Shown here: one piece after another, positions 1-59,175 of the stretch | How positions within the stretch are numbered: the first letter of the stretch is position 1 | How the letters are laid out: every line of letters begins with the position of its first letter | Assembly: GCA_025451535.1 (NCBI GenBank) | Contig: JANWKE010000137.1 | Span: 1 to 59,175 of the forward strand | Length of the DNA stretch: 59,175 bases | Direction of reading: 5' to 3' | DNA from: Verrucomicrobiia bacterium | GTDB lineage: Bacteria; Verrucomicrobiota; Verrucomicrobiia; Limisphaerales; UBA11358 | The notes under the pieces: generated by a model | The model's input: the letters and a program-made list of their open reading frames with translations, nothing else | Databases searched by the model: none | What the model was told of the DNA's origin: nothing | Program-made: the position numbers and the translations under genes

Positions 1-67
1 CAAAAATCATTTTGCACGCCCGCCTCTTCCAGTTTGTGGGCGAACAATCCCTTGACGTACGCGGTGT
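1..67. repeat. 67-bp exact direct repeat, copy at window edge
   Basis: Bases 1-67 are identical to 355-421. The offset is 354 bp (118 codons), so the GH130 frame stays open. The copy at 355-421 fits the protein context. The edge copy replaces the expected GH130 sequence after ATYTAY and begins on shared ACACCGCGTAC sequence. A contig-end assembly artefact is the likeliest cause; a real in-frame duplication is the alternative. Confidence 0.85.
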
Positions 68-962
68 AGGTCGCATACCAGGTGAAGCTCCCGTCGTCGT
101 TCTGGAAGCGGACGAAGCGCGCGTCTTCGATGCCGTTGCTCTGGCTGGGCGCCGACGGAAAGAGCACGCGCTGCGAAACGCGGCTGTCCGGCGCAAAGTT
201 CACTTCGTAGTTCGACTCCGCCAGCAACAGAATGCCGCGGGCCGCGCGGATCGCCGTGGCGTCGGAGGTGTCTGCCGTCAGGCCCGACGCCAGCAGAACC
301 GCGTGCAGCTCCTTCAACGTGAAATCCTCGTGCAACTGGTCCAGCACCCGCCGGCAAAAATCATTTTGCACGCCCGCCTCTTCCAGTTTGTGGGCGAACA
401 ATCCCTTGACGTACGCGGTGTTGGGCACGCGCTCCGGCTCGGTCACAAACGGCACGGGGGGCGTGAGCGTGATGCGCCGTTGCGCGCTGATCGTGCCGGT
501 GCGGAAGGTGATGGAGGAAATGTGTCCTTCGCCCGTGGCCCGCAGGCTCAAGATGAAACGCAGCGCGCCCTTGGGCAACCCGCTCTGATCGGGGTGCGGC
601 ACGATGGACGGATTGAACAGCGCCGCGGATTCCGGTGAATACTCATGTGTGAAGTAAGCCCCGATGAGCATCTGCCGTTCGGGCGACGGCAGCGCGCCGG
701 ACTCAAGGTAAATGTTCACCTGCTCGAAGCGTTTGCGGAAAATGTCTTCCACCCGTTCGTGCCGGTTTGAAAACTCGCCGAGCACCTGGCTCACCAACCT
801 GACCACATCCTCTTCCGGCAAGGCCATGACCCGGGCGACGATTCGCCGCGAGATGTCATCGGCGGTGGGGCGAAACGGCCGCATCAGCACCCGCGAACGA
901 TCCGGAGTCAAAGTCGGCCCGATGCGTTTGGCATGGAGGTTGGATGATTTTTGCCCGGTCAT
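1..962 (-). CDS. GH130 family glycoside phosphorylase/hydrolase, 3' part cut by window edge
   Basis: Reading the minus strand from the ATG at 962 gives an open frame to the window edge (about 320 codons). An in-frame TAA lies just upstream of the start. The segment GIEDARFVRFQNDDGSFTWY followed by ATYTAY matches the GH130 (DUF377, mannosyl-phosphorylase type) active-site neighbourhood, and SLRATGEGHISSITFRTG fits the longer GH130 subgroup with an N-terminal extension. Such enzymes phosphorolyse or hydrolyse beta-mannosides; the substrate here cannot be told. The gene lies 36 bp after the GT4 gene on the same strand, so the two are probably co-transcribed. Odd point: directly after ATYTAY the frame repeats residues seen about 118 codons earlier because of a 67-bp exact duplication (1-67 and 355-421). 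The true downstream sequence (normally Y-D/N-G) is therefore missing or misassembled. Family call is firm; the last 22 codons are suspect. Confidence 0.8.
   Translation of the reverse strand, partial: MTGQKSSNLHAKRIGPTLTPDRSRVLMRPFRPTADDISRRIVARVMALPEEDVVRLVSQVLGEFSNRHERVEDIFRKRFEQVNIYLESGALPSPERQMLIGAYFTHEYSPESAALFNPSIVPHPDQSGLPKGALRFILSLRATGEGHISSITFRTGTISAQRRITLTPPVPFVTEPERVPNTAYVKGLFAHKLEEAGVQNDFCRRVLDQLHEDFTLKELHAVLLASGLTADTSDATAIRAARGILLLAESNYEVNFAPDSRVSQRVLFPSAPSQSNGIEDARFVRFQNDDGSFTWYATYTAYVKGLFAHKLEEAGVQNDF
355..421. repeat. 67-bp exact direct repeat, internal copy
   Basis: Second copy of the 67-bp repeat, inside the GH130 gene. It encodes the TAYVKGLFAHKLEEAGVQND segment in its natural context, so this is taken as the authentic copy. 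Confidence 0.85.
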
Positions 963-998
963 GGATGTATATTATGGCCTTGGAAATCAGTGTCGGTA

Positions 999-3281
999 TT
1001 ACTTCCCAACCGGTTCCTTGAAACTGGTGAGGCTGTTTTGCAACGCCTGCATTTCCGCGAGCGACAGCAGGAAAGCCAGGGTGGACTCGGCGCCCTGGTT
1101 CTGGCTCAGACGATCCACGTGCAACCCGTCCCGGCAGCCGCCGGTGGCCGAATCGTAGAGTGCCAGTCCCAGATCGTTCCGACCGAGAAACCACTCAAAC
1201 GCACGGCGCGCTTCCGCGACCCAGCACAGGTCGCCCGTCGCCTGATACGCTTCGATGCAGGCGGAAATCGTGACCTGGGCTTCGATGGGTTGCTGGTCGA
1301 AGACCGCCCGTGGCTTGTCACGTGGATAAAACCCGTTCGAACCGATGGGCCGGAAAGCGCCGGCCTCCGAGGTCTGGATTTTTATCAGCCACCGCAGGGT
1401 TTTGAGACCAAGTTCCAGCATGGTCCCGTTGTTCATACAGCGTCCGTTGAGAATCATCGCGTGCGGCAGCTTGGCGTTGGCATAGGAAACCACTTCTTCG
1501 AACCACTGCCAGTCGCCGGTGGCAGCGTCGGCGTAACGTTGCATGAGTTTCGCCGTGAGCGATTCGCGGATCTGGTTCGCGCGCCGGTCGCCGCTGAATC
1601 GCCGCAAATATTCATCAATACCAATGAGCGTGAACGCCAACGCCCGCGGCGACATGAATTCGGCGGCCACGGGCAGGGCGTGCTCGAACAATTCCGCCGC
1701 CAGCATTTGAAAACTGCCCTGGCCCGCCTGCGACACGCACAGCCCGAGCGCCCATAACGCGTGACCCTGGCAGTCCTCCGAGCCGACTTCCTCCAGCCAG
1801 TGCCGGTCGAAGCTCATGAAATTGCGGAAGCGCCCGCGCTGACGGTCGAAGGCGTGGTTCAGGAACGCGGCGTAGGTGGCGGCCCGCGCACCGAGTTGCG
1901 GCGAACCATGCCCCAGCTTTTTCAGCATCAAGGCCAGCACCAGGGCGCGGGCATTGTCGTCCGTGCAATAGCCTTCAGCAAAATTCGGCACGGTGAAGCT
2001 CGCGTGCTGGAAAATGCCGGTCGAATCACTCATCCGAAACAGGTGATCCAGCTTCAACTCCGGCAACTGTCCGGGTTGTTCGTCGAGCGTCTTGATGGGT
2101 GACGATTTTCGCCCGACGAAACTGTGGTCCTGCCGCGCCTGCTCGAAGGACTTCGCATACGATTGCGCCACGCGGCTCCACACCATGTCGCGCCCCAGTT
2201 TGTAGGCGTTTTTGCGCATCAAGTGACGCAACGGTTCGTCGCGCAGCAGTTCGACCACGGCGGCGGCAATGGCCTTGCCGTCCTGGAAAGGCACGAGCTT
2301 GCCGCGTTCCGCCGTCAACAATTCCGCCGCGTGCCAGTAAGGGGTGGATACCACGGCGTTCCCCGCGCCGAACGCATAGGCCAGCGTGCCCGAAGTGGTT
2401 TGCGCTTCGGTCAGGTACGGTGTGAGATAAATATCCGCCGCGCCGATGAACCGCATCAATTCCTCCAGCTCGACGAAACGATTGAAGAAGACAACGTGCT
2501 TTTGCACGCCGAGGTCTTTGGCCAGCCGTTCCAGGCTCAAGCGGTAAGCCTCACCTTCGTCACGCAGCAAATTCGGGTGGGTCTGCCCCAGCACGATGTA
2601 AACGGTGTTGGGAAATTCCCGGATGATCTCCGGCAAGGCCCGCAAGGCAAACTCAATGCCCTTGTTCGGCGACAGCAAACCGAACGTGAGCAGCACCTGT
2701 TTGCCCGCCACGCCAAACTCGTCCTTGAAAAAATTCGGGTCGGCAAACGGCATGTCCGGAATGCCATGCGGGATGAAATCAATCTTGGCCGCCGGCGTTT
2801 GATAAACGTTGCGCAGAAATTCCCGGCCGCGTTCGCTCATCACCACCAGCCGGGTTGAATGCCGGATCAACTCGCGCATCACACGCCGTTGTTCCAGGTT
2901 TGGCTCACACAACACCGTATGCAGCGTGGTGACAATGGGCATTTGCAGTTCGCGCAACAGCGCCAGCACATGGCTGCCCGCCGGCCCGCCGAAAATGCCG
3001 AATTCATGTTGCACGCAAACCACGTCCACGTCGGTGATATTGAGAAAATCCGCCGCCCGCAGGTAGGACGGCAGCTCCTGTTCCGCAATCTCGAAGCGCA
3101 CCTCTGCCGGGTAATTGTATCCACCCGCAAGGTCGTTGACCGGCACGACCAGGCATTGCATCGCCGGAAACTCCGCCGACATGGCACAACGCAAGTCCGT
3201 CGTGAAGGTAGCAATGCCGCATTTCCTTGGCAGGTAATCGCCGAGAAACGCGACCTTGCGGATAACAGAGGCGGGCTGCAT
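999..3281 (-). CDS. GT4 family glycosyltransferase with C-terminal helical (alpha/alpha) domain
   Basis: 760 aa from the ATG at 3281 (MQPASVIRKVAFLGDYLPRK). An upstream ATG would add a Cys/His-rich run unlike the family. Residues about 5-385 form a GT-B glycosyltransferase: an N-terminal GDYLPRKCGIATFT donor/acceptor loop, HEFGIFGG, HTVL, then LLTFGLLSPNKGIEFALRALP and the E-containing LTPYLTEAQTTSGTLAYAFG sugar-nucleotide loop. Residues about 400-750 are an all-helical domain with SEDCQGHALWALG, QPIEAQ and NQGAESTLAFLL, resembling the (alpha/alpha)6 domains fused to some GT4 enzymes. The protein is probably cytoplasmic. The next gene, 36 bp on, is GH130, a pairing that suggests synthesis and turnover of a mannose-containing oligosaccharide or glycan. 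No strong ribosome-binding site is seen. Acceptor and product are unknown. Confidence 0.85.
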   Translation of the reverse strand: MQPASVIRKVAFLGDYLPRKCGIATFTTDLRCAMSAEFPAMQCLVVPVNDLAGGYNYPAEVRFEIAEQELPSYLRAADFLNITDVDVVCVQHEFGIFGGPAGSHVLALLRELQMPIVTTLHTVLCEPNLEQRRVMRELIRHSTRLVVMSERGREFLRNVYQTPAAKIDFIPHGIPDMPFADPNFFKDEFGVAGKQVLLTFGLLSPNKGIEFALRALPEIIREFPNTVYIVLGQTHPNLLRDEGEAYRLSLERLAKDLGVQKHVVFFNRFVELEELMRFIGAADIYLTPYLTEAQTTSGTLAYAFGAGNAVVSTPYWHAAELLTAERGKLVPFQDGKAIAAAVVELLRDEPLRHLMRKNAYKLGRDMVWSRVAQSYAKSFEQARQDHSFVGRKSSPIKTLDEQPGQLPELKLDHLFRMSDSTGIFQHASFTVPNFAEGYCTDDNARALVLALMLKKLGHGSPQLGARAATYAAFLNHAFDRQRGRFRNFMSFDRHWLEEVGSEDCQGHALWALGLCVSQAGQGSFQMLAAELFEHALPVAAEFMSPRALAFTLIGIDEYLRRFSGDRRANQIRESLTAKLMQRYADAATGDWQWFEEVVSYANAKLPHAMILNGRCMNNGTMLELGLKTLRWLIKIQTSEAGAFRPIGSNGFYPRDKPRAVFDQQPIEAQVTISACIEAYQATGDLCWVAEARRAFEWFLGRNDLGLALYDSATGGCRDGLHVDRLSQNQGAESTLAFLLSLAEMQALQNSLTSFKEPVGK

Positions 3282-3635
3282 GAATCGTTGGTGGTGGCAC
3301 AAGCGAACTGGCTTATGCTGACAATTCTTATAATGTCCTACGCGACTGCATTTACCAAGAACCAATTCCAGGCTTTAAGGCAGACTCGCTGCTTGGTATG
3401 AACTTGTGAGTTCGGGCGAGCACATGACATTTCTTTGGAAGCTCAGGCTTGAATCGCACAGTGACAAATGGGCCGGGTTGAGGCCGGGAAATATGTCCCC
3501 CCCAAAACAGGGGGTGGCACAATGAGAGAAATCATTTTATACAATTAGTATGAATGGTTGCAGAAGCGAGAAACATTTGGTTGGTTTGAAAAGAGGGTTT
3601 ACCAGCCAACCCGGAAATGTGGCAAACCCATTGTT
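3282..3635. other. Intergenic region between divergent GT4 and pseudopilin-like genes
   Basis: 354 bp without a supported gene. It must hold the promoters of both divergent genes. The only structured element seen is the C-run/G-run element at 3498-3514, followed by an AT-rich stretch (TTTTATACAATTAG near 3537) that could serve as a -10 region for the rightward gene. A TGGCAC at 3515-3520 resembles half of a sigma-54 site but no TTGC partner follows. Confidence 0.5.
3498..3514 (+). promoter_or_regulatory. CCCCCCAAAACAGG upstream element, copy 1
   Basis: CCCCCCAAAACAGG at 3498-3511, extended to GGGGG at 3514, so CCCCC and GGGGG can pair around a short loop. It lies 124 nt before the pseudopilin-like start, in the same orientation as the other copies relative to their genes (9029-9016 minus, 9343-9356, variant at 13718-13731). 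Confidence 0.5.
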
Positions 3636-4520
3636 ATGAAAAATGCCTCTTCGGGAAATACGTTTTATGCTGGAGTCAGTCAAGGGGGTCAAAAGGCTTT
3701 TACGTTGATTGAACTCCTGGTAGTCATCGCCATCATTGCGATTTTAGCGGGGATGTTGTTGCCCACTTTGGCGAAGGCCAAGGTGAGAGCCCAGGCGCTC
3801 GATTGCATGAGCAATGGAAGGCAACTGATGCTGGGTTGGGTTCAATACACGGTGGATCACAACGACAACATTGTAAATAACTTCCCTCAACCTGCAGTCC
3901 TCGTGGAAATTAACAATAAGACCTACCGCAGCTGGGTCAATGACGTTATGGACTGGAGCACAAGTTCGTATGTCACGAATCTTGATGGCATTCGGTTGGC
4001 GCCGTTCAATGCTTACGTCGGAGGAAACATTGCCGTTTACAAATGCCCCGCTGACCATTATTTGAGTGCGCCGCAGCGATTCGTGCATTGGGCTGCACGG
4101 CCACGCTCTTACTCGATGAACTGCTACGTCGGCCCGGCCGATCCTTCCGGCAACGCCGCTACTTTTGACCAGAACTACCGCAAGTTCTTAAAAAGCGGCA
4201 GCATTCTCCATCCGTCGTACTTGTTTGTGACACTGGATGAACACCCCGACAGCATCAATGACGGGTACTTCCAGCCTTTTTCTACTTTGGCAAACTACCA
4301 GAATGAACGCTGGTATGATTTGCCGGCTTCGTATCACGACGGCGCCTGCGGTTTCTCGTTTGCGGATGGACATTCAGAAATCCATAAATGGAAGAGTACA
4401 AAAGCCACTATCCTACCCGTGACGCTTACAAAGTATAACGGGACCATCCTATTCAGTTCCGATCCGAATGCCGAGATTGATGCCACTTGGCTTGCCCAAC
4501 ACTTGAGTTGGCCCAATTGA
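3636..4520 (+). CDS. Secreted type II pseudopilin-like protein with N-terminal methylation motif and H-x-DG tail
   Basis: 294 aa from the ATG at 3636 (MKNASSG). Residues about 17-40 are a prepilin cleavage/methylation segment, KAFTLIELLVVIAIIAILAG, with the usual Phe after the cleavage site and Glu at mature position 5. The rest (KARAQALDCMSNGRQLMLGW in variant form; later DGACGFSFADGHSEIHKW) follows the DUF1559/H-x9-DG architecture that is greatly expanded in Verrucomicrobiota and Planctomycetes. The protein would be processed by a prepilin peptidase and held at the inner membrane or exported. It stands 94 bp before the GH20 gene and may be co-transcribed with it. An earlier in-frame ATG at 3558 would place 26 extra residues before the leader and is less likely. 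Specific function is unknown. Confidence 0.85.
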   Translation: MKNASSGNTFYAGVSQGGQKAFTLIELLVVIAIIAILAGMLLPTLAKAKVRAQALDCMSNGRQLMLGWVQYTVDHNDNIVNNFPQPAVLVEINNKTYRSWVNDVMDWSTSSYVTNLDGIRLAPFNAYVGGNIAVYKCPADHYLSAPQRFVHWAARPRSYSMNCYVGPADPSGNAATFDQNYRKFLKSGSILHPSYLFVTLDEHPDSINDGYFQPFSTLANYQNERWYDLPASYHDGACGFSFADGHSEIHKWKSTKATILPVTLTKYNGTILFSSDPNAEIDATWLAQHLSWPN

Positions 4521-4600
4521 CGGCGGCCAGTGGATTTTGCGACCATCCCGGCAACGGAGATATCAGATAACTTGCGACCATCGTCCTGCCCTGGTGGGAT

Positions 4601-4607
4601 AAAGGAG
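4601..4607 (+). promoter_or_regulatory. Shine-Dalgarno sequence of the GH20 gene
   Basis: AAAGGAG lies 8-9 nt before the ATG at 4615 and fixes that start. It is one of the few strong ribosome-binding sites in the window. Confidence 0.65.
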
Positions 4608-4614
4608 CGCAACA

Positions 4615-6333
4615 ATGCAGAAACCAAACCTTTTTTATAAGGCCTGCGCGAAGTGTCTGGTCCGGAACTTTTTAGTGATCGGGATTGCGCTGGCGGCAGC
4701 AGGGCTCATCCTGGGGTGCGCGCGATTGCGCCCGGTCGAAACGGGCTCACCGTCGCCTCTGGCCAGGCCGGTGGTGATCCCGCGACCGGTGAAGCTGGTG
4801 TTGCAAGCGGGACATTTCGAGGTGGAACCAGCCACGGCGGTTGGGGTCGTGAGCGGGGCGGACGACGCGCGGGAAGCGGCGGCATTTCTGCGCGATTGGC
4901 TGACACAGGCCACGGGCGCCGCGCACCCAATGAGCACATTCGTGGACGAAGGGCGGCCACAGGGAATTATTTTCACGAAACGTGGGGCGAAGCCGGAGTG
5001 GGGCGAGGAGGGTTATGGCCTGGAGATCACATCGAAGCAGGTGTTGCTTCGCGCCAATTCGGCGGCGGGATTCTTCTATGGAGTTGAGACGCTGCGGCAA
5101 TTGCTGCCGCCCGGGGCCGAGCGCGTTGCGGGATCGCCTGGGCCACGCCAATGGCAGGCGCCGTGCGTCGAGATTGAGGATTTTCCCCGCTTGAGCTGGC
5201 GTGGCTTGATGCTCGACAGCAGCCGGCACTTTCAGGACAAGGAATTCATCGAGCACCTGCTCGATGTGATGGCGTATCACAAACTCAACCGCTTTCACTG
5301 GCATCTGATTGATGCGAACGCGTGGCGGTTGGAAATCAAACGATATCCTGAACTCGCAAAGAAAGGTTCGTGGCGCGGGACGGACGCGCGGGGCGACAGC
5401 GGCTGGTACTCGCAGGACGACGTGCGCGAAATCGTGGCCTATGCCAAGCGCCGCCACATCATGGTGATTCCGGAAATTGAAATGCCTGCACACTCGGCGG
5501 CAGCGCTTTATGTGTTTCCCCAACTGACCTGCACCGGCAAGGCCATTGAGGTCGGCAAACCGGGATTGGACTATTTCACGAAGAATGACGACAACCCCCC
5601 CTACTGTGCGGGCAAGGAGGCAACTTTTGAGTTTCTGGAAAACGTGCTGACGGAAGTCACGGAACTCTTTGACGCGCCCTACATTCATGTGGGAGGCGAC
5701 GAGCGGCCGGACGGGATCTGGGAAAAATGTCCGGATTGTCAGGCGCGAATGAAGGCGGTCGGCGCGAAGGACGAACACGATCTGCAGAACTATTTCATGC
5801 GGCGGATTACGGATTTTCTCGCAACGAAAAACCGGCGCGTGATCAGCTGGGCCGTGACGCGAAGCGATCCCTACAATCCGACAGACATGGATGACCTCGG
5901 ACACAACGCGATCGTCCAGAACTGGCATGAAGGGACGCGGTTTGCCGTGAGCCAGGGCTGGGATGTGATCAATTCGGCGAACCTGTTTGTGTATCTGGAC
6001 TATCCCGAGTTTTCGCGGGTGGGGAAACCGGACTGGATGCCACTATTGCCGTTGGAGAAGGTTTATCAGTTCGAGCCCGTGCCGAAGGAGGTGAGCGGGG
6101 AGGCAGCGAAGCACGTGTGGGGTGCCGAGGCGTGTTTGTGGACGGAGCTGGTGCCGCAGGAGAAAGTTTATAGCGCGCTCTTCCCGCGTTTGCTCGCGCT
6201 GGCAGAAGTGACCTGGTCGCCGGCGGATGGAAAGAATTACGATGACTTTGTCTCGCGGGTGAGGCTGCATGCCGCATGGCTGAAAGGCATGGGCGTCGAG
6301 TATGGCCGGCCGGCCGAAGAGACTGCGAAGTAA
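4615..6333 (+). CDS. GH20 beta-N-acetylhexosaminidase, lipoprotein
   Basis: 572 aa. Residues 18-37 are a lipoprotein signal with lipobox L-I-L-G-C, so the mature enzyme is membrane-anchored and faces the periplasm or outside. An N-terminal GH20b-type domain (about 50-170) precedes the GH20 barrel. SWRGLMLDSSRHFQDKEFI and MAYHKLNRFHWHLIDANAWR are classic GH20 signatures, and the catalytic Asp-Glu pair sits in HVGGDERPDG. The enzyme removes terminal GlcNAc/GalNAc from chitooligosaccharides or glycans by substrate-assisted catalysis. The convergent DUF5009 gene and nagB at 13825 belong to the same general amino-sugar theme. Length is normal for the family. Exact substrate is not determinable. 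Confidence 0.93.
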   Translation: MQKPNLFYKACAKCLVRNFLVIGIALAAAGLILGCARLRPVETGSPSPLARPVVIPRPVKLVLQAGHFEVEPATAVGVVSGADDAREAAAFLRDWLTQATGAAHPMSTFVDEGRPQGIIFTKRGAKPEWGEEGYGLEITSKQVLLRANSAAGFFYGVETLRQLLPPGAERVAGSPGPRQWQAPCVEIEDFPRLSWRGLMLDSSRHFQDKEFIEHLLDVMAYHKLNRFHWHLIDANAWRLEIKRYPELAKKGSWRGTDARGDSGWYSQDDVREIVAYAKRRHIMVIPEIEMPAHSAAALYVFPQLTCTGKAIEVGKPGLDYFTKNDDNPPYCAGKEATFEFLENVLTEVTELFDAPYIHVGGDERPDGIWEKCPDCQARMKAVGAKDEHDLQNYFMRRITDFLATKNRRVISWAVTRSDPYNPTDMDDLGHNAIVQNWHEGTRFAVSQGWDVINSANLFVYLDYPEFSRVGKPDWMPLLPLEKVYQFEPVPKEVSGEAAKHVWGAEACLWTELVPQEKVYSALFPRLLALAEVTWSPADGKNYDDFVSRVRLHAAWLKGMGVEYGRPAEETAK

Positions 6334-6503
6334 AAGGGCCTCGCTTCAAATGATCGAACGCCGACTTGTGCGCTTCACGGAGGCGATTAGACGGATGGCG
6401 TAATGCCCAAATTTCGAATTCGGCGGCACTGACGCCAGCCGCACAAGGTGGTGTAGTCAAGGTTGTGCCGGCGGGCAAAAGCCGCGACAGTTTGGCGTGT
6501 GAT

Positions 6504-7820
6504 TCAGAACCGAATGAAGATTTTATGGCGGTGGAGGAAGCGGACGAACCAGAAGATGAGCAGCAGACCAACCAGGGAAACGACCAAATCTCCAAATCCT
6601 TTGGCCACGGAGGTATCCAAAAAGACTTTCACATCGCCACCGACCAGCCGATCGGCCAGCGTGCTGAATCCGCCGATGATGTTGTCGACGAAGTAAATGG
6701 TGATGGAATTCATCCCGATCCACACAAAGGGTTGGCACCAGCCCTGAAAACGCCACACATCAATGACCAGGTAAAAAGCTCCCAGCAGGATCGCGCTGTA
6801 ACCGCCCGCCACCAGAACGAATGACGAAGTCCAGATCTTCTTGGCTACCGGGAATTGCATTCCCCAAAACCAGCCCAGCGCCACGCCCGCAATTCCAAAT
6901 GCAAACAGATAGAGCACCTTGCGCCGATCCGGAACGTTCGGATTTTTCAGGAGTAATCCGGCGAATATGCCCAGCAGGCAGGTGGCGATCGCGGGCAGTG
7001 TGCTCAGAATTCCCTCCGGGTCGCGGAAGTTGTCATACTTCGAACCGGGCAGATATTGAAAGTCAATGTGGTCGGAAAGATTGAGGCCCGGTTCAAATTT
7101 GCCGGAAATCCGGGTGGTGGTCGCATAAAACATCCTTTGCGCCGCCGCCATTTCCGGGCTGTCCCTGATGGTCGAAGGATTATCATGCGCTTTAAACAGC
7201 GCGGCGGTTTGCGGATCGCCAGCCTGCTCTGCCAGTTGCGCCAGATTTTCCCCGGTCATTTGGATGTCGCGAATCGGAACGAACGTCATCAGCGCCCAAT
7301 ATCCAATGAGCAGTCCCGCACAGATCGCGACGAGCACCCGCGGTTTGAAGCAGCAAAAGAGCAGGCCGGCGAAAAAATAAGCGAGCGCGATTCGATTGAG
7401 CACACCCATCAACCGAATATCCGGCCACCGGCCGGACATCCCGCCGCTCAGAAAAATTCCACAGAGAAAAAGCAGAACACTGCGGCGAAAAACCCGCTTG
7501 AATGCCTCCTCCCTCCCAATTTGCCCGATGATTCGGGACAGGGAGAAGACCATGGAAACGCCCACGATAAAAACGAAGAGCGGAAAGATAAGGTCCAGGG
7601 CATGAAATCCTTCCCATTCGGCATGTTCCAACTGTCGCGCCAGAAAAGCGACGGGGCCGCTGTGAGTCATCTGGTTCAACCCGAAAACCAGCGAGCTGGC
7701 GCCGATGATCCAGAACATGTCAAACCCGCGCAGAGCGTCCACGGATATCACTCGCTGGCTCGAGGCTGCTGGCGCCGGTGCCGGATTTACGGCTTTGGCT
7801 GGCTGCGTAACTGTGGTCAT
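6504..7820 (-). CDS. DUF5009/HGSNAT-like multi-pass membrane acyltransferase (NagX-like)
   Basis: 438 aa with 10 or more hydrophobic segments. The N-terminal region RVISVDALRGFDMFWIIGAS and the following HALDLIFPLFVFIVGVSMVF are hallmarks of the DUF5009/DUF1624 family, related to heparan-alpha-glucosaminide N-acetyltransferase and to the NagX proteins found in bacterial N-acetylglucosamine regulons. It probably transfers acyl groups to, or moves, amino sugars across the inner membrane. It lies tail to tail with the GH20 hexosaminidase (170 bp between them), which supports an amino-sugar role. A soluble loop of about 100 residues (near 185-265) is typical of the family. The biochemical activity of the bacterial members is not well established. 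Confidence 0.82.
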   Translation of the reverse strand: MTTVTQPAKAVNPAPAPAASSQRVISVDALRGFDMFWIIGASSLVFGLNQMTHSGPVAFLARQLEHAEWEGFHALDLIFPLFVFIVGVSMVFSLSRIIGQIGREEAFKRVFRRSVLLFLCGIFLSGGMSGRWPDIRLMGVLNRIALAYFFAGLLFCCFKPRVLVAICAGLLIGYWALMTFVPIRDIQMTGENLAQLAEQAGDPQTAALFKAHDNPSTIRDSPEMAAAQRMFYATTTRISGKFEPGLNLSDHIDFQYLPGSKYDNFRDPEGILSTLPAIATCLLGIFAGLLLKNPNVPDRRKVLYLFAFGIAGVALGWFWGMQFPVAKKIWTSSFVLVAGGYSAILLGAFYLVIDVWRFQGWCQPFVWIGMNSITIYFVDNIIGGFSTLADRLVGGDVKVFLDTSVAKGFGDLVVSLVGLLLIFWFVRFLHRHKIFIRF

Positions 7821-7844
7821 CGTATATTCGGGCTTGAAAACGGA

Positions 7845-8942
7845 TCAATTCGTTACCCGATAAAATCGATATGGATAATTGGTGGCCGCCGGGTCATTGA
7901 AATAAGTCAACCAACTGGTGCTCGCGAAATTCGTGAAGGTCTGCCAATTGAAGAGATTGCCGGATGCCTGGATGACGTAATTTGACCCAATCGGCCCTTG
8001 AAGCATCAAGTTAAAACCATTTGTGGTCAAAGGCGGTGCAGTACCAGTTCCGAGGACAGGAGGCACCACTTCTTCCAAGGTCATGAAATCAAAGATATCT
8101 ACGCCTACCGAGTCCGTGAAATTGGACTCCAACTGGCCCGCGACGGTCACAAAGTCGGTAAGGTTTGACCAGGTCTGTCCCGCACCCGCATCTATTCCGA
8201 TGCGAACAACTCCCTGATGACTCCACAGCTCCCACGAAACCACGTTCACCAACCCAGAATAAGTGTTCTGTTGATAGGCCATCAGCGTGATGCCGGCCAG
8301 GTTGGTCAGGATGCCGGAAAACCATTGATCACGCACGCTCGTTGATGGCCAGTTAATAGCGGACAGACTGTCCAGCCAGTCGGTTAGATCGGCATAAATC
8401 AAAACGTTGCTCTCCCCGTTCGTGCCCAGTTCGGTCCGCACCTGCTGATAGACGGCGGCAAGATTGACCAGATCGTTGTACTTGTCATCTGTGTTCCAGG
8501 AGGGCAAGCCCCAGGGCTCAATGTCCAAATGGACGGCCCTGCACTGGGCGGCCGGAGGCTGGCCCTTGTTGAAGTTGATCATCTCGACCAGCAAATTCTG
8601 ATCACCGGAGCCAAACGAAATGTCCGAGATCAGGAATTGGGATTCAATGCCATTGCTGGTGAGCAGGGTATTCCAGCCGGCGAGGGCTGCCTGGCCCTGG
8701 GCAGTCTTGAGCTGGTCTCCGTAAGCGCCATAGACATGGCTGATCCCCCACAACTTGAATTGCGCCACGGCGGCTTTTTCCAAAACACGATTGCCGATAA
8801 TGTAATTCAATCCGTAAGGGCCCGGCGTAGGCCAGCACCACACGCCCCGGTTTGTGCTGCCCGCATCTGCGGGCGAACCGACGAGGAGCACGATCGCAGG
8901 CAACAGAACAAACGCCCGGCCCATAAGATGACGATGCTTCAT
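7845..8942 (-). CDS. Secreted TIM-barrel-like protein of unknown function with C-terminal FYR module
   Basis: 365 aa. The signal peptide spans residues about 8-27 (LLPAIVLLVGSPADAGS). The mature part begins GVWCWPTPGPYG and contains AVHLDIEPWGLPSW, an acidic D-x-E on a predicted barrel strand as in GH18-like folds, then VLIYADLTDW and GITLMAYQQN. This strand/helix order suggests a glycoside-hydrolase-like barrel, but no known family is clearly recognised. Residues about 290-365 form the module found on other secreted proteins here (YVIQASGNLFNWQTF ... YPYRFYRV). The gene starts 24 bp upstream of DUF5009 and is probably co-transcribed with it. The C-rich element at 9016-9029 (minus) lies 73 nt before its start. 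No strong ribosome-binding site. Confidence 0.7.
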   Translation of the reverse strand: MKHRHLMGRAFVLLPAIVLLVGSPADAGSTNRGVWCWPTPGPYGLNYIIGNRVLEKAAVAQFKLWGISHVYGAYGDQLKTAQGQAALAGWNTLLTSNGIESQFLISDISFGSGDQNLLVEMINFNKGQPPAAQCRAVHLDIEPWGLPSWNTDDKYNDLVNLAAVYQQVRTELGTNGESNVLIYADLTDWLDSLSAINWPSTSVRDQWFSGILTNLAGITLMAYQQNTYSGLVNVVSWELWSHQGVVRIGIDAGAGQTWSNLTDFVTVAGQLESNFTDSVGVDIFDFMTLEEVVPPVLGTGTAPPLTTNGFNLMLQGPIGSNYVIQASGNLFNWQTFTNFASTSWLTYFNDPAATNYPYRFYRVTN

Positions 8943-9015
8943 ACAGTCTTTAGCGCATCCAAGCGCGCGTCGCTATTGTTCCTATTGTTACCGACACCGC
9001 ACGCTTTCACTATAA

Positions 9016-9050
9016 CCTGTTTTGGGGGGCATCTCACGCCCCGAAACAGG
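9016..9050. promoter_or_regulatory. Inverted repeat made of two opposed C-run elements
   Basis: CCTGTTTTGGGG (9016-9027) faces CCCCGAAACAGG (9039-9050) across 11 nt, a 12-bp stem with one G-T wobble. Read on the minus strand the left arm is CCCCCCAAAACAGG, placed 73 nt before the gene starting at 8942. The right arm followed by CTGTGG resembles the plus-strand copy at 9343 followed by CTATGG. It could be a divergent operator, a transcript hairpin or both. Confidence 0.5.
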
Positions 9051-9342
9051 CTGTGGCGGGCGCATCCGATCATCGGTAAAATCTATGCGAGTGGATCTGA
9101 AATTCCGAATCGCCAAAGTACAAATTTCAAAAGACCTTTGAAAATCGCCTGACGCGTCAAGCAAACCACACGGTCAACACCGGATTCACAAAAACGCCTG
9201 CTGTCCTTTGCGACGGCTGCCAGCGTTGGACAAGGGTGTCTCTTTAATTGGCGAAAGGTGTACAGGTCAGTTGGCCCTGAATTAAGGGAAAAGAGTTTTT
9301 AAGTGTCCTTGTTGATACCCAACTCCTTTTGGGAAATGATAC

Positions 9343-9356
9343 CCCCCCAAAACAGG
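9343..9356 (+). promoter_or_regulatory. CCCCCCAAAACAGG upstream element, copy 3
   Basis: Exact copy of the 14-mer, 97 nt before the ATG at 9454 and oriented toward that gene. Confidence 0.5.
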
Positions 9357-9453
9357 CTATGGTCGATATGGCCGGGAATTGATACCTTCGGAGCAAGATT
9401 AAGCCGTTCAAACCCAGAAAATGAAAGCACATAATAAATCCAAGAGGTTGACA

Positions 9454-10458
9454 ATGAAAACCCAAAAAATATCCAATCCCAACAAGCCTTTGGCACCTGA
9501 TTCGCAGAAGCGCTTGCTTGCTTACTCCACCGCTGCCGGTTTGGGTGCATTTTTCGCCGGCCAGAACGCCGAGGCGACGCTTGTCCAGGCCCCCGGGCTT
9601 GCCCCCTATCCGCTCGTGGTGTTGCCTCAGCCGCTTGGTTCGACCAATGCGACCGATCACTATTTGAGCATCGAGGGGGGAAGCATCACGAATTTCGACC
9701 TCAACATCTATCCCGATCTCCTGTCCCACCCCACAACTCAATGGCCATCCCAACTTATTCAACTGATCGGATTTGTGCCGAATACCAACAATCCTGCGAT
9801 TGTAAACGGCCAACCCCTTTGTCCCCCCTTTTCCGACGGCACGACAAACGCCTATATCGGTGCTTTCTTTGGAGGAATGATCATCGGCAACAACGCCACC
9901 ACCTTTACACCGTCGTATCATCCGAGCCTTGGAATCAGCTACAATTACACTTCCTCCTACCCTTTTGTTAATAGCCATTGGACCGAGGTCCCTGGTTTTC
10001 CGGAACAATACGTAGGATTTGAGTTCACCAGCAGCGTGGATGGCCAGAACCATTTCGGCTACATGGATATGCAGGTGAATTTCACCTCAGCGACCATCGG
10101 CGGCGCGACCGAAGAGGTTGTCCAGTCGGTTGTGATCAATGATTGCCGCTATGAAACAACGCCAAACGCCAGCGTCACTGTTCCTTCCGCTATCAAGATT
10201 ACGAGTTTCACCAAGGATCCGTCGAACAACAATTTGATTACGATTAATTTCGGCCCCAATTGGGCGAATGACAACTCGTCAACTTACGTGCTGGAGACCA
10301 GCCCCACGCTCGGTCCGTCGGCCGTTTGGGTGACCGATCCACAGGCTCTCGTTTCCCAAACGGGGACTGCTAATATTGACGCGCCGGCCACCTATCAGGC
10401 TCTCACCTATCCGACCAGTGGTGCGACTGCTCAATACTGGCGCATTAGAAAGCAATAG
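9454..10458 (+). CDS. Secreted protein of unknown function, C-terminal FYR-like module, PEP-CTERM tail left behind its stop
   Basis: 334 aa from the ATG at 9454, preceded by AAGAGG at a good distance. The ATG at 9421 has no ribosome-binding site. A signal-like segment at about 22-42 (LLAYSTAAGLGAFFAGQNAEA) is of the type seen on verrucomicrobial PEP-CTERM proteins. The middle (about 45-240) is a Gly/Asn/Ser-rich beta-type domain with no recognised family. From about 245 the sequence becomes the shared C-terminal module: ITSFTKDPSNNNLITINFGP, then STYVLETSPTLGP ... QYWRIRKQ and a TAG stop. The reading frame continues after the stop into a PEP-CTERM sorting signal (10474-10707). This suggests that the module, with its stop, was inserted ahead of an older tail, or that a stop mutation arose. 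Function unknown. Confidence 0.65.
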   Translation: MKTQKISNPNKPLAPDSQKRLLAYSTAAGLGAFFAGQNAEATLVQAPGLAPYPLVVLPQPLGSTNATDHYLSIEGGSITNFDLNIYPDLLSHPTTQWPSQLIQLIGFVPNTNNPAIVNGQPLCPPFSDGTTNAYIGAFFGGMIIGNNATTFTPSYHPSLGISYNYTSSYPFVNSHWTEVPGFPEQYVGFEFTSSVDGQNHFGYMDMQVNFTSATIGGATEEVVQSVVINDCRYETTPNASVTVPSAIKITSFTKDPSNNNLITINFGPNWANDNSSTYVLETSPTLGPSAVWVTDPQALVSQTGTANIDAPATYQALTYPTSGATAQYWRIRKQ

Positions 10459-10473
10459 CCGAATTCAGCAACG

Positions 10474-10707
10474 ATGAATATTGGAGCGAGCAACAAAAAG
10501 GAAATCGTCCAAAACCCCCAAGGTGTTGTCCGGTCACAGCAGGTGCTGTTCGCCAAGTCACCTCCGGGCACCACCTTCGGTATTGTTACTGATTCGGAAC
10601 CATCCTCGCTGGCTTTGCTGGCGGCAGGGGTTGCAGGGATGGCGGCCCGGCGTGCACGTCGCCGCGAGCGAATGAAATCCCTGGAATCCCATAAAACAGA
10701 AACTTAA
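10474..10707 (+). CDS. PEP-CTERM sorting-signal tail, in frame 15 nt after the preceding stop
   Basis: 77 codons in the same frame as the upstream gene. Residues about 40-69 are a textbook PEP-CTERM signal: SEPSSLALLAAGVAGMAARR, that is the Pro motif (here S-E-P), a hydrophobic span and an Arg-rich end. There is no signal peptide and no clear ribosome-binding site, so on its own the peptide would not be exported. Three readings are possible: a displaced tail of the upstream gene, now dead; a product of stop readthrough joining it to the upstream protein; or a sequencing error at the TAG (10456-10458). In other PEP-CTERM proteins the tail directly ends the exported protein and is handled by an exosortase. 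None is visible in this window. Confidence 0.5.
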   Translation: MNIGASNKKEIVQNPQGVVRSQQVLFAKSPPGTTFGIVTDSEPSSLALLAAGVAGMAARRARRRERMKSLESHKTET

Positions 10708-10875
10708 GTCCTCCATCCAACTCCGCCTCATGACCTGGCGGCAATGCGACCGGCTCAGCCAGCAACGCCCGTTGGCTTGGTCTTACGCCGGCCGGTTGCG
10801 ATGCATCGGGCTTTTCATAAGACTATCGAACTGGCATTGTAAAAGGATTCCGCTTGGCAAGTCGATTGCGCGCGT

Positions 10876-12897
10876 ATGAATCAATCACCCAAAAGAAAAG
10901 TGCTGCTGATTGGCTGGGATTCGGCCGATTGGGAAATGATTGATCCGCTGCTTCAAAGCGGGCAGATGCCAGCCCTGGCGCAACTGCTCAAAGGCGGAGT
11001 GCGCGGGAATCTGGCCACCCTACAGCCGGTGCTCTCGCCGATGCTGTGGACGTCCATTGCGACCGGCAAGCGCGCGGACAAGCATGGAATTTGCGGCTTC
11101 ACGGAGCCTTTGCCGGACGGCACCGGCATCGTGCCGGTTCGCAGCACTTCGCGGAAATGCAAGGCGATTTGGAACGTTCTCAGCCAAAACGGGCTTAGGT
11201 CCAACATTGTCGGTTGGTTCGCCACGGACCCGCCCGAGCCGATCAATGGGATCATGGTAACAGATCAATTTCTGGTCGCGCCGGAAGCCAAAATCGGAAA
11301 TACGGTGCACCCGCCGGAGCTTGCCAACTCGATGGCGGCGTTGCGGGTGACCCCGGACAGCCTCATGGCGGAGGATTTACTGGCCTTTATCCCGCGCCTG
11401 AAGGAGCTGGATCTGAAAACCGATAAACGCCCCATTAAGCTGGCCCGCCGGCTGGCCAAGGCTGCCTCAGTTCAGGCCGTCGCCACCGCCCTGATTCAGA
11501 GCGAGCCCTGGAATTTGATGGCTGTCTATTATGACGCGATTGACCAGTTCGGCCACGAGTTCATGTCTTATCATCCTCCGCGGATGCGAGGGGTCACGGA
11601 GAGAGATTTTGAGTTCTACCAACACGTCATGACGGGTTGTTACCGGTTTCACGATATGATGCTACACGTGTTGCTCCAATACATTGATGAGCAGACGAAC
11701 GTGATTCTGGTAAGCGACCACGGTTACGAGTGCGGGCATCGCCGTCCGCCACCGGAGGAGGCCAAAAAGAATCCGGAGGGGTGCCACCGGAATTTCGGCA
11801 TCGCCTGTCTGAAGGGGCCTGACATCAGGGAAAGCGAACGCCTTTACGGCGCGACGATTCTGGATGTGACCCCCACGATTCTGTCCCTGCTCGGCCTGCC
11901 GGTGGGCGGCGACATGGACGGGCGTCCGTGGCTGGAAGTGTTCCGCCAAGAGGTCAAGCCCGAACGCATCTTTGGTTGGGAAGGTGTGGGTGATTACAAA
12001 GCCGGTTTGCACAACAGCGAGATTCGTCAGGACCCGGCGGAGGCCGCACAGGCGGTGGCTCAACTGGTTGAACTCGGCTATATTGCTCCGCCCGGGAAGG
12101 ACGTCCAGGAGACGATCCAAAATACCGTCCGGTGCAACAAAATCAGCCTGGTTCGCGCGTTGATCGACACGCCAAGAATGGCAGAGGCGGTGCCACTCCT
12201 CCGCGAATTGCTGGCTGGGAAGAAAGATGACGAGTGGTGCGTGCTCACTTTGGCGCGTTGCCTGCTTGGTTTGGGACAACTCAAGGAAGCCCGAGCCTTG
12301 CTGGAAACGACGTCTCCCGAAGCCCAACGTTCCGCCCAGGTGCAATTGATGCTGGCTGATCTGGCTCTGGCGGAAGGCAATAAAGTCCAGGCCTTCAGCC
12401 ATGTTCAAGCCGCCAACGCCAACGGCGTCTCGCATCATCTTGTTTTCAATCAGATTGGCCGTGCGTTTCTCCAGTTTAATCGCTGGCCCGAAGCAGCGGA
12501 TGCTTTTCGGAAATCCCTTGAAACCGAACCGGACAATCCGGCTGCCCTGGATGGTTTGGCCTCCCTGCATCTTGCGAAAGAAGAGTGGGAGAGCGCAGTC
12601 GAGAAGTCCCTGGAAGCTGTCGGCCTGGTTCATTTCTATCCGGAGGCGCATTTTCATTTGGCGGTGGGGCTGGAACGCTCTGGCCGAACCCCGGAAGCGA
12701 TCGCGGCTTATGAGGCGGCCCTGGGACTTGGATACCAGCCAGCGTTGTTGCATCGTCATCTGGCGGAGTTGTTCAAGGCAATTGATGCGCAAAAGGCCGA
12801 CGCGCACAAGCGCGCCTTTATCCGTTTATGCCGGCAACCCTTGTACCGCGCGGATTTCAAATCCAATCTGGCCGGGGGGGAGCCTCCGACCACCTGA
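10876..12897 (+). CDS. Alkaline-phosphatase-superfamily (type I phosphodiesterase-like) protein with TPR domain
   Basis: 673 aa with no signal peptide. Residues 1-365 show the metal-binding pattern of the alkaline phosphatase superfamily: Asp15 in LLIGWDSADW, the nucleophile Thr/Ser near 59-60 in SPMLWTSIATGK, D and H in YYDAIDQFGHE (about 217-226), the D-H pair in VSDHGYECGH and a late His in GCHRNFGI. Family members cut phosphodiesters, phosphonates or sulfates. Residues about 410-660 are TPR repeats (for example FNRWPEAADAFRKSLETEPD), which suggest a partner-binding role. The sulfotransferase gene starts 3 nt after the stop, so the two are translationally linked. Such AP-TPR/sulfotransferase pairs are consistent with modification of a secreted polymer, but the substrate is unknown. 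Confidence 0.8.
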   Translation: MNQSPKRKVLLIGWDSADWEMIDPLLQSGQMPALAQLLKGGVRGNLATLQPVLSPMLWTSIATGKRADKHGICGFTEPLPDGTGIVPVRSTSRKCKAIWNVLSQNGLRSNIVGWFATDPPEPINGIMVTDQFLVAPEAKIGNTVHPPELANSMAALRVTPDSLMAEDLLAFIPRLKELDLKTDKRPIKLARRLAKAASVQAVATALIQSEPWNLMAVYYDAIDQFGHEFMSYHPPRMRGVTERDFEFYQHVMTGCYRFHDMMLHVLLQYIDEQTNVILVSDHGYECGHRRPPPEEAKKNPEGCHRNFGIACLKGPDIRESERLYGATILDVTPTILSLLGLPVGGDMDGRPWLEVFRQEVKPERIFGWEGVGDYKAGLHNSEIRQDPAEAAQAVAQLVELGYIAPPGKDVQETIQNTVRCNKISLVRALIDTPRMAEAVPLLRELLAGKKDDEWCVLTLARCLLGLGQLKEARALLETTSPEAQRSAQVQLMLADLALAEGNKVQAFSHVQAANANGVSHHLVFNQIGRAFLQFNRWPEAADAFRKSLETEPDNPAALDGLASLHLAKEEWESAVEKSLEAVGLVHFYPEAHFHLAVGLERSGRTPEAIAAYEAALGLGYQPALLHRHLAELFKAIDAQKADAHKRAFIRLCRQPLYRADFKSNLAGGEPPTT

Positions 12898-12900
12898 ACC

Positions 12901-13494
12901 ATGCCAGGCAACTTCGTCACGATTGTCTCGGGGCTGCCGCGTTCCGGCACGAGCCTCATGATGCAGATGTTGCAGGCTGGCGGGATGCAACTCTTGACGG
13001 ACGGACGGCGAGCGCCTGACGACCACAATCCCCGCGGCTACCTGGAGCACGAGGGGGTCAAACATAGTCGTAATGATTTGTCGTGGCTGGACGAGGCGGG
13101 CGGCAAGGCGGTCAAGGTGGTTCACCTGCTCCTGCAATACCTGCCCACCGACCGGAATTACCACGTCCTGTTCATGCTGCGGGATCTCCAGGAGGTGATT
13201 GTTTCTCAGCGGGTCATGCTCAAGCAACAAGGCCGCCCCGCGGCAACGCTGACCGATGCGGCATTGACGGGTGTTTTTGAAAAGCAACTTTCCTCAGTGC
13301 GTCAATGGCTGTCCGAGCGGACGAATTTTCGCGTCTTATACGTGAATTACCCGGACGTGATTGATCACCCGCTGGACTTGGCCCGGCAAATCAATGCTTT
13401 TCTCAACGGGAACCTGCTGGTCGCGGACATGGCTGCCGCTGTGGACCCGACGCTCTATCGCCAGCGCCAATCCGAGCGGGTGAATCATTCTTGA
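12901..13494 (+). CDS. P-loop sulfotransferase family protein
   Basis: 197 aa. The N-terminal FVTIVSGLPRSGTSLMMQML contains the 5'-phosphosulfate-binding loop (PRSGTS) of PAPS-dependent sulfotransferases. A second segment, YHVLFMLRDLQEVIVSQRVM, corresponds to the 3'-phosphate-binding R-D-x(n)-S region, and FRVLYVNYPDVIDHPLDLA matches the later conserved region. The protein is short for the class and probably cytoplasmic. It starts 3 nt after the AP-superfamily/TPR gene, so the two should be made together. It could sulfate a glycan or other product that the partner handles. Some bacterial proteins with this fold have drifted in function, so the sulfotransferase activity is a family inference. 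Confidence 0.78.
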   Translation: MPGNFVTIVSGLPRSGTSLMMQMLQAGGMQLLTDGRRAPDDHNPRGYLEHEGVKHSRNDLSWLDEAGGKAVKVVHLLLQYLPTDRNYHVLFMLRDLQEVIVSQRVMLKQQGRPAATLTDAALTGVFEKQLSSVRQWLSERTNFRVLYVNYPDVIDHPLDLARQINAFLNGNLLVADMAAAVDPTLYRQRQSERVNHS

Positions 13495-13824
13495 GTGAGC
13501 ACGCGTTAACCCGATGACGGCGATCTGTTCAAGCCCATCACTTTTTGCGCCTATTCGCCCGTTTCTCTTGCCAGGAAGACAACGCCTCTGGAATCGTGGC
13601 CGCCTTCGCCGGCCATCTGAGTTTGGCAAACGAGACCACAAAATTGCGGCAAGGGTTCATGGTAATGGCAGCACGATGCCAGGCACAATTTTTCACAGAA
13701 TGTTTTTGTTCGTTCAACCCCCCAATTTAGGGGGTTGTTGGTATTGGCGCATTAGATGACAATTAATGTGAACAGAGGCTTTTGTGATTTGGAGGCCAAT
13801 GTTTGATTTTGCCACAATAACTTT
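13495..13824. other. Intergenic region upstream of nagB
   Basis: 330 bp. It holds the hairpin at 13715-13737 and, at 13790-13796, a strong Shine-Dalgarno (GGAGG) followed by an ATG at 13799. That ATG opens a 39-codon frame that overlaps the nagB start in another frame, while nagB itself lacks a nearby ribosome-binding site. Nothing else was recognised. Confidence 0.5.
13715..13737 (+). promoter_or_regulatory. Perfect hairpin with variant C-run element upstream of nagB
   Basis: CAACCCCC and GGGGGTTG form a perfect 8-bp stem around a 7-nt loop. The core CCCCCCAATTTAGG (13718-13731) is a variant of the CCCCCCAAAACAGG element seen upstream of three other genes. It ends 93 nt before the nagB start and no T-run follows, so a terminator is unlikely. 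Confidence 0.5.
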
Positions 13825-14685
13825 ATGGAAGTCGTCATTCAACCAAATGCGGACATCGCCACTGACCTGGTGGCGCAGGTTATCGCCAACGAATTGCGGG
13901 CCAACCCGCGCCTGGTGATCGGGTTGGCCACGGGTCGCACGATGGAATCAGTCTATGCCCGGCTGGTTCAGCTACACCGGAAAGAAGGCCTGGATTTCTC
14001 GGCCTGCCACACGTTCAACCTGGATGAATATGTCGGACTGCCGGGCAGCCACCGCAATTCCTACCGGCATTACATGAACCACAATTTGTTCCTGAACGTG
14101 AACGTGGATTTGCGAAACACGCATCTGCCAAACGGCGCCGCGCCTGACATCGACGCTGAATGCGAACGTTACGAAAAGCTCATTGCGCAATGCGGCGGCA
14201 TTGATCTGCAGTTGCTGGGCATAGGGTTGGCCGGACATTTGGGCTTCAACGAGCCGGTTTCGTCGCTGCACTCGCGCACCCGGATCAAAGTGCTTTCGCC
14301 GGTGACGCGCTCCCAAAATGAGCCGTTGTTCACGACGCCCGATGAAATGCCGCGCCGCGCCATCACGATGGGAGTGGGAACGATACTTGAGGCGCGCCGC
14401 TGTCTGCTCCTTGCAACCGGCGAGGACAAGGCCGAGATTGTCGCGCGGGCGATTGAAGGCCCGGTGACGAGCATGATTTCCGCAACGGCCCTGCAGTTTC
14501 ATCCACATTGTACGGTGGTGCTGGACGAAGCGGCCGCCAGCCGACTGCAGGAGGCGGATTATTACCGATGGATTTTTGAGAATGAACCGCAGTGGCAGTC
14601 TTGCTTCAATGAATCAAACGCTTCCGGTCTGAACGGCAGTCCGGTTAATTCGAAGCGGCGAAAACGAGTCATCACCCCGGTTTAG
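13825..14685 (+). CDS. nagB: Glucosamine-6-phosphate deaminase
   Basis: 286 aa. The enzyme converts glucosamine-6-phosphate to fructose-6-phosphate and ammonia. Seen: HTFNLDEYVGLPGSHRNSY with catalytic Asp67, the NAG-like LPNGAAPDIDAEC, GIGLAGHLGFNEP with His138 and Glu143, and SSLHSRTRIKVLSP. The residue two before the His, which is Asp in E. coli NagB and commonly Asn in others, is Ala136 here. The C-terminal 25 residues form a Ser/Arg/Lys-rich extension beyond the usual length (about 245-265). With the GH20 and DUF5009 genes upstream it could complete an amino-sugar degradation route; nagA is not in the window. It may also act in cell-wall precursor turnover. Confidence 0.92.
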   Translation: MEVVIQPNADIATDLVAQVIANELRANPRLVIGLATGRTMESVYARLVQLHRKEGLDFSACHTFNLDEYVGLPGSHRNSYRHYMNHNLFLNVNVDLRNTHLPNGAAPDIDAECERYEKLIAQCGGIDLQLLGIGLAGHLGFNEPVSSLHSRTRIKVLSPVTRSQNEPLFTTPDEMPRRAITMGVGTILEARRCLLLATGEDKAEIVARAIEGPVTSMISATALQFHPHCTVVLDEAAASRLQEADYYRWIFENEPQWQSCFNESNASGLNGSPVNSKRRKRVITPV

Positions 14686-14790
14686 GACGCCAAATTATTT
14701 GGTTGAACTGTCTGATGGGTCTGCGATTTTAGAAAAGGAAAACATTGAAGTAATCTGTTAAATGTTTTCTAATCAAGAAAAGCTACGGCG

Positions 14791-15915
14791 ATGAAACCCG
14801 CGCCTATGCCACATCGAAGCAAATCGGCTCCAAAGTCCGGGCTGGCCAAGTCCTCAATTGCACCTTCCGCCGTCACTTTCCCCACACACTCGGGACCTTC
14901 AGGTAAAGGTCAGCCGGAAAACAGCCATCTCGCGAAGAATGCGGTCTACTGGCGACAACGTTTGCTTTTGCGTCAGTATCATTTTCCGGCTGTTATTGGA
15001 TCGGAGGCGGATTTATCCGTGCGTATTGATCATGCCGGCGTGGGTTTTTATTTCCCGCTCGGCACCCCGGATGCGGAAGTCGCTGCTGCCAAGGCGTGCC
15101 AGATTTTTCAGTCAGTGGCGAAACAAGGCTGGTCAGCCGTGCGCCGGCGTTTCTCGCGTGAACTGATTTTGGCCTTCGAGTGGTGCACGAATCCGGTGTT
15201 GTGGACTTATACCACGATTCACACCCTGGTGGGCGAACCCGCTGAACGAGAGGCGGATTTGTCGCCGGCTAATCCCAACCGGCAACGCATATTAGTGTTG
15301 GAAGCGGACGTCGGCATCCGCCGGGCTTTGTGCTGGAGTGTCAGTCAGCAACCCGGCTTTGTGAGTGTTCCTTGTGACTCGACGGCATCTTTCCCTCAGG
15401 CACTGGAAGTTCACAAGCCCCGTTTGGTTCTCTTGAATCGCAATCTTGCCCGATCCATTGGTTTCAAAACGGCAGGCGTCATCAGCCGGATTCAACCCGA
15501 AGTGCCCGCCCTCGCTTACTCGGTTTATGCGGATGGCGACCAGATGTTTACCTCCACACCTGGCGGGGCCGCAGGTTATATGGTCAAGCGGGTGATGCCC
15601 GATCGCTTGCTGGAGCCTATCCTCAAAGTCGCGGGCCGCTCGGAGTTGATAACGGAAGATTTCCTGTTGCGCGTCAAATACTATTTTCAGGAATTACTGC
15701 AACTGCGCCCCGATCATAACAACCAGGCCATGCTCAAGTTGACGCACCGCGAACGCGAGGTGATGGAACTTCTCAGTAAAGGTTGCGTGGACAAGGAAAT
15801 CGCGCAGGTTATGGGCATCAGTGTCTGGACGGTGCACGGTCACATCAAAAATATTTTTGAACGACTCCAGGTGCGCACCCGCACGGAGGCAGTCATCCAT
15901 TACCTGGAAAAGTGA
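14791..15915 (+). CDS. LuxR-family transcriptional regulator with atypical (Asn) receiver domain
   Basis: 374 aa. Residues about 1-160 are an unrecognised N-terminal region. Residues about 165-290 look like a CheY-type receiver: RILVLEADVGIRRALCWSV supplies the acidic pair and GYMVK the conserved Lys. At the phosphoacceptor position, however, the sequence is PRLVLLNRNLA, with Asn instead of Asp. Residues about 310-374 are a LuxR/GerE helix-turn-helix (LTHREREVMELLSKGCVDKEIAQVMG, shown here in parts; then VHGHIKNIFERL). The domain would bind DNA without normal aspartyl phosphorylation. No kinase is adjacent, and the gene is 105 bp after nagB on the same strand. Targets are unknown. Confidence 0.82.
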   Translation: MKPAPMPHRSKSAPKSGLAKSSIAPSAVTFPTHSGPSGKGQPENSHLAKNAVYWRQRLLLRQYHFPAVIGSEADLSVRIDHAGVGFYFPLGTPDAEVAAAKACQIFQSVAKQGWSAVRRRFSRELILAFEWCTNPVLWTYTTIHTLVGEPAEREADLSPANPNRQRILVLEADVGIRRALCWSVSQQPGFVSVPCDSTASFPQALEVHKPRLVLLNRNLARSIGFKTAGVISRIQPEVPALAYSVYADGDQMFTSTPGGAAGYMVKRVMPDRLLEPILKVAGRSELITEDFLLRVKYYFQELLQLRPDHNNQAMLKLTHREREVMELLSKGCVDKEIAQVMGISVWTVHGHIKNIFERLQVRTRTEAVIHYLEK

Positions 15916-16074
15916 TGAACGAGAATGCCGGGTTTCAATTGATTGACCGAATTGGATTTGGCCGGTCTGAATCCGATTTCCAGTTCTGCTGCACGTTCTA
16001 CGAAATCTGACGCCAACATTAATCAAATATCCCACGGCTTCACCGCCAACAAACCGGAGATGACCAAATAGGGT

Positions 16075-17091
16075 ATGTATATCGTAACAGACTACAGCGT
16101 TGCGGTCCTGCTCTGTGTCGTGACCATGATCTGCTGGGGGTCCTGGGCCAACACTCAAAAACTGGCGAGCAAGGAGTGGCGATTTCAGTTGTTCTACTGG
16201 GATTATGCCATTGGCGTGCTGGTCCTGTCGCTGATCCTGGCGTTCACCCTGGGCAGCACCGGAAACGCGGGACGCGGGTTTCTGCCTGACCTGCAACAAG
16301 CGGAAGGACGCTGGCTCGGCTCGGCCTTTTTGGGGGGAGTTATCTTTAATTTGTCCAATATTCTCCTGGTCGCCGCGATCGACATCGCCGGCTTGGCCGT
16401 GGCTTTCCCGGTCGGGGTCGGGCTGGCGCTGACGTTGGGGGTTATCACAACCTACCTGGCCAGGCCCGAAGGCAACGTCGCGCTGCTGGCCTTGGGGGTG
16501 GGAGGCGTGGTGGTGGCGATCATTCTAGCGGCGATGGCCTACAGCCGTCTGGCTTCGAAAAATCGGAAGATGCCGTTCAAAGGCATTGCCTTGTCGGTCG
16601 CGGCGGGCGTCCTGATGGGCTTTTTCTACAGTTACGTGGCCAGGGCAATGGGCGAGATTCAGGTGCAAGGAGCCGACGCGACGTTGGAGGCGGGCAAGCT
16701 CAGTCCTTACACGGCGATCGTGCTGTTTTCCTGCGGCGTGCTGGTGTCGAATTTTGTGTGGAACACCATTGCCATGCTCAAGCCCTTTCACGGCGAGCCG
16801 GTGCCTCTGATGGATTATTTCACCAAGGGCAATGCGCGGCTGCACGGTGTCGGTATTTTGGGGGGGATCATTTGGAATTTGGGAATGTCGTTCAGTATTA
16901 TTGCCAGCCACGCGGCGGGTCCGGCGCTGTCCTATGGTTTGGGCCAGGGGGCGACGCTGGTGGGGGCGTTATGGGGCGTTTTTGTCTGGAAGGAATTCAA
17001 AGAGGCGCCTCCCGGAACGGGCAAGTTGCTGGCGGCGATGTTCTTTTTCTACCTGCTGGGGCTGGGAATCCTGATCACCTCAAGACTGTGA
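16075..17091 (+). CDS. GRP-type sugar transporter (glucose/ribose porter, DMT superfamily)
   Basis: 338 aa with about ten transmembrane segments and no signal peptide. The start VAVLLCVVTMICWGSWANTQ (in part), the segment GGVIFNLSNILLVAAIDIAG and the late GGIIWNLGMSFSIIASHAAG / SYGLGQGATLVGALWGVFVW repeats match the GRP transporter family, which includes RbsU/GlcU-type proton-linked sugar uptake proteins. It sits in the inner membrane. The PfkB-family sugar kinase starts 11 nt after its stop, the usual pairing of uptake and phosphorylation. Ribose is suggested by the kinase. A furanose released by the following GH172 enzyme is an alternative. Confidence 0.85.
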   Translation: MYIVTDYSVAVLLCVVTMICWGSWANTQKLASKEWRFQLFYWDYAIGVLVLSLILAFTLGSTGNAGRGFLPDLQQAEGRWLGSAFLGGVIFNLSNILLVAAIDIAGLAVAFPVGVGLALTLGVITTYLARPEGNVALLALGVGGVVVAIILAAMAYSRLASKNRKMPFKGIALSVAAGVLMGFFYSYVARAMGEIQVQGADATLEAGKLSPYTAIVLFSCGVLVSNFVWNTIAMLKPFHGEPVPLMDYFTKGNARLHGVGILGGIIWNLGMSFSIIASHAAGPALSYGLGQGATLVGALWGVFVWKEFKEAPPGTGKLLAAMFFFYLLGLGILITSRL

Positions 17092-17102
17092 GCCTTAAAG
17101 TT

Positions 17103-18026
17103 ATGAGCAAAATTGTCGTGGTCGGCAGTTCGAATACGGATTTGATCATCAAATTGGATCGCATTCCGCGCCCGTGCGAAACTGTTCTGGGAGGTGAATT
17201 CCGCACGGCGGCCGGTGGCAAGGGGGCCAACCAGGCAGTTGCGGCCGCCCGGGCCGGGGGCGGAGTTACTTTCGTCGCGCGCGTGGGATGCGATTCGATG
17301 GGAGAGCAGGCCATTGCCGGTTTTGTCCTCGACGGGATTAACGTGGACTACCTTGTCCGGGACAAAACCAGACCCTCCGGCGTCGCTCTCATCTTTGTCG
17401 CCCAGGACGGGGAGAACAGCATTGCCGTGGCTTCCGGAGCGAATGAAGGATTGTCGCCAACCGATGTGAAGCGGGCGGGGAAAGGAATTCGCGGCGCGCG
17501 TGTTCTGGTTCTCCAATTGGAAACACCACTCAACACAGTCCGGATGGCGGCTGAACTTGCGGCCAGGGCTGGCGTGAAGGTTCTGCTCAATCCCGCGCCC
17601 GCCCGGAAACTTCCCGACAAACTGCTCAAACAGGTTGACGTGCTTACCCCAAATGCAGGCGAGGCCGAAATGCTTACCGGCATCAAAGTGCGCGACCGGA
17701 ATGCGGCGGCCACGGCCGCCAGGGCCCTGCTCGCGCGCGGTGTGGAAAACGTAATTATTACCATGGGATCGCGCGGCGCATTTGTGGCCGGAAGAGAAGT
17801 CAGGCAGATGATTCCCGCTTACAAGGTCAAGGCCGTGGATACTACGGCAGGCGGCGATGTCTTTAACGGCGCTTTGGCGGTTGCGTTGGCTGAAGGCCGG
17901 TCATTACTTGAAGCAGCGCGTTTTGCCACTGCCGCGGCGGCAATTTCCGTTACTCGCCTGGGAGCGCAGACCTCCGCGCCAACGCGTCTTGAAATCAATA
18001 AACTGTTCGCTTCGTCTTCCAAATGA
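17103..18026 (+). CDS. rbsK: Ribokinase-like PfkB family sugar kinase
   Basis: 307 aa from the ATG at 17103 (MSKIVVVGSSNTDLIIKLD). Family signatures are clear: GGEFRTAAGGKGANQAVAAA (PfkB signature 1), ALIFVAQDGENSIAVASGAN, LLNPAPARKLPD, LTPNAGEAEMLTG and the C-terminal VDTTAGGDVFNGALAVALAE with the catalytic base Asp in the anion-hole motif (D-T-x-A-G-G-D). Length and motif order fit RbsK, which phosphorylates D-ribose at O5. The gene follows the GRP transporter by 11 nt and precedes GH172 by 232 bp on the same strand. Since PfkB kinases vary in sugar choice, ribose is likely but not proven; fructofuranose or arabinose are alternatives given the neighbour. Confidence 0.85.
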   Translation: MSKIVVVGSSNTDLIIKLDRIPRPCETVLGGEFRTAAGGKGANQAVAAARAGGGVTFVARVGCDSMGEQAIAGFVLDGINVDYLVRDKTRPSGVALIFVAQDGENSIAVASGANEGLSPTDVKRAGKGIRGARVLVLQLETPLNTVRMAAELAARAGVKVLLNPAPARKLPDKLLKQVDVLTPNAGEAEMLTGIKVRDRNAAATAARALLARGVENVIITMGSRGAFVAGREVRQMIPAYKVKAVDTTAGGDVFNGALAVALAEGRSLLEAARFATAAAAISVTRLGAQTSAPTRLEINKLFASSSK

Positions 18027-18258
18027 TGCGACGGGCCATGGTGCGAGTATGACTTCAACAATCCGCCTTGCCGGCCATAGGTTTTTGCTGCCGCTGGTTG
18101 CACCTGTGCGAATGGTCAGCCGCATTTACAGTTCGGAATGCAGGCGGCCAGGATCAAACTGTCACGGCAGTTCTGCCTATTGTGGCACCGTCCAGTATTT
18201 TTTGATTCGGGCATTTCATTACATCGAATCAGCCAATGTCCGGTTGAAAGGCGTTTCT

Positions 18259-20517
18259 GTGTATTCGAAAATATTTCTTTGTGCTGTCGTCCTGATGATT
18301 TTCGTACCGCGCACACAGGCGGCGGCTACCGAGCCATACGGCTTGAGCGCCATGTCCGAGTTTTATCGTTTACCCTGGCTGAAATTGGACACCCTCGGAG
18401 GGGGTGAGTCCAGTTATGACCGTTCCGGCGGCAACACCGACCATAATAATTTCCTTTACGTCACCAACACAGGAAACGTGCTCCTGGACCTGAATGGGCC
18501 AGGCACGGTTTACCGGATGTGGTTCACCGGTTTCAATGGAGCGACCGACTGGATCCAGGTTTATTTTGACGGCGAACCCACTCCGCGAATCCATATTCCG
18601 ATCTCGGTTCTGTGCAGCGGGATCTATGCGCCGTTTGTAAAGCCGCTGGCCGGCAATGCCGTCGTTTCCAGCGGCGGCTATTATTGTTACCTGCCGTTGC
18701 CGTTCAAAAAATCCATCCGGATTTTGTCGAACGCGACATCCTCCAGGTTTTATTACAACATCGGTTATGATCTTTACGGCCCGGACACACCCATAACCAC
18801 CTGGACCGGCAAAGAAGATTCCAGCGCGGTGGTGAACATGTGGAACAACGCCGGCGCTGACCCCAAAAGCCAGATCGAAAACCTTATCGTTTCCAATACC
18901 TTTAATCTTGCGGGCAGTGTCCCAGGTTATAGGCGACGAGGTAACGAGTCGTCGGCGCGAGCACTCCCTGCGTCGTGCCCTGCTTTCAAATCAGGACACT
19001 CCCATCTTGGGGCTTCTTCAACCCAAACGCTTCTGAACGTGTCCGGGCCATATTCCATCGCGTCCATCAAGCTGAACATTCCGGGACTTGCGTCGGCATC
19101 GAACACCAATGTGGCAGACCTGCTCACCAACTTGTGGCTCAAAATTGCCTTCGACGGCGAGACGACCCCCAGCGTTCATGCACCCATCGGCTCATTTTTT
19201 GCCATGGGCCAATTCGCGTCTTATCCCACGCGCAGCCTTCCCGTCGGCATGGATTCCAATAACGACCTGTATTGTTATTTTCCCATGCCATTTGCCCGGC
19301 GGGCGGTGATTCAATTGATCAGCCATCGGGCCAGTCCCACGACGAACATCCATTCGGAAATCCAATACCGACCTTTTACCAATTCATTTGCTGATGTTGG
19401 TTGCTTCAAAACACAATTCAGGAGTGAAATCCCCACCACCAACGGTTCGGACGTCACCCTGTTGGATACGGAGGGCGCCGGCCATTGGGTGGGCATCGTG
19501 ATGTCCATGATGGGGCCGCGCAACCGCGGCTTTCTGGAAGGAGACGAGCGGGTTTATGTGGACGACCGCCAAACGCCGGCGTTTTACGGAACCGGGACGG
19601 AGGATTTTTTCAACGGCGGCTGGTATTTCCAGAATGGGTTGTTCACTTTGCCGACCCACGGCAACACGGCGGATCTGTCGGATACGAACTACAATTATAC
19701 CTCTGCCTATCGGTTCTTCCTGTCCGACGCAATTCCGTTCAGAAAACACATTACGGTGGGGATTCAACATGGCGGTATAGATGAAGTTTCGGAGAATGTC
19801 TGGACTTTGGCCTATTACTACCACCAACCGGCTCCCCGGTCCGTTTTGAGCGACCAGTTGAATGTCGGCAATGCCGCCAGTGAGGCCGCCCATTCCTATA
19901 GCATCAGCAATCAAACCTGGAGCGGAACGAATGCATATACCTTTGAGGGGAATTTCGACAGCGTGATCATTACCAACATGGGCCGGGCGGACGAGGGATT
20001 CAGCCAATTTACGATGGCCTTACCGCCGAACAACGCCGGGGCGATCCTGCGCCGCCAGTTTGACCAGAGCATTCCCAACCAATCGGCCGACGTTTATGTG
20101 GATGGGGCGCTGGTGGGCACCTGGTATTGTGCCGGTAGCAACCCGTTCCATTGCTGGCGGGACAGTGACTTCATGATCCCGGCTTCCTGCACCAGTGGAA
20201 AAAGTTCAATCCAAATCAAGGTCTCTCCGGCCGATAACTGGACCGAATATAACTATTGGACTTACTCTCTGGTCCCTGACGCTCCGCCGATGGCTCCAAC
20301 GTTGACGAAACCACAGTGGACCGGTGCTGGAGGAGGCAGGGCATTTCAATTCACCTTTAAGGGTTCGTCCAACACGACGTATGACGTGTGGGCTTCATCA
20401 AATTTGTCAAACTGGCAGTGGCACGGCGCCGCGACCGAAACCAGCCCCGGCCAATACAGATTTACAGACACGGTTGGCTATTTGCCATATCGCTTTTATC
20501 GCGTCCACGTTCCCTGA
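18259..20517 (+). CDS. Secreted GH172 (DUF2961) furanosidase-like protein
   Basis: 752 aa from a GTG at 18259. This start follows AAAGG at 7-8 nt and gives a clean signal peptide (YSKIFLCAVVLMIFVPRTQA), unlike the ATGs far upstream. The mature protein starts with EPYGLSAMSEFYRLPWLKLD and carries DUF2961 signatures: GPGTVYRMWFTG, YFDGEPTPRIHIPI and VYVDDRQTPAFYGTGTEDFF with its acidic catalytic-type Glu, then NGGWYF. DUF2961 is now GH172, with characterised alpha-D-fructofuranosidase and D-arabinofuranosidase members. Two jelly-roll regions are apparent. Residues about 222-256 (GYRRRGNESSARALPASCPA and what follows) are out of character and look like an in-frame insertion. The last 65 residues are the FYR module (YDVWASSNLSNWQW ... 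YRFYRV). Downstream of the transporter and kinase, it may feed a furanose to them. Confidence 0.8.
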   Translation: MYSKIFLCAVVLMIFVPRTQAAATEPYGLSAMSEFYRLPWLKLDTLGGGESSYDRSGGNTDHNNFLYVTNTGNVLLDLNGPGTVYRMWFTGFNGATDWIQVYFDGEPTPRIHIPISVLCSGIYAPFVKPLAGNAVVSSGGYYCYLPLPFKKSIRILSNATSSRFYYNIGYDLYGPDTPITTWTGKEDSSAVVNMWNNAGADPKSQIENLIVSNTFNLAGSVPGYRRRGNESSARALPASCPAFKSGHSHLGASSTQTLLNVSGPYSIASIKLNIPGLASASNTNVADLLTNLWLKIAFDGETTPSVHAPIGSFFAMGQFASYPTRSLPVGMDSNNDLYCYFPMPFARRAVIQLISHRASPTTNIHSEIQYRPFTNSFADVGCFKTQFRSEIPTTNGSDVTLLDTEGAGHWVGIVMSMMGPRNRGFLEGDERVYVDDRQTPAFYGTGTEDFFNGGWYFQNGLFTLPTHGNTADLSDTNYNYTSAYRFFLSDAIPFRKHITVGIQHGGIDEVSENVWTLAYYYHQPAPRSVLSDQLNVGNAASEAAHSYSISNQTWSGTNAYTFEGNFDSVIITNMGRADEGFSQFTMALPPNNAGAILRRQFDQSIPNQSADVYVDGALVGTWYCAGSNPFHCWRDSDFMIPASCTSGKSSIQIKVSPADNWTEYNYWTYSLVPDAPPMAPTLTKPQWTGAGGGRAFQFTFKGSSNTTYDVWASSNLSNWQWHGAATETSPGQYRFTDTVGYLPYRFYRVHVP
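18925..19005. repeat. Palindrome-containing in-frame insertion inside the GH172 gene
   Basis: CGACGA (18934-18939) pairs with TCGTCG (18949-18954) around 9 nt, preceded by GGTTATAG. The segment encodes an Arg/Ser/Cys-rich stretch that interrupts the Asn/Ser/Thr-rich beta-sandwich sequence. It resembles a small palindromic element that inserted without breaking the frame. Boundaries are approximate. Confidence 0.4.
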
Positions 20518-20612
20518 AAGGAGCCCATCATACATACGCCACTCCGCCAAAAAGAAGGCTCGAAGCACGGACTTGTAACCCAACTTCTTTTCTGGGAAAA
20601 GGGCTGGTAACG

Positions 20613-22778
20613 ATGACACGATCATCCTTTCTGGGCCGAGTGGGACCGATACCGGTTGCGGCCGGGCTGATGATCTGGTTCAGCCTGGCGATTGCGCCGG
20701 GGCAAACGCCGCCGCTCGCAATGGCCGACGAAACCATTGCCGGGCCACAGACAGCAGAGGCATTTCCCGTCTGGTTGACGGAAATGAAGGACTGGCGCGC
20801 GCGGAAACTGGTGGCGATGAATTACCATGGCGCGGAATATGACCGCCCGGAACTCAAGTGGACCCAAAGCAGTTTTGTCCAGCCGCAGATGATGGTCGAG
20901 GATCGGTATTTCTATGACCCGGCCACCGGCAAATACACCGTGGACCGCTACCTTGATGATTTGGAGAAGCGTTACGGCGGCATTGATGCCGTTTTGATTT
21001 GGGCGGTTTATCCCAACATTGGCATTGATGATCGCAATCAATTTGACCTGGTCCGCGCTCTTCCCGGCGGTCTTTCCGGTGTGCGCCGGATGGTGGCGGA
21101 TTTTCATCGGCGCGGCGTCAAGGTGCTTTTTCCCGTCATGCCGTGGGACACGGGCACGCGTGAGGAAGCCGGGCCGTTGTGGACGGCCATTGCCCGGGAG
21201 ATGAAAACGGTGAACGCCGACGGTGTGAACGGCGACACCATGAGCGGCATTCCCCGGGAATATCGTCAAGCCTCGGACCAATCGGGGCATGTTCTGGCCT
21301 TCGAGCCTGAAGTCGGATTGAAGAATTTGGCGGATCTGCCGTGGGACAATCTGAGTTGGGGGTATTGGACGCCGTATGATTTCGTTCCTTCCGTCAGCAA
21401 ATACAAATGGCTCGAGCCACGGCACATGGTCAACGTCTGCAATCGCTGGGCCCGCGATCACACCGACGATCTGCAGCAGGCGTTCTTCAACGGCGTTGGG
21501 TTCGAAAGTTGGGAAAACATCTGGGGCATCTGGAACGGCCTGACGCCGCGCGACGCCGAGGCGCTGCGCCGGGTCGCCCGAATCGAGCGCGCCTTCGCCG
21601 GCCTGTTGGTCAGCCGCGATGGGGAGCCGCACTTTCCTGTGCTGCAGCACGGCGTTTTCGCAAGCGCATTTCCCGGCCAAGGCCAGACTTTGTGGACTTT
21701 TGTGAACCGCGCGGAATACGACGTTTCGGGGCCGCAAATCCAAATTCCATACCATCCCTCGACACACTGCTTTGATCTCTGGCACGGCGTCGAGTTGAAA
21801 CCTACCGTGGTCACCAACCAGGGTGTTATTTCCGCAGAATTAAATTTCGAGGTCGAGGCGCATGGTTACGGTGCCATGTTGGCGACCGAAACCGGTTCCG
21901 ACAGTGCCTTCCAATCATTTCTCGCAGGCATGAAAGCCCTGGCGCGGAAGCCGCTCGCGGATTTTTCCGATAAATGGAAATTCATGCCGCAGCATCAGGT
22001 TGAAATTCAACCCACCCGGCCCGTGAAAACAGCGCCGCCGGGAATGGTCGGAATTTCGGGTGCGTCGTTCAACTTCGCCGTTTCCGGCATCGAGATTGAA
22101 GGCGAGGACATGGTCGGCGTGGATGTGCAATATCCGTGGGAGGATTCGCCGCGGCGATATCACCGGCACCACGTGATCATCAAACCGTTTTTCATGGACC
22201 GCTACCCCGTCACCAACGCAAAGTTCAAGGAATTTCTGGTCGCGACCGGCTACCATCCGCGCGACGATTACAATTTCCTCAAGGATTGGCAGAACGGGAA
22301 TTACCCGGCCGGCTGGGGCGACAAACCCGTGACGTGGGTATCGCTGGAAGATGCCCGCGCCTACGCGCACTGGGCGGGCAAACGACTGCCGCACGAGTGG
22401 GAATGGCAATACGCCGCCCAGGGTTCTGACGGCCGACTTTATCCCTGGGGCAATGAGTGGAAAGCGGACGCGGTGCCGCCGCCGGACGAAGGCCGCGCGC
22501 GGCGGTCGCCCACGAACGTGGATGGTTATCCACAAGGCGCCAGCCCGTTTGGCGTCCGGGACATGGTCGGCAATGTCTGGCAATGGACCGATGAATACGT
22601 GGACGAGCACACCCACGCCGCAATTGTTCGCGGCGGCAGCTATTACCATCCGCAGGGCTCAGACTGGTATTTCCCAAATTCGGCCAAACTGAATGAACAC
22701 GGGAAACTGTTGTTGATGTGTCCCGGCACAGACCGTGCGGGTACGTTGGGTTTCCGCTGCGTGATGGATGCTGAATGA
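20613..22778 (+). CDS. Secreted two-domain protein: glycoside-hydrolase-like barrel fused to SUMF1 (FGE-sulfatase) domain
   Basis: 721 aa from the ATG at 20613, with a hydrophobic signal (about 8-35, PIPVAAGLMIWFSLAIAPGQ). Residues about 50-480 look like a TIM barrel with sugar-enzyme traits: DAVLIWAVYPNIGIDDRNQF, GVKVLFPVMPWDTGTREEAG, ADGVNGDTMSGIP and FFNGVGFESWENIWGIWNG. No CAZy family is clearly recognised. Residues about 530-720 are a SUMF1-type domain: FFMDRYPVTNAKFKEFL, WVSLEDARAYAHWAGKRLPH, EWEWQYAA, MVGNVWQWTDEY and GFRCV. The active-site Cys pair of true formylglycine-generating enzymes is absent, so sulfatase activation is unlikely and the domain may bind a ligand. It follows GH172 by 95 bp, probably in one operon. 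Confidence 0.72.
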   Translation: MTRSSFLGRVGPIPVAAGLMIWFSLAIAPGQTPPLAMADETIAGPQTAEAFPVWLTEMKDWRARKLVAMNYHGAEYDRPELKWTQSSFVQPQMMVEDRYFYDPATGKYTVDRYLDDLEKRYGGIDAVLIWAVYPNIGIDDRNQFDLVRALPGGLSGVRRMVADFHRRGVKVLFPVMPWDTGTREEAGPLWTAIAREMKTVNADGVNGDTMSGIPREYRQASDQSGHVLAFEPEVGLKNLADLPWDNLSWGYWTPYDFVPSVSKYKWLEPRHMVNVCNRWARDHTDDLQQAFFNGVGFESWENIWGIWNGLTPRDAEALRRVARIERAFAGLLVSRDGEPHFPVLQHGVFASAFPGQGQTLWTFVNRAEYDVSGPQIQIPYHPSTHCFDLWHGVELKPTVVTNQGVISAELNFEVEAHGYGAMLATETGSDSAFQSFLAGMKALARKPLADFSDKWKFMPQHQVEIQPTRPVKTAPPGMVGISGASFNFAVSGIEIEGEDMVGVDVQYPWEDSPRRYHRHHVIIKPFFMDRYPVTNAKFKEFLVATGYHPRDDYNFLKDWQNGNYPAGWGDKPVTWVSLEDARAYAHWAGKRLPHEWEWQYAAQGSDGRLYPWGNEWKADAVPPPDEGRARRSPTNVDGYPQGASPFGVRDMVGNVWQWTDEYVDEHTHAAIVRGGSYYHPQGSDWYFPNSAKLNEHGKLLLMCPGTDRAGTLGFRCVMDAE

Positions 22779-22944
22779 CTCTTGAACTTCGGCGGACATT
22801 ATCAAGCGGTTGCCGCATCTGAAATTGCCCGCCACTTCACCTTGCCGTTTCTACGATTGTTCGTAGCCGTCGGAGATCGCGAATATCAGCCAGCCGGCGA
22901 TTGGTTCGTTTGCCCGGCAAGAGTGCGGCACAATCATGGCACGG

Positions 22945-23085
22945 CAAGGAATGGATCGCCAGCCATCGTGGTGGAATGGCTTTCGAGCAAATGTCGATAG
23001 ACTTTCATCGCCAGCGCGCCACCGTCCTTGTGGCCATCCTTGAGCGCCCTGTTTTGTGAATCCGGCCGGTCCTTCGTCAAACCAA
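22945..23085 (-). pseudogene. Tyrosine recombinase (integrase) C-terminal remnant
   Basis: On the minus strand the frame reads LTKDRPDSQNRALKDGHKDG and then GALAMKVYRHLLESHSTTMA. This G-H-x-D-G-G...Y-x-H-L pattern resembles the C-terminal end of tyrosine recombinases, with Tyr as the nucleophile. There is no start, no N-terminal domain and no R-x-x-R box nearby, and the frame is open only locally. It is read as a relic of an integrated element at the edge of the scar 22779-24395. Confidence 0.5.
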
Positions 23086-23114
23086 TAATTGACGTTGCCA
23101 ATTTTGCAGTTCAC

Positions 23115-23525
23115 TCAATCCAGCATTGTGCTGTCGACTATTTTTAGTGAGTTGGGTCTTTCGCATTCTAACGCGCCGCGCTTCTTCATGTTTTCGTAGA
23201 AAGAATCCGTCATGAGAGTAATAATGAGCTCAAATCGCAATTCCGTCGCCAGCTTGAATATGACCTTTATCAATTTTCTTCCTATGCCTTGATGCCGCAT
23301 GAAGTCAGGAAGTTTGAGGCTGGCTATGTATATCTTCCCAAACTCTTCGGTTATAAGAATGCGGACTAAAACAAATACACTCGTTACCTTGTCATCAGTT
23401 GCCCCAATGACTTCTATTTTATCACCTTCATCTTTAATGGAATAGTGGTGCAATTTTTCAAGATACGGTTCAAGAAAGTATATGATTCTCGCAACCAACA
23501 ATTCCTTGATTTCATTGGACTTCAT
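23115..23525 (-). CDS. Small GNAT-fold acetyltransferase-like protein
   Basis: 136 aa from the ATG at 23525 (MKSNEIKELL). A TTG 15 nt upstream is possible but weaker. The segment KIYIASLKLPDFMRHQGIGRKLIKVIFKLA contains the R-x-x-G-I-G-R-K acetyl-CoA loop of GNAT N-acetyltransferases, followed by a typical beta strand (FELIITLM) and a late FYENMKKRGA. The substrate cannot be inferred. The coding sequence is AT-rich and Lys/Ile-rich, in contrast with its GC-rich neighbours, which suggests recent transfer. It lies 21 nt after the S-A-A-G repeat protein on the same strand and is flanked by recombinase and desaturase relics. Confidence 0.65.
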   Translation of the reverse strand: MKSNEIKELLVARIIYFLEPYLEKLHHYSIKDEGDKIEVIGATDDKVTSVFVLVRILITEEFGKIYIASLKLPDFMRHQGIGRKLIKVIFKLATELRFELIITLMTDSFYENMKKRGALECERPNSLKIVDSTMLD

Positions 23526-23546
23526 GTGTCTGCCCGGCAATCACAT

Positions 23547-23891
23547 TCACTTTTTGCCAGCTTTGACCTTTGCCCACCGCTTTTTCTGGGCTTCAACAAT
23601 TCTCGCCCTTCCTGCTGCACTCATTTTGCGCCTGGCCGGCTTGACAAGCTTTGCAACTGACTTTCGTCGATTTGTCTTCGCCCATCGTGCCCTTTGTGCC
23701 GCCGCAATTCTTGCCTTGCCAGCAGCACTTATTTTTCGGCTTTTCTTCGGCGGGGACTTGGATTGGGCAGGCATGCTAACTATCTGGCTGAGTTGTTTTT
23801 CAAGGGACGCGATCCGGCCCTTGATTCCAGCCGCCCGGCGTAATTGCTGTGCTGACAAGTTCAATATGGTCACAGAACGATTATCAGCCAC
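23547..23891 (-). CDS. Small basic protein with two SAAGxARIxxAQxxRWAK repeats
   Basis: 114 aa, strongly basic. Residues about 50-72 (RKISAAGKARIAAAQRARWA) and 88-110 (RKMSAAGRARIVEAQKKRWA) are near-identical tandem helical units joined by a Lys/Arg-rich linker. The N-terminal part (ILNLSAQQLRRAAGIKGRIA) is a predicted helix. The S-A-A-G-R-A-R-I...R-W-A-K unit recurs in small proteins of Verrucomicrobiota and Acidobacteria, but its role is not established as far as I know. The charge pattern suggests nucleic-acid binding. The gene lies directly upstream of the GNAT gene and the two may be cotranscribed within the mobile scar. Confidence 0.6.
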   Translation of the reverse strand: MADNRSVTILNLSAQQLRRAAGIKGRIASLEKQLSQIVSMPAQSKSPPKKSRKISAAGKARIAAAQRARWAKTNRRKSVAKLVKPARRKMSAAGRARIVEAQKKRWAKVKAGKK

Positions 23892-23927
23892 GGTGGCAGC
23901 GTGAAGTCAAGATTTTCGGTTCACGCC

Positions 23928-24333
23928 TTTTATCATTGGCGGTGGGAACACGCCATCCACCACGCCAGCGCAGGTGATCTGGATCGGTGCGGCACGGGCG
24001 ATGCAGGGACGCTGACCGTACCGGAATATCTGGAGGCATTGCGCCGGAAGCGTTTCGCGTACCCTGGCGCGCAATCCGGCAGTGTTGTTCGTGTTGACAC
24101 CGTTGTTCGTATTTCTCATGAAGCAGCGGGTGCCCTCACTCAAGGCACCGTTGCGGGGGCGTTACTCGACCCATTGGACAAACCTCGGAGTGGGGGTCAT
24201 CGCGACCGGGTTGACCTGGATTTTCGGCCTTAAGGCTTATCTGGTTATTCAGTTGGTGGTGCTGATGACGGCCGGGTCGGCCGGGGTGTGGTTGTTCTAC
24301 GCGCAGCATCAATTCGAGGGGGGTTATTGGGAA
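23928..24333 (+). pseudogene. Fatty acid desaturase remnant, truncated at both ends and frameshifted
   Basis: Frame starting at 23928: FYHWRWEHAIHHASAGDLDR then CGTGDAGTLTVPEYLEALRR, which contains the H-x3-H-H box region of membrane fatty-acid desaturases. At about 24059-24063 the homology moves to another frame: LARNPAVLFVLTPLFVFLMK, YSTHWTNLGVGVIATGLTWI and AGSAGVWLFYAQHQFEGGYW. It then ends before the last His box region. The first His box and the N-terminus are absent. A single-base frameshift plus both truncations make it non-functional. Confidence 0.75.
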
Positions 24334-24395
24334 CCCACTCCTGTTCTTTTCGTGCTGAAACCAGGGCTTGAAGGCCGGGAAGCGGGGTGCGCGCG

Positions 24396-26552
24396 TCAGG
24401 TTTGCAGGACGGGACGTACTTTGGCCGTGCCTTTGATGAATTGTTTCGCCTCATCCAAACAGGTACGCACCGCTTCGGCCAGCGTTTCAACACTGAAGGG
24501 TTTGGCGAGAAACCGGATGTTTTTGGCGGCACCAGAACCGAGGCCGTTGACATCGGCGCTGTGACCGCTCATGTAAATGGCCTTCAAGCCCGGCTTTTCG
24601 GCCTGTAAGGTACTGGCCAGTTTCCAGCCGGAAACGCCGTCCGGCATGACCAGGTCGGTCAGCAGCAGGTCGATCTGATCCAGGCGGGCAGACCAGGCAC
24701 GGAGGGCTTTGGCCCCGGAACATTCCGCAAAAACCCGGTAGCCGAGCTGTTGCAGGGAGAGACAAAACAGTTCGCGCAAAGTCGCCTCATCCTCCACGAT
24801 AAGAATGGTTTCGCCGCCACCGCGCGCCGGCCGGGCGGGCGGCGATAATTCGACGGGGACAACCGGGAGCGAAGAAGCCGGGAAAAAGACTTTGAATGAA
24901 GTGCCTTTACCCACGCGACTTGAGACCTCAATCCAGCCTTCATGCTGTTTGACGATGCCATAAACGCTGGCCAGTCCCAGTCCCGTCCCTTTACCGACAT
25001 CCTTGGTCGTAAAAAACGGCTCAAAGAGGCGGGACATGTGCTCAGGGGCGATGCCGCAACCCGTGTCGGTGACGGACAAACAAACATGGGGACCGGGCCG
25101 GGCTTCGGGGTGCTGGCGGACATGCGTGCTGTCAACGTCGCATAACGATGTGGATAGGGTGAGCTGGCCGCCGCGGGGCATGGCATCCCGCGCGTTGGCC
25201 GCGAGGTTAATCAGGATCTGCTCCAGCATGTTCGGGTCGGCTGTGATGGAGGCAGTGCCGGACAGGCATTGTGTTTTCAGCGCGATGCTTTCCCCGACCA
25301 GTTGTTGCAGCATGTGGCCCGTGTCACCCACGACTCCATTGAGGTCAAGCGATCTGGGTTGGAAAAGCTGGCGCCGGCTGAACGCGAGCACTTGCCGGGT
25401 GAGCAGGGCGGCGCGATCCGTGGCCTTGCCGATCGCGGTCAGGCCGGGCGCACGTTTTTCAGCCGGGCAGTTCTCGTCCAGCAACACACAAACATAGCCT
25501 TTGATGATGGTAAGCAGATTGTTGAAATCGTGCGCCACGCCGCCGGCCAGCTGACCGAACGCTTCCATCTTTTGCGATTGGCGAAGCTGTTCTTCAAGCT
25601 GTTTGCGCTCGGTGATGTCGGTCCAGCAACCGATGATTTCAACCGGCTGCTGCGCCTCGTCGCGCAACAATTGAAAGTCGTCGCGTACCCAGCGGACGGT
25701 GTTGTCTGCGCGGCGGATGCGGTATTGCAGGCTCGCATGATTTCGCGCGAGCAACGCCGGCAGGCTGTCGGATACGATGGAACGGTCCGACTCCTCAACG
25801 CAATTGCCTTCCGGCGTTTGCTGATACCAATCCTGGATTTTGCGACCGGTAAAATTTGCGAAATTGTCGCTGATCCATGACGGGATCAGGCGGCCGGCGT
25901 CGAATTTAAGTGAATACAGAACCGCCGGGCTTTTGGAAAGGAAATGCCTGAGTTTTTCCTGCGCCTCGCGCAATTGTTTGTTGGAGGTTTGCAGTTCCTG
26001 CGTGCGCTCGCCGATGGCAGACTCCAGGTCATGGACTTTCAGCCGCGTTTGTTGCAGCAGACTCCATTTTTTCACCAGCGCGTTGGCCAATTGCAGCACT
26101 TCGATGGCGTCAAAAGGTTTTTTGAGAATGACCATCTGGTCCGTGGCACCGATCCGGGCACACAGCTCTTTCCAGGAATAATCCGAATAAGCGGTGCAGA
26201 GGATGATCTGCAGGTCGGGATCGACCCGCCAGAGTTGGACAATGGTTTCAATACCATCCCAACCCGGTGGCATCCGCACGTCCACGAACGCCATCGCAAA
26301 GGGGCGGCCGGCCTTGACGGCGGCCCGTACCGTTGCCAGCGCCTCCTCGCCCTGGAAAGCAGAAGCCAGTTCAAAATCCTGTTCCTCTCCGCTCCCAACC
26401 TCTGACGCCCCGAACAGGCTGGCTTCGGCGCTTTCCAGGTCGTTTCCGGCCGGATTGGATCGCACCAGGATTTTTTTGAAATCATCGTGTATCGCCGGAC
26501 TGTCGTCCACGATCAGAATACGGCGATTGTGATCCGCGGATTCAACTTTCAT
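24396..26552 (-). CDS. Hybrid histidine kinase: REC-PAS-HisKA-HATPase-REC
   Basis: 718 aa, cytoplasmic. Residues about 10-170 are a receiver (LIVDDSPAIHDDF, phosphoacceptor Asp in FVDVRMPPGWDG, Lys in ILKKPFDA). A coiled coil (about 175-215) leads to a PAS domain (about 215-340, ending CWTDITERKQLEEQL). The HisKA box is GQLAGGVAHDFNNLLTIIKG (His near 362), followed by an HATPase with NLAANARDAMPRGG, VTDTGCGI and FEPFFTTKDVGKGTGLGLAS. Residues about 590-705 are a second receiver (LIVEDEATLRELF, Asp in LLTDLVMPDG, Lys in LAKPFS). The start overlaps the end of the upstream kinase gene by 11 bp, so translation is coupled. The two kinases probably form one phosphorelay; the final regulator is not in the window. 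Confidence 0.93.
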   Translation of the reverse strand: MKVESADHNRRILIVDDSPAIHDDFKKILVRSNPAGNDLESAEASLFGASEVGSGEEQDFELASAFQGEEALATVRAAVKAGRPFAMAFVDVRMPPGWDGIETIVQLWRVDPDLQIILCTAYSDYSWKELCARIGATDQMVILKKPFDAIEVLQLANALVKKWSLLQQTRLKVHDLESAIGERTQELQTSNKQLREAQEKLRHFLSKSPAVLYSLKFDAGRLIPSWISDNFANFTGRKIQDWYQQTPEGNCVEESDRSIVSDSLPALLARNHASLQYRIRRADNTVRWVRDDFQLLRDEAQQPVEIIGCWTDITERKQLEEQLRQSQKMEAFGQLAGGVAHDFNNLLTIIKGYVCVLLDENCPAEKRAPGLTAIGKATDRAALLTRQVLAFSRRQLFQPRSLDLNGVVGDTGHMLQQLVGESIALKTQCLSGTASITADPNMLEQILINLAANARDAMPRGGQLTLSTSLCDVDSTHVRQHPEARPGPHVCLSVTDTGCGIAPEHMSRLFEPFFTTKDVGKGTGLGLASVYGIVKQHEGWIEVSSRVGKGTSFKVFFPASSLPVVPVELSPPARPARGGGETILIVEDEATLRELFCLSLQQLGYRVFAECSGAKALRAWSARLDQIDLLLTDLVMPDGVSGWKLASTLQAEKPGLKAIYMSGHSADVNGLGSGAAKNIRFLAKPFSVETLAEAVRTCLDEAKQFIKGTAKVRPVLQT

Positions 26553-27837
26553 AAGTCTGGTGCCGGGGTTTCAATGGCAATTCAAGGGTGAAGGTGGAGC
26601 CTTTGTCCGGTCCGTCGCTGTGCGCGAGCAGGGCACCGCCCAGTTCCCTGGCGGCCAGGGCGCCGCTGTGCAGCCCAAAACCGTGTCCGCCTTTTTTCCG
26701 CGTGGTGAATCCGTGATTGAAGATTTTTTTGATGTTTTCGGCGGAGATGCCGACGCCGTTGTCGCCGACGGCAACGCGGATGCGGTCGTCGCCGTTGGAC
26801 ACCCGCACGGTCACCAGCCGTTTTTCCCGGCCGGAATCCATGCAGGCATGTTTGGCATTGGAGGTCAGGTTGAGCAGGATTTGCAGCACTTTATGCTTGT
26901 CCACGGAGATTTCCGGCAGGTTGGGTTGGTATTCGCGCTGGATATTGACTCCGTGTTCCTCCAGATCAGCTTTGTGGATGCGCAACAAATCCTCGACCAG
27001 ATCGATGACCCGGACTTTTTCCGCCACGCCGGAGACCCTGCCATAGTCCTGTTGGGTTGCCACGATTTGCTTGATGTGTTCGATCTTGGTCTTGACGAAA
27101 TCCATTTCCTGCAACAACAGGCCCTGTTCGTTGGACAGATATTTCCCGAGTTGCATGAGAAAATTCGGCAACTGTTTTCCCCGGGAATCGTTCGTGATAA
27201 AATTCCCCAAATCGGAACTGTTTTGCTGCAGGAGCCGGACGGCGTCATTCAGACGGTTGATCTTGAGTTCCTGCAAATGGCTGGCCACGAGGTTGGCGGA
27301 GACATTCACGCTATTCAGCACATTGCCGACGTTATGGAGTACACCGGTGGCCACATCGGACATGCCGGCCTGTCGGGACACAATCAGCATTTCCTTGTGG
27401 GTCTTCTCCGCCTCCCGCTGCATCCGTGTCCGTTCCTCCACTTCGGCCTTGAGGCGTTCGGCCGTCTGCCGCAGTTCGCCGTTCACCTTGGTCAGTTCCG
27501 CCGTCTGCTCCCGGATTCGGGTTTCGAGTTCCAACCGGGCCTCCTCGCGGACAGATTCCGCCCGCAGACGTTCCCGCAAGAGGACCTCCAGTTGCAACAT
27601 GCCGGCGAGCAACATCAAGGCGATCACGCTGAAAATGATGTCGACCTTGACGCCGAACTGGAAGCTGGTCTGGAAAAGAAACACACGCAGCAACGCCAAC
27701 ACGGAAAAGGCACAAACGAGCGACCAACCCACGCGCGCCGCGCCGAAGCGACGGGTCAGCCACAACCCGTAACCGAGCACCGCACATTGCAGAAACCCGG
27801 ACATCAGGTTGATGACGGAGCCATAGTTCATGGCCAT
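26542..27837 (-). CDS. Membrane sensor histidine kinase
   Basis: 431 aa. The N-terminus has three or four transmembrane segments (about 8-95: FLQCAVLGYGLWL, VCAFSVLALLRVFLF, IIFSVIALMLLAGML), then a long coiled coil (about 95-165). The phosphoacceptor region is SDVATGVLHNVGNVLNSVNV with His near 178, a variant of the usual H-E motif in which the His is followed by Asn. The HATPase domain shows NLTSNAKHACMDSG, VGDNGVGI, FNHGFTTRKKGGHGFGLHSG and a G-x-G end. There is no extracytoplasmic loop large enough for ligand binding, so sensing is likely in the membrane. It overlaps the downstream hybrid kinase gene by 11 bp. The leader is the long 27838-28351 gap. Confidence 0.9.
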   Translation of the reverse strand: MAMNYGSVINLMSGFLQCAVLGYGLWLTRRFGAARVGWSLVCAFSVLALLRVFLFQTSFQFGVKVDIIFSVIALMLLAGMLQLEVLLRERLRAESVREEARLELETRIREQTAELTKVNGELRQTAERLKAEVEERTRMQREAEKTHKEMLIVSRQAGMSDVATGVLHNVGNVLNSVNVSANLVASHLQELKINRLNDAVRLLQQNSSDLGNFITNDSRGKQLPNFLMQLGKYLSNEQGLLLQEMDFVKTKIEHIKQIVATQQDYGRVSGVAEKVRVIDLVEDLLRIHKADLEEHGVNIQREYQPNLPEISVDKHKVLQILLNLTSNAKHACMDSGREKRLVTVRVSNGDDRIRVAVGDNGVGISAENIKKIFNHGFTTRKKGGHGFGLHSGALAARELGGALLAHSDGPDKGSTFTLELPLKPRHQTYES

Positions 27838-28351
27838 TTATCAGCGAACGGGCTGAAGCCCATGACGGTGGCCAGGACAGCGTTGCGGATGCCAATGGCG
27901 ATCAAATCTCGACCCGGGCGTCGTGCCGGATTTGTGTCGTTTAAAGGGTCTAATTCCACAATCCATATGGGCAGTTTTAGCAGAACTTGTGCCGCCCGAA
28001 GGCAATAATTATCCTGCCGGACTGCAGAAAATCCTGAATCGGAAGCCCTTCTATCGGGCGGGCAGACGATGCAAGCCTTGATGCTTGCTTACCTGAAATC
28101 AGATATCGGGTTGCTTTATTATCAGAAGAGTTCCATCACGTCTTTTAATTCGAGGCTGTGGTGTCGGCAAAAAAAACACCGCTCCGGGCGGCAACGGAGT
28201 TTGTCCGGGTTTAACCGCCCTGGGGCGCGTCGACTTCAGCAGCCTTGTGCATGATTGCAGAAGAGTCCAAAAACTCATTCCGCCGGCCCGAAAACGGTCC
28301 CGGAACGGAACCTGACGCAATCTCGTGATGACGATTGCGTCTGTGAACCAT
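27838..28351. other. 514-bp intergenic region between sigma factor and kinase operon
   Basis: It contains the promoter region of the kinase pair and the downstream end of the sigma-factor operon. One terminator-like hairpin was found (28169-28191). No RNA gene or conserved open frame was recognised. Confidence 0.5.
28169..28191 (-). terminator. Possible Rho-independent terminator of the trxA-sigma operon
   Basis: On the minus strand CCGC and GCGG can pair around 5 nt, followed by eight T residues. It is 160 bp beyond the sigma-factor stop. The stem is only 4 bp, so this is a weak candidate. Confidence 0.3.
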
Positions 28352-29383
28352 TCACACCGCGACTGCCAGGGCGCCGTTTTCTTCTGCGGTGGGCCGGTCC
28401 CGCTCTTCCATCTTTGCCCGCAATTTCTTCAGCGCCTGGTCCTGAATCTGTCGGATGCGTTCGCGCGTCACGCCCAAATGCGCGCCCACTTCCTCCAGGG
28501 TTCTTTGAGTACCGTCATGCAATCCGAAACGCATGGCCAGAATCTTGTTTTCACGCTGATCCAGCGTGCCCAGAACTTCCCGCACCAATTGGGTGTCGGT
28601 TTCCTGAACAAGCCGGTCGAACGGCGCCGCGGCATTGGGATCCGCCACTATTTCAGCAACGCGCTCCGAGGCGTCGTCGCCAATCGGCGCATCCAGTGAA
28701 ACCGGTGCTTTGGACGCCTGGCGATATTGCCGGATGCGCCGGGGATCAAGGTCCAGTTCATGCGCCAGTTCTTCGTCGGTCGGGTCCCGATCAAAAGTTT
28801 CGCGCAACTTCACCTCGGCCCGTCGGATATGGGCCACTTTATCCACCACATGCACGGGCAGGCGGATGGTCTTGCCCTGATTGGCCAGCGCGCGCTTGAT
28901 GCTCTGCTTGATCCACCAGGAGGCATATGTGGAAAGCTTGGCTCCTTTCCGGGGGTCGAAGCGCTCGACGCCTTTCATCAAGCCGATATTGCCTTCGTTG
29001 ATGAGGTCAAGCAGCGGCAACCCCATGCCTTCATAGTCATGGGCAATTTTCACCACCAGCCGCAGGTTGGCCTTGATCATCTGCTCACGCGCCCGTTTGT
29101 CACCCCGTCGGATCCGTTTCGCGAGCACGATTTCTTCGGCCGGGGTAAGCAGTTTTACCTGGCCGATTTCGCGGAGATAAAGCTGCAGGACATCGCCATG
29201 CGGCAAATCCGATGACGCCGCTTCCGCGGGAGTCAATGCCTTGGCCGGCAGCGCAGGCTGGGGAAGCGTGGCCGCTCGGGTGAGCACCGGGTTATGGCCC
29301 AGCCGCGGCACGATCGCACGGGTGCCGCGTGACGCAGGCCGTGTGGTTCCGCGCCGGTTGGTTCGTTTATACGTTGTCTTCAT
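28352..29383 (-). CDS. RNA polymerase sigma-70 family factor (RpoD/RpoS-like, group 2)
   Basis: 343 aa. After a basic, Pro/Ala-rich N-terminus of about 60 residues with no region 1.1, region 1.2 reads DVLQLYLREIGQVKLLTPAE. Region 2 follows with NLRLVVKIAHDYEGMGLPLL, DLINEGNIGLMKGVERFDP and the -10-reading STYASWWIKQSIKRAL. Region 3 is present, and region 4 has TLEEVGAHLGVTRERIRQIQ for -35 recognition. The small size and missing region 1.1 point to an alternative (stress or stationary-phase type) sigma factor rather than the housekeeping one. It is 17 nt downstream of trxA and probably shares the Rrf2-controlled promoter at 30155-30182, which would tie its level to a redox or metal signal. Confidence 0.9.
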   Translation of the reverse strand: MKTTYKRTNRRGTTRPASRGTRAIVPRLGHNPVLTRAATLPQPALPAKALTPAEAASSDLPHGDVLQLYLREIGQVKLLTPAEEIVLAKRIRRGDKRAREQMIKANLRLVVKIAHDYEGMGLPLLDLINEGNIGLMKGVERFDPRKGAKLSTYASWWIKQSIKRALANQGKTIRLPVHVVDKVAHIRRAEVKLRETFDRDPTDEELAHELDLDPRRIRQYRQASKAPVSLDAPIGDDASERVAEIVADPNAAAPFDRLVQETDTQLVREVLGTLDQRENKILAMRFGLHDGTQRTLEEVGAHLGVTRERIRQIQDQALKKLRAKMEERDRPTAEENGALAVAV

Positions 29384-29399
29384 CTGTTTCTCCTGGTTC

Positions 29400-29732
29400 T
29401 CACGCCTTGACCGCCAGCCCTTTCAGGTTGGATAAAATCGTTTTCTTGCTCACAACCCCCACCGTTTGATTGCGCAATCCGCCATCAGCAAAGTAAAGCA
29501 AGGTCGGAATGGACCGGATGCCAAAGCGCGCGGCCAAAGCCGGATGGTCGTCCACATTGACCTTGGTGACCTTGACTCCGCTGTTTTGTTCGGCGGCAAT
29601 TTCCTCAAGCACGGGCGCGAGCATTTTGCATGGCCCGCACCACTCGGCCCAAAAATCCACCAGCACCGGCTGGCTGGATTTCAGGACTTCGGCCTCGAAA
29701 TTCGCCTCGTTGATTTCAATCGTCGCTTTCAT
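29400..29732 (-). CDS. trxA: Thioredoxin
   Basis: 110 aa. The active site is FWAEWCGPCKMLAPVLEEIA (W-C-G-P-C, Cys near 33 and 36), with the conserved cis-Pro segment RFGIRSIPTLLYF and a final Gly-rich turn. It is a cytoplasmic disulfide reductase; the thioredoxin reductase gene is not in the window. The gene lies between the small unknown protein (33 bp upstream) and the sigma factor (17 bp downstream), forming a three-gene unit behind the palindromic operator at 30135-30157. Co-regulation of a thioredoxin with a sigma factor by an Rrf2 protein suggests an oxidative or electrophile stress response. Confidence 0.95.
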   Translation of the reverse strand: MKATIEINEANFEAEVLKSSQPVLVDFWAEWCGPCKMLAPVLEEIAAEQNSGVKVTKVNVDDHPALAARFGIRSIPTLLYFADGGLRNQTVGVVSKKTILSNLKGLAVKA

Positions 29733-29765
29733 CTTTCAACTCCGGATTGATGGTTGTTTCAGTGT

Positions 29766-30113
29766 TTAGAAGGCGCCGGCCATCGGTCGACCTGGCGGCC
29801 CCAATCGCGCGCGGAGCCGCTGCAACGATTGCAACTTATCCCAGGCAACGACCGCTTGAACCTTCTCCGCAGCGAGAGCCGGGAAAACGAGATGCGGATA
29901 CATCGTTTGCCACGCCACCGCCTCGGCTTCATTGAGCGCCAGCCGGAGCAGGTGCTCATGCGCTTTGAGGGTTCGGCGTGATTCGTTGAAAATCATCTCC
30001 CGGGCCGCAGTAATCCGGGCCAGGACCTTCCGGCACGACGCCAGGCAATTGCTTTTGAAGGCGGCCATGCCTGGCTCAGGCTTCCCGCTATGATTTGCAT
30101 TGTTCCTTTTCAT
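29766..30113 (-). CDS. Small helical protein of unknown function, first gene of the trxA-sigma unit
   Basis: 115 aa with no signal peptide or membrane segment. The sequence is largely helical and basic, with two closely placed Cys in SNCLASCRKVLARITAAREM and a Trp/Met-rich centre (AEAVAWQTMYPHLVFPALAA). No family was recognised. The start at 30113 is preceded by a purine-rich GGACAGGAAG ribosome-binding region. It is the gene nearest to the palindromic operator and so the primary target of the Rrf2 regulator. The C-x3-C pair and the thioredoxin neighbour could indicate a redox substrate, but this is inference. Confidence 0.6.
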   Translation of the reverse strand: MKRNNANHSGKPEPGMAAFKSNCLASCRKVLARITAAREMIFNESRRTLKAHEHLLRLALNEAEAVAWQTMYPHLVFPALAAEKVQAVVAWDKLQSLQRLRARLGPPGRPMAGAF

Positions 30114-30134
30114 ATCTTCCTGTCCTTTCCACTA

Positions 30135-30157
30135 TATGTAACAGCTGCTGTTACATA
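30135..30157. promoter_or_regulatory. Palindromic operator, probably for the Rrf2 regulator
   Basis: Perfect 10-bp inverted repeat: TATGTAACAG, 3 nt, CTGTTACATA. It overlaps the -10 region of the leftward promoter and ends 22 nt before the start at 30113. A related site lies upstream of the Rrf2 gene itself (30639-30661). Confidence 0.7.
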
Positions 30158-30182
30158 GTCGTTCAAAAAAAGAGCATGTCAA
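30155..30182 (-). promoter_or_regulatory. Sigma-70-type promoter of the small protein-trxA-sigma unit
   Basis: On the minus strand TTGACA (30182-30177), 16-nt spacer, GACTAT (30160-30155). The -35 is a perfect consensus that overlaps the stop codon of the Rrf2 gene. The -10 runs into the palindrome at 30135-30157, so a bound repressor would block RNA polymerase. Confidence 0.55.
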
Positions 30183-30625
30183 ACGACTTTTTTTGGGGTG
30201 CAGGCGCCGGAGGCCTTCACCGCGGTGATCACATCCGCCAGACTGGTTTTCTCCAGGTCCTGTTCCATGGCTTTCCAGGCCGACGCAAAAATCCGGTCCA
30301 ACTCCTTGCGAATGCAATGCCCTACGGGGCAAGCGGTGTTGGGTTTTCGGGCTGGCGTACCGAAAGGTTCAGCTTCTTCAACTGCCCGATATACTTCAGC
30401 AAGATTAATGCGGCCGGGCGAACGATTCAATCGGGAACCGGACCCGGCCCCCTTGCAGGTGTCCACCAGTCTGGCTTGTTGCAGGGAGAGCAGGAGCCGC
30501 CGGATAATGACAGGGTTGGTATTGACGCTGCCGGCCAGAAAAGCCGAGGTGACCCGGTCGCCTTCCTTGTAAGCGAGGACGGCCAGCACGTGAACGGCCA
30601 TGGCAAAACGACAACTGCTTCTCAT
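30179..30625 (-). CDS. Rrf2 family transcriptional regulator
   Basis: 148 aa. The N-terminal winged helix (MRSSCRFAMAVHVLAVLAYK; VTSAFLAGSVNTNPVIIRRL; LLSLQQARLVDTCKGAGSGS) is the Rrf2/BadM DNA-binding domain, and the wing is followed by the typical dimer helix starting LAEVYRAVEEAEPF. Cys residues are at about 5, 58, 99, 104 and 142. C-P-V-G-H-C is a compact pair that could bind metal or sense thiol state, but the three-Cys cluster of Fe-S members (IscR, NsrR) is not clearly present. A near-match to the 30135 palindrome sits before its own start, so autorepression is likely. The downstream unit with trxA and a sigma factor is the probable target. Confidence 0.88.
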   Translation of the reverse strand: MRSSCRFAMAVHVLAVLAYKEGDRVTSAFLAGSVNTNPVIIRRLLLSLQQARLVDTCKGAGSGSRLNRSPGRINLAEVYRAVEEAEPFGTPARKPNTACPVGHCIRKELDRIFASAWKAMEQDLEKTSLADVITAVKASGACTPKKVV

Positions 30626-30638
30626 AACTTGCGATTAA

Positions 30639-30661
30639 TAAGTAACCGCAGAGATTACATC
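30639..30661. promoter_or_regulatory. Second operator copy upstream of the Rrf2 gene
   Basis: GTAAC...TTACAT arrangement that matches the 30135-30157 palindrome at 16 of 23 positions, including both GTAA/TTAC half-sites at the same spacing. On the minus strand a TTGACA (30667-30662) lies directly ahead of it, so the site falls just downstream of a likely -35. Confidence 0.6.
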
Positions 30662-30695
30662 TGTCAATGATAATTGTCGACCGCGCGCGGGCGGG

Positions 30696-31046
30696 TCAGG
30701 GAGTGGAAATCAATACTTTCAAAGCGGGCCTGGAAAAAACCGTGTCAAACTGTTCTTTGGCGTCGGACGGCAGTTTCCCGGCCTGGACCAGCCGTTCCGT
30801 GGTCTTCCGGTAAAAGGCGGTGTCGGTCATGGGCAGAGCCACGGGGGAAATCTTCGTACCCGACTGGCTGGCTTCCAGAAAACGGCAAAAACTCAGGATC
30901 GAATGGGCCTCGCCCGCGAGCGGCATCCGGCCCCGGGCCAAATCTTCCGCCAGCATTTGCGCCTCGCGTTTCACGACCGCGACAATCGCCTCGGCCGGCA
31001 TTCCGTCAATCATCCTCGAAAATGGATGGAATAGATGAATACCCAT
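30696..31046 (-). CDS. Conserved-looking small protein of unknown function
   Basis: 116 aa from the ATG at 31046; an internal ATG at 31013 (MIDGMPAEAIVAVVKREAQM) may be the real start. It is soluble and mostly helical with no signal peptide. No family was recognised. It lies between the Rrf2 gene and the Bat operon on the same strand but is separated from both (70 and 198 bp), so it may be monocistronic. Codon use resembles the neighbours, which supports it being a real gene. Confidence 0.5.
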   Translation of the reverse strand: MGIHLFHPFSRMIDGMPAEAIVAVVKREAQMLAEDLARGRMPLAGEAHSILSFCRFLEASQSGTKISPVALPMTDTAFYRKTTERLVQAGKLPSDAKEQFDTVFSRPALKVLISTP

Positions 31047-31244
31047 AAACTCTAATTTCGCTCATTAGAGCAGTAACCGTTCCCCGAACCTCTGTCAAGG
31101 GGCCGCCTGTGAATTGTCCCGGAAACTGGAGGTTTTGACGCCTTTGGCGTCGGGCCGCCCCCGAAATAGAAATGAAAATCCGGCACGAATTTTACCAGGG
31201 TGGAACGGCCGGAGCCAACGGGGCGAACCTCGACCGGGAACACG

Positions 31245-31847
31245 CTACCAATCTTTGATTGGGCGTTGATCGTTCGGGGGCGGGGTTTGCGGTTTCAATT
31301 GAAGGAACTGTTCGTCACCCTTTTGCGCATCCAACAATCGTTTCGCCGCTTCCGGGGTCATTTGCCCGGCGGCCAGCGGCTGGTCCGGTTGATCCGGGTT
31401 GCCCTGCCTTTCGGTACTTGGTTCCCCGTCAGACGCTTGCGGTTGCCTCTGATTTTGCGGTTTGGTGTTTTGTTGATCGGACTGGTTCTGTTCGTTCTGG
31501 TTTTGCGACTGCGAATTTGGTCGCGGGGATTTCTGATTCTGCTGGTTGTTCTGCGATGGCTTTGATTGCGATTGATTCGGCTGCGACTGCTGATTTTGGT
31601 TTTGTTGGGACTGGTTGTTCTGCGACTGCTGCTGGCTTTGTTGCTTCAACAGTTCATACAGCTTTTTGAGCTTCACATCCCCGGGATACTGTTTCAGCCC
31701 GGTTTCCACCGATTCCAGCGCCTGGGGGATGTTGTTGGAAATATAGGAGTGCGCGCCGCGGTTGAAAAAATCATCGGCGGATTGGGCGCGTGCTGCCTGC
31801 CCGGCCAGCAGCAGGCTAACGCTGAGGAGGAGTAATAATCGCATCAA
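31245..31847 (-). CDS. Exported TPR protein with Gln/Asn-rich tail, last gene of the Bat operon
   Basis: 200 aa. The signal peptide is at residues 2-21 (MRLLLLLSVSLLLAGQAARA). A short TPR-like unit follows (DDFFNRGAHSYISNNIPQAL ... QYPGDVKLKKLYELL). Residues about 68-150 are almost entirely Gln, Asn, Ser and Pro, an intrinsically disordered tract like those in BatC proteins. The end (MTPEAAKRLLDAQKGDEQFL) is helical and resembles the C-terminus of BatC/aerotolerance TPR proteins. The start overlaps the upstream VWA-TPR gene by 32 bp. It is probably periplasmic and works with the VWA proteins. Confidence 0.75.
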   Translation of the reverse strand: MMRLLLLLSVSLLLAGQAARAQSADDFFNRGAHSYISNNIPQALESVETGLKQYPGDVKLKKLYELLKQQSQQQSQNNQSQQNQNQQSQPNQSQSKPSQNNQQNQKSPRPNSQSQNQNEQNQSDQQNTKPQNQRQPQASDGEPSTERQGNPDQPDQPLAAGQMTPEAAKRLLDAQKGDEQFLQLKPQTPPPNDQRPIKDW

Positions 31848-33501
31848 TGTCCTTTAATTTTTTGATGTAGTCCTGGAATTTTTTGGCCGCGATTTGATTT
31901 TGGGCCAGACTTTCCATGATTTCCAGGGCGCGGTGATATTCATTGCGCCGGACTGCGTCGTCGGCTGCCAGCTTGGCCCGGCGCATGACTTCACGAAGCT
32001 CGGCAATCAAGCCGATCTGGTGCTTCACAAAAGCCAGATTATAGGCAACATCGGCGTCGTTCGCGTTCAATTCCGCCGCGTGCTCATAATTCCTGACCGC
32101 CTGTTGCCAGCGTTCCTCGACCGTATTCAAGCCGTCCGCGTCCGGCTCGAACTTCATTTCGCCCAGGCGATACAGCGTGTTGCCCAGATTGTAATACGCC
32201 TGTTGTTGCAGGTTTAAGTCCGGCGACAAGGTCGCCATCTGAAATTGGTTCAGCGCCTCGTCGTAATTCGTCGCGCGATAGGCCGCCGCCCCGGCATTGA
32301 AGACCAGCCGCAAGTCATTGGTGTGAATTTGGGCCAGTCGCTCAAATTCCTGCAGAGCGTTCGTGTAGTTGCCGAGGTGGTACTCGCGCAACGCAGACGA
32401 CGGCGAGGCCTGGGCGGCAACCGGCAGCAACAAAATTCCAAGGAATGCCGCAACCACCGGCGCTGTGACTTTGGACGGTGGACGGTGGACGGTGGACTTT
32501 TTCCGCTCCGGCAACAACATTTCCGCGAGCAACAACAAAACGGCCAGGGCCAGCGGCCACTGGTACTGCTCGTGATAACGGCGCACCAGTCGTTCTTCAC
32601 CTTCCGATTTCGGCAACGGGGCCAGGCCGCGGTCGTAGAGCATTTCCATCGTGTTCGCCCCGCGCAACGGCAGATAAAAACCTCCCGTGGCGGAACCGAT
32701 TTGCCGGAGCAGTGTTTCGTTCAGGTGCGATTTCACCACATTGCCATCCGGGTCCCGGACATAATCCGAATTGCCATTCGCGTCGGTTATCCGCAACAGG
32801 GTCCCATCCGCCGTTCCGATGCCGATGGTGAAAACTTTCAGGCCCGCCTTGGCCGCCGCCTTGGCGGCGGCGAGCACCTCGCCGGAATTGACGTTGTCCT
32901 CGCCATCCGTGATCACCACCAGCACTTTGAAATGGTCGCCTTCCTTGAAGGCCGCTTGCGCGGTCTGGATGGCCGTGGCCAGCGACGTGCCGCCGAGGGG
33001 CAGGGTGTTAACGCTCAGATTCTGCACGCATTGTTGAAAGGCCGTGTTGTCGTACGTCAACGGGCATTCCAAAAAGGCGTCTCCGGCAAACGCCACCAGG
33101 CCGAGCCGGTCCGGTTTCGCCCGCTGCATCAAATCCAGCGCGGCAAGTTTGGCGCGTTCGAGCCGGTCCGGCGCAATGTCCTCGGCCAGCATGCTTTTGG
33201 ACGTATCAATCGCCACCACGATGTCCAGGCCGCGCCGTTCAATCTTCTGCAGATCGAATCCGTACTGCGGCCGCGCCAGTGCCACGATCAGCAGCGCCAC
33301 GGATAAAATCAAACAACCGAACCGGATTTTGCGGCGCGCCGGGGAAACACCGACGGTGAGCGCCGACAACAACCGTGTCTGAATGAATTGCGCCAGCAGC
33401 CGTTGCCGCGTGCGCAACGCCCGCCAAAAGAACACCGCCAGCGCCGGCGGAATTACCAGCAGCAGCCAGAGCAAATGTGGAGCAGCAAACTGCATCTTCA
33501 A
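31816..33501 (-). CDS. VWA-domain membrane protein fused to TPR domain (BatB-BatC type fusion)
   Basis: 561 aa. Residues 1-75 carry two transmembrane segments (LLWLLLVIPPALAVFFWRAL; CLILSVALLIVALARPQYGF). The VWA domain (about 90-270) has a MIDAS motif IVVAIDTSKSMLAEDI and LVVITDGEDNVNSGEV. A third membrane segment (about 312-330) ends the BatB part. The linker K-S-T-V-H-R-P-P-S-K-V-T (about 334-346) is encoded by a GGACGGT heptamer tandem. It is followed by what looks like a second signal sequence (VVAAFLGILLLPVAAQASPS) and TPR repeats (about 370-500), which equal BatC. So two ancestral genes appear joined through intergenic repeat DNA. It sits in the inner membrane and belongs to the MoxR-associated Bat system (aerotolerance/envelope stress). 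Confidence 0.87.
   Translation of the reverse strand: MKMQFAAPHLLWLLLVIPPALAVFFWRALRTRQRLLAQFIQTRLLSALTVGVSPARRKIRFGCLILSVALLIVALARPQYGFDLQKIERRGLDIVVAIDTSKSMLAEDIAPDRLERAKLAALDLMQRAKPDRLGLVAFAGDAFLECPLTYDNTAFQQCVQNLSVNTLPLGGTSLATAIQTAQAAFKEGDHFKVLVVITDGEDNVNSGEVLAAAKAAAKAGLKVFTIGIGTADGTLLRITDANGNSDYVRDPDGNVVKSHLNETLLRQIGSATGGFYLPLRGANTMEMLYDRGLAPLPKSEGEERLVRRYHEQYQWPLALAVLLLLAEMLLPERKKSTVHRPPSKVTAPVVAAFLGILLLPVAAQASPSSALREYHLGNYTNALQEFERLAQIHTNDLRLVFNAGAAAYRATNYDEALNQFQMATLSPDLNLQQQAYYNLGNTLYRLGEMKFEPDADGLNTVEERWQQAVRNYEHAAELNANDADVAYNLAFVKHQIGLIAELREVMRRAKLAADDAVRRNEYHRALEIMESLAQNQIAAKKFQDYIKKLKDIDAIITPPQR
32473..32497. repeat. Heptamer tandem repeat, unit GGACGGT, inside the BatB-BatC fusion gene
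   Basis: 3.6 exact copies of GGACGGT. It encodes the linker between the VWA and TPR parts. Related heptamer tracts of other sequence occur at six more places in the window, mostly at gene ends or starts. Confidence 0.85.
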
Positions 33502-33511
33502 ATCGTAAATT

Positions 33512-34516
33512 TCATGGCAATTTCCTGAAGACCGTCTCTCCCAGCGTGATTTCCAGGATCAGCAACACGAGGCCACACGCCACCACCCATGGAAACAATT
33601 CGCGGTATTCCGTAAATTTGCTGATGACTGCCTCCGTTTTTTCGAGCTTGTTGATTTCGGCATAGATTTGCTGGAACCGTTCCGCCGTATCGGCGCGGTA
33701 GTATTTCCCGTCGGTAATCTGTGCGATTTGTTTCAGCGTGGTCTCATCCACGTCCACCGGCTCGTTCTGATAAATCGTTTCACCCGTGAAGGGATTTTTG
33801 CCGACCGGCATCGGCGCGATGCCGTTCTTGCTGACGCCGATGGTATAGACCTTTACGCCCAACGCCCGCGCCGCTTGCGCCGCCGTGAGCGGATCAATAT
33901 TACCCGAATTATTCTGGCCGTCGGTCATGAGAACGACGATTTTGCTTTTGGCCTGCACCGCGCGCAATTGGTTGAGCGCCGTGGTCAAGCCGTCGCCGAT
34001 GGCCGTTGCGTTGGGATTGATGGCGCCGATGTTGAGCCGGTTCAAATCTTCAATCAGAAAATCGTGATCCAGCGTCAGGGGCGTGCCGATGTACGCCTGC
34101 GTGGCGAAGAGGACCAGTCCGATGCGATCGTTGGGCCGCTTGTCAATGAAGCCTTCCAGAATGGAACGCGCCATGTTGAACCGGTTGACGCGGTGGCCAT
34201 TCACGACGAAATCCTCTGAGACCATGCTGCCGGACATGTCGAACGCCACCATAATGTCTATGCCGCTGGCCTTGACTGTCGTCTGGCTCTTCATCAACCG
34301 CGGCTGCGCCAACGCGACAATGAACAGCGCCAGCACCAGCCAGCGTAACGCCATTAAAAACGCGCCTGTCCGCGACCGGCGCACGCGGGTCAATCCTTCC
34401 ACCAGCCGCACCGACGAATAAAGAAACGCCGGCGGTTGGCCGCGCCGCCCCTTCAGCCACGCCAGCAGCGGCAGCAACAACAGCAGCAGCAAAAGATATG
34501 GGTGCGCGAACGTCAT
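33512..34516 (-). CDS. VWA-domain membrane protein (BatA type)
   Basis: 334 aa. Two N-terminal hydrophobic segments (LLLLLLLLPLLAWLKG; ALRWLVLALFIVALAQ), a VWA domain with a complete MIDAS (IMVAFDMSGSMVSEDF, Thr in the loop, VVLMTDGQNNSGNIDP) and a C-terminal membrane helix (VVACGLVLLILEITLG). This is the BatA arrangement, with the VWA domain exposed to the periplasm. The gene overlaps the preceding membrane protein gene by 4 bp (ATGA) and is 10 bp before the BatB-BatC gene. MoxR ATPases are thought to act with VWA proteins as metal-dependent chaperone systems. Confidence 0.92.
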   Translation of the reverse strand: MTFAHPYLLLLLLLLPLLAWLKGRRGQPPAFLYSSVRLVEGLTRVRRSRTGAFLMALRWLVLALFIVALAQPRLMKSQTTVKASGIDIMVAFDMSGSMVSEDFVVNGHRVNRFNMARSILEGFIDKRPNDRIGLVLFATQAYIGTPLTLDHDFLIEDLNRLNIGAINPNATAIGDGLTTALNQLRAVQAKSKIVVLMTDGQNNSGNIDPLTAAQAARALGVKVYTIGVSKNGIAPMPVGKNPFTGETIYQNEPVDVDETTLKQIAQITDGKYYRADTAERFQQIYAEINKLEKTEAVISKFTEYRELFPWVVACGLVLLILEITLGETVFRKLP

Positions 34517-35085
34517 GCGGGTGCCATTTGGCTTTGAACTTTGGACACCGGACTTTGGACTTCTTTTGGCTCGGTTTCTTCGACCAGCCGGACGGCGGAG
34601 CCATGCAACTCGCGCAACTCCGGCTCGCCCGGTTCGTATCTGGCGAATTTCACGAGGTCACAGCTTTCCAGAAATTGGCCGAGGCTTTCCTTTTGTTCCG
34701 GTGACAGCAAATCTGTCGTACTCAGTTCCCGCAGAAATTCCTCAGTCGTGCGTTCCGGCGCATGAAAATCAAATTGCTCTTCGAGATAAGCACGAATCGT
34801 GTCGGAGACCAGAATGCAAAACGGTTTGGGCTGGGCGAGGAGTGCGAGTGCTTCCTCCAATTGTTGTTTCGCGCGAAGATGCGCCGGCACCGGCGGTTCC
34901 ATCTGAATTTGCGAACGCCGTTTCCGCCAGTATCGCCAGGTAAAATACAAAATGGCCAGAACCGCCAGGAGGACCAGCGCCCACCCGATCCGTTCCCAGA
35001 CATTTGGGATGGGCACCGGCGGCTTGATGTCGCGAATGTCGTTCGCATTCGCAATGGCAGCCTGGGATGTCGCGTTTGAAATCAT
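34513..35085 (-). CDS. Single-pass membrane protein of the Bat operon (DUF4381-like)
   Basis: 190 aa from the ATG at 35085; a TTG at 35091 is possible. One transmembrane helix (about 31-50, WALVLLAVLAILYFTWRYW) with a basic stop, then a soluble helical domain (HLRAKQQLEEALALLAQPKP; YLEEQFDFHAPERTTEEFLR). This matches the size and layout of the small DUF4381-type membrane proteins found between DUF58 and VWA genes in MoxR operons. The last 15 residues (V-Q-S-P-V-S-K-V-Q-S-Q) come from a heptamer repeat (34532-34566), so the C-terminus has probably been extended by repeat DNA. It overlaps the VWA gene by 4 bp. Confidence 0.75.
   Translation of the reverse strand: MISNATSQAAIANANDIRDIKPPVPIPNVWERIGWALVLLAVLAILYFTWRYWRKRRSQIQMEPPVPAHLRAKQQLEEALALLAQPKPFCILVSDTIRAYLEEQFDFHAPERTTEEFLRELSTTDLLSPEQKESLGQFLESCDLVKFARYEPGEPELRELHGSAVRLVEETEPKEVQSPVSKVQSQMAPA
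34532..34566. repeat. Heptamer tandem repeat, unit CTTTGGA and variants
   Basis: Four 7-nt units (CTTTGAA, CTTTGGA, CACCGGA, CTTTGGA) at the 3' end of the membrane protein gene, just before the BatA start. The repeat is translated as the C-terminal residues of the upstream protein. Confidence 0.75.
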
Positions 35086-35099
35086 GATCAACGGCTACG

Positions 35100-35253
35100 C
35101 TCACCCTCACCCTGACCCTCTCCCCCGGGGAGAGGGAACAGCAAGCGGACGTCTTTTGATTCACGGATAACTGCCCGGCAAATCCAGACACACGAAATTC
35201 TGCGAGGTTGCAAACGGTTCTCCCTCTCCCGGGGGAGGGGGCCGGGGTGAGGG
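35100..35253. repeat. Inverted pair of CCCTCTCCCC/GGGGAGAGGG palindromic elements
   Basis: The copy at 35100-35136 (CTCACCCTCACCCTGA plus CCCTCTCCCC/GGGGAGAGGG stem) and the copy at about 35219-35253 (CCCTCTCCC/GGGGGAGGGG, then CCGGGGTGAGGG) face each other. This sequence type (CTCACCCT...GAGAGGG) is a common dispersed palindrome in many bacterial genomes. The pair occupies the 199-bp gap between DUF58 and the membrane protein gene and could pair in the operon mRNA. Confidence 0.75.
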
Positions 35254-35284
35254 CGGACGTTCAACTTGTCAATGCTCATTGCCA

Positions 35285-36193
35285 TCATCCTCGCAACCTC
35301 CGCTTCTCCCGCGCCTCGAAAAACCGGCCCAGCGCCGCCGCGTAAGGTTCGTCGGTGCGTAATTGAATGGAATCGATGCCCGATGACCGCAATTGCCGGG
35401 CGACCTCGACATACTGTTTTTCCTGACGTAGCGCGAACGCGTCGCGACTCGCTGCCGGCGCGGTATTGAGTTCCACGATTTCACCTGTTTCGGCATCTTC
35501 CAATATTAATCGGCCCAGCGCCGGCAATTCCATTTCGTAACGGTCCGCGATGTGGACAGCCACGACGTCGTGTCGCCGGTTGGCCATCCGCAGGGCGATT
35601 TGCGTTTGTGGTGGCAGTGTCCCGTTACCTTCCGGCATTAAGAAATCCGAAATCACCACCGCAATGGCCTTGTGCGGCAACACGCGGCCCATGAATTCCA
35701 GCGCGTGGGCCAGATCCGTTCCGCGCCGCTTCGGTTTGAAATACAATACCTCGCGGATGACCCGCAGCACGTGACCACGGCCTTTTCGTGGTGGAATGAA
35801 TTTTTCCACGCCGTCGGTGAACAGCAGCAAGCCCACCTTGTCATTATTGCGAATGGCGGAGAAGGCGAGCACGGACGCAATTTCGGCGGCCAGTTCGCGT
35901 TTGGATTGCTCGCGCGAGCCGAACAACCCGGAGCCGCTCACATCCACCACCAGCATCACCGTCAGTTCGCGTTCCTCGACGAATTTCTTGATGAACGGAT
36001 GATTCATCCGCGCGGTGACATTCCAGTCGATTGCGCGCACGTCGTCACCGGGCTGGTATTCGCGCACCTCGTCGAAGTTCATGCCCTGTCCTTTGAAAAC
36101 GGAATGATACTGGCCGGCAAGCGTTTCGGTCACGAGCCGGTTCGTGCGAATCTCGATCTGCCGGATTTTTTTGAGAATTTCGCGAGGAATCAT
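35285..36193 (-). CDS. DUF58 domain protein of the MoxR/Bat operon
   Basis: 302 aa, cytoplasmic or peripheral. [20 protein letters not shown] is the DUF58 signature, followed by [20 protein letters not shown] and a VWA-like MIDAS start [20 protein letters not shown]. Residues about 150-300 complete the VWA-like fold. DUF58 proteins almost always accompany MoxR ATPases and VWA proteins and are thought to be adaptors or chaperone partners. Here MoxR is upstream, but a DUF998 gene lies between them, which is unusual. The next gene is 199 bp downstream across a palindrome pair. Confidence 0.92.
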
Positions 36194-36202
36194 GGGAAGG
36201 CG

Positions 36203-36230
36203 GAAGGATGAATGAAGAATTAAGAATTAG
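36203..36230. repeat. Heptamer tract, unit GAATTAA and variants, 3' of the DUF998 gene
   Basis: Units GAAGGAT, GAATGAA, GAATTAA, GAATTAG, lying between DUF58 and DUF998 and entering the DUF998 stop region. A tract of nearly complementary heptamers lies at 36944-36978 on the other side of the gene. Confidence 0.65.
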
Positions 36231-36858
36231 CGCGGGCGGTTGGCATGGTCTTTTTCCGCATTAAAGAACAGGCAAAAAACACGCCTGCGAACTCAATGAT
36301 TTCGGCGACACGCTGAATCGCACCACGAACCTGAAATGTCGTTTCGAGCGAAAGTAACGCCAGGCACAGCAGCACCAAGGCACCGGCGGCTAAAAAGGCA
36401 ACGGCTTGGATTGTCGCGTTCCGTTTTGCAAAATAGCGAGAGACGAGGAGAAACCCAATTCCTGTTCCCTCGTAATCAATGAATCCGAGAACAGTATGCA
36501 CCTGCTGCCGCCAGCTACCAAACAGCGGCGATCCTGGGTCGCAAGGGAAAAATGCAGCTATCGCATAACCTGCGCCCAAGCATGACATGGCAAGCACCAT
36601 CAGCGAAGCATCTGTGTCCGATGCTTCACGGTGAACCAGCCACAAAGACAGCCAGACCAATAAACCTACCGGAAGAAAAAAACCAAAAGCCACCCAGCGA
36701 GCGTGAGGCGCTCCAGTTTCTCCAAGTTCACTGATGGTGTTTGCAATATGACTGTAGTTGGGTCGTTGCAGCGCAAAATAGAAAGTTTCAATCAGCACCA
36801 AAATGGCAGCTGTCGCCACGAGTGCTGGCGAACGTGAGTGGAAACGGATGTGCATCAT
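36220..36858 (-). CDS. DUF998 family membrane protein inserted in the Bat operon
   Basis: 212 aa with six hydrophobic segments. The sequence NYSHIANTISELGETGAPHA followed by ARWVAFGFF, and later AIAAFFPCDPGSPLFGSWRQ, are typical of DUF998 proteins (the N-x-I-S-E-L-G and F-P-C-D-P motifs). Function is unknown; the family is related to small polytopic membrane proteins. It is not a usual member of MoxR/Bat operons and is flanked on both sides by heptamer repeat tracts in inverted orientation. This suggests it was inserted between moxR and the DUF58 gene. Confidence 0.8.
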   Translation of the reverse strand: MMHIRFHSRSPALVATAAILVLIETFYFALQRPNYSHIANTISELGETGAPHARWVAFGFFLPVGLLVWLSLWLVHREASDTDASLMVLAMSCLGAGYAIAAFFPCDPGSPLFGSWRQQVHTVLGFIDYEGTGIGFLLVSRYFAKRNATIQAVAFLAAGALVLLCLALLSLETTFQVRGAIQRVAEIIEFAGVFFACSLMRKKTMPTARANS

Positions 36859-36943
36859 GCCGAACTTTTAATTCGTCAGCTTGTTGAGCTTTAGTCCCGA
36901 AGGGATTGTTCGTGTTGTTTCATTTTTCATCCGCGCCAAATTT

Positions 36944-36978
36944 CATTCTACATTCTTCATTCTTAATTCTGCATTCAT
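36944..36978. repeat. Heptamer tract, unit CATTCTT and variants, 5' of the DUF998 gene
   Basis: Five 7-nt units (CATTCTA, CATTCTT, CATTCTT, AATTCTG, CATTCAT) between DUF998 and the moxR stop codon. Read on the other strand they resemble the GAATTAA/GAATGAA units at 36203-36230. Confidence 0.75.
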
Positions 36979-36980
36979 GT

Positions 36981-37970
36981 TCACGGCACCGGCAGTTCAT
37001 CAAAGATTTTCTGGACGACCGTTTCGCTGGTCTTTTCCTCGGCCTCGGCTTCGTAGGTGATGGCCACGCGATGGCGCAGCACGTCCATACCGATGCTTTT
37101 CACGTCCTGTGGCGTCACGTAACCACGGCCTTTGAGAAAGGCGTACGCCTTCGCCGCCAGCGTCAGGTTGATGGTCGCGCGCGGCGACGCGCCGAGCTGG
37201 ATGAAATCCTTCACGGCAATTTTGTAGTGGTCAGGGTCGCGCGTCGCACAGACCAGGTCTACGATGTAATCCTTCACCTTGTCGTCCACGTAAATGTCGT
37301 TGATGACCGCGCGCGCCTTGAGAATATCCTTCGGATCAACGACCACGCTCGCGGTGGGCGTGCCGGAGGTTTTGGCCATCAGATCGAGAATGTGCCGCTC
37401 CTCGTCCCGCGACGGATAGCCGATCTTCAATTTCAACATGAACCGGTCCACCTGCGCCTCGGGCAGCGGATAGGTGCCTTCCTGCTCAATGGGATTCTGG
37501 GTGGCGAGGACCAGGAACGGTTCTTCCAGTTTGAACGTCTGTTCGCCAATGGTGACCTGCTTTTCCTGCATCGCTTCGAGCAAGGCGCTTTGCACCTTGG
37601 CCGGCGCACGGTTGATTTCGTCCGCCAGAATCAGGTTGGCGAAAATCGGCCCTTTGCGCGTGCTAAAGCCGCCGGATTGCGGATTGTAAATCTGCGTGCC
37701 GATGACGTCGGCGGGCAGCATGTCGGGCGTGAATTGCAGCCGCGCGAACTTGACGTTGATGCAGGCGGCGAGCGATTTGACCGAGAGGGTTTTCGCCAGG
37801 CCGGGCACGCCTTCGAGCAGCACGTGGCCGTTGGCGAGCAGGCCGATGACGAGCCGTTCAACCAGATATTGCTGGCCGACAATGACTTTGCCGAGCTCGT
37901 TGAATAGTGGATGGGTGAATGCGCTGGCTTCTTTGACGGTTTCGTTGATGGCGGAGATTCCCGTGTTCAT
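36981..37970 (-). CDS. MoxR family AAA+ ATPase
   Basis: 329 aa. Walker A is GHVLLEGVPGLAKTLSVKSL. Also present: FTPDMLPADVIGTQIYNPQS, Walker B ANLILADEINRAPAKVQSAL, LEAMQEKQVTIGEQTF, sensor 1 FLVLATQNPIEQEGTYPLPE and AQVDRFMLKLKIGYPSRDEE. The C-terminal lid ends in YVTPQDVKSIGMDVLRHRV. This is the MRP subfamily of MoxR ATPases, which power chaperone-like reactions with VWA/DUF58 partners. Those partners follow in the same operon. Upstream come BatE- and BatD-like genes, with a 134-bp gap that contains a GTAG palindrome pair. Confidence 0.95.
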   Translation of the reverse strand: MNTGISAINETVKEASAFTHPLFNELGKVIVGQQYLVERLVIGLLANGHVLLEGVPGLAKTLSVKSLAACINVKFARLQFTPDMLPADVIGTQIYNPQSGGFSTRKGPIFANLILADEINRAPAKVQSALLEAMQEKQVTIGEQTFKLEEPFLVLATQNPIEQEGTYPLPEAQVDRFMLKLKIGYPSRDEERHILDLMAKTSGTPTASVVVDPKDILKARAVINDIYVDDKVKDYIVDLVCATRDPDHYKIAVKDFIQLGASPRATINLTLAAKAYAFLKGRGYVTPQDVKSIGMDVLRHRVAITYEAEAEEKTSETVVQKIFDELPVP

Positions 37971-38030
37971 GTTTTGAAATTATTTTTCGATGGACAATAG
38001 ATTTTACGACTGTGTTCAACAAAATTTTTC

Positions 38031-38102
38031 GGTAGGTCGGGCAGTCCTCTGCCCGCCGCGTGCGAACGCAAGAACGGCGCGCACGGAGTGCCGCGCCCTA
38101 CC
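38031..38102. repeat. GTAG-headed palindrome pair A (REP/BIME type)
   Basis: GTAG at 38032 followed by a GTCGGGCA/TGCCCGCC hairpin faces, at the other end, the inverted copy CTAC at 38098-38101 behind a GGCGCG/CGCGCC-type hairpin. Head to head length is 70 bp, the same as pair B. It fills the gap between the BatE-like gene and moxR. Confidence 0.7.
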
Positions 38103-38104
38103 CA

Positions 38105-38938
38105 TTACGCACCTGGCAAGATTTCCACTTGCTTCGCCGGCAACCAGCCGATTTTCCCGGAACCGTCGGCTACCTGGAGCCAGTCGTGGCGCTGACCGAG
38201 CACGGCCAATTCCATGCCGTTCTGCGCCTTGAACGCGTCTTGCGCCTCGGCAAATGGCCCGCTGCGCGCCGTTGCTTCCGCTTCAATGACTACTGCGGTT
38301 GGTTTCGAAAAATGAACCGTCGCCACCGCGCCCAGTCCGGCGCATGACAAAATCGTCAGGAGGATAATGCCCGACGTCAGACCGCGCAGCCGCGGGCGCC
38401 AGGCCGGCTGAATCTGCCTCAAAGCCAACAGGATGAACGTCAGCCAGAAAGCGCCGGCCGCCAGCATCGTCCATTCGTTGAGCGACAAGGTGCCGAGCCA
38501 ATCTTCCCAGCGGGTTTGGCGCAACGTCGGGCCGGCGACCTGATTGCGCACGAACTCCAGATTCGCCCTTACTTCGTCGTCGCGCGGCGCCAGCAATTCC
38601 GCCCGTCGATAGGCGGCAATGGCGCGGCCCGGTTGTCCCAGTTTGAATTCCGCGTTGCCGTCATTGAACCAAAGCGCCGGTGTAACTGCGCCGGACTGCA
38701 GAATCTTTTCGTAAGCGGCGGCAGCCGGGGCGAACTTGCCCTCGGCGTAAAGTTTGTTCGCCGCGTTAAAGTCAGCCGAAACGTCCGCCGCAAACAGATT
38801 TCCGGCCAGGATCAGGATGGCAAGCGTAGCGGCGGTCGGCAGACCGCCGCATTTCTTGAAAGTAAAGTTTCCGGCTTTCTGCCGAAAGCCGCTACGTTCG
38901 ATTTGCCGGGGTCTCGAAATGTGAAGTCCAGTTTTCAT
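38105..38938 (-). CDS. BatE-like protein: TPR, two membrane helices, SH3-like domain
   Basis: 277 aa. The signal segment (LAILILAGNLFAADVSADFN, about 38-57) is preceded by an odd 37-residue N-terminus. TPR repeats span about 57-130 (AANKLYAEGKFAPAAAAYEK). Two membrane helices (about 150-200) follow, then an SH3b-like end (ATARSGPFAEAQDAFKAQNG ... WLQVADGSGKIGWLPAKQVE). This TPR-TM-SH3 order is typical of BatE. Residues about 15-38 (E-R-S-G-F-R-Q-K-A-G ...) are encoded by GTAG palindrome pair B, which has entered the signal peptide's N-region in frame; the original start may have been lost or moved. The start overlaps batD by 4 bp. Confidence 0.85.
   Translation of the reverse strand: MKTGLHISRPRQIERSGFRQKAGNFTFKKCGGLPTAATLAILILAGNLFAADVSADFNAANKLYAEGKFAPAAAAYEKILQSGAVTPALWFNDGNAEFKLGQPGRAIAAYRRAELLAPRDDEVRANLEFVRNQVAGPTLRQTRWEDWLGTLSLNEWTMLAAGAFWLTFILLALRQIQPAWRPRLRGLTSGIILLTILSCAGLGAVATVHFSKPTAVVIEAEATARSGPFAEAQDAFKAQNGMELAVLGQRHDWLQVADGSGKIGWLPAKQVEILPGA
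38826..38895. repeat. GTAG-headed palindrome pair B inside the BatE-like gene
   Basis: GTAG + CGGCGGTC/GACCGCCG hairpin (38826-38849) opposed to CGGCTTTC/GAAAGCCG + CTAC (38872-38895). It is 70 bp head to head and open in the gene's frame. The first hairpin nearly matches that of pair C at 45249. Confidence 0.8.
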
Positions 38939-40779
38939 GCCTTCAACGCCTGGAGATCGGCGATGACTTTTTCAAGCTGCCCGACGACTGAATTCAATTC
39001 CGCGCTCCCGCGAATCGGCGCGTAGCGTGCCTGGTTGCAAAGCTGGAACAATTCGCGCAGGCCGTTCAATACCGGCCCCGGCGCACCGAGCGGGAGCAAC
39101 CGATCTTCAATCACCGCTTCGGTGATGGACGACGCCGGTGAATCCAGTTGTTCGCCCAGTTGCTCCTGTAACAGGCGAAATAACGTCGCGAAAAATTCGT
39201 CGGAATTGTTCTCCCTGGCCAGCCGGCGCAAATCGTTCAGACCGGCATGGACCCGTTGCGCGACCTGCCGTTGCCGTCGCAGCCGTGGATTGTTGGCCAG
39301 AATGTCCGTGCGCCTGCGCCAGACCACGGCGGCGAGCCACGCCAGAACCGGCAGCGTTTGCAGGACGAGAAACGCCGGTCGCGCCACCAGCGGCGGCCCG
39401 GCCTGGGCCAGCGCACCCAGGTCGTCCTTGATGGGCAAAATGTCCTCCGGCCGGGCCGGGCTTTGCGGATTGGCGGGTTGAACGCCCGCGATGGTCGGCG
39501 CGGGCGTCGTTCCAGCAGAACGAACCGCCAACGCCACCGGCGGTTCACTGAGCGTGCGATAATTGCCCGCGTCCGGGTCAAAATAGCTGAAGGAAAAAGG
39601 CGGCAACTCGTGGATATCTGAATTTTGCGGCGCAACAATCTGTTCAAAGGTCCTGGTACCCTGCAAACCGAGCGGGTCGGTCATCTCCACCCGGGAGGTG
39701 GGTGGATAAACCGTGAAGTCATGCCATGCCGACTGGTTCGGCAACGTCAGCGAGCCGGGATCGCCGCGGCCGGAAATCTGGATGCGCACGGTGATGGGAT
39801 CGCCGACGGCGACGTTGGTCGGCCCGGCGGTGACGGTCATGGTGTATTGGCCGATTGCGCCGTTGAAATTCGGCGGCACGTTCTCCGCCGGCAGCGGCAG
39901 AGACGGGATATTTGCGGTTTCGGTGGCCAGCGAGATTTGCTTCTGCGCCCCGCCGATATTTCCGAAGGGATCATGAACGCCAAATTGCTGAAAAAACGGA
40001 TCATTCGACTGATTCGGGGAGGCGATCAGCAGGGTCATGTTGGCCGTCAACGGACCAACGCTCAACGTGCCGGTCCGGTTGGCGGTCAAGGCCATGGCAA
40101 CCGGCACGACGGTGTAAACCCGGTTCCCGATTTGCGCCCGCCGCGCCTGTTCCTCACGCAGTTTGCCCACGGTAAAACCATCGGCGGGCGTGCCGGTGAA
40201 TTGAAAATTGCCAAAATTACGCACGTCGTCGCGCAGGTAAATCTCCAGGTTGGCGGCGACGGCTTCGCCCACGTAAACCTTGTCCCCGGGCAATGTGAGT
40301 TTCATGAAGGCAACCTGCGAACCGGCGTTGATTTGCGACGTTGACGCCGCGCTGGGTTGGCCCACCTTCAATCGCAATGGCTGGCTGGTCAGCGTCTGTC
40401 CGTTCACGTCGGCAACGATGGCGGGAATGACAAATTCACCCGTCCGCTGCGGGGTGACCGAAAAGGCGACCGTGACCGTCGAACTCATCGCGCCGTTCAC
40501 CCAGCTCACATTCTGGGAAGTGCCGGCCTGACTGATTTGCAGGCCGGAAACGCTCGGAGTCGGCACCGTGCGGGGTGAGCCGCCTTCAAACGCCAGCGAC
40601 AAGGTTGTGCTTTGGCCCAGCGTGAGAGTATCGTTGTCCAGCGACGCGGTGAAACTTGCCGCGCACACCGGCATGGCGCCCAGCCACAACAGGAGAAGAC
40701 AAAAACCAGCGGCGACCGGCACCAAACTTAATCTGCGGTCGCGCCAACGGAGATAACTTTTCCCTCGTAAACGTTCCAT
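38935..40779 (-). CDS. BatD-like membrane protein (oxygen tolerance family)
   Basis: 614 aa from the ATG at 40779, which puts the signal peptide (LSLVPVAAGFCLLLLWLGAM, about 17-39) near the N-terminus. An upstream ATG would precede it by 54 unrelated residues. The mature protein has repeated Ig-like beta domains (FTASLDNDTLTLGQSTTLSL; QRTGEFVIPAIVADVNGQTL; PSLPLPAENVPPNFNGAIGQ), as in BatD. One membrane helix at about 455-475 (FLVLQTLPVLAWLAAVVWRR) leads to a cytoplasmic helical tail. It is the first gene of the operon and overlaps the BatE-like gene by 4 bp. In Bacteroidetes BatD usually follows BatA/B/C, so the order here is rearranged. Confidence 0.88.
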   Translation of the reverse strand: MERLRGKSYLRWRDRRLSLVPVAAGFCLLLLWLGAMPVCAASFTASLDNDTLTLGQSTTLSLAFEGGSPRTVPTPSVSGLQISQAGTSQNVSWVNGAMSSTVTVAFSVTPQRTGEFVIPAIVADVNGQTLTSQPLRLKVGQPSAASTSQINAGSQVAFMKLTLPGDKVYVGEAVAANLEIYLRDDVRNFGNFQFTGTPADGFTVGKLREEQARRAQIGNRVYTVVPVAMALTANRTGTLSVGPLTANMTLLIASPNQSNDPFFQQFGVHDPFGNIGGAQKQISLATETANIPSLPLPAENVPPNFNGAIGQYTMTVTAGPTNVAVGDPITVRIQISGRGDPGSLTLPNQSAWHDFTVYPPTSRVEMTDPLGLQGTRTFEQIVAPQNSDIHELPPFSFSYFDPDAGNYRTLSEPPVALAVRSAGTTPAPTIAGVQPANPQSPARPEDILPIKDDLGALAQAGPPLVARPAFLVLQTLPVLAWLAAVVWRRRTDILANNPRLRRQRQVAQRVHAGLNDLRRLARENNSDEFFATLFRLLQEQLGEQLDSPASSITEAVIEDRLLPLGAPGPVLNGLRELFQLCNQARYAPIRGSAELNSVVGQLEKVIADLQALKA

Positions 40780-41015
40780 TCCAAACACTTTACGTCTCGA
40801 AACCACCTGTCCCCATTTTGCAATCGCTCGTCCACAATGGTTCATTTCAGACAATAGAAAAGACAATTCGCGCCCCAAAATGTTCACAATGGGAGCGAGT
40901 TCAACGCCAGCAGGCATTCCGACTCCATCATCATTAACCATTTACGCCGGTCGGGCATAGTGCCAATTGCAACGCCGCTCGACAAAACTTTTTTCCCGCG
41001 CCATCCTGCTGCGGC

Positions 41016-41624
41016 ATGGCATTTGAATCAGATTCACCGCTCGACCGCCTCTGGCAGGAATACGGCCGGCCGTTTGAGCAATGGGACGACCTCACACTCG
41101 CGCGCTGGCTGGCGCAAACCCTGGGCCAGCTCGAAGGCCGGGCGTGGCGATTGTCGCATCCGCTGGTTGGCGCGTACCGGCTGGGGGCGCAGCTGGCGCA
41201 TAACCGGCAAATCTGGTTCAAGCGGCTGGCCACGCCGCCGGCCGCCTACACGGAATCACCGTGCTGCCGCGCGCCGTTTCTGCCCTTGCTTACCCGCGAC
41301 GCGCGCGAATCCGGCCTCATCTGCCAGCATTGCAACGAAACGCTCGTGCCGTTCGACGAAATTGCCGCCGAAGTCCGGCCCGCGCTGGACGCGTGGGCGA
41401 AAGAGTACGAACCCGTCCACGCCGTTGCGCACTGGGATGACCGCCAGCGCCGCCGGGTCAGCAATTATGACGCCGCCTACGAAAACGCGGCGAAGGAAGC
41501 CGAACAGTTTCTTTCGCGCGCCGGCCGCGAACTGGCGCCGCAGTTGCTCAATCTATATCCGGCCATCGTCTGGGAAGACCAGGACGAATGCCTTGAAGTG
41601 CGGCCCGAAGACGTGGCCCTGTAA
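41016..41624 (+). CDS. Unknown soluble protein with Cys-rich zinc-binding-like centre
   Basis: 202 aa with no signal peptide. The central PCCRAPFLPLLTRDARES followed by LICQHCNETLVPFD contains C-C...C-x2-C, a likely zinc ribbon. The first part (PLDRLWQEYGRPFEQWDDLT) and the rest (EYEPVHAVAHWDDRQRRRVS) are helical. No named family was recognised. It is divergent from the Bat operon (236 bp) and 61 bp ahead of the AsmA-like gene. Confidence 0.65.
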   Translation: MAFESDSPLDRLWQEYGRPFEQWDDLTLARWLAQTLGQLEGRAWRLSHPLVGAYRLGAQLAHNRQIWFKRLATPPAAYTESPCCRAPFLPLLTRDARESGLICQHCNETLVPFDEIAAEVRPALDAWAKEYEPVHAVAHWDDRQRRRVSNYDAAYENAAKEAEQFLSRAGRELAPQLLNLYPAIVWEDQDECLEVRPEDVAL

Positions 41625-41660
41625 TTTATGATTTACCTGACTCACCCCTGCGACGGAAAA

Positions 41661-41688
41661 ATCATCAATCATCAATCACCCATCAATG
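41661..41688. repeat. Heptamer tract, unit ATCATCA, ending in a start codon
   Basis: Units ATCATCA, ATCATCA, ATCACCC, ATCAATG. The last unit contains the ATG (41686) of the AsmA-like gene. No ribosome-binding site remains between the repeat and the start. Confidence 0.75.
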
Positions 41689-42378
41689 TTTAAGTGGTTT
41701 TTCAAATGGCTGATCCGCCTCGCCGCTCTGGTGGTGGTGCTGGTGGTCATTCTGTTGCTGGCGCGTAACGCGATTCTGCGGGTTTATCTCGAACACCAGA
41801 TTCGTGCCCAGACCGGCATGGATGCCGAGATTGGCGGGTTTTCGCTCGGCCTGGCCGAACCAACGATAACGATTCGGAATTTCCGTCTGTACAATCCGCC
41901 GGCCTTTGCCGGCACACCGTTCCTCGACATTCGGGAAATCCACGCGGAATATGACCCCGCTGCGCTCGCGCGGCACGAATTGCATATCACCCTGATGCGT
42001 TTCAATCTGGGCGAACTGGACATCGTCAAAAATCAGGCGGGGCAGACCAACATCTTTTCCCTTGGCCTGGCCATGTCTCCGAAAAAATCCGGCGGCCACG
42101 CCGGCGAATCGTTCACCCGGCAGACCGGCCTTGAATTCAAAGGCATTGACGTGTTGAACGTCTCCATCGGCACCGCCAGGTACATTGACTTGAACAACCC
42201 GCGGAACAATCGCACCCAAATCATCGGTGTCCAGAACTGTGTGCTCAAAAATGTGAAATCATCCGCCGATCTGGGCGGGCTGGCGGCCTTCATCGCGTTG
42301 CGCAGCGGTGACTTCTTCAGCTCCTTGTCTGACCGGAAAAGTTCAGGGTCAGGTATTCTGAAGCTGCTGGCCCAATAA
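41686..42378 (+). CDS. AsmA-like membrane-anchored protein
   Basis: 230 aa. N-terminal membrane anchor (about 8-26, LIRLAALVVVLVVILLLARN), then VYLEHQIRAQTGMDAEIGGF and LAEPTITIRNFRLYNPPAFA, the beta-strand start typical of AsmA-family proteins, which guide lipid or protein transport between membranes. The rest (IDVLNVSIGTARYIDLNNPR) keeps the beta-rich pattern. It is much shorter than AsmA proper (about 600 aa) and contains only the N-terminal domain. The start codon lies within a heptamer repeat. Its neighbour proB is not functionally linked. Confidence 0.6.
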   Translation: MFKWFFKWLIRLAALVVVLVVILLLARNAILRVYLEHQIRAQTGMDAEIGGFSLGLAEPTITIRNFRLYNPPAFAGTPFLDIREIHAEYDPAALARHELHITLMRFNLGELDIVKNQAGQTNIFSLGLAMSPKKSGGHAGESFTRQTGLEFKGIDVLNVSIGTARYIDLNNPRNNRTQIIGVQNCVLKNVKSSADLGGLAAFIALRSGDFFSSLSDRKSSGSGILKLLAQ

Positions 42379-42432
42379 AATCGCTGCCATTTTTGCGTTT
42401 TCCGCGAGCGAAATTTTTCCTAATCTCGGCGT

Positions 42433-43509
42433 GTGCATCGTGATCCGCTCAAGTCCACCGCCCGCCTCGTCGTGAAACTCGGCACGGGCGTGCTCACGGA
42501 CAGCCGCAAGCAGCCCGATCCGGCACAGTTGGAACAGCTCGTGGCGCAAATCGCCGGGCAACGCCAGGCGGGCCGGGAAATTGTGATCGTCACCTCCGGC
42601 GCCGTCGGCGCCGGCATGGGCGCGCTGGGATTGGACAAGCGCCCGACCGGACTCGCCGAAATGCAGGCCTGTGCCGCCATCGGCCAGTCCCGCCTCATGG
42701 CCACCTACGCGGAACTGTTCGCACGGCACAATCTGCACGTCGCGCAGGTGCTGCTCACGCATGATGACCTCGAACATCACGAGCGCCATCTCAACGCCCG
42801 CAACACGCTGGTCACCTTGCTGGGCCGCGGCGTGGTGCCGGTTATCAATGAAAACGACGCCGTTTCCATCACCGAATTGAAATTCGGCGACAATGACAAG
42901 CTGTCCGCCCTGGTCGCGTCCTTGTTGCCCGCTGATTTGCTCGTAATTCTCACCACCGTGGACGGCGTCATCGAAAATTTCGGCAAGCCCAATCCAAAAA
43001 CCATTTCCGTCATCGAAACCATCGACTCCGCCCTGGAAAAAATCGCGCGCGGCACCGACAGCGAAACCGCTGTGGGCGGCATGAAATCGAAGATTGAAGC
43101 CGCGAAAATTGTTGTGCGTTCCGGCATCCCGCTCGTCATCGCCTCGGGCCGGAAGAAAAATGTGCTGGCGCAAATCCTCGCCGGCGAAGATGAAGGCACA
43201 CTCTTCGTGGCGCCGGAAAAGCGGCTTCAAGGGCGCAAGCGCTGGATCGCGTTTTTCCATCATCCCAAGGGCGCGTTGATTGTGGACGACGGCGCGAAGC
43301 AGGCCTTGCAGGAGAAGGGCAAGAGCCTGCTGCCGCCGGGGGTCGCGCGCTGCGAAGGCGATTTCGCGGCCGGCGACGTGGTGCGGATTTGTGATTTGAA
43401 CGGCACGGAATTCGCGCGCGGCATTGCGCGATTCGATTCCGCCGCCGTCCGCGCCCGCAAACTGCCCAAGGAGGAACTCGTGCACCGGGATGATCTGGTG
43501 ATTCTTTGA
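42433..43509 (+). CDS. proB: Glutamate 5-kinase
   Basis: 358 aa from a GTG at 42433. The first step of proline synthesis: ATP + L-glutamate to L-glutamyl 5-phosphate. Seen: RLVVKLGTGVLTD, EIVIVTSGAVGAGMGALGLD, AACAAIGQSRLMATYAELFA (in part), NDAVSITELKFGDNDKLSAL, LLVILTTVDGVIEN and GGMKSKIEAAKIVVRSGIPL, all matching the amino-acid kinase fold of ProB. Residues about 270-350 are a PUA domain (ALIVDDGAKQALQEKGKSLL). Length is close to E. coli ProB (367). The proA gene is not in the window. The stop is followed at once by the heptamer hairpin 43508-43583. Confidence 0.95.
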   Translation: MHRDPLKSTARLVVKLGTGVLTDSRKQPDPAQLEQLVAQIAGQRQAGREIVIVTSGAVGAGMGALGLDKRPTGLAEMQACAAIGQSRLMATYAELFARHNLHVAQVLLTHDDLEHHERHLNARNTLVTLLGRGVVPVINENDAVSITELKFGDNDKLSALVASLLPADLLVILTTVDGVIENFGKPNPKTISVIETIDSALEKIARGTDSETAVGGMKSKIEAAKIVVRSGIPLVIASGRKKNVLAQILAGEDEGTLFVAPEKRLQGRKRWIAFFHHPKGALIVDDGAKQALQEKGKSLLPPGVARCEGDFAAGDVVRICDLNGTEFARGIARFDSAAVRARKLPKEELVHRDDLVIL

Positions 43510-43583
43510 TTTAAGATTTACGATATACGATTTACGAGCGCACTGACGGTTGGTGCGTAAATCGTATATCGTAAATCGTAAAT
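43508..43583. repeat. Heptamer-built perfect hairpin between proB and mazG
   Basis: Units GATTTAC, GATATAC, GATTTAC on one side and CGTAAAT, CGTATAT, CGTAAAT, CGTAAAT on the other form a 22-bp perfect inverted repeat (43515-43536 with 43556-43577) around a 19-nt loop. The tract starts in the proB stop codon and ends with the mazG ATG. No T-run follows. Confidence 0.85.
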
Positions 43584-44226
43584 GAAGAAAAATTCTGCAA
43601 TCACCGACCTTCTCAACGTCATGGCCCGGCTGCGCTCGCCGACGGGCTGCCCGTGGGACCGCGAGCAAAGCCACCTGACGCTGCGCCGCCACGCCATCGA
43701 GGAAGTCTATGAATTGATTGACGCCATCGAGGCGAAGGACGACCACGAAATGGCCGAAGAACTTGGCGATCTCTTGTTGCAGGTGGTCTTTCACTGCCAG
43801 TTGGCGCGGGAACGCGGTGCGTTTGATTTCGAAAAAGTCTGCCGCCTGATTGTGGAAAAGCTGGTGCGCCGCCATCCTCATGTCTTTGGTGAAACAAAAG
43901 TCAAGGGCGTGGACGAAGTCTGGGCGAACTGGGAGAAAATCAAGCACGCGGAGAAAAAGGGGACGCGGCACGAACGTGCCTCGGCCTTCGATGGCATCCC
44001 GAAACATCTGCCGGCCTTGCTGCGCGCCGAAAAGCTGGTCAAGAAAGCCCGCAAAGTTTTAAACGACGAGCACGGTTCAAAACGGCAGTTTTCCAGGACG
44101 GCCCTGGCCAGGAAGCTTTTTGAGCTGGCCGGCCAGGCGCAGCGCCAAGGCTGGTCGGCGGAGGAATTATTGAGTGACGAAGTCAAAAGGCGTGAGCGCG
44201 CATTCCGCCAATTGGAAAAGGACTGA
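43582..44226 (+). CDS. mazG: MazG family nucleoside triphosphate pyrophosphohydrolase
   Basis: 214 aa. MARLRSPTGCPWDREQSHLT, LRRHAIEEVYELIDAIEAKD and DDHEMAEELGDLLLQVVFHC carry the E-x2-E...E-x2-D Mg-binding pattern of all-alpha NTP pyrophosphatases, and KLVRRHPHVFGETKVKG is the classic MazG signature. Compared with E. coli MazG (263 aa, two MazG domains) the C-terminal second domain is partly degenerate. It removes pyrophosphate from non-canonical or excess NTPs. Its start codon is inside the heptamer tract after proB. Confidence 0.92.
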   Translation: MKKNSAITDLLNVMARLRSPTGCPWDREQSHLTLRRHAIEEVYELIDAIEAKDDHEMAEELGDLLLQVVFHCQLARERGAFDFEKVCRLIVEKLVRRHPHVFGETKVKGVDEVWANWEKIKHAEKKGTRHERASAFDGIPKHLPALLRAEKLVKKARKVLNDEHGSKRQFSRTALARKLFELAGQAQRQGWSAEELLSDEVKRRERAFRQLEKD

Positions 44227-44506
44227 CTCACGGGGATTAGGGAAACCGCCATATCACCAGGAACACAAATCGATAAAGAATTCTTCACACCGCGAACCAC
44301 GCCAAAGACACGAACGGTTTCAATTAAAACATCTTTCGCGTGTTTGGTTTATTTCGCGGTTAGAACCATGGCGTTCACCGCGTCTTGGCGGGCAAAAATT
44401 CCCGGTTCTTTTATTGTTCCGTGTCTTAAGTAGTTCACCGGATGCATTTGACAGGCCGGGAAACTCGTACCACCTTCCGGTGTTGAACCTATTAGGTGTC
44501 AATTCT
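44227..44506. other. Intergenic region with dispersed ACCGCGAACCACGCCAAA repeat
   Basis: 280 bp. ACCGCGAACCACGCCAAA at about 44290-44307 recurs in opposite orientation at 56745-56763. No open frame with features of a gene. It probably carries the promoter of the 44507 gene. Confidence 0.5.
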
Positions 44507-45214
44507 ATGAAAACTCGAAACTTTCAAAGGCTGCCACTCACCATCGTTGTTCTCACCGTGCTGGCTTTGGTGGCGAACAACGCCGTGGCACAGGATGCCA
44601 CAAGCTCTACCACTGCTGCCACAAGTGTTCAACCGGCGGCCGCCAGCCAGACCGCACCGCAGTTGTCCTACGGCGTGCCGGAGGTTTTGCAACTGTCGCA
44701 GGCCAAGGTCGGCGACAGCGTTATCGTCAATTTCATCCAGAACTCCGGAAACAATTACGGGTTGAACGCTGCCCAAATCATTTACCTGCGAAAGCAGGGT
44801 GTCTCCGACACAGTCATCAACACCATGCTGAACCAGCGTTCGCAATCGGCGCAGACCGCGTCCACCCCGACCATGTCATCAGACAACCCGGCGGCTTACA
44901 GTACCCAAACTGCAACCACCACGCAGCCGGCGGCGACCTATGTTCAAACGGTTCCGACCTCGACGGTGTACGTCGTTCCAGACACGCAAACCTATTATTA
45001 CAATAACTGGCTTTATTCCCGCAGCCCGTACTACTACTTTGGCAACTATCCCTCCTACGGCTACTGTTGGCCATACCCGGCGGTGTCGGTCTCCTTCGGT
45101 TGGGGCGGCTATGGGGGCGGCTACCGCGGCGGCTGGCACGTGGACCGCGATAGTTTCCACGGCGGCTGGCATGGCGGCGGCGGTTGGCACAGGGGTGGCG
45201 GATGGCATCACTGA
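44507..45214 (+). CDS. Secreted protein with Tyr/Trp/Gly/His-rich C-terminus
   Basis: 235 aa from the ATG at 44507 (MKTRNFQRLPLTIVVLTVLA), with a signal peptide ending at about V-A-Q-D. Residues about 50-110 (YGVPEVLQLSQAKVGDSVIV; LNAAQIIYLRKQGVSDTVIN) form a small helical unit seen in other verrucomicrobial secreted proteins. Then comes a Thr/Gln/Pro-rich linker. Residues about 160-235 are rich in Tyr, Trp, Gly and His (YYYNNWLYSRSPYYYFGNYP; GGWHGGGGWHRGGGWHH). The His-Gly repeats could bind metal ions or polyanions. No known family. The stop is followed 35 bp later by a strong terminator hairpin. Confidence 0.65.
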   Translation: MKTRNFQRLPLTIVVLTVLALVANNAVAQDATSSTTAATSVQPAAASQTAPQLSYGVPEVLQLSQAKVGDSVIVNFIQNSGNNYGLNAAQIIYLRKQGVSDTVINTMLNQRSQSAQTASTPTMSSDNPAAYSTQTATTTQPAATYVQTVPTSTVYVVPDTQTYYYNNWLYSRSPYYYFGNYPSYGYCWPYPAVSVSFGWGGYGGGYRGGWHVDRDSFHGGWHGGGGWHRGGGWHH

Positions 45215-45248
45215 CGACCCGAGCCTCTAAAAACATTCATTTTACATT

Positions 45249-45303
45249 GTAGCGGCGGTCTATGACCGCCGTTTTTTTGGGCGCGCGCCGAGCGCCGCTA
45301 TAC
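45249..45303. repeat. GTAG-headed palindrome pair C (REP/BIME type)
   Basis: GTAG at 45249 followed by CGGCGGTC/GACCGCCG, opposed to GGCGCGCGCC...GCGCCGCTATAC. The inverted copy ends in CTA-TA-C, and its CTA (45298-45300) is the stop codon of the ABC transporter gene on the minus strand. Confidence 0.7.
45253..45278 (+). terminator. Rho-independent terminator of the 44507 gene, formed by palindrome pair C
   Basis: CGGCGGTC, 3 nt, GACCGCCG, then seven T residues: an 8-bp GC-rich stem plus T-run, 38 bp after the stop at 45214. The stem is the hairpin of the GTAG element, so the repeat doubles as a terminator. Confidence 0.75.
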
Positions 45304-47175
45304 CGTTCCCGCCGGCCGGGCACTGACAAATTCCCGGTGCAACCGGGCGTAAACGCCGTCCTGCCGCAGCAAACTTTCGTGCGTACCGCGCTCGACAATC
45401 CGGCCCTGGTCCAGCACCAGCACCAAATCGGCCCGGCGGATGGTGCTCAGGCGGTGCGCCACCACAAATGCCGTCCGCCCGCGCAGCAGGACTTCCAGCG
45501 CCCGTTGCAACCGCGCCTCCGTAATGGTATCAATCGCACTGGTCGCTTCGTCGAGCACCACAATACGCGGGTTGGCGAGCATCGCCCGCGCGAAGCACAC
45601 CAGTTGCCGCTGGCCGAAGGACAGCGCCGCGCCGCGCTCGGCCACCTCGGAATGCAATCCGTGCGGGAGCGCGTCAATGAGGTCGGCGCAGTCCAGCGCC
45701 GCCAGCGTCGCCCGCACGTCGGCCTCCGTCGCGCCGGGCCGGGCAAACCGGATGTTGTCCAGCACCGTGCCGGAGAAGAGGAAATTGTTCTGCTGCACGC
45801 TGCCCATCTGCGACCGCAACGAGTCACTGGTGACCCGGTTTAAGTCCGTGCCGTCCACCAGCACACGTCCACCCGTGGGCAGATAAAATTTCTGCAACAG
45901 GGCCACGAGTGTCGTCTTGCCGCTGCCGGTGTGACCCACCAGCGCCACCGTCTGGCCTGGCTCGGCCATAAAGGAAACATCCCTGAGCACCGGCCGGCCC
46001 GGTTGATATTCGAATTGCACCGCCTGGAATTCCACCCGGCCCCCGATGACCGGCAACGGCTTCGCGTCGGCGGCGTCCTGCCATTCTGGCGGCTGGTCGA
46101 GCATCCGGAACAACCGTTCGGCGCCCGCCATCGCCATCAATGCCTGGTTCAACTGGTTGCCAATCACCTGCACCGGATCGAAGAACAGGTTGGCCAGGAA
46201 AAAGAACATGACGAGATCCCCCACCTCCATGTGCAGCCAGCCGTGCCAGCTCAACGCCCCGTAGGCACTCAACAGGGCCATCGCGCCGAGGAACAACTGG
46301 CTTTTCAATTGCAGCAACGGCACGAACACCGCCGACGCCTGCGCCACGCCCACGTTGTTTTCGCCGTGCACGTTGATCAATTTGCGGAAAAAACCGGCGT
46401 TGATGTCCTGCCGCACAAACGCCTGGGTCACCCGGATGCCACTCACCGACTCGGCCAGCGTGGAGGCGACCCGGCTCCACGATTGCTGAACCAGGCGCAG
46501 GCGGCGGCTCATTTCACTGCGGTATTTTTCATTCACCACCCAGATGACCGGTGCCATCAGGAGCATCAAAGCAAACAGTTTCCAGTTGTACCAGGCCATG
46601 AGCGCCGCTGAACCGGCCATTTGCAGGCATTGCACCACCAGCACGAACGCCACGTCCTGCACCCCGGCCCGGACGCTGTCGATGTCCGACGTCAACCGGC
46701 TGATGATGCGCCCGAATTTGGTCTGGTTGAAGAACGACATCGGCATGGTCATCAGTTTGGCGAACAAATCCGACCGCATGTCGTGCACGACCGCCTCGCC
46801 CAGTTCGAGCGCGAACCGTTGGCGGAAATGGAACATCGCTACCGTAACCAGCGCCAACAGGAAATAAGCCGTCGCATACCGGTAAATGCCCGGCAAATCC
46901 CGTCCGGTAATCGGGCCGTTGATGGTGCGGCCACTCAACCACGCCAGCGCCGGCAATTGCAAACCGCGGGTGAACGTCAGGATGAACAGCCAGTTTCGTT
47001 TGGCCGCGTAAGGCCTGGTGTAGCGGAAAATCCGGCGGATGAGCGCCAGTTGCAACGGCGCCTTGTCCGCCTCGTGCTCCTCCATCGGATCGTAGAATGT
47101 AAGAGCCTCCCGCGCCGAAAGGCCGTCCTTCGTGACGTTATCTACCGGCGATTTAATGTTCGTTCGCGCGCTCAT
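45298..47175 (-). CDS. ABC exporter half-transporter, catalytic-site subunit (MsbA/LmrA type)
   Basis: 625 aa. A six-helix ABC transmembrane domain (about 60-360), then a nucleotide-binding domain. Walker A is ALVGHTGSGKTTLVALLQ, the Q-loop is present, Walker B VVLDEATSAIDT has the catalytic Glu and the switch is FVVAHRLSTIRRAD with His. The signature motif is degenerate, LSFGQRQLVCFARAM instead of LSGGQ. Together with the partner this gives one consensus and one degenerate ATP site, as in asymmetric heterodimeric exporters (TM287/288, BmrCD type). The substrate is unknown. The start overlaps the partner gene by 4 bp. The stop codon is provided by GTAG palindrome pair C. Confidence 0.92.
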   Translation of the reverse strand: MSARTNIKSPVDNVTKDGLSAREALTFYDPMEEHEADKAPLQLALIRRIFRYTRPYAAKRNWLFILTFTRGLQLPALAWLSGRTINGPITGRDLPGIYRYATAYFLLALVTVAMFHFRQRFALELGEAVVHDMRSDLFAKLMTMPMSFFNQTKFGRIISRLTSDIDSVRAGVQDVAFVLVVQCLQMAGSAALMAWYNWKLFALMLLMAPVIWVVNEKYRSEMSRRLRLVQQSWSRVASTLAESVSGIRVTQAFVRQDINAGFFRKLINVHGENNVGVAQASAVFVPLLQLKSQLFLGAMALLSAYGALSWHGWLHMEVGDLVMFFFLANLFFDPVQVIGNQLNQALMAMAGAERLFRMLDQPPEWQDAADAKPLPVIGGRVEFQAVQFEYQPGRPVLRDVSFMAEPGQTVALVGHTGSGKTTLVALLQKFYLPTGGRVLVDGTDLNRVTSDSLRSQMGSVQQNNFLFSGTVLDNIRFARPGATEADVRATLAALDCADLIDALPHGLHSEVAERGAALSFGQRQLVCFARAMLANPRIVVLDEATSAIDTITEARLQRALEVLLRGRTAFVVAHRLSTIRRADLVLVLDQGRIVERGTHESLLRQDGVYARLHREFVSARPAGTV

Positions 47176-49091
47176 TTCCGATCCGTTGCTTCGGTGTTCG
47201 AAGTTGAAGGTTGAAGGTTCGACGTTCCCATTTCTTTTTCATTTCCCCCTTCGTCCAGGTCCATGATTTGCAGCAAAGCCGTTTCGCGATACAACCCCGG
47301 CCAGTGCACCAGCTCCGCGTGCGGGCCGGTCAGCGTCAATTGCCCGTCCTCGAGCACCAGGATCAAATCCGCCCGGCGCAACAAGCTCAACCGGCTCGAC
47401 ACCACAAACGTCGTCCGGCCGGCCATCGCCTCGCGCAACGCGGACACAATCTCGTTTTCCGTCCGCGCGTCCACCGACGCCGTCGGGTCGTCCAGAATGA
47501 GAATCGGCGGTTGCAGCAACAACGCCCGCGCCAGCGCCAGCCGCTGGCGTTGTCCGCCCGACAAATCCACGCCCGATTCGCCCAGCACCGTCTCGTAACC
47601 CTGCGGCAACGCCATGATAAACTCGTGCGCCGACGCAATCCGCGCCGCGCGCTCGATCTGCCCCATCGTCGCCTGCGGATGTCCGAACGCGATGTTCGCC
47701 GACACGGTGTTCGAAAACAGAAAGCTCTCCTGATAAACGATCCCGATCTGCCGCCGGTAGGCGTCCAGGTCCAGGTCCCGTAAATCCCGGCCATCCACCA
47801 GAATCCGCCCACCTAGTGGATCGTAAAAACGCGGAACCAATCCCAGCAAAGTGCTCTTGCCTGCGCCCGTCATGCCGAAAAGGCCGATGATTTGCCCCGG
47901 CTTAGCCTCAAACGACACATCCGCCAGCACGGGTTTGTCTGCGTGATAACCAAACGTCACATTTTCAAAAATCATCCGGCCCGTGAGCCGCGCCGGGGCA
48001 ATGGCGCCGGGTTTGTTTTGCACGTCGAACGGCGTGTCGAGCACTTCAAACACGCGCCGCGCCGCCGCCAGGCTTTGCTGCACCGAGTTGGCGATGGTGG
48101 AAATGTTCGCCACCTGCCCGGTGAATTGCTGGAGCAAACCGGCGAACACCACCAGCCCGCCGCCAAGCGGAATCCTTCCCTGCACGTACAGCCAGCCGCC
48201 GTAGGCGAACAATATCACCAGACTCAACTGCGACAGCATCTGCGTGCCGGGCGTGAAAACGGACAAATCCCAGAAGATTTTCCGCTGTTGCGACGATACC
48301 AGGTCGTTCGCCTCCTCGAACCGCCGGACCTGGTGCGGTTCCGCGGCAAATCCCTTCACCGTTTGCATCCCGCGTACACTCTCGCTGAACAGCAACACCA
48401 TGTGGTCCGACAATTCGCGGTTGCGCAGGTAACCCGGCCGCAACCGCGCCGAATAAAAATGCGCCAGCCACCACAGCGGCAGCGATACGCACAGGCACGC
48501 CAGTGTCAACGATGGCTGGATGCGCCACATGAAAACCGCGTAGGCTGCCAGCGTCAGTATCATGGTGGCGCCCTGCAACAACACGCCGTCCACAAACAAT
48601 CGCGTATTCTGCACGTCGCCCGTCACCCGGTTGAAAATGGAATTGGAGCCGTGGACGTCGAAGAAGCTGAAGCTCAGCCGTTGCAGTTTGGCGTAAAGCT
48701 GTGCGCGCAGTTCCGGCACGATTTCCCCCTGGGTCAACCGGGCCGTCACCATGTTGTAGGCATAGGTGAGCAGGGCGCGCAAGATGGCCTGCGCCACAAT
48801 CGCCAGCGACAGTGCCGTGACAATCCGCAGCGGTGTCCAACCCGGCGGTGGTTGCCAGCCGAACGGATAGATCGGCGGCGGCAACGCCGAATCCAGTGCA
48901 TACCGGATCACGTCAATCACCACACCCAGCAGTTTGAGTCCCGCGATACCGAGCAGCAGCAACACCACACTCAACACCAGCGACCACAGGCAATCCTTGC
49001 GAAACCGCCACGCCAACGCCACCAGCCGGCGAACGAGTTCCCGCGTGGGATATCGTTCGTCGGCGGACGCGTGATTGACGGTTTCAGGCAT
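47172..49091 (-). CDS. ABC exporter half-transporter, degenerate-site subunit
   Basis: 639 aa from the ATG at 49091. A six-helix membrane domain (about 40-345), then an NBD with Walker A GLFGMTGAGKSTLLGLVP and a normal signature DLSGGQRQRLALARAL. Walker B is ILDDPTASVDARTE, with Asp in place of the catalytic Glu, and the switch His is replaced by Ser in FVVSSRLSLLRRAD. These changes are exactly those expected for the degenerate site of a heterodimeric ABC exporter, and they complement the partner's LSFGQ. The last residues (T-S-N-L-Q-P-S-T-S-N-T-E) come from a GTTGAAG heptamer repeat. It overlaps the partner by 4 bp. Inner-membrane exporter of unknown cargo, perhaps lipid or peptide. Confidence 0.92.
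   Translation of the reverse strand: MPETVNHASADERYPTRELVRRLVALAWRFRKDCLWSLVLSVVLLLLGIAGLKLLGVVIDVIRYALDSALPPPIYPFGWQPPPGWTPLRIVTALSLAIVAQAILRALLTYAYNMVTARLTQGEIVPELRAQLYAKLQRLSFSFFDVHGSNSIFNRVTGDVQNTRLFVDGVLLQGATMILTLAAYAVFMWRIQPSLTLACLCVSLPLWWLAHFYSARLRPGYLRNRELSDHMVLLFSESVRGMQTVKGFAAEPHQVRRFEEANDLVSSQQRKIFWDLSVFTPGTQMLSQLSLVILFAYGGWLYVQGRIPLGGGLVVFAGLLQQFTGQVANISTIANSVQQSLAAARRVFEVLDTPFDVQNKPGAIAPARLTGRMIFENVTFGYHADKPVLADVSFEAKPGQIIGLFGMTGAGKSTLLGLVPRFYDPLGGRILVDGRDLRDLDLDAYRRQIGIVYQESFLFSNTVSANIAFGHPQATMGQIERAARIASAHEFIMALPQGYETVLGESGVDLSGGQRQRLALARALLLQPPILILDDPTASVDARTENEIVSALREAMAGRTTFVVSSRLSLLRRADLILVLEDGQLTLTGPHAELVHWPGLYRETALLQIMDLDEGGNEKEMGTSNLQPSTSNTEATDRK
47196..47230. repeat. 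Heptamer tract, unit GTTGAAG and variants
   Basis: Units GTTCGAA, GTTGAAG, GTTGAAG, GTTCGAC, GTTCCCA at the 3' end of the degenerate-site ABC gene. It is translated as its C-terminal Ser/Thr/Asn/Pro-rich tail. Confidence 0.8.
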
Positions 49092-49423
49092 TTTCAGAAC
49101 CACAAAAATGCCGCAGCTCACAGCCGCAATCGAATCAAAAAATGGGGAGAACCGCCAAACCGCCGGTTACACAAAGCGGAATTCCCGGGCCACACGCAGA
49201 CACAAATAAAACACAGATCAAGCATCGGCGACTGAAGAACCCCCGGGCCCTTCGGCCTTGGCGGTTGAAAATCCGACCCGCCTTGCGGTACCTTTGCGCC
49301 GGCCACGCCCCTTAGCGCCAAAAATCTCCCGGGCCTTTGCACTCTTCGCCCTAAATGATTCACTCTCAACAATATTCTTATGTTGACTATTTGAATTGGT
49401 TATGATGTAGTTCTGAGTGATTT

Positions 49424-51481
49424 GTGAGGAGTAATTTCAAATCTTATCGTTTCATCTTTTGCCTTGCGGGTTTCGGTCTGGGCCTGCTTCCGCTCCCGGC
49501 CGCGCCGCTGGCGTGGTTCCCGGGGCCGGCGGTGGATCCGCCCTTCAGCGGAGCCGCCACCGTCGCGACTCCCGGCCTGGGCAACGTCCTGATTGGCGGC
49601 GATGGCTTTGCTTACTATTATTTCCCTCTGACTTACCCTGAAAACCTGATCGCGACGAACCTCTCCTGGAATTTCCTGCCGCCGCTGTACAGCCTCAACA
49701 TCGCGCCCGGCGCCGTAGCGAACGGCGACCTGATAATCGTTTATGGCGGCACCGACGGCACCAACTCCACGAGCACGGCCACCGCGTACAGTCCTTCCGG
49801 CGACACGACGCCCGCGCTGGCCTCCATGAGTGTCGCGCGTTCCTACCTGGGGTATGCCTCCGACCGCAACGGCAACGCGTACGCCATTGGCGGTCTGGAT
49901 GACAGCGACCAACCGCTTTCCTCCGCCGAGCGTTATAATCCCGACGCGAACACCTGGGCTCCCATCGCCGGCCTCCCGACCGCCCTTTACAATTTCCCCG
50001 CGGTCTTTGACGGCACGAACCATATTTACATTTTTGGCGGACGCACCAACGCCACGGACGGGACGGAAACCGCCACGGTGCTGAGTTACTCCGTCAATGC
50101 CAACACCTGGACCGCGATGGCCCCCATGCCCGTCGCGACGGCCGGCAGCGCGGCGGCGTTGGGGGCCGACGGCAAAATCTATGTCGTTGGCGGTGTTTCC
50201 AGCGGGGTCACGACCAACGTCGTTCAGGTTTACAATCCGGCGGCCAATGCCTGGACTGTTTCCACGCCCTTGCCCGAGGGTTTGAGCGCCTCCGCCATGG
50301 GGATGGACAGCCTGGGCCGGTTGATTGTGATGGGCGGCATGGACATCAACGGCAACGACGTCGGCGACGTCTGGCGAAGTCAGCAACTGAATGTTCCCGA
50401 CAGCGCGCCGGTTTTCACGCAATATCCCGGCACGAATGGTATCTATCTCGGTGCTTATGCGTCGTCCATCTCCGCGACCGGCAGTCCACCGCCGATCTAT
50501 CTGCTGATTAACGGCCCTGCCGGAATGCAGGTTGACCAGTACAGCGGCGCGATTACGTGGACCCCGCAGGGACTCAGTCAGATCGGGTCCATTCCAGTAA
50601 CCATCCAGGCCTCCAATTACGCGGGTGTCACCAACTGGTCTTTCACTATTACCGTGCCCAACCCGCCGCCAACGACACCGACGAATTTATATCTCGTCAG
50701 CGCAACTGAAACCTCAGTGACCTTGGCCTGGGCTCCCGAAGACCCGGTGGCTGGCGCCGTAACTTACAGCGTTTTCATCCCGCATCCGTATCACAGTCCC
50801 CGAGGCAGCGGGGGCGGTGTCAACTACCAGTTGGTCGGTTCCACCACCTCGACGAACATAACCCTGTCCGGTTTGACGCCGAATACTTCCTATACCTTTG
50901 ACGTCAACGCCACGGGTCCCGGCGGCAAATCGGGTTACGCGGGCATTGTCGTCACTACGTTGGGCCCGCTGCCACCGTCCAATCTGCGGGTGACCGGGAT
51001 CACTTCCACCAGTATCAGTCTCGCGTGGGATCCTTCACCCGGCCCGGTGCCGATAGCTCGTTATGAGATTTTGGGTTGGATTGGTGGTTTGTTTCCGACC
51101 ATATCGTATGGCACGAATTTCACCGGCACGACCGCCACCATTACCGATCTCACTCCCGGCACCTATGAAGAATGGAGCGTGCGCGCTTACGATGCGGCGG
51201 GCAATGTTTCCGGCTTCGCTCCCGGGATTTATGCGGTCAATCCCGCACCGACCCCGGCCGCGCTGACCCCCGTCACCGCACCACCAGTGACCGGAGGCTT
51301 TCAATTCACCGTGCAGGCCAGCGCGGTCCAGACCACCCTGATTCAAGCCACCACCAATCTGGCCGATGCCACGTCCTGGGTGACCATCGCCACCAACCCG
51401 CCCAGTAGTGCCGTGTTTAACTTCACGGACACGAATGCCGGCGCGTTCCCGGCACGCTACTACCGGGTGGTAAGCCCGTGA
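49424..51481 (+). CDS. Secreted kelch-repeat and fibronectin-III protein with C-terminal FYR module
   Basis: 685 aa from a GTG at 49424; a stop codon directly precedes it in frame. Signal peptide at about 8-26 (FIFCLAGFGLGLLPLPAAPL). Residues about 90-310 are kelch blades (AYAIGGLDDSDQPLSSAERY; NTWAPIAGLPTALYNFPAVF; IYVVGGVSSGVTTNVVQVYN), a beta-propeller. Then an Ig-like region (about 325-415) and two FN3 domains (about 420-515 and 520-610, each with P-x-N-L-x...T-S-x-S-L-A-W). The last 65 residues are the shared module (IQATTNLADATSWVTIATNP ... ARYYRV). It is probably an extracellular or cell-surface adhesion or carbohydrate-binding protein. A free-standing remnant of the same module follows at 51529-51606. 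Confidence 0.82.
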   Translation: MRSNFKSYRFIFCLAGFGLGLLPLPAAPLAWFPGPAVDPPFSGAATVATPGLGNVLIGGDGFAYYYFPLTYPENLIATNLSWNFLPPLYSLNIAPGAVANGDLIIVYGGTDGTNSTSTATAYSPSGDTTPALASMSVARSYLGYASDRNGNAYAIGGLDDSDQPLSSAERYNPDANTWAPIAGLPTALYNFPAVFDGTNHIYIFGGRTNATDGTETATVLSYSVNANTWTAMAPMPVATAGSAAALGADGKIYVVGGVSSGVTTNVVQVYNPAANAWTVSTPLPEGLSASAMGMDSLGRLIVMGGMDINGNDVGDVWRSQQLNVPDSAPVFTQYPGTNGIYLGAYASSISATGSPPPIYLLINGPAGMQVDQYSGAITWTPQGLSQIGSIPVTIQASNYAGVTNWSFTITVPNPPPTTPTNLYLVSATETSVTLAWAPEDPVAGAVTYSVFIPHPYHSPRGSGGGVNYQLVGSTTSTNITLSGLTPNTSYTFDVNATGPGGKSGYAGIVVTTLGPLPPSNLRVTGITSTSISLAWDPSPGPVPIARYEILGWIGGLFPTISYGTNFTGTTATITDLTPGTYEEWSVRAYDAAGNVSGFAPGIYAVNPAPTPAALTPVTAPPVTGGFQFTVQASAVQTTLIQATTNLADATSWVTIATNPPSSAVFNFTDTNAGAFPARYYRVVSP

Positions 51482-51528
51482 CCGGGAAAGCCCGGCGAAG
51501 TTGCAAGGTGCTGACTTCTTTCATACTC

Positions 51529-51606
51529 GCCTATGGCGTATTCAGCTTCACCGACACGGGAGCCGGTTTATTCCCCAATCGGTTTGATCGTGTTTACGGA
51601 GCGTAA
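51529..51606 (+). pseudogene. Orphan remnant of the C-terminal FYR module
   Basis: The frame reads AYGVFSFTDTGAGLFPNRFD and then RVYGA before TAA. It closely resembles the end of the preceding protein (VFNFTDTNAGAFPARYYRVVSP, shown here only for comparison) but lies in a different frame, 48 bp after its stop. It looks like the tail of a duplicated module whose upstream part has been lost. Confidence 0.6.
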
Positions 51607-51673
51607 CCGTTGATTCCGTTGCCGTTCTCCAACGTGTGGCGGGGAAGACCCGCCAACAAAACCCGGATTTGGC

Positions 51674-53815
51674 TTACGGTTTTTGCAACCGATAAAAGAC
51701 TGTATCCGTCGGCGCACTGACATTGATGAAGACCGTGGTTCCGTTGGTCTGGTATTGCGAAACCGGGACCTGGCTCCACACCGGTGGACCGCCGGCCAGG
51801 GACGAACTGCTTTGCAACAGCCAGCCCGACGGGGCAGTCGGCCACGACACCGTCAGTCCATTGTTGGTTTGCGTGATGGAGAGCGTCGGGACGGATGAAA
51901 TCTGCGACAGGATGAGCACGCTGTAGGGCCCGATGGTGATGCTGCCCGTCGCCGGGCTGCCACTGACCGTTACGACCGAGCTGCCGATATTCCCATAGTC
52001 CGGGCCGTACGCGGAGGAGTCACTATTCAGTTGCACATACCAGTTGCCCGCCAACGGAAAGGTCAGGGAATAATTATTGACGGTGTTGCTGGTGAAATTG
52101 CCAACCACGACCGCGCTCTGGTTCGGGTTGGCGGAATTCCAGCGGTTGAAAGCGATCAGCTTGTTGACGTTGTCCACGGCGAGCATGGTGCACCGGTCGC
52201 CTTCCAGCCCCGGCGTCAAACCCTGCAAATTCCGGCGGGCGCCGATGAGATCGTGGTAAAACCGGACGATGTAGCTGTAGGTGTTCGTTTTGCTCCAATC
52301 CACGTTCCGACCTGAACTGAATTGCTGGTTTTCGAGCATCTCCTGACCCTGGAAAATCATCGGCACGCCGGGCGCCGTGAGCGTGACGGCGGCGCCGAGG
52401 GTGGAAAGTTTTCTCGCCCGATAACTGTTGGGCGTGACCGGGTCAATGGCCGTTGGAAGTCGGACATGAGTGGAGCCGTTCAAATCGCCGACCACGTCGT
52501 GTGATTCCAGGTAAGCCACCCGCAACAAACTGGCCGTGCCGCCGTAGCTGACGTTGTTCTGCACCGCGTTGGCGATCGTGCTCATGTTACGGTTGGCATC
52601 CACCATATTGGTCAGTACCGGCGTGAAATTATACGGATAGCCGGTGTCCCAGGAACTGTCGAACCCCCAGTAATTATACACGTCCTCGGCGATACTGATC
52701 TTGCCGGGGTAATTGGTATGAATCATGGCGTTGATAGCGTTGACAAGATTACCGGCAGTGGGAATGTAAGTGCCGTCGTTGCCGTGCGTCAGCGTGTACA
52801 CCGAGTCCCAGCGGAACCCGTCCACGTGACATTCGCCCAGCCACATGGCGATGTTGTCCTGGATGAAACTGGCCACTTGATTGCTGCTGACATTGGGCCG
52901 CGTGGCGCCGTAGGGCGTGTTTTGCAGGTTGAAGTTGCTTTGAAAGAAGTAAATCCCGCCGCCTCCGACCGAGTTGGTGCCGGACCAGCCGTCGAAGTTC
53001 CACATATCCAGCAGACTCGGTCCGTAATGGTTGTGGACGACGTCCAACAGCACGGCGATGCCGCGCGCGTGGCAGGCCTGGACAAAGGTCTTGAGCGCAT
53101 CCGGTCCGCCATACTGGGCGTTGTCCGCCGCGAACAATTGGGCCGGGTCGTACCCCCAACTGTTGCCACCGTTGCCAAACTCCATGATCGGCATCAGTTC
53201 AACGGCATTGACGCCGAGATTTTTCAGATAATCCAGCTTGTTGGTCGCGGCTACAAAACGGCTGGGCGCCGAACTGGCCGGAAAGGTACCCATGTGCAGT
53301 TCATAAATGAACAAGTCTTTCAGAGCCGGGTTTGTGAAATTGTCACCGTTCCAGTTGAAGGCGGTCGGGTCGTAAATAATGTCGTTATTCCCGCTGCCCC
53401 CGCCGGCATTCACCACCCAGCGCGCCCGGGGATCATGTTTGTAATTACTGCTGCCGTTGTAAGTAATATAGTACTTGTACTGCTGGCCGGATGAAGCCGT
53501 CGGCACGTCCGCCGACCACACGCCGGTCGGAAGGCCGTTGGACTGGTCCTCGGCCAGCGGCGTTGCCGACGTGGACCAGCTGTTGAAGGCGCCCGGCGTG
53601 GTTACGTTAGTGGCATTGGGCGCCCAAACCCGGAAGGTCACCCCCGTGCCGGAGATATCGTGATAAGGCGTGGAACCCCAACCCGCACGGGTGGATTGTG
53701 CCTGCGCCGTCGCGGCCACCGCAAACGCGGCAAAGACCAGGGTTAAAAAAATGGTATGTCTTATTGACCTTGCGGAATTCCAGCCATCCACAAAGCTCGA
53801 GCTGCTTCGGAACAT
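51674..53815 (-). CDS. Secreted GH13 alpha-amylase-family enzyme with N-terminal CBM48-like domain
   Basis: 713 aa from the ATG at 53815. Signal peptide at about 21-40 (IFLTLVFAAFAVAATAQAQS). Residues about 50-150 are a CBM48/E-set domain (GVTFRVWAPNATNVTTPGAF). The GH13 barrel has region I LLDVVHNHYGPS, region II with nucleophile Asp in VDGFRWDSVYTLTH, region III with Glu in KISIAEDVYNYW and region IV VAYLESHDVVGD. An all-beta domain C follows and then the FYR module (WLLQSSSSLAGGPPVWSQVP ... VFYRLQKP). The CBM48 and active-site spacing resemble glycogen branching or related enzymes. It acts outside the cytoplasm on alpha-glucans. Confidence 0.88.
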   Translation of the reverse strand: MFRSSSSFVDGWNSARSIRHTIFLTLVFAAFAVAATAQAQSTRAGWGSTPYHDISGTGVTFRVWAPNATNVTTPGAFNSWSTSATPLAEDQSNGLPTGVWSADVPTASSGQQYKYYITYNGSSNYKHDPRARWVVNAGGGSGNNDIIYDPTAFNWNGDNFTNPALKDLFIYELHMGTFPASSAPSRFVAATNKLDYLKNLGVNAVELMPIMEFGNGGNSWGYDPAQLFAADNAQYGGPDALKTFVQACHARGIAVLLDVVHNHYGPSLLDMWNFDGWSGTNSVGGGGIYFFQSNFNLQNTPYGATRPNVSSNQVASFIQDNIAMWLGECHVDGFRWDSVYTLTHGNDGTYIPTAGNLVNAINAMIHTNYPGKISIAEDVYNYWGFDSSWDTGYPYNFTPVLTNMVDANRNMSTIANAVQNNVSYGGTASLLRVAYLESHDVVGDLNGSTHVRLPTAIDPVTPNSYRARKLSTLGAAVTLTAPGVPMIFQGQEMLENQQFSSGRNVDWSKTNTYSYIVRFYHDLIGARRNLQGLTPGLEGDRCTMLAVDNVNKLIAFNRWNSANPNQSAVVVGNFTSNTVNNYSLTFPLAGNWYVQLNSDSSAYGPDYGNIGSSVVTVSGSPATGSITIGPYSVLILSQISSVPTLSITQTNNGLTVSWPTAPSGWLLQSSSSLAGGPPVWSQVPVSQYQTNGTTVFINVSAPTDTVFYRLQKP

Positions 53816-53964
53816 CGTTAGATAATAACTCACCGTGCGAGGTGCCGCTACCACATGAACATGGGGGTTTGTCATGATTTTGCCCGGAACGCGGTGTTTC
53901 CGGCTCCCGCAGTGCTGAAATAACGTCATTGCGCTTTGACCTGAGGTTCGGTTTTCATCGGAGC

Positions 53965-53988
53965 AAATCTGTGCGAATCTGTGGCCGG
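53965..53988 (+). repeat. Dispersed AATCTGTG...ATCTGTGG repeat, copy 1
   Basis: AAATCTGTGCGAATCTGTGG, just before the 53996 gene. The same pattern recurs at 54922, 56655 and 57600, always with two or three ATCTGTG units 10 nt apart. Confidence 0.7.
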
Positions 53989-53995
53989 ATTTGAT

Positions 53996-54817
53996 ATGAT
54001 GAAAAAATATTCCGTCGATTTTGCCTCCGTCACGCTTTGGGTGGTGGTGCTGGCGATCTGGCCGGTCAGTCTGCCGACCCGTTTGGCCGCCAACACCGTT
54101 TCCTCGGCAGCCAACAGCGTCTATGACTATGCCGAACCCAAACTGCTCACGGGCACGCTTTACGCCATCGGGTCGGACCGTAAAAAAATTCTGTACACCT
54201 TCCGGCGGACCGCCACGTGTTCCGGTTCCAGGGTCCACGTCGAGCGCCAGTTTCTCGCCACCAACGGCAGCGTGGCCGCCGTGGAAACCGTCCTTTATGA
54301 ATCCAACCAGCTGGTCTCGTTTGAGATGCAGGATTTCCAGGCCCGGCTTTCCGGTGCCATCCACATCGAGCCGGATCGGGAAAACCCGGCCCGGCAAAAC
54401 ATCTTTATCGGCTACGCGCACGGCCTCAATCCGCCCAAAGGCCACGCCCGGACGCTTCAGCCCGACACCGTGATTGACGACACCTTGTATCCCTTCATGC
54501 TGGCCCACTGGAATGACTTGATGCGGGGCCACACCGTCGAGTTCCACTTCGTTTCCCTGGATTGGCAACGTACTTTTGAATTCGAGCTCGTGAAGACCGG
54601 TGAAACCGTGCAGGACGGCCAGCCGGTCGTACAGATCACGATGAAACCCGCCAGCATGTTCATCGTCCGGTTGGTGAAGCCGCTCCTCTTTACCGTGCAA
54701 CAGCATGGCCCGCACCGCATCCTGTCCTACACCGGACGCACCACACCCCGCACTCAGAAGGGCAAATCCTGGAAATATCTGGATGCCGAAACCGTCTTTG
54801 ATTACCAGCCGGAATAA
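53996..54817 (+). CDS. Exported protein of unknown function
   Basis: 273 aa from the ATG at 53996 (the ATG at 53999 is equally possible). Signal peptide at about 13-37 (VTLWVVVLAIWPVSLPTRLA). The mature part is a mixed alpha/beta domain (LYAIGSDRKKILYTFRRTAT; HVERQFLATNGSVAAVETVL; IFIGYAHGLNPPKGHARTLQ). No motif of a known enzyme is seen. It may belong to a DUF family of periplasmic proteins. It is divergent from the amylase gene (180 bp) and preceded by an ATCTGTG repeat that leaves little room for a normal 5' leader. Confidence 0.6.
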   Translation: MMKKYSVDFASVTLWVVVLAIWPVSLPTRLAANTVSSAANSVYDYAEPKLLTGTLYAIGSDRKKILYTFRRTATCSGSRVHVERQFLATNGSVAAVETVLYESNQLVSFEMQDFQARLSGAIHIEPDRENPARQNIFIGYAHGLNPPKGHARTLQPDTVIDDTLYPFMLAHWNDLMRGHTVEFHFVSLDWQRTFEFELVKTGETVQDGQPVVQITMKPASMFIVRLVKPLLFTVQQHGPHRILSYTGRTTPRTQKGKSWKYLDAETVFDYQPE

Positions 54818-54921
54818 ATCGCGAAACATACGGAAATGTGGAAATCCGCGAATTGCACGAATTTTCACGAATTCATTTCTCCCGGAAGTCGTTCGCGTGA
54901 ATCAGCGAAATTCGCGGATGA

Positions 54922-54945
54922 AAATCTGTGCGGATCTGTGGCCGG
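54922..54945 (+). repeat. Dispersed AATCTGTG...ATCTGTGG repeat, copy 2
   Basis: AAATCTGTGCGGATCTGTGG, between the 54817 and 54962 gene ends. It matches copy 1 at 23 of 24 positions. Confidence 0.75.
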
Positions 54946-54961
54946 AACCTGGGCCCGCCTG

Positions 54962-56491
54962 TCAGTGCGATTGGACCCGGAAAAATTCGGTCGCGTTCTT
55001 CAGCGGCAGCGACACATTTTGCAGGCTTGTCGTCGTTACATTGTTCCAGGCCGCTGCCGGCAGCGCGCCCGATTCCTGCACCACGAACGGTGCCGTGCCG
55101 CCCGTCCAGTTCAGCTGCACGTTCGTACCGGATATCGCGAGGGACAGATTGACGGCGCTCGTAGCCGTGAACACGACCGCATCGTAGGCCATGGCGTGCA
55201 CCCCGTCGGCGGCGCTCAATTCCAGTGTGTAAACCCCCGGCGCGCTGAACGTCGCCGTTGTATTCGTCAGCGCCGGGTTGCCAAACGTCACCGTGCCCGG
55301 CCCCGAATACAGCTTCCATTGAACGACCGGCGGTGTATTCGAAAAGGCCACCACCCCCTGCAGCGGCGCCGGCACACCTACGGGCACCGCCTGGTCCGGC
55401 CCGGCGTTCGCCACCGGCGCGCCCGGCGACCGGGGCCCTTCATTCGGTCCCGTCGTTTGGATGACCTCGAAATTCGTCGCGCTGATGCTCGTCAAATCGT
55501 TGAAACAACCCGCCGGCCAGCGATTGTCCGGCGTCACCGAAATTGAAAAATAATTGCCGTTGTCGGCCACCATCGCGCCGTATTTTTTCAGCCCGGCCAG
55601 CACCGCCTTTTCCTCCCGGGTCCAGCCGGAGGGCACAACGAAGGTGGACTTCAAGCGCAAGCGCTGGCCCATGGCCGGGTAGTTCCCGCTCGTGAGGCTG
55701 CTCGCGTAATGCGTGGCCGGATAAATGTAGGCCTTGAGCGATTTGGCCACGACCAGCCGGCAGGCGTGCTCCACCATGCCGCGCTCGGCCTCGTCGTAGC
55801 GCACGAGCGCCGGGAACATCGGGAAACCCGCCGCATCACCCGAAGTCAGGCCTGCCGGCCGCAGCCCGTTGGTGTTCAGGTTGAAAATCGCGCCGTTGGC
55901 GGCCTGCCAGTTGGTCCCCACCAGTTGCGCCTCCCAGGTTTCAAAAATAAAACCCGCGCCCGGCTGGACGACGATGGAATGCCGGTCGCCACCGCTGTTG
56001 GTCTGCCATTGATACAATGTCTGGCTGCCGGTCCCCACCGGCCAGCTCTCGATGGGCATGTTCGCCGGTATCGGATACAGACCGTAGGGATAAGTCCCGC
56101 CATTAAGGTCGGAGTCATCGGGATAGGTCACGAACTGGATCGCCACGAGCGGCTGGTTGTCCGGCACCAGCACATAATTCATTTCGAACTCGGGCGTCAA
56201 CACCGCCCGGTTCGTGTGCAGGTCCATGATGATTTGCGCAATCATCGCGGTCGAATTCGACAGCACCGGCCGGTTGGAAATGCATTCGTTCCATGGATTG
56301 GTCACCGGAAAAATCTGCAGGGCCGACACCACGGCGTCCGCGTTGTTGGTGTTGAACAGGATGGCATTGGTCACCACCGGCAACGGCCCCAGGATGCGGC
56401 CCTCCTGATTGATGCGTTCCGCGACGGCAGACCGGCAAATGCCGGACAAGATCAGCAGAACGAGTCCTCCCGTTACAACCGGATGCTTCAT
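54962..56491 (-). CDS. Secreted protein with PKD domain and C-terminal FYR module
   Basis: 509 aa from the ATG at 56491 (MKHPVVTGGLVLLILSGICR), with a signal peptide ending near A-V-A-E. Residues about 30-340 are an unrecognised domain (ALQIFPVTNPWNECISNRPV; EFEMNYVLVPDNQPLVAIQF; PALVRYDEAERGMVEHACRL) that is probably enzymatic, perhaps hydrolase-like. Residues about 360-445 are a PKD-type Ig domain (ANAGPDQAVPVGVPAPLQGV; GVYTLELSAADGVHAMAYDA). The end is a version of the shared module (LNWTGGTAPFVVQESGALPA ... FFRVQSH). The layout suggests a secreted polymer-degrading or binding protein. Confidence 0.65.
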   Translation of the reverse strand: MKHPVVTGGLVLLILSGICRSAVAERINQEGRILGPLPVVTNAILFNTNNADAVVSALQIFPVTNPWNECISNRPVLSNSTAMIAQIIMDLHTNRAVLTPEFEMNYVLVPDNQPLVAIQFVTYPDDSDLNGGTYPYGLYPIPANMPIESWPVGTGSQTLYQWQTNSGGDRHSIVVQPGAGFIFETWEAQLVGTNWQAANGAIFNLNTNGLRPAGLTSGDAAGFPMFPALVRYDEAERGMVEHACRLVVAKSLKAYIYPATHYASSLTSGNYPAMGQRLRLKSTFVVPSGWTREEKAVLAGLKKYGAMVADNGNYFSISVTPDNRWPAGCFNDLTSISATNFEVIQTTGPNEGPRSPGAPVANAGPDQAVPVGVPAPLQGVVAFSNTPPVVQWKLYSGPGTVTFGNPALTNTTATFSAPGVYTLELSAADGVHAMAYDAVVFTATSAVNLSLAISGTNVQLNWTGGTAPFVVQESGALPAAAWNNVTTTSLQNVSLPLKNATEFFRVQSH

Positions 56492-56654
56492 AAACGCGGT
56501 GAAAATATTGCCGCCCCCGGTTTGCAGCAAAAAGAACGCCAGCCCTTAAACCTCGGAAAACGCCGGATCCACAAACGGGATTTCAACCCATCTGACAAAC
56601 TGGCGGCCAAGCCCGCCTGATATTTAGCCAGCGACGGGCACGTTAAAATGCGTA

Positions 56655-56690
56655 AAAAAATCTGTGAACATCTGCGTTTATCTGTGGCTG
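56655..56690 (+). repeat. Dispersed ATCTGTG repeat, copy 3
   Basis: Three spaced units (AATCTGTGAACATCTGCG, then TTTATCTGTGG) upstream of the 56888 gene. The related ACCGCGAACCACGCCAAA sequence lies at 56745-56763 in reverse orientation. Confidence 0.65.
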
Positions 56691-56887
56691 AAACCCTGCG
56701 TTCTCTGTGTTTCCAGGGGTTATAACCATCATGTTCATGTATTTGGCGTGGTTCGCGGTTTGAAATGTTCCTGCTCGCGTTGTCTTCCTGGCGTCCGGAC
56801 GGTCAATAAATCCGGTTAAAACCACCGCAACTCGCCGGAAGCGCCGGTGTTTGCCTGTTTGTGAATCAACCTGAACCCCCGTCCGCC

Positions 56888-57457
56888 ATGAAAACCATTT
56901 CAATCCTGACCTTCGCCCTGTTCCTGGCCGTGGCCGCACCGGCCCAACCCCCTATGACTCCGCCGGCCCAACCTCCCATGGCTCCGCCGGGCCAACCCGC
57001 GTTCCAGCAGCGCCTGCAGGCCATCATCTCCAGGCAGGACGCGCCGCCCGCTGTTGCCGCGAAGGAACCCGTCAATTATCTCATCCGCGTGGAATGGAAG
57101 GAGCCCAAGGGCGACCCGAAGTTTCTGGAAGTGCTGACCACCGACGGCAATTTCAATCTGGACACCATCCAGAAAACCTCCGTCAAAATTAATAACAACG
57201 ACATCCCCGTCACCCTCAAATTCAACGGCACCCTCAGCACTCTGGACGATCAAAAGGCCCGGCTGCAATTGTTCCTGGGCCGCACCGTGCCCTATGTGAC
57301 CGGTAGCTACGGCGTCGGGCTGGGCACATCGGCTTCCTACAGCCAGTTGAATGTCGGCCTGCAATCCACCTTCATCGTCACCTTCGGCAAATCGCTCGTC
57401 ATCCAGAACGATGAAAACGGTGAAATCTCCGTCCTGGTCAAGCGCCTGAAGGATTGA
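56888..57457 (+). CDS. Small exported protein of unknown function
   Basis: 189 aa from the ATG at 56888 (MKTISILTFALFLAVAAPAQ). After the signal peptide comes a Pro-rich linker with repeats of P-P-A/G-Q-P-P/A-M, then a beta-rich domain (NYLIRVEWKEPKGDPKFLEV; TVPYVTGSYGVGLGTSASYS; LQSTFIVTFGKSLVIQNDEN). The regular alternation and the terminal VLVKRLKD suggest a small secretin/pilus-associated or envelope beta domain. No named family was recognised. A purine-poor leader means that no clear ribosome-binding site is seen. Confidence 0.6.
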   Translation: MKTISILTFALFLAVAAPAQPPMTPPAQPPMAPPGQPAFQQRLQAIISRQDAPPAVAAKEPVNYLIRVEWKEPKGDPKFLEVLTTDGNFNLDTIQKTSVKINNNDIPVTLKFNGTLSTLDDQKARLQLFLGRTVPYVTGSYGVGLGTSASYSQLNVGLQSTFIVTFGKSLVIQNDENGEISVLVKRLKD

Positions 57458-57779
57458 AGCCGCCGGCAAAAGAAAATTTGGTAATCCGCTAATTGCGCCA
57501 ATGGCCGCGAATATTTTTCCCGAAGATTCCATACGTGAAAATTCATGTCATTCGCGGATGAATTCCTCGTTTCCTCGGTTCGCTTCTGGTTCAGAAAGAA
57601 AAATCTGTGTCCATCTGTGGTTAGCCTCCCTTGCGTTCTTCCCGGCGTGCCATAGTGCTGTTTGAGCGCGGCGGCGGTGTTCTTCTGCCTTCTCCCGCAT
57701 TGCGGGATTCGGCAGGACAAGCTGCGGTTAATAAAGCCGCGTTCCCCCCGTTTCGTCTCGGCGGCGGCGGTTCTCCACC
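57458..57779. other. Convergent intergenic region with ATCTGTG repeat
   Basis: 322 bp between convergent genes. It contains the fourth ATCTGTG...ATCTGTGG copy (57600-57620) and stretches resembling the copies at 54850-54945. No hairpin with a T-run and no gene-like frame was found. Confidence 0.55.
57600..57620 (+). repeat. Dispersed AATCTGTG...ATCTGTGG repeat, copy 4
   Basis: AAATCTGTGTCCATCTGTGG in the convergent gap. The copy spacing is again 10 nt between ATCTGTG units. Confidence 0.7.
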
Positions 57780-59175
57780 CTATTCCATCCGCCACGGGGA
57801 ACGCTCGTGCCAATGACGTAACGCGTCGGTCGCCCAGGCGGTGGACTTGCCCGTGTGACAGGCATTACAGGCGTTGGGGATGTGATACTTGTCCGTCATC
57901 GCGGGGGTGATGAAGGCAAAGGTGTGGGCATGCACCTTCACGTCGCCCAGCGTGATTTCAATCTGCGGCATGTGACAATCCACGCACCGGCTGCCGGGCG
58001 TGCCGGCCTTGTGATGCGTGTGCTCCTCCAGCGTCGCCGTGCGCGGCCCGTTTTGCGACATCGGCCCGTGGCAATCCAGACATAACTGGTCCGCCGGTTT
58101 GCGCAATTGCGCGTAGTTCGTCGTGCCATGGACATCGTGACAACTGAAGCAGGTGATGCCCCGGCGATACATGACACTCTGCACAAAGTCGTTTCCCTGC
58201 ATGCGGTTCTTGTGCGCCGTGCCGTCCGCGAAATGCGTGAAAGTCGTTTCGCCCAGCGTGTGGTCTTCCAGCTTCCAATAATCCTGCAACGGCAGCCCCA
58301 CGCGATAACCCACCGGCCAGTCGTAATATTTCCCTTCCATCGGCACCGTCCGCGGCCGGCCTTGCGAATGGCACTGGATGCACGTGTCGTTGGCGCTCAC
58401 GTAATCCGCCGTCGACGGGTTGAAAATATTGCCGCGGCCCGGATGCGCCACGTGCTCGCTGCCCGGGCCATGGCAACGCTCGCAGCCGACGTTCCATTCC
58501 ACCACCTGTTTGGTGTGGATGTCATACCCGACCGAATGACAGCCGTCGCACGTGGGACCGGTGGGGCGTTTCATATTGTCCGACGGATAATACGGCGCCC
58601 ACCAGTCGGCGTTGGTCGTCGGCACAAAATAGGGACGCCACACCTGGTGCGTAATGTCCCACTGCACCGGTTCCGGATAATAATCATCGCCGATTTTGGT
58701 GAAATAGCGCTGCTTCCAGACGCTCCCGTAAATCAGCGCCACGTCCGCCTTCGAAAATTTGGCGATGGGGTTCGTGGCCACATCGGCGAGAAAAGCGTCG
58801 GGATGCGACCGCGGGTCCCGGACCACGTTAGCCATGGGCGTTTTCGACCAGCGCTCGTAGATGTCCTCGTGACACGGCCGGCAGGCCAGCGACCCGGTGT
58901 AATGCGCCGAGGCCAGGGTCCGTTCCAGACCGGCTTGCACCGCGGCCGGGACCGGCGCGCGGAGGCTGCGGATGAACAGCACCAGTTTCCAGAGGTCGTC
59001 ACCCTGTTCCTCGCGCGGGTTGCCCCAGGCCGGCATGCCCGTGAGCCGGACGCCATTCCGGATGACGTAATGGATCTCCCCGTCCGACAAATCCTGTGTG
59101 GGCGGCACGCGCAAATCCGGAGGTTTGGGATAAAGATTGCGTCCAATCTTCGTCTGCCCGCTGCCGTCCGCGCCA
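57780..59175 (-). CDS. Multiheme cytochrome c, start cut by window edge
   Basis: About 465 codons, open to the right edge. Eight C-x2-C-H heme motifs are visible: CRPCH, CDGCH, CERCH, CIQCH, CFSCH, CLDCH, CVDCH and CNACH. Upstream of them, DGSGQTKIGRNLYPKPPDLR and GEIHYVIRNGVRLTGMPAWG is the C-terminal half of a class I cytochrome c domain with the axial Met in GMPAWG; its own heme motif would lie beyond the edge. The protein is therefore at least octaheme and probably nonaheme, exported to the periplasm for electron transfer. Distal His residues (for example in THHKAGTPG) suit bis-His hemes. A TTG at 59114 could be misread as a start. Confidence 0.88.
   Translation of the reverse strand, partial: GADGSGQTKIGRNLYPKPPDLRVPPTQDLSDGEIHYVIRNGVRLTGMPAWGNPREEQGDDLWKLVLFIRSLRAPVPAAVQAGLERTLASAHYTGSLACRPCHEDIYERWSKTPMANVVRDPRSHPDAFLADVATNPIAKFSKADVALIYGSVWKQRYFTKIGDDYYPEPVQWDITHQVWRPYFVPTTNADWWAPYYPSDNMKRPTGPTCDGCHSVGYDIHTKQVVEWNVGCERCHGPGSEHVAHPGRGNIFNPSTADYVSANDTCIQCHSQGRPRTVPMEGKYYDWPVGYRVGLPLQDYWKLEDHTLGETTFTHFADGTAHKNRMQGNDFVQSVMYRRGITCFSCHDVHGTTNYAQLRKPADQLCLDCHGPMSQNGPRTATLEEHTHHKAGTPGSRCVDCHMPQIEITLGDVKVHAHTFAFITPAMTDKYHIPNACNACHTGKSTAWATDALRHWHERSPWRME

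Follow-up and report, generated by a model that had tools for sequence, protein, structure and literature searches.

Heptameric tandem repeats of the kind considered here include the cyanobacterial STRRs. Arrays of GGGAATC in Xanthomonas and of GGGGA(T/C)T in Nostoc (PMC4692102), and of TAACTGA in the Beggiatoaceae (PMC4679880), have been described, and in the passages of these papers drawn on here such arrays are dispersed runs of tandem 7-bp units, mostly intergenic and sometimes within genes, while heptamers are in excess among the long repeats of many bacteria (PMC4692102, PMC4679880). The Xanthomonas heptamers also form inverted pairs, and an earlier idea quoted in the same passages is that heptamers may be favored by the length of DNA held by the polymerase (PMC4692102). 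The GGGACCG elements of Geobacter metallireducens consist of four tandem heptanucleotides, occur in 49 copies between and within genes, at times more than once per gene, and are presented in the cited section as one sequence family with a proposed regulatory role (PMC2700814). The hmw heptamer contingency repeats of Haemophilus are likewise 7-bp tandem repeats that affect a gene (PMC8262952). The Rickettsia palindromic elements (RPEs) and the GTAG/CGTC REPs are in-frame repeats in functional genes, palindromic and conserved in sequence (PMC3733652). For the Bat proteins, whose function was termed elusive, batB and batC are fused in one gene in Leptospira biflexa, and pathogenic leptospires are said to be without the fusion (PMC3557215). 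As far as the cited passages go, heptamer excess, heptamers within genes, in-frame palindromic repeats, and fusion of batB with batC are all already known.

We analyzed a stretch of 59,175 nucleotides (the window; positions 1 to 59,175 of contig JANWKE010000137.1, assembly GCA_025451535.1) from an uncultured Limisphaerales-type verrucomicrobium, in which an operon of the order moxR-DUF58-DUF4381-batA-batBC carries a single gene for BatB and BatC (Table 1). The neighbors of the fused gene (MoxR, DUF58, and batA, from Pfam and the ORF list) were those of bat operons of the aerotolerance type. Translation of the batB-batC frame gave a single ORF with zero internal stops, and Pfam placed a BatA N-terminal domain at residues 3-78 and a VWA domain at 93-254, with TPR_11 at 464-497 above the cut-off and TPR_2 at 401-423 below it; PF07584, PF00092, and PF13414 were thus all above the cut-off in one chain, combining a BatA-type N-terminus, VWA, and TPR. 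The VWA motif D99-T-S-K-S103, which we take to be the DxSxS metal-site motif, was invariant across 20 aligned proteins. Because relatives start at the ATG, a product of 559 amino acids is likelier than one of 561. TRF, translation, and Pfam together bore out the initial annotation's description of a BatB part ending in K-K, a heptamer-coded S-T-V-H-R-P-P-S-K-V-T, a signal-like segment, and TPR repeats. A gene at 31245-31847 (minus strand) overlaps the end of batB-batC; its product begins in a signal-like manner and includes a long stretch rich in Q, N, and S, and its one Pfam match was weak and below the cut-off.

Table 1. Bat operon genes, parts of the fused gene, and in-gene heptamer arrays, in window coordinates.
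Feature	Position	Strand	Remarks
Fused batB-batC gene	31816-33501	minus	561 codons from TTG; conserved ATG two codons later
BatB part, residues 1-335	32497-33501	minus	BatA-type N-terminus, VWA domain, last membrane helix, K-K
Heptamer array, linker from S336	32472-32497	minus	3.7 perfect copies, coding-strand unit TCCACCG
Hydrophobic signal-like segment, residues 347-365	32407-32463	minus	A-Q-A end, then S-P; predicted signal peptidase I site
BatC part, residues 366-561, TPR repeats	31819-32406	minus	
batA (VWA) gene, same operon	33512-34516	minus	Pfam
Degenerate heptamer array, C-terminus of DUF4381 gene	34527-34562	minus	5.3 copies, 70% matches, encodes ..EVQSPVSKVQSQ..
DUF4381 gene of bat operon	34513-35091	minus	Pfam
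DUF58 gene of bat operon	35285-36193	minus	Pfam
MoxR-type AAA ATPase gene of bat operon	36981-37970	minus	Pfam

The linker array had the top score of all eight period-7 rows returned by TRF for the window (period 7, 3.7 copies, 100% matches, indels 0), and it encoded S336-T-V-H-R-P-P-S-K-V-T346 straight after K334-K335. No inverted partner was found within 150 bp of it, and three tandem copies of TCCACCG occurred once in the 4.4-Mb assembly, which sets it apart from RPEs and REPs as described in the cited passages, with their palindromic units in many dispersed copies (PMC3733652). The related TCCAAAG, again in three copies, was present at two other sites in the assembly, one within mfd and the other called intergenic. 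The suggestion that the linker was the sort of repeat found between genes nearby therefore held for the 7-bp period and the class of array, but not for the unit. Changes of 1 or 2 units truncated the batB-batC frame in silico at 381-421 amino acids and a change of 3 units restored it, so that only changes of 3n units kept the frame, in agreement with the earlier statement that such changes restore it. The array in the DUF4381 gene was the second in-gene heptamer of the bat operon. The window gene and that of L. biflexa have the batB-batC fusion in common, and for the latter a repeat linker goes unmentioned in the passages cited (PMC3557215). Elsewhere in the window, inverted heptamer arms GATTTAC and GTAAATC lay at 43508-43537 and 43556-43583, an intergenic, hairpin-like pair 18 bp apart.

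Period 7 predominated in the genome well beyond this locus. At a threshold of at least 15 consecutive period-7 matches, 368 kb of the genome held 7 arrays and none of the other periods between 4 and 15 had any; three order-2 Markov simulations produced no array of 13 matches for any period in this range. At score 14, 614 kb yielded 24 arrays of period 7, with 8 for the other periods from 4 to 15 in total (4 of them period 14); the sole negative control, a single 50-kb stretch of E. coli K-12, contained no period-7 array. Score 12 gave 35 arrays in the same 614 kb, of which 21 were called intergenic, so that 7-bp units were dispersed and far above other periods, as in heptameric SSRs. These 35 arrays had 18 distinct units, whereas one or a few units per genome are the rule for known heptameric SSRs in the passages cited (PMC4692102, PMC4679880). 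This diversity departs from the one or few unit families per genome of the STRR-like class, and the arrays are placed here by period class and not in a named STRR family. Among GTDB loci, 61 period-7 arrays were present in the 63 loci with BatB identity of at least 60%, 28 of which carried one, as against 8, 16, and 10 arrays of periods 6, 9, and 12, where arrays at multiples of 3 in named loci are expected of coding sequence. Farther off, 9 loci at 50-60% identity had 0 period-7 arrays and 8 loci below 50% had 2.

Two general properties of the arrays were considered and rejected as explanations. An inverted partner arm lay within 150 bp at 5 of the 35 arrays of the genome itself (control 0.15) and at 16 of 149 other arrays (control 0.85), so that an inverted-arm element, present at a minority of arrays, did not serve as a general explanation; hairpins may help at some arrays. 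The fraction of units that were open on one strand or both was 0.91 for the genome's own arrays and 0.99 for the others (genome heptamers, 0.96), and the fraction open on both was 0.37 and 0.60 (genome heptamers, 0.69). Open units were thus not in genome-wide excess, and a stop-free bias of all arrays was discarded. AGT/ACT, AAT/ATT, and GAT/ATC were enriched in the units and ATA/TAT and AGC/GCT depleted, a comparison of enrichment in which no rule for a unit grammar was found.

Fusion was compared across 133 BatB loci, one assembly per species. Whole-genome searches together with fetched regions supplied 53 of the loci, and GTDB contigs supplied 80; many of these contigs carry Limisphaerales, Verrucomicrobia subdivision 3, or Pedosphaera in their titles. 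BatC lay downstream in 130 (L043, L151, and L153 were without it), and 39 loci whose BatB stretch was identical to that of a kept row were dropped, leaving 91 distinct loci. batB and batC were fused in 81 of these and split in 10, the latter including L135/L031, whose linker contains an N gap and which was entered as split with its state uncertain. Fused linkers, counted with the two preceding residues, spanned 7-39 residues (median 16) and were very different in sequence between species. Clear heptamer arrays (score of at least 15) were found in 6 of the 81 fused rows and in 2 of the 10 split rows (L143 and L145, with a weaker one in L142), and at a score of at least 10 there were 8 rows with 7 as the best linker period and 1 row with 12. 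Among the fused arrays, that of the window had the unit GTCCACC, those of L081, L087, L097, and L126 shared GTCCAAA, and that of the distant L152 had AATTTCA. The closest relatives, L078 (90% BatB identity) and L079 (82%), were fused through 33-nt linkers without a clear array; the window gene's four nearest rows were all fused, and the fifth was L135, called split across its N gap. The linker of L095 (12 nt) was 21 nt, or three units, shorter than that of L087 (33 nt); as the two are not sisters, this compares lengths and does not record a contraction or expansion.

On the BatB tree, built from a single gene by a quick method with the root not inferred, the 8 heptamer rows needed 8 changes and the fused or split state needed 5. 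A clade uniting the five GTCC-unit rows was rejected (p-AU 0.0011, for a group chosen after data inspection), and a tree holding the three heptamer splits together was not (p-AU 0.152). Since most loci were fused while clear arrays were few and scattered on the tree, the fusion probably predates the heptamer arrays. Around the window gene, fusion is most simply the older state, with arrays appearing and vanishing, although the direction of change between fused and split rests on parsimony and not on proof, as the tree is unrooted.

Positive charge is expected of a cytoplasmic loop ahead of a signal sequence. The net charge of the linker was +1 or more in 81 of 81 fused loci and +2 or more in 76, and a signal-peptidase-like site stood ahead of S-P in 70. 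This conservation of a basic linker and a signal-peptidase-like site suggests cleavage of the fused polypeptide, with BatB and a periplasmic TPR protein as the products, and signal peptidase I probably makes the cut at A-x-A/S-P. In the predicted structure, a model of modest quality (mean pLDDT 74.8, pTM 0.41), residues 331-355 had pLDDT below 50 between helices at 311-329 and 348-357, values that may also reflect the divergence of the linker in the alignment; the linker is probably a short, disordered, basic loop in the cytoplasm. Pooled heptamer strand-units were open and net positive in 30% of cases, open without positive charge in 46%, and interrupted by a stop in 23%. All six fused-linker arrays were open and positive by eye, although they are not six independent draws, as four share the unit GTCCAAA.

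The age of the arrays was judged from the four species with GTCCAAA linkers, in which the fourfold sites of BatB were 49-64% identical while the arrays were perfect or nearly so, indicating that these arrays were newly made or newly homogenized. The recurrence of GTCCAAA in four of the six fused arrays suggests a retained seed besides new birth. The window gene, L078, and L079 all have linkers of 33 nt, and this equality of length, compared by eye, makes homogenization of an existing degenerate array the likely step at the window. In the three split loci with heptamers, the start of BatC was encoded by heptamer sequence: in L142 the batC start lay within an ATGA stop-start overlap, in L145 the junction had an ATGA overlap too (DNA by eye), and in L143 a TTG followed shortly after the batB stop. 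In L145, counting from a presumed start codon, heptamer sequence apparently also encodes the hydrophobic core (VWSLVFGVCLSVFGVWC) of the signal sequence of BatC. A heptamer can part genes as well as bridge them, and because L143, L145, and L142 sit among fused loci on the tree, the repeat there more likely accompanies splitting.

Arrays were also found inside conserved proteins. According to a crude gene finder, 14 of the 35 arrays of the genome lay inside ORFs, and ten array-bearing ORFs besides batBC all had Pfam families, from whose domains they were named: Mfd (three arrays), PriA, HemN, ValRS, UbiD, a RimO-like protein, a UDG-type glycosylase, a phosphodiesterase (two arrays), a TPR protein, and an outer-membrane efflux protein. 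In the efflux ORF the array may precede the true start, and in L175 an array covering residues 1-9 of the ORF is maybe upstream of the true start. Mfd and PriA recall the in-gene palindromic repeats, which are often in replication and repair genes according to the cited section (PMC3733652). Orthologues within the genus were examined in the best 30 loci each of the 46 (HemN), 47 (PriA), and 49 (Mfd) genomes with a match, comprising 17.4 kb of variable and 191 kb of conserved stretches. Period-7 arrays (score 9) fell in variable and conserved stretches at 11 and 0 in HemN, 15 and 0 in PriA, and 63 and 1 in Mfd (89 of 90 variable), an enrichment in loops that is partly circular because variable stretches were defined by divergence. 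The contrast between periods is the stronger point and is not circular: other periods from 4 to 13 in the same orthologues gave 13 arrays in variable stretches and 29 in conserved ones. Six of those 13 were period-8 arrays in HemN loops, which the heptamer account leaves unexplained.

Among the same best 30 loci, arrays were carried by 10 HemN, 9 PriA, and 20 Mfd orthologues, and distinct units numbered 10 among 11 arrays in HemN, 9 among 16 in PriA, and 37 among 64 in Mfd. Unlike the known heptameric SSRs, the units here changed between species in the same protein loops, and they were site-specific where the G. metallireducens elements, in the section cited, form one family (PMC2700814). The HemN loop ahead of the conserved H-N-V-N-Y-W held an insert that differed by species, with more heptamer peptides by eye than were scored; in Mfd, the insert at 285-295 lay between aligned pieces of a solved Mfd and that at 1066-1075 in a poorly aligned stretch. 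In the PriA of the genome under study (L077:8634-11525, plus strand, contig C188), Pfam placed a Y1_Tnp domain, of IS200/RAYT-like type, in frame over residues 257-368 (E 4.1e-5), and an HxH-type motif as in Y1_Tnp was seen in 3 of 30 PriA orthologues (L208, L209, and L212; best 30 of 47). By eye, the linkers of L127 (e.g., ..PHPGPLP..), L080, and L083 and the HemN loop of L200 resembled captured palindromic intergenic repeats.

We consider it likely that batB-batC is an old fusion in a lineage with recurrent, loop-tolerated 7-bp arrays, and that the array of the window is an embellishment of the fusion and not its origin. The linker loop would join the last BatB helix to a retained BatC signal sequence, and cleavage would yield BatB and a periplasmic TPR protein; as the chain would be cut by signal peptidase, an open frame, a short length, and basic charge would be all that the linker requires. 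Arrays of 7 bp with site-specific units would keep arising in the lineage, between genes and within protein loops, probably generated by slippage in DNA synthesis, and would then be homogenized, decay, or be replaced. Coding arrays would persist if the frame stays open and, at the batBC linker, if the loop also stays basic, and the window array would be a recently homogenized example. The initial annotation had instead proposed that separate batB and batC genes with an intergenic heptamer array were joined by slippage over 3n units. The array does share its class with the intergenic ones, such changes do preserve the frame in silico, and separate genes with heptamers at the junction, which it proposed to look for in relatives, do exist in L143 and L145, and more weakly in L142. 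On the tree, however, these heptamer splits are nested among fused rows, fusion is the usual state with linkers of many kinds and few clear arrays, and the nearest relatives are fused without one, which makes a slippage origin very unlikely. The converse picture, set against that proposal in the annotation, of every relative being fused through a conserved and non-repetitive linker, did not emerge either; most relatives were fused, but the linker was hypervariable.

Frame arithmetic of the same kind would suit a phase-variable switch, in which array copy number turns the BatC half on and off, as 1- or 2-unit changes truncated the protein and 3-unit changes restored it in silico. The 81 fused assemblies neither support nor exclude switching, being in frame by class definition, but the heptamer was not conserved at the site, where clear arrays are few, and we regard a switch as quite unlikely. 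Insertion of a ready-made heptamer element, RPE- or REP-like, from another locus is unlikely too: inverted arms exceeded their controls at both sets of arrays and the linkers of L080, L083, and L127 have a palindromic look, yet the window array lacked a detected inverted partner, its unit run is single-copy in the genome, and no insertion is needed to explain a linker whose length L078 and L079 share. Selection at the peptide level alone, favoring a basic linker with the DNA repeat as a by-product, agrees with the positive charge of every fused linker and with similar SKVQSP peptides in four lineages. Period-7 identity of the DNA would be unexpected from such selection, as 7 is not a multiple of 3, and the period-7 excess was found between genes too, leaving this explanation highly improbable.

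Beyond the preferred reading of an old fusion with recurrent arrays, we tentatively raise a broader possibility, to which we give somewhat less than even weight, that a standing process writes new 7-bp arrays whose units keep changing and are not copied from a single element. These would supply a frame-indifferent source of peptide for many flexible loops and linkers, and even for the batC signal core of L145, in the conserved proteins of the group; the source would be indifferent to frame because an array of at least 21 nt presents the same set of seven codons whichever frame is read. Among the matches listed in a literature search that covered few subscription papers, none dealt with heptamer arrays of Limisphaerales or Pedosphaera, with fused BatB-BatC joined through a repeat, or with heptamers that shift within the loops of conserved proteins, and site-specific, fast-changing heptamer units filling the loops of conserved proteins across a genus were unseen in print among those matches. 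If this account is true, a bacterial group fills protein loops through a DNA-level process with a 7-base step, and it would become possible to test directly how linkers, insertions, and hypervariable loops originate. It would also call for caution against taking such loops for functional motifs, and would provide a natural system for asking why heptamers are over-represented among the long tandem units of many bacteria.
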